This document shows, in pieces, positions 1 to 43,779 of a stretch of DNA of 43,779 bases. Numbering within the stretch: position 1 is the stretch's first letter; every line of letters starts with the position of its first letter. Location of the stretch: positions 1 through 43,779 of the forward strand of contig DROX01000046.1 of assembly GCA_011321725.1 (NCBI GenBank), given 5' to 3'. This DNA comes from Nitrospirota bacterium. Lineage in GTDB: Bacteria > Nitrospirota > Thermodesulfovibrionia > Thermodesulfovibrionales > JdFR-85. The notes beneath the pieces were generated by a model that worked only from the letters and a program-made list of their open reading frames with translations, made no database searches and had not been told where the DNA came from. A program made the position numbers and the translations under genes.

Positions 1-15
1 CTCCAAATTCAATGA

Positions 16-1044
16 ATGGATACCATGATTCATATTGATGGCAGCTTTGGCGAGGGAGGTGGTCAGATACTCAGGACAGCCCTTGCCCTGTCCTGCATTC
101 TCCGAAAACCCATTCATATCTTCAATATCAGAAAGGGCCGTAAGAGGCCGGGACTTATGCCACAGCACCTCATGTGTGTAAGGGCTCTGAAGGAGATAAC
201 GGAAGCACAGACAAGGGGCGACTCCAGGGGCTCTACAGAGCTTTATTTCTCCCCCGAAAGGGTCAGGCCTGGCAGTTACAGCTTTGATATTGGCACAGCA
301 GGCTCTGTAACGCTTCTCCTGCAGGCCCTTCTGCCAGCACTGCTGTTCTCTCACAGACCGTCAACGGTGGAGATAAAGGGTGGCACCCATGTGCCATTCA
401 GCCCACCCTTTGATTATTTTAAAGAGGTGCTTGTTGTGCTTCTCAAAAGGCTGGGTTTTCAGGTCAGGGCAGAGATTAAATCATATGGCTTTTATCCGGT
501 GGGAGGTGGCCGGGTTATTGTAGAGATAAAACCTGCAGGACCATTCAACCACATTGAGCTTACCGAGCGGGGTGAATTAAGGAGAATTGAGGGTATTTCT
601 GCAGTAGGTGGTTTACCCTTAGGTATTGCAGAACGTCAGAGGAGTGAGGCAGAGACTGTTCTGAAAGCAGAGGGGTTTGTTCCCGAGATAAAAACCGTTA
701 CTGTCCCAACTCCCGGTAAAGGCACCTATATGTTTTTAAATGTTGTGGCAGAGAATATCATAGCCGGCTTTTCCTCCCTTGGTGCAAGGGGGAAAAGGGC
801 TGAAACAGTGGGTGAGGAGGCAGCAAAGGAGGTGGTTCGGTATATCAAGAGCAATGCCTGTCTTGACCATCATCTCTCAGACCAGATACTTGTCTATATC
901 ACCCTCATTGGCGGTCACTGGCGATTCAGCACATCAATGGTCACCGAACACCTGAAGACAAACCTCTGGGTAATTGAAAGGTTTCTGGATATGGAGTATG
1001 AAATTAAAGACCCTGTTGTGGAGATCAAGAGTAAAGGGATATAA
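16..1044 (+). CDS. rtcA: RNA 3'-terminal phosphate cyclase
   Basis: 342 aa ORF; IDGSFGEGGGQILRTALALS and GTAGSVTLLLQALLP motifs typical of RtcA. Confidence 0.93.
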   Translation: MDTMIHIDGSFGEGGGQILRTALALSCILRKPIHIFNIRKGRKRPGLMPQHLMCVRALKEITEAQTRGDSRGSTELYFSPERVRPGSYSFDIGTAGSVTLLLQALLPALLFSHRPSTVEIKGGTHVPFSPPFDYFKEVLVVLLKRLGFQVRAEIKSYGFYPVGGGRVIVEIKPAGPFNHIELTERGELRRIEGISAVGGLPLGIAERQRSEAETVLKAEGFVPEIKTVTVPTPGKGTYMFLNVVAENIIAGFSSLGARGKRAETVGEEAAKEVVRYIKSNACLDHHLSDQILVYITLIGGHWRFSTSMVTEHLKTNLWVIERFLDMEYEIKDPVVEIKSKGI

Positions 1045-1094
1045 TAGCTTTCATGGGTAAACCTTGCACCGGGTTTTTTAAAAAGAGAGATGGG

Positions 1095-1148
1095 TAAGGC
1101 TTTTCGCTTCATTCTCAGCGGACCTCCAGGTCCGCATCCGCGAGAGAG
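1095..1148. repeat. Hairpin-containing fragment resembling the internal part of the MITE at 1710-1913
   Basis: TTTTCGcTTCATTCTCaGCgGACCTCCaGGTCcGCaTCCGcGAG resembles TTTTCGTCTCATTCTCGGCAGACCTCCTGTCTGCCTCCGAGG; GCGGACCT-CC-AGGTCCGC stem. Confidence 0.45.
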
Positions 1149-1161
1149 GAGGTCTTAATCT

Positions 1162-1683
1162 GTGAAAGACAAAACCATTGTCCTGCTCGGACACTCGCTG
1201 ATTGAATACGGAGACTGGCAGGAGTGGCTTCCGGAATTCAATGTAATAAACCTTGGTGTTGCTGGTGAGACAACAGAGGGGCTTGCATCAAGGATGGAAA
1301 GTCTTCTGAGAGATTATCCGGGGGCTGATTATTATCTCATCATGTCAGGTATAAACAACATTGCCATGGATGATTACGGCTTCCTGGATACCTACAGATG
1401 GATAATCAAGAAACTCAAAGAATCCTCTCCGAATTCGCAGATAATAGTGCACAGTATCCTGCCCTGCAAGATTGAGTTTATTGATAATAACGAGATAAAA
1501 AAGACAAATGAAAAACTCAGGGCCATTGCAGATGCCGAGGGTGCATACTTTCTGGATCTCTATGACAGGTTTGTTGACCATAGTGGTGAGGCAGTGGGTG
1601 AATATCTCCTTGATGACGGGGTTCATCTGAGCAAGGAAGGTTACAGGGTGTGGGTTGAGGAATTGAGAAAGATCATCAGGTAA
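1162..1683 (+). CDS. SGNH/GDSL-family hydrolase
   Basis: 173 aa; LLGHSLIEYGDW, NLGVAGETT, MSGINNI, DGVHLSKEGY blocks; GTG start. Confidence 0.8.
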   Translation: MKDKTIVLLGHSLIEYGDWQEWLPEFNVINLGVAGETTEGLASRMESLLRDYPGADYYLIMSGINNIAMDDYGFLDTYRWIIKKLKESSPNSQIIVHSILPCKIEFIDNNEIKKTNEKLRAIADAEGAYFLDLYDRFVDHSGEAVGEYLLDDGVHLSKEGYRVWVEELRKIIR

Positions 1684-1709
1684 TAATATTAATAATCATG
1701 TACCGCTAT

Positions 1710-1913
1710 CACTACTGTCCGGTAAACATTGAAAGTTATGGTAAGGGCAAGGGGTACTGATTTTTCGTCTCATTCTCGGCAGACCTCCTGTCTGCCTCCG
1801 AGGTAATTTTGCCTGGCTGCCCTCACGGCAGCCCTATGGCAAAATTAAATCCGCTCAAAATCAATACCCCTTGCCCTATATATTGTATCTGGTGAATTTT
1901 TACCGGACACTAC
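1710..1913. mobile_element. MITE-like non-autonomous element, copy 1
   Basis: About 204 bp; inverted ends TGTCCGGTAAACATT / AATTTTTACCGGACA; 11-bp direct repeat TGTACCGCTAT at 1699-1709 and 1914-1924; near-identical copy at 42267-42473. Confidence 0.85.
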
Positions 1914-2224
1914 TGTACCGCTATATTTCTGAATCCAACCATTGATTGCATCTTTTTCATCATAGAATCGTCTATTATCCCTGCATCTCTTAATATCTTG
2001 AAGTTTTCCTTTATAGTCGTGGCAAGTCCGAGTCCTTCAGATGCAATTATATGAGATGCAATATCTATCGTTGCCTCTATTGCCCGCTGAAGATTCAGTA
2101 CAAAGATGTCCTGCTTATCAAATTCCTCAAGGGATTCTGGATCATCCAAGGTTGTCTCATGTATCCTTCTTAGGCATCTCTGGATATTTCCAACCTTAGC
2201 AAGAATAACATCAGGATCGGGCAT
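1910..2224 (-). pseudogene. HepT-like HEPN (DUF86) toxin truncated by the MITE
   Basis: 104 aa DUF86-like; ends ...GFRNIAVQ* at the MITE edge; the sequence across the element restores RNIAVHDY (RX4HXY). Confidence 0.75.
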
Positions 2225-2618
2225 ATATCCTTCCTCTCAGTATATTCTTTTCCTGCTCCTTTCTGATCCTTTTCAGATCATCGTATTCCTTAATTGTTCT
2301 TGTAAAAAAATCATTATATACAGAGTCGTTGATCTTTTTTATTAATCTACCCTTTTTAAGAACCTGCATCCTTATTATGGGAGAGGAGTCATTTAGTACT
2401 ACAATATCAGCCTCTCTTTTTGCAATACCTGAAAGGGTGTCAATTATTTCTGTAAGTGTTGAAAAGTCAGGCCTTTGCTTAAAGAGGATTGCTATATCTA
2501 TATCACTCTCTTCTGTCTGCCTGTCTTCAATAAATGAACCAAAGACAAAGGCAAGTAATACATCATCCCTTGAATTTAGAAAGTTTTTTATCTCTAATAA
2601 AATCTCATTTCTTTCCAT
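2211..2618 (-). CDS. MntA-like minimal nucleotidyltransferase (antitoxin)
   Basis: 135 aa; GSF-X(10)-DID motif (FGSFIEDRQTEESDIDIAIL); overlaps the HepT-like gene. Confidence 0.85.
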   Translation of the reverse strand: MERNEILLEIKNFLNSRDDVLLAFVFGSFIEDRQTEESDIDIAILFKQRPDFSTLTEIIDTLSGIAKREADIVVLNDSSPIIRMQVLKKGRLIKKINDSVYNDFFTRTIKEYDDLKRIRKEQEKNILRGRIYARS

Positions 2619-2732
2619 AGTACTATTTTAACACAACATCTGAACATTACAATTTAAATTTATATTAAAATAATATCTGTTATACAGGATTCCCGGAGAA
2701 GTTTTGAACGAATTTATTCTCAGGAGGATTAT

Positions 2733-2972
2733 ATGGACAGAAAAGGTGCAATAGGTGTAAGAGGAGTGATTGTTATCATCCTTGTTTTAATAATCGTGGC
2801 CTTTCTCTTACAGAACTCTCAGGTGGTGGAGATACAGTTCCTTGGCTGGAAATGGTCAATGTCAAAGGTCATACTGATTGTCTTTTCAATGTTTGTTGGA
2901 GCCCTCATTGGTCTTATCCTTGGAAGGGAATTGTTCAGAAAAAGGGAAAAGAAAGATATATTCAAAAAATAG
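2733..2972 (+). CDS. LapA-domain (DUF1049) small membrane protein
   Basis: 79 aa, two TM segments; LLQNSQVVEIQFLGWKWSMSKVILIVFSMFVGALIG; upstream AGGAGG. Confidence 0.8.
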   Translation: MDRKGAIGVRGVIVIILVLIIVAFLLQNSQVVEIQFLGWKWSMSKVILIVFSMFVGALIGLILGRELFRKREKKDIFKK

Positions 2973-3011
2973 TATATCTACTGGATTTTGTTATGTTATG
3001 TCCTGAATCAT

Positions 3012-4193
3012 TCAAGAAGAAAAGTGTTTTTTTCTGTCCTGGTCATGGATATTGAACTTTTTGTGGATCAACCGGAATAGGGTCGGGTAAAGGACACTCG
3101 CCACAATGCCTGTCAAAATAAGGCTGTTATATATTGAAGACGGGATAAGCCCCATCCTGACCCCCAGGGCACCTGTTACCACTATTAGTGAAAGGGGAGC
3201 TGAAAGAATCAGAGTGATGCCAAAGGCCTCCATGCCCCTGAACCCCATAAGCGGCGCAACAAAGAGGGGTAGTGAATTGCTCAGGAATATGGCAAGCGTA
3301 AACAGGAGAGAGAGGTAGATCATTTTCATATCCGTTAAAACAGACAGGTTCAGATCAGCTCCAATACCTATAAAAAAGAAGGGTATGAAGAAGCCGAATC
3401 CCACTGCATTCAGTTTATCTTCAAAAACCCCCTTGCTCCTGAATACATAACTGAACACCACCCCCACAAGAAAAGAACCAAGTATGGCCTCAACACCGGA
3501 GAAGTGCGCTATCAGTGCACCTGCAAAGGCAATTGATACCACTGCCCTTATTCCTTCCTCAACAGGGTCTTCGCTTTCCATCACCTTCTCAACCTTCTCT
3601 GGATTCCACCATGCAATCAGATAAAGCACCCTGAGGAACAGTCCTGTCAGGGCAAGTAGTCCAAGCAGCTTTACCCCTTCCCAGAGGGCTGTCAGACTCA
3701 GACCTGTTCCATGGTAAATATCCACGAAGGCAAGTACCAGTATTGACAGGAGTTCACCCACGAGAGCAATTCCCATGATATCTCTACCAATAGGGGTATC
3801 AAGGAGATTGAGTTCCTTCAGTATGGGTATTATAATCCCTGCAGATATAACCGAAACAGCTATACCTAAATAAAAGGAAAACCCTAAATAGATAAAAACA
3901 ACAGGGGTGATGATAAAAGAGGAAAGCGGTACAGCTACATACCAGAGAATCCTCTTCTGTCCCCTCAGCCCCCTGATATCAAGCTCCATGCCAGCTATGA
4001 ACATGAGATAGATTATCCCCAGTTCTTTCATGAGAAGGAACCACTGGGGCTTCTCCTTTAAAACTGTATTGAACAACAGGACACCATAGAGTATCTCCAG
4101 TACAGATGAGGGTATATGGAAGCGTCTTCCCACAAACGGCACAATAGCAGCGCCACCTATAATTGTAAACATGATCAGGATCTGCTCTGTCAT
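3012..4193 (-). CDS. Cation:proton antiporter (CPA2/KefB-like)
   Basis: 393 aa polytopic; GAAIVPFVGRRFHIPSSVLEILYGVLL, MFIAGMELD, GSFLVGVVFS. Confidence 0.85.
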   Translation of the reverse strand: MTEQILIMFTIIGGAAIVPFVGRRFHIPSSVLEILYGVLLFNTVLKEKPQWFLLMKELGIIYLMFIAGMELDIRGLRGQKRILWYVAVPLSSFIITPVVFIYLGFSFYLGIAVSVISAGIIIPILKELNLLDTPIGRDIMGIALVGELLSILVLAFVDIYHGTGLSLTALWEGVKLLGLLALTGLFLRVLYLIAWWNPEKVEKVMESEDPVEEGIRAVVSIAFAGALIAHFSGVEAILGSFLVGVVFSYVFRSKGVFEDKLNAVGFGFFIPFFFIGIGADLNLSVLTDMKMIYLSLLFTLAIFLSNSLPLFVAPLMGFRGMEAFGITLILSAPLSLIVVTGALGVRMGLIPSSIYNSLILTGIVASVLYPTLFRLIHKKFNIHDQDRKKHFSS

Positions 4194-4196
4194 CTC

Positions 4197-5669
4197 TTAC
4201 AGTGCTTCCTCGACAGAGGGTGTTATAAGGGTTGTAATCCTTGTATCTTTAATGACATTCCACACAACATCAGGAGAGAGAAAAGACAGAAACCCTCTCC
4301 TTGGACTGCCCCTGCTAATCACCATCAGATTATATTCCCTCTGAACCTGATGAGTCACCTTTACAGGATTTCCTCTCATGGTAATAACCTCTATGGATGT
4401 CTTGTACATGGCAGTCAGAGCGGATATCCTCTTCCTGATCTCTTTGTGTTTTGCATACTCTTCCTCAGTGGCAATATAACGGGATGGTTCCACTGTAAGG
4501 GCGGTGAGGCTTCCGTTGATAATGGCAGATATCTCAATACCCGTTTCTATAATCCTGTCAATGTCAGCACCAGCAAAAGAGGGTAGCAGTATCTTTTCAT
4601 ACGGATGGGTACCTGAGAGTATGAACACAGGACATGATCCAATATCAGCAAGGGAATACAGAAAGTTTCTTTTACGGGCAGAAAATACAGAGACGCCCAA
4701 TGAATCAAGCACTGCCTTTTTAGAGACAACAATCAGTGCCTGCTCATTTTTTATCTCTTTTGAGGTCTCCTCTATCGCACTCAGGATAGGCAGAACACTC
4801 TCCTTGAATACCCTCTCTTTGATATGAAACCTGTCGCAGAACTGCTCGATCTCTTTCCTTCTCTCTGCTACCTTCCTGGAACAGACAAAGATATTTTTCT
4901 CCACAGGGAAGGATGAGATAATATAACCAAGCTCTTCAAAGAATCTCTCATCCTCGGCACCTGTAAGATAGGTCAATACCACTGTGCCATACTCAAGAGG
5001 AAATCGCTCAAAACTGAAGGTGAGTATCTCTGCCACTGTCTTTAATATATTTGGTTCACCAAGGATAACCACCCTGTCCTTTGGTTTTAAAACAACATCC
5101 TTGCGAGGTATGATAATATTGTCATCCCTGTAGATAATCCCTATCCTCCACTTTATCGGCGCAAGTATACCGATGGGTTTGTTTGCAAGACGGCTGTTGG
5201 GATGAACTTCCACCTCCATAATCTCCTTTCTGCCCAGTCCTATCTCATGGGTGGTCTTTGTTTTCTCTGTCAATCTGTTCACTATTCCTGTGGCACTTGC
5301 CATGAAGATGTTTTCCACCTCAGCACCGTAGGACCGGAGTGTCTCAATCCCTTCCTCTGAAATAGCTATTGCAATTACCCTTCTGGGTTCAAAATTCTCA
5401 TGGAGAATCCTTGCAATCTCAATATTGACCCTTTCATCCGTTGTTGTGATGATAACACCATCTGCATCATTGATCCCCGCCTCCTCAAGGACAAGCCTGC
5501 TTGTGGCATCTCCAGTAATAACATCAATATCCTCCCGGATCTCCCTGGCCCTGTCTATCACAGCCTCGTCCCTGTCAATACAGAGCAGCTCATAGTCCCT
5601 GGAGAGTGTCTTCAGCAGTATGAGCCCGATATTGCCAAGACCAATTATTATAAACCTGTTCTTTTTCAT
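4197..5669 (-). CDS. TrkA-N/TrkA-C protein with C-terminal universal stress protein-like region
   Basis: MKKNRFIIIGLGNIGLILLKTL Rossmann motif, GDATSRLVLEEAGI, TrkA-C-like block, C-terminal GSLTAL...MVISRGSPRRG USP-like; the ORF extends to 5717 but the ATG at 5669 is likelier. Confidence 0.82.
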   Translation of the reverse strand: MKKNRFIIIGLGNIGLILLKTLSRDYELLCIDRDEAVIDRAREIREDIDVITGDATSRLVLEEAGINDADGVIITTTDERVNIEIARILHENFEPRRVIAIAISEEGIETLRSYGAEVENIFMASATGIVNRLTEKTKTTHEIGLGRKEIMEVEVHPNSRLANKPIGILAPIKWRIGIIYRDDNIIIPRKDVVLKPKDRVVILGEPNILKTVAEILTFSFERFPLEYGTVVLTYLTGAEDERFFEELGYIISSFPVEKNIFVCSRKVAERRKEIEQFCDRFHIKERVFKESVLPILSAIEETSKEIKNEQALIVVSKKAVLDSLGVSVFSARKRNFLYSLADIGSCPVFILSGTHPYEKILLPSFAGADIDRIIETGIEISAIINGSLTALTVEPSRYIATEEEYAKHKEIRKRISALTAMYKTSIEVITMRGNPVKVTHQVQREYNLMVISRGSPRRGFLSFLSPDVVWNVIKDTRITTLITPSVEEAL

Positions 5670-5822
5670 GCAGCCTTTCTCTGTTGCTATTCCTTTGCAA
5701 AGGACTGCCCGTTCCACTTCTTATCAGGGCATAATGCAGTTTAAGGATTTTCTAAGTCTGCCATGTAAATGTCAAATAAGTCAATCTCGGGATCCCCCTT
5801 CACTCTACTACATGGGTGCTAT

Positions 5823-5836
5823 ATGATTTAAATCAT
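5823..5836. promoter_or_regulatory. FNR/DNR-type palindrome ATGATTTAAATCAT
   Basis: TGAT-N4-ATCA palindrome; extended context ATATGATTTAAATCATAGAA recurs at 39016-39029. Confidence 0.55.
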
Positions 5837-5963
5837 AGAAGATTAATCTCCAACCTGTTAAACTTTCCATAGGATTCTGCAGTCATTATTCAAGACTATC
5901 AGGATCCAGAAGGTTCCGAATCGGGTTCGGAATGAATAAAATGTAATACACAGGAGGTCACAG

Positions 5964-6413
5964 ATGGAGCACTTAAAGGATGAATGTCCAAGCTGTTCAA
6001 CAATGGGGGAGCAGATGCAAAAGGAAGGCCCCCAAACAGCCCCTCCCCTTTCGCACTGGCCTATCCAGATAAAACTCATGGGCACAGTCATCCCCTTTCT
6101 GAATAATGCCGATCTGCTTGTTGCAGCAGACTGCACAGCCTTTGCCACAAGGGAGTTTCACGACAGGTACCTGAAGGACAAGAAGGTACTCATAGGCTGT
6201 CCCAAACTTGACGATGCCATGTTCTATGTGGACAAGTTCACAGAGATATTCTCAAACATACCCATCAAGAGCGTCACATGCCTGAGGATGCAGGTACCCT
6301 GCTGTGGAGGGATGACGGCCATACTGAAGGAGGCACTCAAGAGATCGGGAAAGGACATCCCCTTCAAGGAGATAATCCTTGGAATAAAGGGGGAGTGCCT
6401 TTCAGAAGGGTAA
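5964..6413 (+). CDS. Cys-rich conserved hypothetical, probable Fe-S-associated protein
   Basis: 149 aa; CPSC, CPKLDD, CLRMQVPCCGGM; RBS AGGAGGT. Confidence 0.65.
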   Translation: MEHLKDECPSCSTMGEQMQKEGPQTAPPLSHWPIQIKLMGTVIPFLNNADLLVAADCTAFATREFHDRYLKDKKVLIGCPKLDDAMFYVDKFTEIFSNIPIKSVTCLRMQVPCCGGMTAILKEALKRSGKDIPFKEIILGIKGECLSEG

Positions 6414-6470
6414 TGATCACAGCAGGCAGAGGTGAATCTCCTCTGCCTGCCCCCTGATTCCTCTAACACA

Positions 6471-6606
6471 ATATTCATCCACCCATTCACCCATCTACCC
6501 ATCAACCCATTAACTCATTTACTCTTTCACCCATTTACCCATTTACCCATTTACCCATCTACCCATTCACCCATTTACTCATCTACTCATCCACCCATTC
6601 ACCCAC
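6471..6606. repeat. Degenerate 8-bp tandem repeat (YYACYCAT), about 17 units
   Basis: Read directly: CCACCCAT TCACCCAT CTACCCAT CAACCCAT TAACTCAT ...; a shorter array of the same unit at about 42136-42196. Confidence 0.85.
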
Positions 6607-6663
6607 AAACTGCTCACCGCTCACTGCTTACTGTTAACCCCTTGGGTCGGACACTGTTGACCT

Positions 6664-6677
6664 GTGACAATGGTTAC
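6664..6677. promoter_or_regulatory. CRP-type palindrome GTGAC-AATG-GTTAC, followed by TGAA
   Basis: Matches the GTRAC-N4-GTYAC-TGAA pattern at 13339, 19668 and 36846. Confidence 0.55.
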
Positions 6678-6694
6678 TGAAATTCAATGCTCAA

Positions 6695-7756
6695 TTGGCT
6701 ATATTTTTATTAAAACACAGGGGTTACAAATTGCTTTCACTCAATAAAAGGTTTCCTAAAAGCCTTCGTGCAAAGATCCTCTGTATGCTTTTTATGGGTA
6801 TTGTGGCCACTGTCTCGGTTTCATTCTGGGTTGAACTGAAAAACACAAAAGAGAGGATCCATGAGGAGGAAAAAAAGAATATGCAACTGCTCACCTCTGT
6901 ACTCTATTCAATCCTTGAACAGACCATGGTAAAGGGTAATGTTGAGGATGTCTCCAGAGCGCTTGATCTGATCGCAACAAGCCCATCCATTGTCAGGATT
7001 GAGATACTTGACAGGGATATGAGACCGAGGTTTGGCTCGGAACAAAATAGGCAAACTGACAGGGTAAGACTCTTTACAATACCTGTAAGACCGCGGCCTG
7101 CCTGCAAGGATTGTCATGGAGATGCAGATCCCATTGGTTATATCCGCATAGGATTTGATACCACCGGTTATGAAAGGAGGTTCTATAAGGAACTCACAAT
7201 AACCCTTGGTACATCCCTGGCTGTTCTACTCACATTGACCATTTTAGTGTACATCTGCCTCCAGAAAGGGATATTCTCTCCTCTGCAGAAGATAAATGTG
7301 GCAATGCATTACTTTGGCAGGGGAAACTTCAGATACCGCATAACTGCAAAAGGTGAGGATGAACTGAGCAGGATGGCAAGGGCATTCAACGAGATGGCAA
7401 GGAACATCTACAAGATAAATTTCCGCCTCTACAAGGTATCTGAATTCTCTAACATTATCAACAGATGCACTTCGGAAGAGGAGGTTTACAGAAAGACCGT
7501 GGAATTCCTGAATAGGTATTTTGATATAAAAGGTGTAGCCATCGTGCTGAACGAGCCAGAAGAGAGAGTGGTTTCATCCCTGGGAGAGATAGAGGGTTTC
7601 CTTTATATTGAACCCATCACATTGAACAAAAAAGAGATTGGTAGTATAAGGTTATCTGCCTCAAGGGACTTCACAATGGAGGAGCTATCCGCAATCAAGA
7701 TTGTGGCCTCCTCCCTATCCATGGCCCTTGAGAGAATAAGTCACACCACTATCTGA
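6695..7756 (+). CDS. Membrane sensor: periplasmic domain with CxxCH, HAMP, GAF-like; no kinase domain
   Basis: Two TM segments; RPACKDCHGDADPIGYIRIGFD; HAMP-like GRGNFRYRITAKGEDELSRMARAFNEMARNI; start codon uncertain. Confidence 0.8.
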   Translation: MAIFLLKHRGYKLLSLNKRFPKSLRAKILCMLFMGIVATVSVSFWVELKNTKERIHEEEKKNMQLLTSVLYSILEQTMVKGNVEDVSRALDLIATSPSIVRIEILDRDMRPRFGSEQNRQTDRVRLFTIPVRPRPACKDCHGDADPIGYIRIGFDTTGYERRFYKELTITLGTSLAVLLTLTILVYICLQKGIFSPLQKINVAMHYFGRGNFRYRITAKGEDELSRMARAFNEMARNIYKINFRLYKVSEFSNIINRCTSEEEVYRKTVEFLNRYFDIKGVAIVLNEPEERVVSSLGEIEGFLYIEPITLNKKEIGSIRLSASRDFTMEELSAIKIVASSLSMALERISHTTI

Positions 7757-7852
7757 TTCCAAAAAAATACCGATAGAAAAAAAGACAGGCATAAAGGTAT
7801 AGCCTTTGAAGGTGTTTTCACCTTCATGGTCTATTTGATATAATAAAAATAG

Positions 7853-8509
7853 TTGAAAAAGTACCCTGAAATAGATGAGCTGATACAGGCTATCGTGCAA
7901 GGGGAAGCACATCTCTCTGTAAACCTTGCAGAAGCTCTTATTGCCAAAGGCCTTACCATAGAGTCCATCATCCAGGATGGATTAACCGCAGCGCTCCAGT
8001 CACTGAACGCCAAGTGTACCAACGAGGAGTTCAATCTACTGGAGATTGTGCTTGCAGGCAGGGCAATGATGGCTGTAATGGACAATGTAATTATACGATA
8101 TCTCCCACCTGCCAGGGCTACCGAGTCAGTGCCTGAGAAGACCCTTGTACTGGGCACAATTGAGGGTGATATACATGAACTTGGCAAACATGTTGTAAAG
8201 ATGCTTCTCAGATCCAGTGGCTACAGGGTGATAGACATCGGGAAAGACATAAGACCGGAGGAGTTTGTGGAAAGGGCCATTCAGCAGGATGCAGGTTATA
8301 TAGGGGTAAGCAGCCTCCTTACCACCACCATCCCCTCAATCAGAAGGATAAAGGAACTGCTCAACAAGGCAGGCAGGCCTGACATAAAGGTCATAGCAGG
8401 TGGCGGTGCAATACAGCAGACCTCCAGGGACGATCTCAATGTGGACTTTGTAGCACAAAGCGCCTTTGACATACTCAACTACCTTAAAAACCTGCAAGAC
8501 GAGGGATAA
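7853..8509 (+). CDS. Corrinoid (B12-binding) methyltransferase-type protein, MtaC/MtbC-like
   Basis: GTIEGDIHELGKHVV (DxHxxG), GVSSLLTTTIP, GGGAI; TTG start uncertain. Confidence 0.9.
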   Translation: MKKYPEIDELIQAIVQGEAHLSVNLAEALIAKGLTIESIIQDGLTAALQSLNAKCTNEEFNLLEIVLAGRAMMAVMDNVIIRYLPPARATESVPEKTLVLGTIEGDIHELGKHVVKMLLRSSGYRVIDIGKDIRPEEFVERAIQQDAGYIGVSSLLTTTIPSIRRIKELLNKAGRPDIKVIAGGGAIQQTSRDDLNVDFVAQSAFDILNYLKNLQDEG

Positions 8510-8516
8510 TGGGCCT

Positions 8517-9533
8517 ATGAATTCCTATGAAAGGGTGCTGAACAGTCTGAAGAAAAAGCAGACAGACAGGGTTCCTGTGGTCCCCGAAGTCTTTGGTGTC
8601 ACGGCAAAGGCCGCGGGATACAGCATATATGATTATGTAACCAGTCCGTCCAGGCTCGCAGAAAGCCAGTTACATGCAAGAAGGCTAATCGGACACGACA
8701 TGGTCTTTGCCTTTGCTGACCTCTCAGTTGAATCAGAGGCCATAGGTTGTGAACTGGAATACAAAGAAGAGGCCTACCCGGTAGTGAGAAAGCCCCTGAT
8801 TGAAAACCTGAAAGAGATTCACACCCTGGATCTACCAGATCCTCAAAAGGATGGAAGGATGCCTGTTGTGATTGAGGCAACCACACGTCTCAGGGATGTG
8901 GTGGCTGATACCTGCATAGTAGCAGCATGTGTGATGGGTCCAATGAGCATAGCCGGCCAGCTCATTGGACTTGAGGGGCTTCTTTACCACATTGTGGACA
9001 GTCCGGATGAGGTGGATAAAGTTCTTGACTATACAGAAGAGGTAACAAGAAGCTATGGCAATGCGCTGCTACAGGCAGGCGCCCACTGCCATATCATATT
9101 TGACCCGGTAGCCTCACCCATGGTGGTACCTCGGGATGTCTTCAGGAGGCTTGAACTGCCCAGGCTCAAGAGGCTCTTCAGAGAGTTCAAAGAGAAAGGA
9201 AGCCTTGTAAGCTGGCTCAGCATCGCTGGCAATACAAAGAATATCCTCCCCTTCTACAGGGATGCCAATGTGGAGCTTGCCACAGTGGACTACACTGTCT
9301 CAATCCCGGAGGCCTTTGACCTCCTGGGAGATATCGCGGTAAATGGAAACCTGAGGCCCTTCTCATTTGTATCCAGCAGCCCCGAGAAGATAAAGGAGGA
9401 GGCAAAAAAGTGCCTGAAGGAGAGGGGCAACAGGTGGGGTTATCTCCTGGGTTCAGGATGTGAGGTTCCCATAGAGGCAGAACTGGACAATATAAAGCCT
9501 CTTGTAGAGGCCTCACTGGAGTTCAGCCCGTAG
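8517..9533 (+). CDS. Uroporphyrinogen decarboxylase/MtaA-family protein with degenerate zinc motif
   Basis: RVLNSLKKKQTDRVPV start, MGPMSIAGQLIGLEG, HCHIIFDP, LGSGCEVP; usual LHICGNT replaced by LSIAGNT. Confidence 0.85.
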   Translation: MNSYERVLNSLKKKQTDRVPVVPEVFGVTAKAAGYSIYDYVTSPSRLAESQLHARRLIGHDMVFAFADLSVESEAIGCELEYKEEAYPVVRKPLIENLKEIHTLDLPDPQKDGRMPVVIEATTRLRDVVADTCIVAACVMGPMSIAGQLIGLEGLLYHIVDSPDEVDKVLDYTEEVTRSYGNALLQAGAHCHIIFDPVASPMVVPRDVFRRLELPRLKRLFREFKEKGSLVSWLSIAGNTKNILPFYRDANVELATVDYTVSIPEAFDLLGDIAVNGNLRPFSFVSSSPEKIKEEAKKCLKERGNRWGYLLGSGCEVPIEAELDNIKPLVEASLEFSP

Positions 9534-9555
9534 CGAAACAGAGAAGAGGTATAGC

Positions 9556-10890
9556 ATGTCTCAACGCATCAAAGACAGAGGCATCTCCGAGGAATGGGTA
9601 AGTTCCGCCCTTTCCACGGTAATAAAGTTGAGCAATATCATAGGGTATCTTCCAGGTGATATTGAGATGACACTGAAGACTGTGGCAGAGGAGGTTTACC
9701 AGCTCTTCTGCCCTGAGTTCTGTTGTGTTTATATGGTGGACGATAAGGGATCCCTTGAATTCACCACACACAGGGGGCTGGACAGCCCTGCACCTGACCT
9801 GCACATTGACCATTCCATGGGGTCATGTATTGCACTCAGGGATGGTCTGCCCTATGTCGCCTGTGAGAACACAAGCTGCCCGAACAGGGGTATGTATGGT
9901 GCACCTGAATTCAGCCATATCTGCATCCCCATGGTCACCGGCAGTGAGGCTTACGGGGTGATCTCTGTCACCTTCCCTGCAGGAAGGAGGCTTGAAAGGA
10001 ACGAGATTGACGTACTCCTTGCGATAACATGCCAGACATCTGCAGCAATACAACGATATCGCCTTTTTGAAAAGATCAGGAGGGAAAAATCAGAGATAGA
10101 GGATGCCTACAGGGAGATCAAGAGGCTCAACGAGATGCTTGAAGGCAAGATTGTTGAGCTGAAGAAGACACAACAGAGACTCATCCAGTCGGAGAAGCTT
10201 GCAGCAACAGGGATGCTCTCCGCAGGACTCTGTCACGAGATAAACAACCCACTGAGTGTCATCCTGAACAGAATTGAGTGTCTGAGGATGGAGGCAGAGG
10301 AACTGACCCTGCCAGCTCAGCTGATGAAAGACCTTGATGTAATCTACACCAATGCATCCAAGGTCTCGGGTATAGTACAGGACCTTCTTATATTCTCAAG
10401 GCACCAGCCTGTCAGGTTTGACTATATAGATCTAAGGTTACTGATTGAGAAGGTTCTGTACATGCTGGATGATGACCTGAAGAGGAGTGGTTGTAGGGTA
10501 CACATTGAGATTACCGGTGGCTACCACACCCTTTATTGCGACAAGGAGAGGATTGAACATGTCTTCACCAATATCCTCTCCAATGCAATTGATGCGATGC
10601 CAGAGGGTGGCAATATTCACATATATACCCGTGCCTCAGAAGAGAGAAAGGGCTATCTTGAGATCTCAATCGCCGACGAGGGGGTGGGTATCCCAGAGGA
10701 ATACATACACAGGATATTTGACCCTTTCTTCACCACAAAGAGCCTTGGTAAAGGCACCGGGCTTGGTCTCAGTATATGTTACGGCATAGTGAAGGCCCAC
10801 AAGGGTGAGATCCGTATAAAAAGTATCCCTGACAGGGGAAGCACATTCACCGTGGTACTACCCTGCAGAGAAGAGGTGCTTAAGCAATGA
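9556..10890 (+). CDS. GAF-domain sensor histidine kinase (soluble)
   Basis: N-terminal GAF-like region; H-box [20 protein letters not shown] boxes [41 protein letters not shown]. Confidence 0.93.
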
Positions 10891-12272
10891 AACAGGCCAG
10901 GGATATACCAAAGGTGCTGGTTATTGAGGATGACGCACAGATGCTTGAGAACTACTCAAGGATGCTGAAGAGGTTCGGATACGATTGCATTATGGAACCC
11001 AGCAGTGACAATGCCCTTAAAACCCTTAAGATTTCAAAGCCGGATATAATCCTGACGGATCTGAGGATGCCTGGAAGCAGCGGGTTTGATATTATATCAG
11101 CAGTAAAACGGTCCGATCCCGACATCCCTGTGGTTCTGATTACAGCCTATGCAGATATTCCCACAGCTGTGGAGGCGATCAAAAAGGGGGCCTTTGACGT
11201 GATTGCAAAACCCTTCACATCGGAACAACTGCAGATCGTTCTTGAGAGGGCACTTACACAGAAACTACTGATGGATGAAAACAGGAGGCTTAAGGAACAG
11301 TTGAGGGGCACCACAGAAGTAGAGATCATAGCAAAGAGCCCACCCATGCGGGAGATACTTGCCCTCATAGAACGGATAAGCCACACAGATGCAAATATCC
11401 TTGTAACCGGAGAAAGTGGAACAGGCAAAGAGATGGTTGCAAGGATGATCCACCAGAGGAGCCAGAGGGCCGGCATGCCCTTCATCCCGGTGGATTGTGC
11501 AGCCATCCCGGAAAACCTCATAGAAAGTGAACTCTTCGGCTATGAAAAGGGTGCCTTCACAGGAGCTACCACCAGCAGGGAGGGGCTTTTTGAGGCAGCA
11601 AATGGAGGCACTGTATTTCTTGATGAGGTTGCAGAACTGCCTTTGCTCATGCAGTCAAAGCTGCTGAGGTTGCTCCAGGAGCGTAAAGTGAGGCGGCTGG
11701 GGAGCAACAGATTCATATCCCTGAATGTAAGGATCATATCAGCCACCAACAGGGATCTCAACAGATCTGTCTCAGAGGGCCACTTCAGGGAGGACCTCTA
11801 CTACCGCCTCAATGTCATAAATATACACCTGCCACCACTGAGGGAACGAAGGGAGGACATACCCCTGCTGGCGCTTCATTTCCTGAAGCGTTACTCGGTG
11901 ACATACGAAAAAAACATCAGGGGCATTTCACCGGAGGTGATGGAACTACTTGAGGGATACAGCTGGCCAGGCAATGTAAGGGAACTCCAGAACATCATGG
12001 AAAGGGCGGTTATACTCTGCAACGATGATTACCTCACCCTGCATGATATACCAAGTGAGTTCCTAACACTAAAGGATGATACCTTACAGATATTTACCAC
12101 CTATCATAGTGCCAAGGAGACCTTTGAAAAACAATACCTCCAGAATCTCATCAGAAGCGTCTCTGGAAATATCTCAAAGGCTGCCAGGGTGGCTGGCCTC
12201 AACAGAAGGACGATATACAGGCTTCTGAAAAAACATGACATCAAAGTTGGTATTGATGACCCCTCTCACTGA
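10887..12272 (+). CDS. NtrC-family sigma-54-dependent response regulator
   Basis: Receiver DLRMPG; AAA+ GESGTGKEMVARMIHQRS, GAFTGA, FLDEVAELP; C-terminal HTH; 4-nt overlap with kinase. Confidence 0.96.
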   Translation: MKQARDIPKVLVIEDDAQMLENYSRMLKRFGYDCIMEPSSDNALKTLKISKPDIILTDLRMPGSSGFDIISAVKRSDPDIPVVLITAYADIPTAVEAIKKGAFDVIAKPFTSEQLQIVLERALTQKLLMDENRRLKEQLRGTTEVEIIAKSPPMREILALIERISHTDANILVTGESGTGKEMVARMIHQRSQRAGMPFIPVDCAAIPENLIESELFGYEKGAFTGATTSREGLFEAANGGTVFLDEVAELPLLMQSKLLRLLQERKVRRLGSNRFISLNVRIISATNRDLNRSVSEGHFREDLYYRLNVINIHLPPLRERREDIPLLALHFLKRYSVTYEKNIRGISPEVMELLEGYSWPGNVRELQNIMERAVILCNDDYLTLHDIPSEFLTLKDDTLQIFTTYHSAKETFEKQYLQNLIRSVSGNISKAARVAGLNRRTIYRLLKKHDIKVGIDDPSH

Positions 12273-12281
12273 GACATTTCT

Positions 12282-12304
12282 GTCACATGTGTCACTATTG
12301 TCAC
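12282..12304. promoter_or_regulatory. Three GTCAC half-sites in tandem at 9-bp period
   Basis: GTCACatgtGTCACtattGTCAC upstream of the Crp/Fnr gene. Confidence 0.35.
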
Positions 12305-12459
12305 AACATGATAATCTCCTCTTTTTCCAGTCATTTTCAGAGACTAAAGAAAAGTGACTGGGGCATATATGTCACACCTGGCGGGTCTTGATATCAAGAA
12401 TATCCCTTATTTTCAACATCTTCCTTAAAGGCATGTTTCTTGATATGTAATCCAAGAAA

Positions 12460-13173
12460 ATGGGGAGAAATTTGGACATCCATATTATTGCCAAATTAAG
12501 GAATCTGCATTGCCTGAGCCTTCTGCAGGAGAAAAGCCTCCTGAGGATAGCAGAGGTTACGAGCGAGAGGCTCGTCTTCAGGGATGAGGTGCTCTTTGAG
12601 GAAGGCGAGAATGTGGGTTATCTTTATATGGTCTGCACTGGTAGGGTGAAGCTCTTCAAGGTTTCACCCGAGGGCAGGGAACTGATAATAAGGATAGCGG
12701 GGCCAGGAGACCTCTTTGGATGCGAGTCACTCTTCAGGGAGGACAGGTTCCTCATGAGCGCAGTGGCACTGGAGGAATCGGAGATCATACTCATGCCTGC
12801 AGAGATATTCAAGGAGGTATTCATCTCCGAGACAGGACCTGCCGGGCTAAAACTACTTGAGAGTCTATCCACATGCATACAGCAGTTAATCGGCCTGGTT
12901 GATGACCTTGCCTTCAAGGATGTGGAACTGAGGATTCTTGACAGGCTTTACAATCTCAGCTGCGACTCATCGGTGTCTGAGACGGTAACAATCCGCCTGA
13001 CCCATCAGGATATCGCCTCCATGGTGGGTACCGTAAGGGAGGTCGTCTCACGGACGATGTCAAAACTGAAAAGGAAAGGGGTTGTCGTAGATAGCACTGT
13101 AAGGGGTTTCAGGGTGCACAGGGAAAGGCTTCAGGAGCTACTGGAACAGAAATACTCATATATAAAGCCCTGA
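12460..13173 (+). CDS. Crp/Fnr-family transcriptional regulator
   Basis: cNMP-like domain (EGENVGYLYMVCTGRVKLFKVSPEGRELIIRIAGPGDLFG) plus HTH LTHQDIASMVGTVREVVSRTMSKLKRKG. Confidence 0.93.
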   Translation: MGRNLDIHIIAKLRNLHCLSLLQEKSLLRIAEVTSERLVFRDEVLFEEGENVGYLYMVCTGRVKLFKVSPEGRELIIRIAGPGDLFGCESLFREDRFLMSAVALEESEIILMPAEIFKEVFISETGPAGLKLLESLSTCIQQLIGLVDDLAFKDVELRILDRLYNLSCDSSVSETVTIRLTHQDIASMVGTVREVVSRTMSKLKRKGVVVDSTVRGFRVHRERLQELLEQKYSYIKP

Positions 13174-13338
13174 TATCATCTGTTACAGGCGCTGTCTATG
13201 AAAGAAATAAAACTAATAAAGTGAAGGGATGTAAATGGGGAGGTATGTACTTTATCTTCTAATCAATATCCTTCTTGGTATCTGTTGCACAAACTCCATG
13301 CTGAGACAGGCTACAGGGTGGTCTGACCTTACAGGGGT

Positions 13339-13352
13339 GTAACTTTTGTCAC
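13339..13352. promoter_or_regulatory. CRP-type palindrome GTAAC-TTTT-GTCAC, followed by TGAA
   Basis: 61 nt upstream of the 13413 ATG; same pattern at three other loci. Confidence 0.6.
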
Positions 13353-13412
13353 TGAAAATGGGTTCATCTAACTTATATATTTACTTGTACATTATTTCCG
13401 CAAGGGGAAGAT

Positions 13413-15245
13413 ATGCCAAAGAGAACATTTGAAGTGGTAATACCGGACTACAAATACTGGAGGCAGAATATCAAATGCCAGACAGGATGCCCTGTCAATA
13501 CCGACTCAAGAGGGTATGTAAGGGCGATCTCCCAGGGAGACTATGAAAAGGCCTACTGGATCGCAAGGCTGCCAAACCCTCTGGCCTCCATATGTGGCCG
13601 CATCTGTGGCGCTCCCTGCGAGCTTGCATGCCGGAGGGGTGGTATAGATGCATCCGTCTCCATCAGGGCACTGAAAAGGTTCGTTACCGAGAGATACGGT
13701 GCAGAGGTGTATCAGGAAAAGAAGGAGTTCACCGAGAGATTCAAAGAGATCTTCAAGAAAGAAGGCACCGGAATTGAGGGCATCGCAAAAGACACATCCC
13801 GGCCAATATCCATAGTGGGAGCTGGTCCGGCAGGGCTTGCCTGTGCTCATGAACTGGCACTAATGGGTTACAGACCCGTTATATATGAGATGGAAAAGGT
13901 AGCCGGTGGTATGTGCGCCCTGGGGATACCACCGTACAGGCTTCCCAGGGAGATACTCCAGGCAGAGATTGATGCCATAAAGGCCCTTGGTGTGGAAATA
14001 AGGCTTGGTACCATGATCGGCAGGGATATATCCCTCAGGGAACTGTATGACAACTCTGCCTCTGTGCTTCTTGCAGTTGGGGCAAAGAAATCCAGGATCC
14101 TTGAGATGCCCGGCAGCAACAGCAAGGGTGTATATGGTGGTGTGGATTTCCTGAAGAAGGTTGCCCTTGGTGAGGAAGTGGAGATAGGTCCCAGCGTTGT
14201 AGTCATAGGTGGTGGCAATGTGGCATACGATGTTGCAAGGACAGCCATCAGACAAAAGGGTGTGGAGTCTGTCACCCTTGTATGTATTGAAAAATACGAG
14301 GAGATGCTCGCCGATAAGATTGAGATAGAGGAAGGAGAAGAGGAAGGTATACAGAGGATAAACAGCTTTGGCCCCCAGAGGATAAATGCCGATATAAACG
14401 GGACAGTGGAATCGGTTACATTCATAAAATGCATATCCGTATTTGACAGTGAAGGAAAGTTTAACCCCAGGTTTGACGAGTCAGAGACCCTTGATATAGC
14501 GGCTGATACGGTGTTCTTCGCCATAGGACAGGCCTTTGATCTGTCCTTTCTTGATAATGTTGATCTCCCCATAGAGAGGACCGAAAGGGGAATGATAAAG
14601 GTTGGTCCTGATGGTGTAAGCACCTCTGTTGCCGGGCTTTTTGTTGCCGGTGATCTCGCCCACGGGCCAAGGCTTGTTATAGATGCGGTAGCATCGGGAA
14701 AGAAGGCTGCCATGGCAATACATGAATATATAAGCGGGAGGAAACTGAAGCTGAGCATTACAGAAGCCCACACCGAGGAGTATGCAGGAGAGGTCTCAGA
14801 CAATGAGGTCCAGCATCCAGAGGACTACGAGAAGATCAAAAGGAGACCCGTCCCTACCCTGCCTCCTGAAGAGAGGAAAAAGGATGTTCGCACCGTTGTT
14901 GAAAAGGGTTACACAGAGGATATGGCAGAGGAGCAGGGAAGCAGGTGTCTTAACTGCAAGGTAAACACCATATTCAATGGTGACAGGTGCATACTCTGCG
15001 GTGGATGTGCTGATGTCTGTCCAGAGTACTGCCTGAGGCTGGTAAGCCTTGAAAGCATAAGATGTGATGAGACCCTGCTTTCTCTATACAAAAACAGGTA
15101 CGGAAAAGACCCCTATGGCTCCGGCTCTGCAATCATAAAGGATGACGAAAGATGCATAAGATGCGGATTATGCGCCAAGAGGTGCCCTGTCAATGCAATT
15201 ACAATGGAGAGATTTATCTTCAAGGAGGTGTATGTAGATGAGTGA
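13413..15245 (+). CDS. GltD-like FAD/NAD(P) oxidoreductase with C-terminal 4Fe-4S ferredoxin domain
   Basis: CQTGCPVNTDSRGYVRAI, CGRICGAPCELACRRG, VGAGPAGLACAHEL, GGGNVAYDVART, CILCGGCADVCPEYC, CIRCGLCAKRCPVNAI. Confidence 0.9.
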   Translation: MPKRTFEVVIPDYKYWRQNIKCQTGCPVNTDSRGYVRAISQGDYEKAYWIARLPNPLASICGRICGAPCELACRRGGIDASVSIRALKRFVTERYGAEVYQEKKEFTERFKEIFKKEGTGIEGIAKDTSRPISIVGAGPAGLACAHELALMGYRPVIYEMEKVAGGMCALGIPPYRLPREILQAEIDAIKALGVEIRLGTMIGRDISLRELYDNSASVLLAVGAKKSRILEMPGSNSKGVYGGVDFLKKVALGEEVEIGPSVVVIGGGNVAYDVARTAIRQKGVESVTLVCIEKYEEMLADKIEIEEGEEEGIQRINSFGPQRINADINGTVESVTFIKCISVFDSEGKFNPRFDESETLDIAADTVFFAIGQAFDLSFLDNVDLPIERTERGMIKVGPDGVSTSVAGLFVAGDLAHGPRLVIDAVASGKKAAMAIHEYISGRKLKLSITEAHTEEYAGEVSDNEVQHPEDYEKIKRRPVPTLPPEERKKDVRTVVEKGYTEDMAEEQGSRCLNCKVNTIFNGDRCILCGGCADVCPEYCLRLVSLESIRCDETLLSLYKNRYGKDPYGSGSAIIKDDERCIRCGLCAKRCPVNAITMERFIFKEVYVDE

Positions 15246-15711
15246 TAAGAACCCTGAAAAAGGAGAGGTGTCAAGGCGCGACTTTCTTGGACTGGCAGCC
15301 ATTGGGACCGCTGTTTTATCAGCCCTTGGGGTTCTGGCTGGGGTACTCAGGATATTCAAACCTGATGTACATTTTGAGGAGTCAAAGAAATTCAAGATCG
15401 GCAAGCCAGAACAGTTTCCCGTTGGCACTGTGAAGAAATTTGACGACAAGAAACTGTTTGTCTTCTCTGACGAGGATGGTTTTTATGCCATAACGGCTGT
15501 ATGCCAGCATCTTGGCTGCATAGTGTATAAGACAGACTGGGGCTTCCAGTGTCCATGTCACGGCTCAAAGTATGATCAGATGGGTAATGTCATTGGCGGA
15601 CCTGCTCCAAGAGGGCTACCCTGGTTCAAGATTGAACAGCTTGTTGACGGCTCCCTTGTTGTTGATGCATCAAAAGAGGTCCCCAAGGGAACAAAATACA
15701 TATATGTCTAA
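15238..15711 (+). CDS. Rieske [2Fe-2S] protein
   Basis: CQHLGC...CPCHGSKYD motifs; N-terminal SRRDFLGLAAIGTAVLSALG Tat-like anchor. Confidence 0.95.
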   Translation: MSDKNPEKGEVSRRDFLGLAAIGTAVLSALGVLAGVLRIFKPDVHFEESKKFKIGKPEQFPVGTVKKFDDKKLFVFSDEDGFYAITAVCQHLGCIVYKTDWGFQCPCHGSKYDQMGNVIGGPAPRGLPWFKIEQLVDGSLVVDASKEVPKGTKYIYV

Positions 15712-15737
15712 TGATCAAACTAATGAGAGGTTGAAAA

Positions 15738-17294
15738 ATGGGTGAGGTAAATCAGTCAGGCATTGCCAAGTTTTTGAACAACATCAGGTCATTAAAAAAA
15801 TCCTTTTTGGGCTCATTCTTAAGAAGCGGCAAGCCCACCTCTGACAAATCCAGGGCAGCCGTGATGTTTAACAACTTCTTCCTCCATATACAGGGGGTAA
15901 AGACACACATCAACACACTAAGACCAACCTACACTTTTGGTTTCGGTTTGATATCACTCTACCTGCTGATCATCGTGGTTATCTCAGGTGTACTGCTCAT
16001 GGTCTACTACAACCCATCCGTAACGGAGGCATACAACAAAATCAAGGATCTTAAATACGTCGTATTTGGTGGCAACCTGCTGAGGAACATCCACAAATGG
16101 TCTGGAGAGGGCATGATCATATTCGTGCTCCTTCATATGGCAAGGGTCTTCTATACAGGTTCGTACAAGAAGGGCAGGGAATTCAACTGGGTGATAGGAA
16201 TAGTTCTTCTCATACTCATGTTTGGTATGAACCTATCCGGTTATATGCTTCCCTGGGACCAGCTTGCTTACTGGGCGCTACTGATAGTGGCAAACATTAT
16301 CAACTCCCCGAAGGAGATCACGGACTCACTTGGGATAACCCAGTACTTTGATATAGGCGGGTTCTTCAAGGAGCTGTTCCTTGGTGGGACAAACCCCACA
16401 CAGGAATCCCTTACAAGGGTCTATCTCCTGCATATATGGCTTCTGCCCATGTTCCTCTTTCTTTTCCTAGGGATACACTTCTGGAGGATCAGAAAGGACG
16501 GCGGGCTTACAAGACCGGATACATTTGAAAGGAAAGACAGTGATATCTACTACGTAAACCCACCCGAAAAGACAGGTGGTATATTCCCCACCTACAAGAC
16601 CTACGGGCTAATGGAGCTTGCACGAGGTAGAACACCGGCGGTGGACAAGGATGTGGAGAACACCGTGTTGAGCTGGCCCAATCTCCTGATAGCTGAGCTG
16701 GCCATCTTCGTGTTAACCCTCGCAGGGGTAATTGCCTATGCCTACTTTGTGGATGCTCCCTTCAAGGAGCCCGCAAATCCCCTTATCCCTGAAAACCCTG
16801 CAAAGGCACCCTGGTACTTCCTGGGATTGCAGGAACTGCTTTCCTACTCTGCCTTCATGGGCGGTGTCGGACTTCCGGGGCTTGCGCTCCTTGGGCTTGC
16901 CCTGATCCCCTACCTGGACAGAGAGGAGGACAGGGTTGGTATATGGTTTACGAACAGGCAGGGGGTTACGGTAGCACTTCAGTCCTTCATAATCGGCACC
17001 ATCGTGGTGATCGGAATCCTTGCCTTCGTTGTAAACTTCGGCTGGTTCAGGAACTGGTGGCCCAATGTCCCCCAGATTTTGATTACCCTGATCAACCCCG
17101 GAAACATATGGGTTGGCTTCATGATTGTGTATTCACTCTTTGTGATAAAGAAGACCGGTTCTACGAGGATGGGTGCAATCGCCCTGTTTACAATGTTCCT
17201 TGTAAGCTATGTGATCTTTACAGCCATGGGTACCTACTTCAGAGGTCCCAACTGGGACTTCTTCTGGTCAAAGAGCCAGTGGCCTATACATTAA
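15738..17294 (+). CDS. Cytochrome b (b/b6-petD type)
   Basis: 518 aa; GLISLYLLIIVVISGVLL, GWxxR-like and PEW-like regions (NPAKAPWYFLGLQELL), haem His blocks. Confidence 0.93.
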   Translation: MGEVNQSGIAKFLNNIRSLKKSFLGSFLRSGKPTSDKSRAAVMFNNFFLHIQGVKTHINTLRPTYTFGFGLISLYLLIIVVISGVLLMVYYNPSVTEAYNKIKDLKYVVFGGNLLRNIHKWSGEGMIIFVLLHMARVFYTGSYKKGREFNWVIGIVLLILMFGMNLSGYMLPWDQLAYWALLIVANIINSPKEITDSLGITQYFDIGGFFKELFLGGTNPTQESLTRVYLLHIWLLPMFLFLFLGIHFWRIRKDGGLTRPDTFERKDSDIYYVNPPEKTGGIFPTYKTYGLMELARGRTPAVDKDVENTVLSWPNLLIAELAIFVLTLAGVIAYAYFVDAPFKEPANPLIPENPAKAPWYFLGLQELLSYSAFMGGVGLPGLALLGLALIPYLDREEDRVGIWFTNRQGVTVALQSFIIGTIVVIGILAFVVNFGWFRNWWPNVPQILITLINPGNIWVGFMIVYSLFVIKKTGSTRMGAIALFTMFLVSYVIFTAMGTYFRGPNWDFFWSKSQWPIH

Positions 17295-17391
17295 CTGTTT
17301 CGTCTTTCCTTTCTGGAAGATGAAGATATTCGGCCTTAAAGAGAATACAGGGAGTATGGAATCTTAAAACTAACGAGGGAGAGAGGCTATT

Positions 17392-18810
17392 ATGTACAGT
17401 AGATTTTACTTATCAGTACTGCTAATATCAGGTCTGGTTCTTATCACCTTTCTGGTTTTTGCAACCTACAGGGAGCTTAATCCCGAATGGAAGAAATATC
17501 AGCTTGAATACAGGGATCTGCTCATAAAGAATGCACCCAATGAGGCAGCAAGGAAAAAGGCAAAATCAATAAAGATTGAACACCAGCAGATATACATAAA
17601 GCCACTGAAGAAGGTGGATCGCTGCATGAACTGCCACAGAGGTGTTGACGATCCGCTGATGAAGGATGCAAAGGTTCCCCACAAGCTGCACAGCGGTGAC
17701 TATCTGAAAAAACACCCTGTGAGCAAATTTGGCTGTACCCTCTGTCATTATGGACAGGGACGTGCCACAAACAAAAAGGATGCCCATGGGAAGGGGCGTG
17801 ACACACACTGGGACTACCCCCTCATACCCTTCAAATATATCCAGAGTTCCTGTGCAAAATGCCATGATTACCTGTTCCTGAAGGACAATGGAGGAGAGAT
17901 GGTCGTTGAGGGTGAAAGGCTCTTCAGGGAAAAGGGATGTAGGGGCTGTCACAAGCTCAATGGTGTGGGAGGTGACCTTGGTAAACCTCTTGATATCATC
18001 GGCTCCCAGCCCATAGCCTACTTCCCCATGAAGTACGTCGTGGGAGAGCGTAATACCTATAACTGGCTGAAACAACACTTCCTGGATCCTCGCAAGATCG
18101 TACCAGGTAGCGAGATGAGGGTCTTTCTTTCGGAGAAAGAGGCAGATCTACTGACCACATATACACTTACATTAAGGGCAGAGGAGATGCCAAGACAGTT
18201 CAGGGCCATCAGATACACAACACCTGTGCCAAAAGATGGGGAATCACTCTACAAGATGTACTGTGTGGCCTGCCACGGTAATGGCAAGATCAGTGCCTAT
18301 GACGAGATACTGAAAAGAACTATCCCTGCAATAATGAACCCTGCTTTCCTGAAGATTGCAGACGACAAGAACCTTGAAAGGATAATAAAGGAGGGGCGCA
18401 AAGGTACCCCCATGACATCCTGGAAGAGAACTGCTGCAGGACTTCGGGATGAAGAGATAAGGAACATCATAAAGTTTATCACAAAAGACAGGCCTGATGA
18501 GAGACCCGAACCCTTTGATTACAAGCGGTTCGTTACAGATACAAAACACGGCAAGGAACTGTTCAATGTCCGTTGTGCACTCTGTCACGGCAAAGACGGC
18601 AAAGGTGGCAAGGACCACCTTGGTCTGAACCTCCGCAATCCTGCTGTACAGAAGTTCGTTGACCCGGAATTCCTTGCCATGACCATCAGGGATGGAAGAA
18701 AGGGAACACCGATGCCAGCCTTTGGAAAGACCGGTGTTGGACTTTCAGACCAGGATATCGCTGATCTGGTTGCCTATATCAGATCTTTTTCTGATAAGGG
18801 AAAGAAATGA
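17392..18810 (+). CDS. Multihaem cytochrome c, membrane anchored (6 CxxCH)
   Basis: CMNCH, CTLCH, CAKCH, CRGCH, CVACH, CALCH; N-terminal TM. Confidence 0.93.
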   Translation: MYSRFYLSVLLISGLVLITFLVFATYRELNPEWKKYQLEYRDLLIKNAPNEAARKKAKSIKIEHQQIYIKPLKKVDRCMNCHRGVDDPLMKDAKVPHKLHSGDYLKKHPVSKFGCTLCHYGQGRATNKKDAHGKGRDTHWDYPLIPFKYIQSSCAKCHDYLFLKDNGGEMVVEGERLFREKGCRGCHKLNGVGGDLGKPLDIIGSQPIAYFPMKYVVGERNTYNWLKQHFLDPRKIVPGSEMRVFLSEKEADLLTTYTLTLRAEEMPRQFRAIRYTTPVPKDGESLYKMYCVACHGNGKISAYDEILKRTIPAIMNPAFLKIADDKNLERIIKEGRKGTPMTSWKRTAAGLRDEEIRNIIKFITKDRPDERPEPFDYKRFVTDTKHGKELFNVRCALCHGKDGKGGKDHLGLNLRNPAVQKFVDPEFLAMTIRDGRKGTPMPAFGKTGVGLSDQDIADLVAYIRSFSDKGKK

Positions 18811-18834
18811 TTATTACAGAGGAGAGGATGAGAT

Positions 18835-19644
18835 ATGAGGTGTCTTAGAAGAAGGAGCATAACCGTTTTCTTGTTTTCTGTGGTCTTTTTAACAGCAGTT
18901 GTTATGTTGATAATCCGTGATACAGAGTCCTCATATGCTGTGGAGGACATTTTGAAGCTTGGCAAAAAGGTCTACGAACAGAGATGTCTCATTTGTCATG
19001 GTAAGGACGGCGACGGAAAGGGGCTTGTGGGTGTTCTGAGAAGGACGGAACTCTCTGGTCGCACAATAGAGACCCTGCCAAGGGATTTTACTATCGGTGT
19101 CTTCAGGTTCAGGTCAACCCCCACAGGCTGTCTTCCCACTGATGAGGATCTACTGAAGATAATAGACCATGGGATCAAGAGATCCTTTATGCCCTCCCAC
19201 AAAAAAGAGCTGACCCTGGAGGAAAAAAAGGCTGTCATAAGCTACATTAAGACATTTTCAGAGAGATGGGAGGAGGAAGAACCCTGTGATCCTATCCCTG
19301 TAAAGAAGCCACCATGGGTAGGAAGCCCCTCATCCATAGAGAAAGGAAAGAGGGTATATAAAGATATGAAGTGCTGGGAATGCCATGGCTATGAAGGCAG
19401 GGGCGACGGACCAAAGGCAGAGAAACTCAAGGATGACTGGGGAAAAAGGATCTGGCCCTTTGACTTTACAACTGGAGAACTCAAGAGGGGCACCTCCCCT
19501 GAGAATATCTATATCACCTTTACAACAGGCCTTGACGGTACGGGAATGCCATCCTATGAGGACTCACTAAGCGAGGAGGATAGATGGCATCTTGTTTCAT
19601 ACACACTGAAACTGATGGGCATGGTGGGAAAGAAAAAGGAGTAG
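18835..19644 (+). CDS. Dihaem cytochrome c (paralog 1)
   Basis: CLICHGKDGDGKG and CWECHGYEGRGDGPK; shared extra Cys in STPTGCLPTDED and EEEPCD. Confidence 0.93.
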   Translation: MRCLRRRSITVFLFSVVFLTAVVMLIIRDTESSYAVEDILKLGKKVYEQRCLICHGKDGDGKGLVGVLRRTELSGRTIETLPRDFTIGVFRFRSTPTGCLPTDEDLLKIIDHGIKRSFMPSHKKELTLEEKKAVISYIKTFSERWEEEEPCDPIPVKKPPWVGSPSSIEKGKRVYKDMKCWECHGYEGRGDGPKAEKLKDDWGKRIWPFDFTTGELKRGTSPENIYITFTTGLDGTGMPSYEDSLSEEDRWHLVSYTLKLMGMVGKKKE

Positions 19645-19667
19645 CAATTTCTAATGCCTCTGGCACT

Positions 19668-19681
19668 GTGACAAAAGTTAC
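19668..19681. promoter_or_regulatory. CRP-type palindrome GTGAC-AAAA-GTTAC, followed by TGAA
   Basis: In the intergenic region upstream of the second dihaem cytochrome c and nosZ. Confidence 0.6.
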
Positions 19682-20047
19682 TGAAAGAAGGATTGCATAA
19701 AATAAAAAATATAGTATTAAAAGATACTGTATTTTTTGAAAAAAAATTTTTAAGAAATCTTCTCTGTTTCGGGTGAGAAGAAGGGGAAAAAGACAGTAAT
19801 GGGAATGTACTTGTACAAATCCGGGATACCATCTTTATGCAGTTGCATCTATGTCTTCTCAAAATCAGCCAATCCATTGAGATCGTATACTATAGAATAT
19901 TCTCATCTTTACCAAAGTCGCCAGCCTTCTGGTCTGACACCTTACATAGATAGAATTCTGTTAGAAAAGGAGGATAAAAATCAGTGAAGGTGTCTGGTAA
20001 GGATTTTTTAACCAGGCATCAATCAAATCAAATGAAGGGAGGAAGGC

Positions 20048-20851
20048 ATGGAAGGATTTAGTCTGAAAACCAAGGGCGCTGTAATTCTTTTCTTTCTGGT
20101 CTTGCTTGTCTTTGCCCTTGCCACGCTGCACACATCCGACAGTGTCTACGGCAAAGATTCGGCTATCATTGAAAAGGGCAAAAAGGTCTACAAGAAGTAC
20201 TGTATCATCTGTCATGGGGAAAAGGGTGACGGAAAGGGGCTTATAGGTATCATTCATAGGGTTGAAAAGAGTGGTCTGGTCTGGTATGTTTACCCAAGGG
20301 ACTTCACTGTAGGTGTCTTCAAATTCCGCTCCACACCAACGGGTTGTCTTCCCACAGATGACGACCTCCTGAGGACCATAACAAATGGTATCCCGAGATC
20401 GGGAATGCCATCTCACAAGGATCTATCGCTGGAGGAGAGAAAGGCTGTGATAGCCTACATCAAGACCTTTTCCAAACGGTGGGTTGAAGAAGAGCCATGT
20501 GATGAGGTGATAGAGGCCAAGATGCCCAAGTGGGTAGGAACACCGGAGTCCGTTAAAAAGGGTGAAAAGATCTATGTAAAAATGAAGTGCTGGGAATGCC
20601 ATGGCTATGAAGGTAAAGGCGATGGACCTAAATCAGATAAGCTGAAGGATGACTGGGGCGACAAGATACTCCCCTTTGACTTCACTACCGGCACACTCAA
20701 GAGGGGCTCATCACCTGAAAACATCTATATGACATACATCACCGGACTTGATGGTACTGGCATGCCTTCTTATGAAGATTCCATCCCCAACGAGGAAGAC
20801 AGGTGGCATCTCGTTTCCTACACACTTAAGCTGATGAAGAGGGTTAAATAA
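20048..20851 (+). CDS. Dihaem cytochrome c (paralog 2)
   Basis: CIICHGEKGDGKG and CWECHGYEGKGDGPK; closely similar to 18835 and 23960 ORFs. Confidence 0.93.
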   Translation: MEGFSLKTKGAVILFFLVLLVFALATLHTSDSVYGKDSAIIEKGKKVYKKYCIICHGEKGDGKGLIGIIHRVEKSGLVWYVYPRDFTVGVFKFRSTPTGCLPTDDDLLRTITNGIPRSGMPSHKDLSLEERKAVIAYIKTFSKRWVEEEPCDEVIEAKMPKWVGTPESVKKGEKIYVKMKCWECHGYEGKGDGPKSDKLKDDWGDKILPFDFTTGTLKRGSSPENIYMTYITGLDGTGMPSYEDSIPNEEDRWHLVSYTLKLMKRVK

Positions 20852-20891
20852 GATATCTGGAATAAAGAAAATTAGAAAGGAGGTTTTCAGA

Positions 20892-22739
20892 ATGTCAAGG
20901 AAGAAATTCAATAAACAGAGAAGAAAGCTGCTCAAAATACTGGGGGCTGCGAGTGTTGCCACTGGAGCTGGTGTTATGATGCCGAAGGAGGTTCTACTTG
21001 CAAGGGCAGAGAAAAAACCCAAGGGTAAATTGAGTTACGAGGTGAAACCTGGAGAACTTGATGAATACTACGGCTTCTGGAGTGGAGGACATTCAGGTGA
21101 GATCAGAATAATTGGTGTACCCTCAATGAGGGAAATCCACAGGATACCTGTATTTAACATGGATGTGGGAAGCGGCTGGGGCATTACCAATGAGAGCAAG
21201 AAGCTCCTCAGGGGAAAGTATGCAGGTGATACCCATCATGTCCATGGCTCTTATGTAAACGGTACCTATGACGGAAAATGGCTCTTTGTGAATGACAAGC
21301 TCAACAACAGGGTTGCAAGAATAAGAATAGACTATATGGAGGTGGATGCCATACTGGATATCCCGAACATACAGGGTGCACACGGACTCTTTCCCCAGAG
21401 GTACCCCAGAACGGAGTGGCTCGTCCAGAACGCTGAGTTCCAGATTCCCGTGCCTAACAATGAGTCAAATGCCAAGGCATTCAATGAGCCTCAGAAATAC
21501 TATGGGATGCACACCATTATTGATGCAGAAAGGATGGCTGTTGTCTGCCAGATAATGCTTGATGAGAACTGTGACCTTGCTGCCACGGATTATAAAGGAA
21601 AATACTCCATGTGTACATCCTACAATACCGAGAAGGGCGTGACCATCTCGGAGATGCTCGCTGCGGATCATGACTATCTGATCGTGTTCAACTGGGAAAG
21701 GATAAGAAAGGCGCTCAGGGCTGGTGACTACAAGATAGTAAATGGTGTGAAGGTCATTGATGGAAGAAAGGGTCATGACAAGCATGGCATCACACTGCGT
21801 ATACCCGTGCCAAAGAACCCTCACGGTGTAAACATCTCCCCTGATGGCAGATATGCTGTCTGTTCAGGAAAGGTCTCACCCACCTGCACAGTGGTTGATC
21901 TTGAGCTTGTGGACAAGGCCTACGCAGGAAAGATAAAACCAGAGGAATGCATAGTTGCACAGCCCTATATCGGCCTTGGACCACTGCATACCACCTTTGA
22001 TGGCCGTGGCAATGCCATAACATCCGTGTTTATTGACAGCACAAATGTAAAGTGGAATATCCAGAAGGCCATTGAGGCTGAGAAGCAGGGTGAAGAGGCA
22101 AAGAAAAAGAATCCCCATATCATTGATGTACTTGACATCCATTACCAGGTGGGACACATTATGGCCTCCATGGCAGAGACAAAGGAGGCGGATGGCAAGT
22201 GGCTTGTCTCACTGAACAAGGTCTCAAAAGACAGGTTCATAAATGTGGGGCCATTGAAACCAGAGAATGACCAGCTTGTGGACATATCAGGAGAGAAATT
22301 AAGGCTTGTTCATGATGGACCTGCCTACATTGAACCCCATGACTGTATTATTGTGAGAAGAGACATAATTGAGCCAAAGGTCAAACACCGCTATGACATG
22401 TTTGAACACCCTCTTGCTGTTACTGAAAACAAAGTGGAACGCAAGGGTAACAAGGTGATCATCAGGATGACCGCAAACGCACCTGTCTACGGCCTGCAGG
22501 AGGTAAAGCTCAAAAAAGGCGACAGGGTCACACTCATACTGACGAACCATGACGAGATAATAGACCTCTCAAACGGCTGTGCCATATCAAACTACAACAT
22601 CAACTTCGTGGTTGCTCCCTTCCAGACGAAGTCTGTCACCTTCACGGCCGATAAACCAGGTGTGTTCTGGGTCTACTGTACAAACTTCTGTCATGCCCTG
22701 CACCTTGAGATGAGGATGAGGCTTATCGTTGAACCATAA
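20892..22739 (+). CDS. nosZ: Nitrous-oxide reductase
   Basis: CuZ His blocks DTHHVHGSYVNGTYDGKWLFVNDK, QGAHG, NPHGVNISPDGRY, GLGPLHTTFDG, IEPHD; CuA YCTNFCHALHLEM; N-terminal RRKLLKILGAASVATGAG Tat-like. Confidence 0.97.
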   Translation: MSRKKFNKQRRKLLKILGAASVATGAGVMMPKEVLLARAEKKPKGKLSYEVKPGELDEYYGFWSGGHSGEIRIIGVPSMREIHRIPVFNMDVGSGWGITNESKKLLRGKYAGDTHHVHGSYVNGTYDGKWLFVNDKLNNRVARIRIDYMEVDAILDIPNIQGAHGLFPQRYPRTEWLVQNAEFQIPVPNNESNAKAFNEPQKYYGMHTIIDAERMAVVCQIMLDENCDLAATDYKGKYSMCTSYNTEKGVTISEMLAADHDYLIVFNWERIRKALRAGDYKIVNGVKVIDGRKGHDKHGITLRIPVPKNPHGVNISPDGRYAVCSGKVSPTCTVVDLELVDKAYAGKIKPEECIVAQPYIGLGPLHTTFDGRGNAITSVFIDSTNVKWNIQKAIEAEKQGEEAKKKNPHIIDVLDIHYQVGHIMASMAETKEADGKWLVSLNKVSKDRFINVGPLKPENDQLVDISGEKLRLVHDGPAYIEPHDCIIVRRDIIEPKVKHRYDMFEHPLAVTENKVERKGNKVIIRMTANAPVYGLQEVKLKKGDRVTLILTNHDEIIDLSNGCAISNYNINFVVAPFQTKSVTFTADKPGVFWVYCTNFCHALHLEMRMRLIVEP

Positions 22740-22785
22740 CAGAAATCTAAATTTACTTAAAATGGTACCGGGGAAACCATATAAA

Positions 22786-22812
22786 AAGGGGCGTATTCTT
22801 GATACGCCCCTT
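22786..22812 (+). terminator. Strong hairpin after nosZ, without a U-tract
   Basis: AAGGGGCGTAT-TCTTG-ATACGCCCCTT, 11-bp perfect stem. Confidence 0.5.
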
Positions 22813-22847
22813 GAACCGATAAGTACAGCATACAATAAGGAGGAAAA

Positions 22848-23927
22848 ATGAAGAGAATTGCCGTCCTGATCATTTTAGTTGCACTGTTATTGTCAGCTCC
22901 GGGCTACGGTAGCCAGTGGAAGTTCTTTGAACACAGGTATAAATACAAGCTTGGTGATGTATTAGAGGCTGACAAGTTCGTAAAAAAGGACGGCTACTGG
23001 GAAGGGTACAGGGGCAACAAGCTTGTGGGCTATGTCTTTCTCTCCAAGGACTGGACAAAAAAGCTGGTTGGATACTCAGGCAAGCACATGGAAACACTCA
23101 TCGGGTTAGATCCAAATGGTGTGATCACAGGTGTAAAGCTTATATTTCATTCCGAACCAATCGTACTGATAGGCCTGAAGGATGAGAACTATCTTGAATT
23201 CCTGAAACAGTACAGGGGGAAAAACATAAAAGAAGACCTGGCAGTGGGCAAAGGAATATCCATGGATGCAATTACAGGTGCAACGGTAACGGCTGTTGTT
23301 CAGAATGCCATAATCCTTGGAAGTGCACGTAAGGTGGCAACCGCTGCGGGAATAGCCCGGTTTGCAAGGGCAAAGATGGAAAAGAAGAAAATCAGCAGAA
23401 AATACACCCCCCTCACATGGAGAGAGCTGGTGGATCTGAAGGCTATAAGGAATATCGTTGTAAGATCAGAACAGCTGGGCATCAAGGACAAAGGTGTCTA
23501 TCTTGATCTGTATTTTGGCGTTTTAACACCTCCATCCATAGGCAGAAATGTCCTTGGAGACAAGCTATACAATGATACTATGAAGGCACTGAAGAAGGGC
23601 GAATCTGCCATATTCGTCTTTGCAAGGGGGAAAGGCTCCTTTATTGGCTCCGGTTTTGCCCGTGGCGGGATATTTGACAGATTTCATATCTCCCAGAACG
23701 ACAAAACCTTTGTGTTCAGGGATATTGACTACAGAAAGATAACAAGGATCAGGGCAAAGGGTGCGCCCGAGATAAAGGAAGGCGGCATATTCATCGTAAG
23801 GTCCGAGGATTTTGAACAGACCCTGCCCTTTGAGTTCAACCTGATCCTGACATACAGGGTTGGATCCAAAAAGGAGTTCAAGTCCTTCAGTTCCAGATAC
23901 AAAATCCCGGAGAGGTTTCTTGAGTAA
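22848..23927 (+). CDS. FMN-binding-domain protein similar to the NosR periplasmic domain
   Basis: Signal peptide; GKGISMDAITGATVTAVVQNAIILGSARKVA (FMN-threonine site); no C-terminal TM/ferredoxin part. Confidence 0.82.
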   Translation: MKRIAVLIILVALLLSAPGYGSQWKFFEHRYKYKLGDVLEADKFVKKDGYWEGYRGNKLVGYVFLSKDWTKKLVGYSGKHMETLIGLDPNGVITGVKLIFHSEPIVLIGLKDENYLEFLKQYRGKNIKEDLAVGKGISMDAITGATVTAVVQNAIILGSARKVATAAGIARFARAKMEKKKISRKYTPLTWRELVDLKAIRNIVVRSEQLGIKDKGVYLDLYFGVLTPPSIGRNVLGDKLYNDTMKALKKGESAIFVFARGKGSFIGSGFARGGIFDRFHISQNDKTFVFRDIDYRKITRIRAKGAPEIKEGGIFIVRSEDFEQTLPFEFNLILTYRVGSKKEFKSFSSRYKIPERFLE

Positions 23928-23959
23928 TCATCCTTTTTGTGGTCTTGACTGACGGAAAG

Positions 23960-24823
23960 ATGAGCAGAGGATTTATGAAAACACCTTTTCAGAACCAGGC
24001 AATATATTCAGTACTGCTCCTGACGGTTTTCTCCCTGGCGGCATTTAATGAATCTGCAAGTGCACAGGGTATAGATGCCAGGAAACTAAAAAGGGGCAGG
24101 GAGGTCTATGAGCATTACTGTGTGGTATGCCATGGTAAGAACGGAGATGGCAAAGGACACCTCGGCCTTGTCCGCTACACCATTCAAAGGTTCCACAAAC
24201 GAGGTCTCCTGTGGTATTTCCTGCCCGCGGATTTTACCCTCGGTGTCTTCAAACTCCGTTCCACGCCAACGGGCTGTCTTCCCACAGATGAGGATCTTAT
24301 GAGAACGGTAACAATGGGTATTCCCAGGTCAGGGATGCCTTCACACAAGGTTCTGCCCGAGGAAGACAGACGTGCCGTTGTAGAATACATAAAGACCTTC
24401 TCGGAGAGGTGGCAGGAGGAGGAGCCCTGTGATAGCATCTCTGTCCCCAGGAGGTATGCCTGGGTCGGAAGTGACACCTCTGCTGAGAAAGGAAAAAAAC
24501 TGTACATAAAACTGAAATGCTGGGAGTGCCACGGATATACAGGTGAAGGTAATGGCCCAAAGGCAGACAGACTGGTAGACGACCGGGGCAATAAGGTTAT
24601 CCCCCTTGACTTTACCACAGGCCTCCTGAAAAGGGGCCTGACGCCTGAAAGCCTCTACCTGACCTTCACAACAGGGTTTGATGGTTCAGGCATGCCCTCT
24701 TATGAAGACTCCTTGCCAGATGTGCAGATGAGATGGCATCTTGTCTCCTATGTACTGAAGTTGATGGGACGGACAAAGTCCATTACAATAGGAAGTGAAG
24801 GCACCTTGCATGCCGGGGAATAA
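23960..24823 (+). CDS. Dihaem cytochrome c (paralog 3)
   Basis: CVVCHGKNGDGKG and CWECHGYTGEGNGPK. Confidence 0.92.
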   Translation: MSRGFMKTPFQNQAIYSVLLLTVFSLAAFNESASAQGIDARKLKRGREVYEHYCVVCHGKNGDGKGHLGLVRYTIQRFHKRGLLWYFLPADFTLGVFKLRSTPTGCLPTDEDLMRTVTMGIPRSGMPSHKVLPEEDRRAVVEYIKTFSERWQEEEPCDSISVPRRYAWVGSDTSAEKGKKLYIKLKCWECHGYTGEGNGPKADRLVDDRGNKVIPLDFTTGLLKRGLTPESLYLTFTTGFDGSGMPSYEDSLPDVQMRWHLVSYVLKLMGRTKSITIGSEGTLHAGE

Positions 24824-24843
24824 TCAAGCGGAGACAGACTCAT

Positions 24844-27117
24844 ATGGATAACTTGACTCAAAATACCCTTGGTAACATCTCACAGACACCACTATGGCTT
24901 CAGGTATGGTCTCTGAAGATTGGCCATATTATTGCCTTCTCCGTCTTCCTTATACTAATAATCCTGATCATGCTATTCAAAGACAGGCTGTCCAGAAAAA
25001 AGTCTCTGCTCAGATTGATCAGATATGCGGTGCTCGGTATATCCTTTATCTATGTAGGTCTGCAGCTGAAGGCACAGCCTACCACAACCAATATCGTCAT
25101 AATTATCAACTCCCTCAAGGATCTGGAGTTTCCCCTTGGGCTCTATCTGCTGGAGCCGTACATATTCTTTTCTTTCATATTCATATCACTGACCATTATT
25201 GTCTGGGGGCGGGGTGTCTTTTGTGGATGGTTGTGCCCCTACGGAGCAATGCTTGAGCTCCTGAACAAGCTCTACGACAGGATTTTACCCAAACGGAGGC
25301 TTCCCATACCGGGAAAACTCCACTGGAAGCTTGTATACCTGAAGTACATGGTTTTCCTTCTCATCCTGGGAGCTTCCTTTTACAATTTCATCCTCTCCGA
25401 ATACATGACAGAGGTTGAACCCTTCAGAACCTTTGTACTGAAGCTTCACAGACAGTGGTATTTTGTATTGTATTTCCTCTTTCTCACCGGTCTTTCCGTG
25501 GTCTTCTACAGGGCCTTCTGCAGGTATCTCTGTCCCCTTGGTGCAGCGCTTGCCATACCATCACTGCTGAGAAGGATACCATTGATAAGGTTGAAAAGGC
25601 ATGAACTCTGCGGTACCTGCAGGATCTGTAGCAAGGCCTGCCCCTATCAGGCAATCAGGCCAGATGGCGTGATAAGCAGCACCGAGTGTCTGGACTGTCT
25701 TGACTGCCAGATCAACTTCTGGGATGAAGACATCTGTCCTGCCCTCAAAAGGAAAAAGACGTTGAAGGAGAAAAACCACAGCGCTGCAAGACCCGCAGCG
25801 ATTCTGTTACTGCTGGCTATACCCCTTTTGCTGCCATCACTGGCTACTGCAAGGACACTTGTTGTTGGCAATGGTTATAGCAGTATTTCCGATGCCCTGG
25901 AGATGGCCAGGGATGGTGACACCATAGAGGTCAGAAAGGGTGTCTATAAGGAAAGGATAAATGTAGACAAAAGGGTCTACCTTAAAGGGATTGGCAACCC
26001 TACAATAATTTCAGACAGTGGCAACCTCATTGAGGTAACAAGCCCCGGTGTGATTATAGAGGGGTTCACCCTCACCTACAGTAGCAGGGACAAGTTCAGT
26101 CTTACCTCCCAGGATACAGCTATTTATGTGAGAAAGGGAGCCAACTCGGTTGTTATAAGGAACAACAGGATTAATAAAGTACTCTTCGGCATCTGGAACT
26201 TTGAAGGCAGGGACCTGAGGATAGAGAATAACACCATAGTGGGGATAAAAGAGTTTGAGGCTGAAAAGAGGGGCAACTGCATCAACCTTACAGGTTCTCT
26301 CAGGGTCCAGATAATAAAGAACAAGCTGAGCTACTGTCGTGACGGAATATACATGGAGTTGAGTCATGATGCAGTGGTCACTGACAACGTGATAGACAAT
26401 TCACGTTACTCCATCCATACCATGTGGGTGGACAGGATAACCTGTGCAAACAACACTGCTCATGACAATCTTGTGGGGTTTGCTATTATGTATACAGACT
26501 ATCCAAAGATAAAAAACAACTTCGCCTACGGAAACAGGACCCATGGGCTTCTCCTGATCCAGGCGGTAAGGGGTGAGATCATCGGCAATACTGTCATTGC
26601 AAATACAAAGGGCATCTTCCTGTACAACTCTGTCTATAACAAAATACTTAACAATCTGGTTATGAACAACCAGGTAGGCATACATAGCTGGGGTGGTTCA
26701 CAGGACAACTTCGTAAGCAGGAACTCCGTAATCAACAACGAGATTCAGGTAAAATTCGTGGCAAGAAAGGACCAGAAATGGGACAACAACTACTGGAGCG
26801 ATTATATCGGGTGGGACATGACAGGTGACAACATAGGTGATATGCCCTACGAGTCAAACACGGTGGTTGACCACCTCTTCTGGAGATATCCCATAACCAA
26901 GATCCTTTACACAAGCCCTGCTCTTCACATCCTGTGGATGATGGAGAAACAGTTTCCCCTGCTGGAGGTGCCAAAGGTGGTTGACAATAACCCTTCCATG
27001 TTGCCCTTTCACAAGAACTGGAAGGAACTCTGGAAGAGGTACTCATCCTACAAGCCGGACAGGATATATGGTGAAATACAGAAACTGCCTCATGTACCAG
27101 GAAGAGGTGGCATCTGA
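24844..27117 (+). CDS. nosD: Fusion: NosR/NapH-like polyferredoxin membrane domain with NosD
   Basis: N-terminal GRGVFCGWLCPYGAM and FYRAFCRYLCPLGAALAIP plus CGTCRICSKACPYQAI; internal TM; then NosD beta-helix (ISDALEMARDGDTIEVRKGVYKERINVDKRVYLKGIGNPTI...). Confidence 0.9.
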   Translation: MDNLTQNTLGNISQTPLWLQVWSLKIGHIIAFSVFLILIILIMLFKDRLSRKKSLLRLIRYAVLGISFIYVGLQLKAQPTTTNIVIIINSLKDLEFPLGLYLLEPYIFFSFIFISLTIIVWGRGVFCGWLCPYGAMLELLNKLYDRILPKRRLPIPGKLHWKLVYLKYMVFLLILGASFYNFILSEYMTEVEPFRTFVLKLHRQWYFVLYFLFLTGLSVVFYRAFCRYLCPLGAALAIPSLLRRIPLIRLKRHELCGTCRICSKACPYQAIRPDGVISSTECLDCLDCQINFWDEDICPALKRKKTLKEKNHSAARPAAILLLLAIPLLLPSLATARTLVVGNGYSSISDALEMARDGDTIEVRKGVYKERINVDKRVYLKGIGNPTIISDSGNLIEVTSPGVIIEGFTLTYSSRDKFSLTSQDTAIYVRKGANSVVIRNNRINKVLFGIWNFEGRDLRIENNTIVGIKEFEAEKRGNCINLTGSLRVQIIKNKLSYCRDGIYMELSHDAVVTDNVIDNSRYSIHTMWVDRITCANNTAHDNLVGFAIMYTDYPKIKNNFAYGNRTHGLLLIQAVRGEIIGNTVIANTKGIFLYNSVYNKILNNLVMNNQVGIHSWGGSQDNFVSRNSVINNEIQVKFVARKDQKWDNNYWSDYIGWDMTGDNIGDMPYESNTVVDHLFWRYPITKILYTSPALHILWMMEKQFPLLEVPKVVDNNPSMLPFHKNWKELWKRYSSYKPDRIYGEIQKLPHVPGRGGI

Positions 27118-28013
27118 TGATAGAACTTAAAGACGTAAATAAAGTATACGGCAACCTGAAGGCCCTTGACTCTGTAAACCTGCATATCAGAAAGGGGGAG
27201 GTCCTTGGTCTCGTAGGCCCCAACGGTGCCGGCAAATCCACCATGTTGAAGATAATACTGGGAATTGCAAAGCCCACATCAGGCACAGTGCTTATAAACG
27301 GTAAGGTCCCCTCCGAGAAAGACTGGAGGGAATTCAAGGCCTCTGTGGGTTATATGCCCGAGAGGGTGGCCTTCTACGATAATCTGACCGGCATGGAGAC
27401 GTTGAAACTCTTTGCCAGGATCAAGGGCACAAAGATTGACAGAATGATAAACATGGTCAAACGGATTCTGTCGGAGGATATCCTCAAAAGAAAGGTGGGA
27501 GGCTATTCAAAGGGAATGAGACAGAGGCTTAATCTTGCACAGGCGCTGCTCAATGACCCAGACATACTGATACTTGACGAACCAACCTCAGGGCTTGACC
27601 CTGTAGGCAGCAGGGAGTTCTATCATATCCTGAAGGATATAGAGGAAAGAAAGGAGATCACCGTGATACTGTCATCCCATATCCTGGCAGAGCTTGAGGA
27701 CAAGACGGACAGGATAGCAATTATTAAAAACGGTTCTATAAAGGCTGCAGGAAGCCTGAAGGAACTCTACAGGAGGCTGAAGCTGCCCCTGAAACTGCAA
27801 ATTACCATAAAGGATAAGGATGAGGTGCTTGAAGGAATGCTCAGGGGGCTTGGCGTTTCTGACATAGGGTACAGAAACGGTTACCTCATCGCAAGTGTCC
27901 CATCTGAGAATAAATTGAGGGTGCTCTCGGCCATGCTTCAGGAAAAGGAAAGGTTCCAGGATATCACCATCAAAGAACCAAACCTTGAGGAGGTATTTTT
28001 CGGTGTACACTGA
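27117..28013 (+). CDS. nosF: ABC transporter ATP-binding protein NosF
   Basis: LVGPNGAGKSTMLKIILG, GYSKGMRQRLNLAQALL, LILDEPTSGLDP; between nosD and nosY. Confidence 0.93.
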   Translation: MIELKDVNKVYGNLKALDSVNLHIRKGEVLGLVGPNGAGKSTMLKIILGIAKPTSGTVLINGKVPSEKDWREFKASVGYMPERVAFYDNLTGMETLKLFARIKGTKIDRMINMVKRILSEDILKRKVGGYSKGMRQRLNLAQALLNDPDILILDEPTSGLDPVGSREFYHILKDIEERKEITVILSSHILAELEDKTDRIAIIKNGSIKAAGSLKELYRRLKLPLKLQITIKDKDEVLEGMLRGLGVSDIGYRNGYLIASVPSENKLRVLSAMLQEKERFQDITIKEPNLEEVFFGVH

Positions 28014-28830
28014 TGCCATGATAGCCATCGCACACAAAGAGCTTGCTGACAAGCTGAAAAGCAGGTGGGTTATAGTCATCGCCCTGGGATTTGCTGTGTT
28101 CACTGTAGTTATTGCCTACTTCGGTGGTGCAACTGCCGGGGTTACAGGTTTCAGGAGGATGGATGCCACCATCGCAAGCCTTACAAGCCTTGTAACCTAC
28201 TTTATACCCATACTTGCCCTTACCCTTGGTGGAGGGATAATAGCAGATGAAAGGGACCGCGGCACCCTTGATCTGTTCCTCTCCTCTCCCCTTTCCGTGG
28301 GTGAGTTCATCGCAGGAAAGTTCTGGGGTCTCTTTTTCGCTCTCACCCTCTCCACATTAGCAGGCTTTGGCATCTCAGGTATTCTGCTGATTACCAAGCT
28401 CGGCACGGGAACACTGGGAAGTTATATTCTCTTTATCATCAACTCCATGGTCCTTGGAGTAATCTTTCTGAGCATCTCCTTCCTCATCTCTGTACTCTTT
28501 TATGAACGCTCCCGTGTTATTGCTGTCACCGTCTTCGTCTGGCTCTTCTTCACGATACTCTATGACCTTGGAGTAATCGGACTGCTTGTCACCACAAAGG
28601 GTGAGATCAGTACAGGTATCGTATCAATGCTTCTCATGCTGAATCCCGTGGACATCTACAGGACCCTGAACTTCCTGTCCATTGGAGAGTTCTCGGTCGT
28701 ACTGGGGCTTGCATCGGTAGAGTTTCCATCATATATGAGACCTGTTCTGCTATGGGGAGTCAGTTTCCTGTGGATTGTTCTGCCTCTTGTGCTTAGTTAT
28801 TATCTCTTTAAAAGAAGATATGTGTCTTAA
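28003..28830 (+). CDS. nosY: ABC transporter permease NosY
   Basis: AIAHKELADKLKSRWVIVIALGF, DERDRGTLDLFLSSPLSVGEFIAGKF; GTG start likely. Confidence 0.92.
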   Translation: MYTDAMIAIAHKELADKLKSRWVIVIALGFAVFTVVIAYFGGATAGVTGFRRMDATIASLTSLVTYFIPILALTLGGGIIADERDRGTLDLFLSSPLSVGEFIAGKFWGLFFALTLSTLAGFGISGILLITKLGTGTLGSYILFIINSMVLGVIFLSISFLISVLFYERSRVIAVTVFVWLFFTILYDLGVIGLLVTTKGEISTGIVSMLLMLNPVDIYRTLNFLSIGEFSVVLGLASVEFPSYMRPVLLWGVSFLWIVLPLVLSYYLFKRRYVS

Positions 28831-28851
28831 AAATATAAAAGGAGGTTATTG

Positions 28852-30294
28852 ATGATGAGACTTTTGAACTGGGTTCTGTCACTTACATTTCTTTTGCTTT
28901 TCTTCAGCCTGGCAAATGGATACGAAACAGTAGCAGTAAAAAATGGTGCCACTTTAAAGGGTACGGTTGTCTTCACGGGCACTATCCCTCCCCAAGGCAA
29001 GATATCCATTGACAGGGATGTGGATTACTGTGGAAAGGAACTGAAGACGGATAAATTCATCATCTCAGATCATAGGGTAAAGAACGTGGTGGTCTGGATA
29101 GAGGGCATAGGGAAAGGCAAGGCTGTACCCAAAAAGGATGTACCCATCATTATAAAGAAATGCAGGGTGGAACCGCTGGTTAATATCGGTTTTGTTGGTG
29201 GAAATTTTCTCCTGAGAAATGACGACGATATACTCCACACCCTTCAGCTTAAACTCTGGCTTGAGTATCAGCGTCATGTCTCAGCAAGGCCCTTAAAATA
29301 CGGAGCCACAATCTATAATGTGGCCCTTCCGGTGAAAGGGCTTGAGGTCAGGAAACCCATAAAGAGATACCACAGGTTCTCAAAGGACACGGGGGTCATT
29401 AGGATAACGTCAAACACCCATACCTGGATCAGGGGATATATATTTGTATTTGATCACCCCTATGCAGCTGTTACGGACGAGAAAGGCACATTTGTAATAA
29501 CTGACCTTCCACCTGGTGAATATACACTCAAGATATGGCATGAAGGTTTCGGACTCAAAGAAAAGAGGATATCCGTCAAGCCTGGTGAGACAAAGGAGAT
29601 AGAGATTGATCTCAAGGATCTGAAAAAGGCTGAAACAGCTGCCAGCCCTTCTGTCAGGTTCCTTGCCACAAGGTATGACTTCGGTACCATCAAGAAGGGT
29701 GAGTCGGTAACACATGAATTTGCACTTCTCAACAAAGGAAAGGGAACACTCAGGATAGTGGAGCTGATACCGGCATGAAGGGCATGTACGAGCGCATCTG
29801 CCAGTTCGGCAGAGATACCACCTGGCGGAAAGGCAATGGTGAAGGTAACATACGATTCAGGTAGTGACCCTGTTCTGCGGACTGGTGAGCGGGTCTTCAA
29901 GAGCGTTGAGGTATGGACAAATGACCCAAAAAAGAGGATGGTCCTCCTAAGCCTTCAGGGCGTAGTAGTTGCAGCAGGGATACCCAGGATCGTGTTTCCT
30001 GAAACAACCTTTGATTTTGGCAGTGTTAGAGAAGGTGAGAAGATAAGGCATCGTTTTTACTTCAGGAACAATGGCACAGATGTCCTGCGAATAGGTGGCG
30101 TTGTGCCTTCCTGAAAGAGGGCCACGACAGCCTCTGTCAGTTCGGCAGAGATAAAGCCAGGCGGTGAAGGATACATAGAGGTGACAGTGGATACCACCGG
30201 CTCGTCGGGAAGGATCAGCAAGGCCTTTGAGATTACAACCAATGACCCTGAGAATGAATCAATAATACTAACTGTTTTTGGAGAGGTAAAGTAA
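28852..30294 (+). CDS. Candidate selenoprotein: carboxypeptidase-regulatory/cupredoxin-like N-terminus plus two DUF1573-like repeats, TGA (Sec) at 29776-29778 and 30112-30114
   Basis: ORF-track pieces 28849-29778 and 29836-30114 and the tail to TAA 30292-30294 are in one frame, interrupted only by two TGA codons at the equivalent DUF1573 Cys site (IPA-U-RACTSASASSAEIPPGG; VPS-U-KRATTASVSSAEIKPGG); RBS GGAGG at 28841. Confidence 0.85.
29797..29813 (+). promoter_or_regulatory. Putative bacterial SECIS hairpin 1
   Basis: TCTGCC-AGTTC-GGCAGA; apical loop starts 24 nt after the TGA; G in position 2 of the loop. Confidence 0.75.
30132..30150 (+). promoter_or_regulatory. Putative bacterial SECIS hairpin 2
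   Basis: CTCTGTC-AGTTC-GGCAGAG (one U-G pair); apical loop starts 24 nt after the TGA; same loop as hairpin 1. Confidence 0.75.
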
Positions 30295-30320
30295 GAAAAG
30301 AATGGAGGTCACTGATAGAG

Positions 30321-31337
30321 ATGATTAACAGAAGAGAATTTCTTGAACTCCTATTGCTCACCTCGGGATATACACTTCTGGGAAGCAGGCTTTCCCTTGC
30401 CTCACCGATCCAGGATATTGAGGTAAGCGAGGTGGATCTAAATATCACCTATGTAACAGAGATACTGAAGCCACCTAAGAGAAGCAATGTGGACATATGG
30501 ATACCTGTACCGCAGACTGACCAGGAACAGGAGATCACGGGACTGAAGGTGGAGTCACCACTGCCCTACAGGTTCACCACAGAACCGGTATGGAAAAACA
30601 GGATGGTCTATATAAATACAGAAAGACTAAACCCCGGCGACAGGATCTTGATGCATTACAGGATAAAAAGAAAGGCCACAGGTGTAATTGTGGACAGACA
30701 AAGAGACCCTTCACGTTATCTTGAACCCTCGGAATGGGAAAAATGGGATGAAAAGATATCAGCATTTGTAGACAAGCTTACCGCCGGCGATGACAATCCG
30801 GTAGAGATTGCCAGAAAGGTCTATAATGCCCTCATTGAAAGGCTCAGGTATATACACGAGGTCTGCGGCAGGGGTGTGAGTACCATCACCTTTGAAGAGA
30901 AGGTGGGCAGGTGTGATGAATACCATGCGCTCTTCAGAAGCATGATGATGTACAGAAAGATCCCCGTAAGCTGGGAGCAGGGGATGGCCCTGCCCTACCC
31001 CTCTGAGCTGAAAAAGGAGGGCCAGTTTGAGGCTGATTGTATAAATGCCCACAGCTGGGTCAGGTTCTATATTGGTGACGGCAGGTGGTTCCCTGTTGAT
31101 GTCTCCGAGGCAGACAGAAGACCGGCACTGAAGGAGTTCTATTTCGGAAGACTCCTTCCCGACAGGATCAAGCTATCAAACGGAAGAGGGTTTACCCTTG
31201 CTCCGCCACAGAGAGGGATAATAAACACCTTTGCCTACACATATATTGAGGCAGGTGGGATACCTGCAATATATGGTCATAATTACCGTAACAGGATCCA
31301 CTACAAACTTATTGATATGAGAAGGGAGAAACAATGA
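30321..31337 (+). CDS. Transglutaminase-like domain protein, exported (Tat-like signal)
   Basis: INRREFLELLLLTSG; GRCDEYHALFRSMMMYRKIPVSWEQG and NAHSWVRFYIGDGRWFPVDVSEA. Confidence 0.82.
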   Translation: MINRREFLELLLLTSGYTLLGSRLSLASPIQDIEVSEVDLNITYVTEILKPPKRSNVDIWIPVPQTDQEQEITGLKVESPLPYRFTTEPVWKNRMVYINTERLNPGDRILMHYRIKRKATGVIVDRQRDPSRYLEPSEWEKWDEKISAFVDKLTAGDDNPVEIARKVYNALIERLRYIHEVCGRGVSTITFEEKVGRCDEYHALFRSMMMYRKIPVSWEQGMALPYPSELKKEGQFEADCINAHSWVRFYIGDGRWFPVDVSEADRRPALKEFYFGRLLPDRIKLSNGRGFTLAPPQRGIINTFAYTYIEAGGIPAIYGHNYRNRIHYKLIDMRREKQ

Positions 31338-31852
31338 AAGCACTGGAGAGACACATATTGTTTTCCCTCTGTTCCTTCCTGTTTCTTTATCTACTCCTCT
31401 CTGCATCTGTTGCCTTCTCTGGAGAGGGTGTGAAGGTAGGAGAGCCGGTGCCCACCTTTGTCCTTATTGACGACAAGGGCAAACCAAGGGATTTCGGCGA
31501 GCTCATTGACAGACCCACCATCATATACTTTACCCACAACTCCTGCTGGTACTGTGAACAGATAATACATGAACTGAAGAGGGCAGAGGCAAAATTCGGA
31601 AAGAAAAACCTCAGGATAATAGGCATCAATGTCATGGCAACCGACGAGGAGCTTGTCAAGGCATACAAGGAAGAGCTTGACTTCACCTTTCCCATGTTCG
31701 CAGGCAACAGGGAGGATGTGCTCAGGACATACAGGATAAACTATGTTCCTGTACTGGTATTTATTGATGCAAAGAGAATAGTAAGAAAGGTGGTGGGGCA
31801 CTACATACATGAACCTGAACTCTTCAAGACAATAAGGGAAATCAGCAAATAG
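31334..31852 (+). CDS. TlpA/redoxin-like thioredoxin-fold protein (CWYC)
   Basis: Signal peptide; IIYFTHNSCWYCEQIIHELKRAEAKFG; NYVPVLVFID. Confidence 0.88.
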   Translation: MKALERHILFSLCSFLFLYLLLSASVAFSGEGVKVGEPVPTFVLIDDKGKPRDFGELIDRPTIIYFTHNSCWYCEQIIHELKRAEAKFGKKNLRIIGINVMATDEELVKAYKEELDFTFPMFAGNREDVLRTYRINYVPVLVFIDAKRIVRKVVGHYIHEPELFKTIREISK

Positions 31853-31915
31853 GAAGGTTATGCACTTAAACGGGGCATGCTGTCCCGTGAAAAAACATTT
31901 ACTAAGGAGGTACAT

Positions 31916-32698
31916 ATGAAAAGGATAGCCTTGATCACGTTGGCTCTGCTATTTTCACTGGTCAACCTCTCACATGCAGCCAGATACAAGGTTGTGGAGG
32001 TGAAAAACGGCGGAACCATCAAAGGAAAGGTCAAAACCGCGGTCTCGGTAAAGGACCCCACAATACCAATCAATATCTCTCCAAAGGAAAAACCTGAGGA
32101 TGCAAAAAAGATCAGGGAGGTCTGCGGAACAAGCCAGAAGGCAAACATGTATCTTGTTTCCCCTGCTGGAGAGGTGAAGAATGTCTTTGTTATAGTGTTA
32201 GGGGTTAAACAGGGAAAGGCTGCTCCAAAAAAGGACCTTGTTATTGACAACACTAAATGTGCCTTTGACCCCCTTGTAGGGATCGCCTATGTGAAGTCAA
32301 AGTATGTGATTAAGAACAGCGACCCCATACTCCATAATACATCCCTTGGCAAGATAGTAAGAAAGGGCGTAAGAAGGACGGTCTATAATCTTGCCCTACC
32401 TCACAAGGGCCAGATAATAAAGAAAAAGAACAGGGTATCAGGGCTGATTGATGTCAAGTGTGATGCCCACTCATGGATGAGGGCCTATGTATACTCCTCC
32501 AAACATCCCTATGTGGCAATAACAGACGAAAAAGGCAACTTTGAGATAAAGGACCTCCCACCTGGCAAATACAAGGTCAAATTCTGGCACGAGGGCTTCC
32601 AGGAAGTGGTTAAGGAGATAGAGGTAAAGCCAGGTGTGAATACCCTGAACGTGACATTTACAAAGACAAGAAAACCTGCCTTTATGAGTCGTCTGTAA
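31916..32698 (+). CDS. Carboxypeptidase-regulatory/cupredoxin-like exported protein (paralog of the selenoprotein N-terminus)
   Basis: VVEVKNGGTIKGKV; KCDAHSWMRAYVYSSKHPYVAITDEKGNFEIKDLPPGKYKVKFWHEGF parallels 28852 ORF ...YAAVTDEKGTFVITDLPPGEYTLKIWHEGF. Confidence 0.8.
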   Translation: MKRIALITLALLFSLVNLSHAARYKVVEVKNGGTIKGKVKTAVSVKDPTIPINISPKEKPEDAKKIREVCGTSQKANMYLVSPAGEVKNVFVIVLGVKQGKAAPKKDLVIDNTKCAFDPLVGIAYVKSKYVIKNSDPILHNTSLGKIVRKGVRRTVYNLALPHKGQIIKKKNRVSGLIDVKCDAHSWMRAYVYSSKHPYVAITDEKGNFEIKDLPPGKYKVKFWHEGFQEVVKEIEVKPGVNTLNVTFTKTRKPAFMSRL

Positions 32699-32709
32699 GG
32701 TAGGATGCC

Positions 32710-32742
32710 GCCTCCCCTTGAACTGTCCGGTAAAGGGGAGGC
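32710..32742 (+). terminator. Hairpin upstream of the NosL-like gene
   Basis: GCCTCCCCTT ... AAGGGGAGGC, 10-bp stem, no clear U-tract. Confidence 0.4.
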
Positions 32743-32763
32743 CCTTCTGCCTGCAGGGAAACC

Positions 32764-33264
32764 ATGGAAAGGTCTACTATGGTGAAACCATACATCCTGG
32801 TATATACATTGCTGCTGATCTTTCTTTCAGGTTGTTCAAGTAAAGAAGTGGCCAAACCGCCACCTGTGGAATTGAACAGGAAGGACAGTTGCAGGATCTG
32901 TGGCATGATAATCGTTGATTTCCCGGGTCCAAAGGCACAGATACACTACAGGGATGGAAGAATTGACAAGTTCTGTAGTGTCTATGAGATGTTGACCTAC
33001 TACACTCAACCGGACAGACCAGGAGGAATCCTGGCCATATATGTTAACGACATGTCAGAGGCTGATTGGAAAAAACCCGTTGACCACTGGATTGATGCTG
33101 AGACAGCCTTTTATGTCTATGACCCTGATATATCTGGAGCAATGGGCACAGAGATCGTCCCCTTTCGGGACAGGATATCTGCGGAGAGATTCATGAAGAA
33201 ACACGGTGGAAGGATTGTACGATTCAAGGAGATAACGCCAGAGATGCTGGAGCCCAGGCTATGA
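32764..33264 (+). CDS. nosL: NosL-like lipoprotein
   Basis: Lipobox LSGCSS; DSCRICGMIIVDFPGPKAQIHYRDGRIDKFCSVYEML. Confidence 0.9.
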   Translation: MERSTMVKPYILVYTLLLIFLSGCSSKEVAKPPPVELNRKDSCRICGMIIVDFPGPKAQIHYRDGRIDKFCSVYEMLTYYTQPDRPGGILAIYVNDMSEADWKKPVDHWIDAETAFYVYDPDISGAMGTEIVPFRDRISAERFMKKHGGRIVRFKEITPEMLEPRL

Positions 33265-33542
33265 AAAGAATCTTTATTGCACTAATAGTCCTGAATACCC
33301 TTGCTGTGCTTGTCCTTGCACTTGATTCAATTACCGGGAGAGACTACTCAAGGGTGGCGGAATTCCAGAGACTCACTGCAGGGTTTGGTCTTGGTGCGTC
33401 AGTCAATCCCAGATGGGGATTCAACACCTTTGACCCCAGGATTGACATAGTTGAGGAGACCAACCTCTATCCCATTGCAGGTGGCTATATATATTCCCCT
33501 TCAAGAGGCCTGACCGTCAGTGAATTCAGCGAGACTTTTTAG
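33261..33542 (+). CDS. Small membrane-anchored hypothetical protein between NosL paralogs
   Basis: 93 aa; N-terminal TM; overlaps both neighbours. Confidence 0.65.
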   Translation: MKRIFIALIVLNTLAVLVLALDSITGRDYSRVAEFQRLTAGFGLGASVNPRWGFNTFDPRIDIVEETNLYPIAGGYIYSPSRGLTVSEFSETF

Positions 33543-34020
33543 TATAATAGCCTTTATATTTACTGTACTCCTTATCTCCTGCACAGACAGGCAGGGCAAT
33601 GGCCCGTTTGAACATCCCTTCAAAAATCCACCCTCCTTCACCAACCATAAAAGGTGTGATAACTGCGGGATGGACAGGAACAGGTTCGCAAGGACACGCT
33701 ATGTCTTTGACTCAGGGAAGGGAAGGTTTTACACCTGCTCAATCGCCTGTCTGGTAATACTCAGTGAGAAGATGCATCTCACACCGAAGAATGTCAGGGT
33801 GGCAGAGTACATCAACCCCTCTAACATGATAGATGCCCTTAAGGCGGTCTATGTGATTGGCTCAAAGGCGCGAGGAACAATGACCAGGACAAGCAAGATA
33901 GCCTTCTCCTCAAAGAAACAGGCGGAAAGGTTTGTCTCAAAATATGGAGGCAGGCTTGCTACATTTGCTGAGGCGCTCCAGGAAACACGTCAGGAGATAC
34001 TCAAGGAGATACAAAGATGA
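33520..34020 (+). CDS. Second NosL-family protein
   Basis: Lipobox-like LLISCTD; KRCDNCGMDRNRFARTRYVFDSGKGRFYTCSIACLVI. Confidence 0.82.
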   Translation: MNSARLFSIIAFIFTVLLISCTDRQGNGPFEHPFKNPPSFTNHKRCDNCGMDRNRFARTRYVFDSGKGRFYTCSIACLVILSEKMHLTPKNVRVAEYINPSNMIDALKAVYVIGSKARGTMTRTSKIAFSSKKQAERFVSKYGGRLATFAEALQETRQEILKEIQR

Positions 34021-35186
34021 AGACACTGGCAATCCTCTCCGTCTCTGCCGGGAATCTCTTAAGGCACAAGCTGAGAACAGCCGTGGTGATACTATGTCTT
34101 GTGGTTATCATCACTCCCTTTGTGTCAGCCATGGCACTGCTTGAGGGGATAAAGAAGGAGGCCCTCATCTCTGTTAAGGAAGGCGCTGATCTCTATGTAA
34201 CAATGGACATGTACGGAAGAAACGGAATGATTCCTATTGAGGTGGCTGACGAGATTAGAAAGATTGAGGGCGTCCAGAAGGTAATACCAAGAGTTATCAG
34301 CAGGATATACACAGAGGGCAGACTCGCTGTCCTGCTTGGCATCCCCCTTGATGAGATAGAAAAGACCGTCAGGATAGTGGAAGGTAAGCTGCCTGATGAG
34401 GGTGAGATCGTCATCGGCAGGGCACTTGCCAGGGAACTCGGTCTCAAGGTTGGAAGTTTCCTCAGCCTTGGTGTACGGGTGACCGCCATAATAGACCACA
34501 GGCCTTACATAATGAAAAAGGTCTTCACCATCTCAGGCATTTTTGAGCCTGACACCTCAATATGGAGTTCAGACCTCATCCTCACCGGCATTGACGATGC
34601 CATTGCAATCTATGAGATGGAAGACTTTGTCTCAGATATAGCTGTATATGCCGATCCATCAAAGTTGCTGGATATAATAGATACCATACAGCAGATGAAC
34701 GCATACTTCAGGATACAGTCAAAGTCCATTGCTGAAAAGTATATAAAGAGGGGGTTCAACCGGAAGGGTGGGATATTTGTCATACTCTACACCTTTGCCT
34801 TCATCCTTGCAATACCAGTGATGCTTACCGTTTCGGGCACAGGGCTTACAGAGAGGAAAAAGGAGGTAGCCATACTCAAAGCAACAGGCTGGCAGACTGA
34901 TGAGGTCTTACAGATGACATTCCTTGAGAATTCCATCATAGCACTGATTAGCGCACCCGTGTCGGTTCTGATATCCTTTGTCTGGCTGAAGCTCTTCAAC
35001 GGTGCATTCATTGCCCAGATTTTCATTGCTGAGATCCAGGGCATTGCGCCTTTTACCATACCTGCGCAATTTACCTTTGCTACATTCTTTATGACCATCT
35101 TTTTCTCACTCCTTTTCACACTTGTTGGCAGCATCTACACAACATGGAGGACAGCCATAACCCCGCCAGCAGAGGTGCTGAGATGA
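34017..35186 (+). CDS. FtsX/MacB-type ABC transporter permease
   Basis: NLLRHKLRTAVVILCLVVI; GTGLTERKKEVAILKATGWQTDEVLQMTFLENSIIALI. Confidence 0.9.
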   Translation: MKTLAILSVSAGNLLRHKLRTAVVILCLVVIITPFVSAMALLEGIKKEALISVKEGADLYVTMDMYGRNGMIPIEVADEIRKIEGVQKVIPRVISRIYTEGRLAVLLGIPLDEIEKTVRIVEGKLPDEGEIVIGRALARELGLKVGSFLSLGVRVTAIIDHRPYIMKKVFTISGIFEPDTSIWSSDLILTGIDDAIAIYEMEDFVSDIAVYADPSKLLDIIDTIQQMNAYFRIQSKSIAEKYIKRGFNRKGGIFVILYTFAFILAIPVMLTVSGTGLTERKKEVAILKATGWQTDEVLQMTFLENSIIALISAPVSVLISFVWLKLFNGAFIAQIFIAEIQGIAPFTIPAQFTFATFFMTIFFSLLFTLVGSIYTTWRTAITPPAEVLR

Positions 35187-35857
35187 GCGTGGTGATAAGA
35201 TGCGAAGGCCTCCACAAGATCTATCGCCTTGGAAGGGGTAACGAGGTGGTGGCCCTTGCGGGCGTAACCCTTTCAATACGCAGGGGGACAACCGTTCTGA
35301 TAACCGGCCCATCTGGCTCTGGCAAGACAACCCTTTTAAGCATAATGGGAACACTTGAAAGACCTACAAAAGGCAGGGTTATTATCAATGACAAGACGGT
35401 CAACGAACTCTCAGAGGCCGCACTTGCAAGGTTCAGGCGGGATACAGTGGGTTTTCTCTTCCAGGACTACAACCTCATCCCCAGGCTCCCTGCCTGGGAG
35501 AATGTCTCGTATCCGCTTATCCCCCTGGGTGTTAGAACATCAGAGAGAAAGAGGAGGGCACTGGAACTGCTTGAGATGCTCGGACTTTCCGAAAGATACA
35601 CACATACGCCTGAACAACTCAGTGGAGGCGAGCGTCAGCGTCTTTCCCTTGCCAGGGCGCTTATAAACAACCCCGAGATACTCCTCCTTGACGAGCCTAC
35701 CTCCAATATTGATCATAAAACAGCAGAAAGAATACTTCAACTGCTCAGGAAACTCAGACAGGGGGGCAAGAGCATTATCATATCATCCCATGACGGACAT
35801 ATCCTTACAGAGGCGGACCAGACTTTTCAGATTGCCGAAGGCAGGTTGGTTGAATGA
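35183..35857 (+). CDS. LolD/MacB-type ABC transporter ATPase
   Basis: ITGPSGSGKTTLLSIMG, LSGGERQRLSLARALINNPEILLLDEPTSNID. Confidence 0.93.
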   Translation: MSVVIRCEGLHKIYRLGRGNEVVALAGVTLSIRRGTTVLITGPSGSGKTTLLSIMGTLERPTKGRVIINDKTVNELSEAALARFRRDTVGFLFQDYNLIPRLPAWENVSYPLIPLGVRTSERKRRALELLEMLGLSERYTHTPEQLSGGERQRLSLARALINNPEILLLDEPTSNIDHKTAERILQLLRKLRQGGKSIIISSHDGHILTEADQTFQIAEGRLVE

Positions 35858-36849
35858 TTCTTAATGCCTACTCCATCCTTTATCTCTTCAGCACAATTAT
35901 CATAGGGGGGCTCTCGTTACTTCTTGTTGGCACAAGTCTGAGGGCATATCTCTCGTTGAGAAAAAGGGACAATATCCCCGAACATCTGCAGGAAAGGGGA
36001 TCACTACTGCTGCACATTGCCCATGTAATCCTGTTGGCAGAGGCCCTCACCCTACCCCTCTTTTACCTGACACTTCAGTCCTTTGTGCCTTACATCCAGG
36101 GAGCCATGTGCATATTCGGTGTTACCCAGGCCCAGGGAACACTGTCAGGAATTGTACAGGTTCTGAAGGTCTTTCTTTTTTTCCTTATCGGATGGTGGTT
36201 ACTCCTTGACAGGCTGGACAACAAAACCGAGCATGCCCCCCTTTCCAGGAAGAAGACCCTGTTTCTTTTTCTTGTAAGCACCTTCATTGTACTTGACAGT
36301 GCACTGCAGGTTTACTATATCATGGGATTTAATGTTGAGGTGGATGTGGCCTGCTGCACCACTGTGTTTGATCTTGGCCAGCGGAAGACATCCATCATCT
36401 CCTCATCTCTGCTGGGTGAGAGTTATAAATCAGGGCTGATTACACTGTACTATGCAGGAAACCTCTTCCTGATCCTGTTACTCTGGTTCCTGTACAGAAA
36501 GAGACCTGGCACAAGGGGTGTGGCTGTGCTGCTCCTGTGTACCACCCTTCTGTCTGTTGTAAATGCCGTCGTCACCGTGACAGCCTACTTTGAGATAATA
36601 GCCCCTGCGGTTATGAACATACCTGAACACCACTGTATATACTGTATGTGGCAGTATTCGCCTCTCAGTGTTCTCTTTACATTTCTCTTTCTGATGGGGA
36701 CATTCACACCTCCATGGGCACTCTTGCTATACATAACGGGAAGACATAGGGAAACGAATCAGCATCTGCCATACTTTATAAAGCGGCTGACCCTTTCCGG
36801 TATTGTATTCATAGCTACCGCCCTTGTCCTTCAGACCCTCTCAATGTAA
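35854..36849 (+). CDS. Polytopic membrane protein of unknown function with Cys-containing loops
   Basis: 331 aa; VEVDVACCTTVFDLGQ and NIPEHHCIYCMWQYSPLSVLF; overlaps the ABC ATPase. Confidence 0.7.
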   Translation: MILNAYSILYLFSTIIIGGLSLLLVGTSLRAYLSLRKRDNIPEHLQERGSLLLHIAHVILLAEALTLPLFYLTLQSFVPYIQGAMCIFGVTQAQGTLSGIVQVLKVFLFFLIGWWLLLDRLDNKTEHAPLSRKKTLFLFLVSTFIVLDSALQVYYIMGFNVEVDVACCTTVFDLGQRKTSIISSSLLGESYKSGLITLYYAGNLFLILLLWFLYRKRPGTRGVAVLLLCTTLLSVVNAVVTVTAYFEIIAPAVMNIPEHHCIYCMWQYSPLSVLFTFLFLMGTFTPPWALLLYITGRHRETNQHLPYFIKRLTLSGIVFIATALVLQTLSM

Positions 36850-36859
36850 CTAAAGTTAC
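36846..36859. promoter_or_regulatory. CRP-type perfect palindrome GTAACT-AA-AGTTAC, followed by TGAA
   Basis: Intergenic, upstream of the 37130 histidine kinase. Confidence 0.55.
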
Positions 36860-37129
36860 TGAACGTCCCGGAGCCTTTAATATAATCTAATAAATGAAAG
36901 CCCTTTGGGGGAAGATACTCCTCTGCTTGAACGACGGCAAGCTCTCTCATAAAAACCCTGTATGGACATGCATCCTGGTAATAACCTCATAATGGGATCA
37001 CCCACTCAGTGCCTGTAGCGGTATACCGCCCTTGCTGAAGTACATCCTGACAATCCCGTCCATGCAAGGAAGGGCTTGTCAAGATGATTGAAGCCCGGGC
37101 ATGCGATAGAGAGGTAAGGGACAGGCCCC

Positions 37130-38890
37130 ATGAAGAAGATAAAAAATGGCTCTTTTCTGAAGAGTCTCAGGTTTAAACTCTTCCTTATCCTGATTTCGGG
37201 GATCACATTAAGTGTACTCTTTTTACTCTGTATGGAGGTGACATATTCTGGAAAGGAGCTCAGGGCCGATCTTCGGGAAAAGCTCACAGGTGCTGCCTTT
37301 ATAATCAATACCATACTTGAAAATACCATGGCGCAGGGAAGAAAAGACGAGGTCATAAGGAACCTGAGACATCTTACAGAGGTAAGCCCTGTAATAAAGG
37401 AGATAAGACTTCTTGACAGCAACAAGAAGGTAAAATTTGAAACAGGCAAGATCATGTACAATCAGAAAAATATAGAAAGACTGTTCTATCCCATCACAGC
37501 CAGACCCATATGCTACAGATGTCACGGACAGAGACACCTTATCGGCTTCCTTGAGGTAGGCTTTGACATAACAAAAGAAAAGAAGCGGCTATCCACCAAA
37601 CTAAAGAGGTATTTCGTGAGTTACTGGACCCTACTGGTGATCCTCATATCCTTTGTATTTATAATCCTTGAGAGGGGTATTTTCAGGCGGCTTGATGAGG
37701 TAGGTAAGGCCATGGAGGCTGTTGCAGCAGGGGATTTCAGAAAACAGCTATCCACAAAAAAGGGGGACGAGATTGCAAGGATAGCACAGACATTCAACAG
37801 GATGTCCCAGAATATCTACGAGATTAACACCAGACTACAGATGTTTTCTACATTCACCTTCCTGGTATCCCAGCAGAAGACCGAGGATGATGTTATCAAC
37901 CTCACAGTTGACTACATGAAAAACATATTCCCATCCCACTATACAGAACTGGCAATCAGGAGGGCAGAAAAGGAGATCGTGGAAAAGACCCCCGGACGCA
38001 ATATAGGGCAGACCGAATACAGGGAGCCTATCGTGATAAACAATAAAGAGACGGGAAACATCAGATTGTTCAGCGACAGGGAGTTAACGGACAATGAATT
38101 ATCAATCCTGAAACTTCTGACAGCAGTTGTTTCAAGGGCAATAGAGAGGATCAGGGATTATGAACAGGTTACAGAGCTCCAGGAAAACCTCCTTCACCTT
38201 GAACGTCTTTCCACAGCAGGTGTGATGCTGGGAAGCATCCTGCATGAGGTCAACAATCCCTTGAGTGGTGTTGTAGGGTTTTCCGAACTGCTTCTCTATG
38301 AGGAACATGACAGGGAGACAGTGAAGAAGTACGCCGGCAAGATCCTTGAGTCTGCAACAAGGATCAGCAGGACAATTGACGACATGCTTAAGTTTCTGAG
38401 AAAGGGTGGACAGGAAGAGATGGTCACCATGGATCTAAACGATATAGTAAAGGCGGTTCTTAAACTGAAGGAATACGAGCTGAGAAAAAAGAACATACAG
38501 GTTATAACCTCTCTTTCCGAAGATCCAGTACTTGCCCGTGTCATCCCAAACCAGATTGAACAGGCGCTATTGAACATTATCAACAATGCCGAGTATGCCA
38601 TGTTCAAGGCCCACTCAAAGGGAAAGCTACATATACAGACAAGACAGCTCAACCGTTATGCCGAGATCGTAATCAGCGACAACGGCCCTGGAATGACAGA
38701 AGATGTTGTCAGGAATATTTTCAATTTCTTTTTCACAACAAAACCACCTGGAGAGGGAACAGGGCTTGGAATGTCCATCGTGAAAAGGATAATAGATAGC
38801 CATAATGGTGAGATAAAGGTAGAAAGCAGGGTTGGTCAGGGAACCACCTTTTTCATATCCCTGCCTGTAGCTGCAAATAAGAAGGAATAG
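37130..38890 (+). CDS. Sensor histidine kinase with periplasmic CxxCH motif, HAMP, GAF-like, kinase
   Basis: TARPICYRCHGQRHLIGFLEVGFD; HAMP-like GDFRKQLSTKKGDEIARIAQTFNRM; H-box ILHEVNNPLSGVVGFSELL; GTGLGMSIVKRII. Confidence 0.92.
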   Translation: MKKIKNGSFLKSLRFKLFLILISGITLSVLFLLCMEVTYSGKELRADLREKLTGAAFIINTILENTMAQGRKDEVIRNLRHLTEVSPVIKEIRLLDSNKKVKFETGKIMYNQKNIERLFYPITARPICYRCHGQRHLIGFLEVGFDITKEKKRLSTKLKRYFVSYWTLLVILISFVFIILERGIFRRLDEVGKAMEAVAAGDFRKQLSTKKGDEIARIAQTFNRMSQNIYEINTRLQMFSTFTFLVSQQKTEDDVINLTVDYMKNIFPSHYTELAIRRAEKEIVEKTPGRNIGQTEYREPIVINNKETGNIRLFSDRELTDNELSILKLLTAVVSRAIERIRDYEQVTELQENLLHLERLSTAGVMLGSILHEVNNPLSGVVGFSELLLYEEHDRETVKKYAGKILESATRISRTIDDMLKFLRKGGQEEMVTMDLNDIVKAVLKLKEYELRKKNIQVITSLSEDPVLARVIPNQIEQALLNIINNAEYAMFKAHSKGKLHIQTRQLNRYAEIVISDNGPGMTEDVVRNIFNFFFTTKPPGEGTGLGMSIVKRIIDSHNGEIKVESRVGQGTTFFISLPVAANKKE

Positions 38891-39015
38891 TGAACTCCGA
38901 CCAGAGGTGGGCCATTCTGGCATTCTTCATAAGAAGTCATCAGTTAGCAGTTTTTATCCTGTATTTTTTACGAGATAGCCAGCATCGGTCTTGAGGGGCC
39001 TGGGACTGATGTAAT

Positions 39016-39029
39016 ATGATTTACATCAT
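39016..39029. promoter_or_regulatory. FNR/DNR-type palindrome ATGATTTACATCAT
   Basis: TGAT-N4-ATCA upstream of the sulfite-reductase-like pair; extended match to 5823-5836. Confidence 0.55.
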
Positions 39030-39111
39030 AGAAAATACTGGCAAGGTATATTAAAATTGATTTAAACCAAATTGTATGCAGGGATGCTTCCCGGAAGAGA
39101 GGTAGAAGTTT

Positions 39112-39948
39112 TTGGATGATATTGCAGGGATAATTGAAGGAAGGATTCCAGAGAGGGTCACACTGAGGGTGCGTTCCCTAACACCCTACACATCTGAATT
39201 TACCTCCGAGCAGATAGATCTACTTGCAGACATTGCTGAGAAATACGGAGCAGGATATGTTCATGTTACCCCAAGACAGACCGTTGAGATTCCCCATGTA
39301 GAAAGGTCATATATCAATGAGATTGTCAAAAGACTCCATGAGATGGGGCTCTCGCCTGGTTCAACGGACAGGTATCTAAGGAACGTTATCGCCTGTTCAA
39401 GATGGTGCCTGTTTAATGCCTATCCCATGACAGGCATCGCTGAGGTGCTTAACAGGGAGTTTGCAGACAGGAAGTTTCCCGGGAAGGTGGATATATCCCT
39501 GTCAGGCTGCGATTTTTCCTGCGTAAGGTCAAGGACATCCGATATTGGCGTGATTGCAAGGGCGGATGTAGAGATTACCGACAGAAAGTGCAAGAAATGT
39601 TCGCTCTGCATAAAAGAACCACTTGGATGTCAGGTTGATGCCATAGAGATTACGGACTATGGGGTTGAAATAGACAGGCAGAGATGTATCAGGTGTGGAT
39701 TCTGTACAAACGTATGCAGACCTGGATCACTGGTGGTACGTTCAAGAGGATTTGACATATACCTTGGCGGAAGGGGCGGTCTGAAACCAAGAGAGGCAAC
39801 CTATGCAGGCTCTGTCAACGGAGAGGACCAACTCATAGATGCCATAAAAAGGATATTAGATATATACATGGAAAATGCCATGGAAGGAGAGCGTCTCTCT
39901 GACCTGATTGAAAGACAGGGGGATGCTATCCTGGAGGTGTGTAAATGA
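39112..39948 (+). CDS. Nitrite/sulfite reductase-family protein with ferredoxin domain (copy A)
   Basis: VHVTPRQTVEIPHVE, IACSRWC, VDISLSGCDFSCVRSRTSDIGV, CIRCGFCTNVC; TTG start with AGAGAGGT upstream. Confidence 0.83.
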   Translation: MDDIAGIIEGRIPERVTLRVRSLTPYTSEFTSEQIDLLADIAEKYGAGYVHVTPRQTVEIPHVERSYINEIVKRLHEMGLSPGSTDRYLRNVIACSRWCLFNAYPMTGIAEVLNREFADRKFPGKVDISLSGCDFSCVRSRTSDIGVIARADVEITDRKCKKCSLCIKEPLGCQVDAIEITDYGVEIDRQRCIRCGFCTNVCRPGSLVVRSRGFDIYLGGRGGLKPREATYAGSVNGEDQLIDAIKRILDIYMENAMEGERLSDLIERQGDAILEVCK

Positions 39949-40844
39949 CACAAGAACAAGACAGGGGGTTCAGCCTTGAGATGCCCTCTGTGGGTATCAT
40001 CAAAGGTGTACTTGCAAAGGATATTGAGGTGGTTGGTGATAAGGTGGTGAACCTGAGAACCTGTGCACGTCCATATAGGAACATCTACAGCGCTGCACAG
40101 CTAAGGACGATAAAGAAGATCTCCGAAGAATACGGCTCTGGCAAGGTTCATCTCAGCCCCAGACATAACCTTGAGATCCCAGAGATTAAACAGAAAGAGC
40201 TGGACAGGGCACTACATGAACTCTATATCGCGGGTCTCTTTCCCGGCGGTGCAGGTACATCTGTAAGGAACATCTTTACCTGTCCCGACTGGTGTGACAG
40301 GGCGATAAGACCGGTTCAGGAACTTGGACTGATGGTAAGCCACAATTTCGGTGACAGGGATATGCCCAACAAAGTAACAATCTCCTTTGCTGGTTGTATG
40401 AATGGTTGTTCAAGACCTGAGAACACAGATATCGGCGTAGTGGCAATCGTTGAAGTAGGTGTGGACAACAGGAAATGCAGCGATAACTGTAATCTCTGTA
40501 TAGAGGCATGTCCTTTTGATGCAATCAAGAAAAACGGCACTGGTGTAATGATTACAGAGACATGCCAGTACTGTGGCAGATGTATAAATGTATGCAGGGA
40601 TGATGTACTTAAGGCCACCAGAACGGGTTTCAAGGTACTGATCGGTGGGAAAGAAGGCTCAACGGTCAGGTATGGCAGTGAGTACAAAAGATGGGTAGAA
40701 GACTTTGAGGTCCTTGAGATCATAGACCTTGTGCTCAGAAGGTATACAGAACTCGCAAGGTTGAGGCCCAGGAGCAGCAGGAAAAAGGAACGTCTCTCAG
40801 AGGTGATTGAAAGGATGGGCTTCAAGAGTTTTATCGGTGAATAA
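39945..40844 (+). CDS. Nitrite/sulfite reductase-family protein with ferredoxin domain (copy B)
   Basis: VHLSPRHNLEIPEI, FTCPDWCDRAI, SFAGCMNGCSRPENTDIGVV, CNLCIEACPFDAI, CQYCGRCINVC. Confidence 0.85.
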   Translation: MTQEQDRGFSLEMPSVGIIKGVLAKDIEVVGDKVVNLRTCARPYRNIYSAAQLRTIKKISEEYGSGKVHLSPRHNLEIPEIKQKELDRALHELYIAGLFPGGAGTSVRNIFTCPDWCDRAIRPVQELGLMVSHNFGDRDMPNKVTISFAGCMNGCSRPENTDIGVVAIVEVGVDNRKCSDNCNLCIEACPFDAIKKNGTGVMITETCQYCGRCINVCRDDVLKATRTGFKVLIGGKEGSTVRYGSEYKRWVEDFEVLEIIDLVLRRYTELARLRPRSSRKKERLSEVIERMGFKSFIGE

Positions 40845-40848
40845 TCTT

Positions 40849-41766
40849 CTACCACCACCGCCACAGGGAAATCACAAATATAATCAGAAATACAAAGACA
40901 AGGTTCATATAGGCGAAGAAATAGAAGACCCTCTCATGGAGCGGTCTCTTCACTTCCTCGTGGCTTTCAAGCAGTCTGCCTATCTCTGGCATCTCAAGGA
41001 TCTTGTCCTCCCCATGTGGTGCCTGTTTCATGGCATCTGTAAGATCAAACCCGGCAAGGTGCTTTCTCATATGGGCACCACCCTTCCAGAGACGGCTACC
41101 TGTAACATCATAGATCCTTCCATTATAGGCAACATAGGCAGGCCTGTCCTCCTTGCCGTCAAACTGTGATAGCTCCTCTACGGTTAGATCCTGTTTATGT
41201 TCCCTGATTGCCTCCATCTTCTTTTTCTTCAGCTTCGGTCCTATAATAAATGTCACAATAGCCGCAGAGGTTACCATTATCAGAAAGAGTATTATCTTTA
41301 TGGTAAGAAGTATTCCAAAGCGTGTATGAAAGAGCATCTTGAATGAAGGAACCCTTGCTATGGTCAGAAGTGTACCTGTTACTGCCATCACAGCCATTGA
41401 ACCCCATCCAAGGAGGAGTTCACCTCTTGGAAGTCCCCTTGCTGCATAGGCTGGCTTCAGAAGCAGATGAACATAAAGGATGGCTCCAAACCAGACCACC
41501 GCTGTCATCATGTGAAGATAGCCGATTATCAGCCTCACAACATGTTGTGTTCCTGTAAGTGGCCTGTAAAGTCCCTTTATCCTGAGGTCATCCCTGAATG
41601 CCTTGCCTTCCTTTGTAAGGGGACCTCCCCCCGAGGGGTCAATATGGCAGAAGCCGCAGGACTTGCCCGTCTGACGGGCATACTCTACTGTGGCAAGGCT
41701 CTTTATTGGATAAAGAATTGGATAAAGAACTACAAATAGTAATATAAAAATATAAAGCCTTTTCAT
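40849..41766 (-). CDS. Membrane protein: CxxCH N-terminus, CopD-like TM region, cytochrome b5-like C-terminus
   Basis: GKSCGFCHIDPSGGGPLTKEG; LHMMTAVVWFGAILYVHLLLKP; RPAYVAYNGRIYDVTGSRLWKGGAHMRKHLAGFDLTDAMKQAPHG. Confidence 0.8.
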   Translation of the reverse strand: MKRLYIFILLFVVLYPILYPIKSLATVEYARQTGKSCGFCHIDPSGGGPLTKEGKAFRDDLRIKGLYRPLTGTQHVVRLIIGYLHMMTAVVWFGAILYVHLLLKPAYAARGLPRGELLLGWGSMAVMAVTGTLLTIARVPSFKMLFHTRFGILLTIKIILFLIMVTSAAIVTFIIGPKLKKKKMEAIREHKQDLTVEELSQFDGKEDRPAYVAYNGRIYDVTGSRLWKGGAHMRKHLAGFDLTDAMKQAPHGEDKILEMPEIGRLLESHEEVKRPLHERVFYFFAYMNLVFVFLIIFVISLWRWW

Positions 41767-41869
41767 TTTTTTATATTATAAAGATTAAAGAATTGCAGGT
41801 CAATGATTTTCATACCCCCGATTGATTCCTCGGGGCATGTTTGGCTGGAGAATCCATTTTATTAACATA

Positions 41870-42080
41870 GATTGTCGGGTCAGGCCTCTGGTCAAAGTCT
41901 GTCCTCAACTTGATTGGAGACCTGGACAGGTCCGACAATGACGGTCTCCTATCTTGTCATTACCCGGCTTGACCGGGTAATCCATTTTTCTTTGAAAGAC
42001 CATAGATTGCCGTGTCGGAGCACGGCAATGACAAGGTTGTGGGTGTTGTGGATTACCCTGTCAGGCACAACAATGACAGA
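41870..42080. repeat. Cluster of palindromic REP-like units (TGTCATTRCC...GGYAATCYA)
   Basis: TTGTCATTACCCGGCTTGACCGGGTAATCCA and AGATTGCCGTGTCGGAGCACGGCAATGACAAG, plus flanking degenerate units. Confidence 0.65.
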
Positions 42081-42135
42081 TTTGTTCTGCACGAGTGGTT
42101 CCTGCCTTGAACCTCTGTGCTTTCTTCACACCTCT

Positions 42136-42196
42136 GCCCATTCACCCATTTACCCATCCACTCATAAACTCATCCACCCATCCACCCATTAACTCA
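42136..42196. repeat. Second degenerate 8-bp tandem repeat array (same unit as 6471-6606)
   Basis: TTCACCCA TTTACCCA TCCACTCA TAAACTCA TCCACCCA TCCACCCA TTAACTCA. Confidence 0.8.
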
Positions 42197-42266
42197 TAAC
42201 CATAACAATCCTTTACTGCGGAGGCTATCACCACCGTAGAGATAAATGTTACCTCTTTATATCTCA

Positions 42267-42473
42267 ACACTCTGTCCGGCAAACATTGAAAATAATAGTA
42301 ATGGCAAGGGGCACTGATTTTTCGTCTCATTCTCGGCAGACCTCCTGTCTGCCTCCGAGGTAATTTTGCGCGGCTGCCCTCACGGCAGCCACTATGGCAA
42401 AATTAAATCCGCTCAAAATCAATACCCCTTGCCCTATATATTGTGTCTGGTGAATTTTTACCGGATACTATTG
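42267..42473. mobile_element. MITE-like non-autonomous element, copy 2
   Basis: Highly similar to 1710-1913; flanked by 8-bp direct repeat ATATCTCA at 42259-42266 and 42474-42481. Confidence 0.85.
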
Positions 42474-42606
42474 ATATCTCAGGCTGAAAAGGGATTAAAA
42501 CGACTCAAAGGGGAAAATGTGGAAATAAAAGAGAAGGTTACCCGAGAAGAGGACTTGAAGCAATCTTTGATATGGGGAGGCATATTATTAAAAAAACAGG
42601 GAAATC

Positions 42607-42639
42607 TCAGGGGGTCAGGGCTTTGCCCTGACCCCCTGA
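42607..42639. terminator. Rho-independent terminator-like hairpin
   Basis: TCAGGGGGTCAGGGC-TTT-GCCCTGACCCCCTGA, 15-bp stem, then TTTTCTT. Confidence 0.7.
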
Positions 42640-42669
42640 TTTTCTTAAGTGTCGCCTGATATGTAAATC

Positions 42670-43464
42670 TTAACCTCTAACCTTCTGTAAAAGCTCAAGT
42701 AACCTCTTATCACCTTCTAAGTCACCTAGGCAGGTGGCGATTATACCATCCACGACACCTTCCAGTTTTTCAGCAAATTCCACGGCATTTTCCATGATTG
42801 CGGTGGAGGTCCAGCCGATTCTTTCAAGGATCTTCTTATTCTTTGGTGTCTCCACCACAAAATAGGGAAAGATGGACTTTCCTAAATCCTTACATGCAGA
42901 GGCAACCTCTTTTAATTTTGGCAGAGACTGTTCATCTAACCTCAGGAAAAAGCAGAAATCCCAGGGTTCCTTAATGCGGGCAATAGCATCTTCAGCAGGT
43001 CTGCGGGCAGTTACAAGGCAGCCCAGTTTCAGGTCATTCACCTTTGCAACCTCTCTCAGGAAGTCCCTTACATTTTCAGCAGGTCCTGTGGAACGACGAT
43101 AGTTTTCAAACTGCTCCTCGTCTGTAAGGAGTTCGCAACTTCCGTCTCTGTTGGTCTTAATGGCATGGCCATATCTTGGTGCATCTCCTGGATCAGGGAT
43201 CATACCGTCTATCCCCACTGCCTCGCAGGCCTTTGCTGCAGCGGCAACTTCAACCGGGCCTTTATAGTTTGTAATAAGCATTGGGTAGGATAACTTTTCT
43301 GGATACTTTGTCTTAAGTGTACAGGCCACTGCTGCGGCAGATGGTGCAGGTATCCCGCTGGCACTGTCCGTGATATTCCAGCCATCCAGCATGTCTTTGA
43401 TCTCCTCTGCTAAATCAAGAAAATTCTTTTTCGGGATAAACTCATACAATACCTTCATAAACAA
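42670..43464 (-). CDS. Methylenetetrahydrofolate reductase-like/TIM-barrel protein (tentative)
   Basis: 264 aa; NITDSASGIPAPSAAAVACTL and LITNYKGPVEVAAAAKACEAVGIDGMI resemble MetF-like barrels. Confidence 0.5.
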   Translation of the reverse strand: MFMKVLYEFIPKKNFLDLAEEIKDMLDGWNITDSASGIPAPSAAAVACTLKTKYPEKLSYPMLITNYKGPVEVAAAAKACEAVGIDGMIPDPGDAPRYGHAIKTNRDGSCELLTDEEQFENYRRSTGPAENVRDFLREVAKVNDLKLGCLVTARRPAEDAIARIKEPWDFCFFLRLDEQSLPKLKEVASACKDLGKSIFPYFVVETPKNKKILERIGWTSTAIMENAVEFAEKLEGVVDGIIATCLGDLEGDKRLLELLQKVRG

Positions 43465-43779
43465 TTCTCCTTTTTTGATGTAGTTTTTAAAAGTAACTAT
43501 CTCTGAGCAATCAATAAAGAAAATGAACTCTGTAATAAAATTTAATTTGAAAAATATTCTATCACCAAGTTTTTAAATTTGTCAAACAAAAATAAAAAAC
43601 TGTTCCTTTTACTCCATTTTTTAACAATACTCACGGTTTCTCCGTTGTCCTGAACTGATGAAAGGCATCGGCTGGTTGAGTCTTCTGAAGTTTCCCTGAG
43701 GAACTGCCGCCGAATTTAAAACTGAATAATCCCTCCTCTACTCCAAGCTCCTCACGGCAGGCTGTAATGCACTCTCCGC

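Follow-up and report, generated by a model that had tools for sequence, protein, structure and literature searches.

Gene organization of the nos locus

The window, i.e. the whole stretch of DNA that was analysed (43,779 nucleotides, contig DROX01000046.1 of a Nitrospirota bacterium), carries a nos cluster. The gene under study (28852-30294), predicted to encode a protein with two selenocysteine (Sec, U) residues, had been placed inside such a cluster by an earlier note on this DNA, and this placement is borne out by nosZ, NosR/NosD, nosF, and nosY upstream and by NosL downstream. The neighbouring genes are as follows.

20892-22739, + strand: nosZ, N2O reductase, TAT type (TIGR04244, 830 bits)
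24844-27117, + strand: NosR C-terminal ferredoxin part fused to NosD (TIGR04247, 357 bits; NF046105, model positions 386-678)
27117-28013, + strand: nosF, ABC ATPase (PF00005; named by its position next to nosD and nosY)
27985-28830, + strand: nosY, ABC permease (PF12679; named by position)
30321-31337, + strand: transglutaminase-like protein, conserved next gene (PF01841; synteny)
31334-31852, + strand: TlpA/ResA-like thioredoxin with CxxC, candidate redox partner (PF00578, NF002854; conserved in synteny)
31877-32698, + strand: paralog of the N-terminal domain in which the H..CxxHxxM copper-type ligands are intact (homology, column counts)
32764-33264, + strand: NosL copper chaperone (PF05573, 169 bits)
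33520-34020, + strand: second NosL-like protein (PF05573, 58 bits)

NosR is split, with its N-terminal part as a separate gene (22848-23927) and its C-terminal ferredoxin part joined with NosD in one 757-aa frame. The cluster has two different NosL genes, and three similar-looking c-type cytochrome-like genes were noticed by eye around nosZ (18835-19644, 20048-20851, and 23939-24823).

The order nosY, Sec protein, transglutaminase, thioredoxin, (paralog), nosL recurs in Nitrospirota and in one Aquificaceae MAG; as far as the contigs reach, it is seen in most of the loci L052-L065 and in the Aquificaceae locus (L068). The latter shares the nos layout and has the Sec domain as a separate, stand-alone DUF1573 gene of the UxxC type, which suggests horizontal transfer or a binning error. 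Every UxxC locus examined sits in a nos neighbourhood, and when UGC loci were examined for the window genes, none of these nos neighbours was found there.

Reading frame and domain structure

When TGA is read as a residue, the frame at 28852-30294 (+) is translated into 480 aa and ends at TAA 30292-30294, in agreement with the open frame described earlier. TGA occurs in frame just twice, as codon 309 (29776-29778) and as codon 421 (30112-30114). Pfam DUF1573 (PF07610) matches two stretches of the 480-aa protein with 128 bits against a gathering cut-off of 26.1, and the TGAs lie at equivalent sites of these two domains, so that their proposed location at the same position of two successive repeats is confirmed. 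The motif is URACT (U-x-x-C-T) in repeat 1 and UKRAT (U-x-x-A-T) in repeat 2, in each case with one residue more than the usual (U/C)GCT. The earlier note had assigned the TGAs to the conserved Cys of a CGCT-type motif; the Cys column holds, with only U or C in it, but the CGCT wording does not, since the motifs are UxxCT and UxxAT. The features of the gene are listed below.

28852-30294, + strand: entire gene, for a probably exported protein of 480 aa in which both UGAs are read as Sec (orthologs L052-L056 with the same two TGAs)
28852-28920, + strand: probable signal peptide, residues 1-23 (hydrophobic N-terminus, then conserved Y24; judged by eye)
28921-29622, + strand: N-terminal domain, residues 24-257, cupredoxin-like fold with a CarboxypepD_reg-type C-terminal part (AF2, Foldseek, PF13620)
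29668-29967, + strand: DUF1573/OS_HP2 domain 1 with the U309-x-x-C312 motif (domain profile searches)
29776-29778, + strand: UGA codon 1, predicted Sec309 (TGA in 6/6 two-Sec orthologs; U/C-only column)
29796-29814, + strand: putative bSECIS hairpin 1, 6-bp stem, loop AGUUC (29803-29807), 24 nt after the UGA, -9.4 kcal/mol
29998-30291, + strand: DUF1573/OS_HP2 domain 2 with the U421-x-x-A motif, lacking the partner Cys (domain profile searches)
30112-30114, + strand: UGA codon 2, predicted Sec421 (TGA in 6/6 two-Sec orthologs)
30132-30150, + strand: putative bSECIS hairpin 2, 7-bp stem, loop AGUUC (30139-30143), 24 nt after the UGA, -8.5 kcal/mol as an isolated hairpin

The N-terminal domain alone gave an AF2 model with pLDDT 93 and pTM 0.89, and the best PDB matches of this model in Foldseek are CuA domains, amicyanin, and purple cupredoxin (TM up to 0.70 by target, E about 3e-4 to 2e-3). 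Therefore, the predicted model has a cupredoxin fold. The type-1 ligand set (His, Cys, His, Met) is incomplete: His129 and His190 are invariant, and residue 187 is Ser in 18/18 sequences. Free-standing paralogs of the type encoded at 31877-32698 have Cys at the Ser187 site in 16/16 cases, plus His and Met, so that all four ligands are kept. For the mature protein, AlphaFold gave pLDDT 87 and pTM 0.51; since pTM is at this level, the model does not fix the placement of the domains and hence the Sec-Sec and Sec-His distances. As a whole, the fold resembles mostly generic Ig/ASH repeats in the PDB, with no functional lead.

Conservation of the two TGA codons

In a homolog search of 61 whole genomes for the two-TGA protein, both TGAs were found to be kept in five further genomes at 55-60% amino-acid identity, and many others have one TGA in a DUF1573 domain. 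The two-TGA counterparts among GTDB genomes are from Thermodesulfovibrio sp. and Nitrospirota/Nitrospirae MAGs. With the window gene included, both codons are TGA in 6/6 two-Sec orthologs. Chance TGAs are excluded because the five other genomes keep both of them at such a level of identity. The pN/pS ratio is about equal before (0.33), between (0.36), and after (0.36) the TGAs and, together with the conservation in six genomes, it rules out a nonsense mutation, a sequencing error, or a pseudogene.

The key column was compared in 83 distinct DUF1573 domains, which were gathered by homology to the window protein (from a search of the phylum and from other loci), so that the proportions of U and C are not a census and it is their exclusivity that is informative: 60 domains have TGA there, the other 23 have a Cys codon, and no further residue occurs. 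None of the 83 domains has a further in-frame TGA. Thus, only U or C occurs at the sites corresponding to residues 309 and 421 in the homologs compared, and not the random stops or frameshifts that would have spoken against recoding.

bSECIS hairpins

According to the published model, a bSECIS element has a loop of 3-9 nt with a G in the first two loop positions, a stem of 4-16 bp, a distance of 16-37 nt from the UGA, and an energy of at most -7.5 kcal/mol (PMC13188914). Both window hairpins satisfy this model in loop, stem, spacing, and energy. The spacing between UGA and hairpin is 24 nt in the window protein and 21 nt in its UGC relatives, with a stem of up to 7 bp and the loop AGUUC(A). 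When the two window hairpins were folded as single sequences, the result was not significant, and at the second UGA a 50-nt segment prefers another fold, which competes with the bSECIS hairpin. Therefore, the case for the hairpins rests on covariation. Among 23 distinct UGC hairpins, changes on both sides occur at 7/7 pairs and 94% of the cells pair; among 18 hairpins with a five-base loop (17 of the UxxC/UxxA type and one from a UGC gene), 5/7 pairs covary. In either set, the covariation score was reached by 0/500 shuffles, and it collapsed when the partners were slid.

On average, U genes form 6.7/7 stem pairs and Cys genes 4.2/7, the latter being an optimistic background since the position and size of the loop were allowed to float. 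Against shuffles of synonymous codons, U genes had a mean z of -1.8 and Cys genes one of +0.07, which makes a chance hairpin arising from coding constraint unlikely. A scan of the window with Rfam returned no matches, which says nothing on bSECIS. Overall, each UGA is followed by a covarying element that fits the published model and is missing from the Cys homologs; a bSECIS search had been suggested by the earlier note.

Sec machinery and genetic code

The source genome (G000, 96% complete) has the complete set of Sec genes that had been named for inspection (selA, selB, selD, and tRNA-Sec): a tRNA-Sec with anticodon TCA (75 bits), SelB (400 bits), SelA as two pieces (581 and 84 bits), one of them at a contig end, and SelD with one in-frame TGA (L048, G000:C65:3366-4277). 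With this TGA, SelD is probably a selenoprotein in its own right. The genome also has a second DUF1573 protein, with one Sec and of the UGC type (L125, G000:C235:1000-3000, at about 510-845), whose close relatives carry CxxCH motifs after the domain.

Among 396 genomes of the phylum, SelB is present in 81/87 genomes with a TGA-form DUF1573 and in 5/22 with only other (Cys) forms (Fisher p 6e-11, uncorrected for the relatedness of the genomes). The standard code applies to the window since TGA is the stop codon of 7/13 other genes checked in it, and genome-wide reassignment of UGA to another amino acid is thereby ruled out.

Taken together, both UGAs are predicted with near certainty to encode Sec. 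The view that UGA recoding is likelier than two nonsense mutations is strongly supported by the orthologs, the U/C column, the covarying bSECIS hairpins, and the Sec machinery. That the UGAs are stops or nonsense mutations, in a pseudogene or a truncated 308-aa protein, or are reassigned genome-wide, is hardly credible: standard gene callers would indeed cut the gene short at the first UGA (29778), but six genomes keep both UGAs, with purifying selection acting downstream of them, the column and the hairpin covariation speak for Sec, neighbouring genes use UGA as an ordinary stop, and the genome has the full Sec machinery.

Relationship with SCO1/SenC

TlpA and Sco proteins assist the CuA assembly of oxidases. 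SenC, in particular, has been implicated in the CuA maturation of an oxidase (PMC6530538). The window protein has no SCO1-SenC domain (PF02630, CxxxC) according to Pfam. Fusions of Sco with a Sec-containing DUF1573 domain occur as one protein in three lineages, i.e. L065 (= G043), L088 (G156), and L087 (G307), and they occupy the same slot, between nosY and the transglutaminase-like gene. No description of SCO1/SenC fused to a Sec-containing DUF1573 was found in the literature searched. In L062-L064, the slot is taken by a SCO1/SenC-like gene with no DUF1573, identified by Pfam in L062 and by sequence likeness in L063 and L064.

SCO1/SenC was not detected in G000 at E 1e-6, an absence that proves little since Sco is also missing from most relatives. 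In the nos locus of G007, SCO1/SenC stands beside a one-Sec DUF1573 protein, and since this genome has both, the idea that the Sec protein strictly replaces Sco is weakened.

Proposed function

Because of the Sco fusions, the Sco gene in the slot where the Sec domain is lacking, and the lack of detectable Sco here, the protein is proposed to be an exported two-Sec protein that acts as a Sec-based, Sco-like copper/thiol assembly factor for NosZ; with the function included, this statement as a whole stands at about an even chance. The mechanism can be potentially described as follows. The UGAs would be decoded as Sec by the genome's own SelA, SelB, SelD, and tRNA-Sec, each under its own bSECIS hairpin. 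The protein would then be exported, and the mature form would consist of the cupredoxin-like N domain and two Ig-like DUF1573 domains, of which domain 1 would offer a Sec-x-x-Cys redox or metal pair and domain 2 a lone Sec. In the periplasm, it may serve as a NosZ assembly factor that takes over the task of, or acts together with, a Sco/SenC metallochaperone and thiol-disulfide reductase. Copper may be bound through selenolate, Cys, or His, or else the CuA cysteines of NosZ may be kept reduced; thiol-selenol exchange could take place, with recycling by the neighbouring TlpA-like thioredoxin.

A function in copper/CuA assembly, as judged from the sequence data, is evenly balanced. It is favoured by the fixed nos slot, the three fusions of Sco with DUF1573(U), a Sco gene as the sole occupant of that slot in L062-L064, and the cupredoxin-like fold of the N domain; against it, the N domain lacks the copper-ligand Cys of the paralog, and Sec-DUF1573 proteins of the UGC type also occur outside nos loci. 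Therefore, the DUF1573 Sec domain is not inherently a NosZ factor. More tentatively, Sec309/Cys312 and Sec421 might bind or reduce at copper and substitute for Sco in the assembly of the CuA site of NosZ, in which case bacterial N2O reduction in these Nitrospirota would depend on selenium.

It is also conceivable, though somewhat doubtful, that the protein is a thiol/selenol redox enzyme that handles no copper and provides protection from peroxide or NO, or isomerizes disulfides in periplasmic Nos proteins. In favour of this, UxxC is a classical redox motif, the TlpA/ResA-like thioredoxin is a fixed neighbour, and bacterial selenoproteins are mostly regarded as redox proteins (PMC9312934). However, a resolving Cys is missing from domain 2 (UxxA/S in 6/6), and the Sco fusion as well as the cupredoxin-like N domain point to copper. 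It is unlikely that the Sec domains have a structural or electron-transfer role in which they dock NosZ or the cytochromes, with Sec only as a metal or haem ligand: the several c-type cytochrome-like genes seen by eye around nosZ and the CxxCH motifs after the domain in UGC relatives would agree with such a role, but the window protein has no CxxCH and the Sco fusion would be left unexplained.

NosZ is the main biological sink of N2O, one of the major greenhouse gases, and the building of the NosZ copper sites is only partly known. If the assembly-factor proposal is true, a Sec-containing protein takes part in copper-site assembly, and selenium supply could limit N2O reduction in some Nitrospirota. 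Through the Sco fusion, the DUF1573 selenoprotein family, so far uncharacterised, also gains a functional lead.

Comparison with known systems

Other double selenoproteins, such as MbdU (NF045648), TsoB (NF045694), and a metal-binding protein (NF041115), likewise have two Sec per chain, and some double selenoproteins bear names implying metal binding (PMC13188914). These three families are unrelated to the window protein, and no link with N2O reduction is stated for them in PMC13188914. The NosZ maturation factors NosL, NosD, and NosFY share the operon with the Sec protein, but there is no relation in sequence or domains; NosL is a Cu(I) chaperone serving CuZ assembly (PMC6530538). SCO1/SenC (PF02630) shares the gene slot, is fused to Sec-DUF1573 in three lineages, and comprises likewise exported thiol/copper proteins with CxxxC; however, SCO1/SenC has a thioredoxin fold and DUF1573 is Ig-like, and the likeness is functional only.

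The closest system is OS_HP2, a DUF1573 selenoprotein family believed to have been first described in a paper of 2007. OS_HP2 (pfam07610) is a listed selenoprotein with the motif UxC (PMC2398784), given elsewhere as UGC with one Sec (PMC9312934, PMC13188914). The earlier note knew of no described DUF1573 selenoprotein; this is ruled out by the literature on OS_HP2/DUF1573 (PMC2398784, PMC9312934, PMC13188914; NF041425). NCBIfam NF041425 matches the whole window protein at 142.1 bits, and the domains taken singly at 62 and 74 bits, under the cut-off of 100. Thus, the protein belongs to the family by its whole-protein score and departs from it in the single-Sec UGC/UxC motif, having two Sec in UxxC and UxxA.

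The window protein and OS_HP2 share the domain, the Cys column in which Sec stands, a bSECIS immediately downstream, and the existence of Cys homologs. They differ in that the known form has one Sec in UGC (UxC), whereas the window protein has two in a tandem of UxxC and UxxA/S, with a cupredoxin-like N-terminus and a nos context. No mention of a two-Sec, UxxC, or nos-linked DUF1573 protein was found in two reviews or the open-licence literature searched. In a tree of 83 domains, built on about 100 columns and with many deep forks unsupported either way, the UxxC and UxxA/S domains group in a single clade (100/100) adjoining the UGC domains, and the second domains of the two-Sec proteins form one clade (100/92). 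Therefore, a single lineage with a one-residue insertion may have arisen among UGC selenoproteins and then been duplicated. Overall, it appears that the UxxC/UxxA-S subclade, seen only in nos loci, and the three Sco-DUF1573(Sec) fusions are new, as is the tandem two-Sec protein with a cupredoxin-fold N-terminus.
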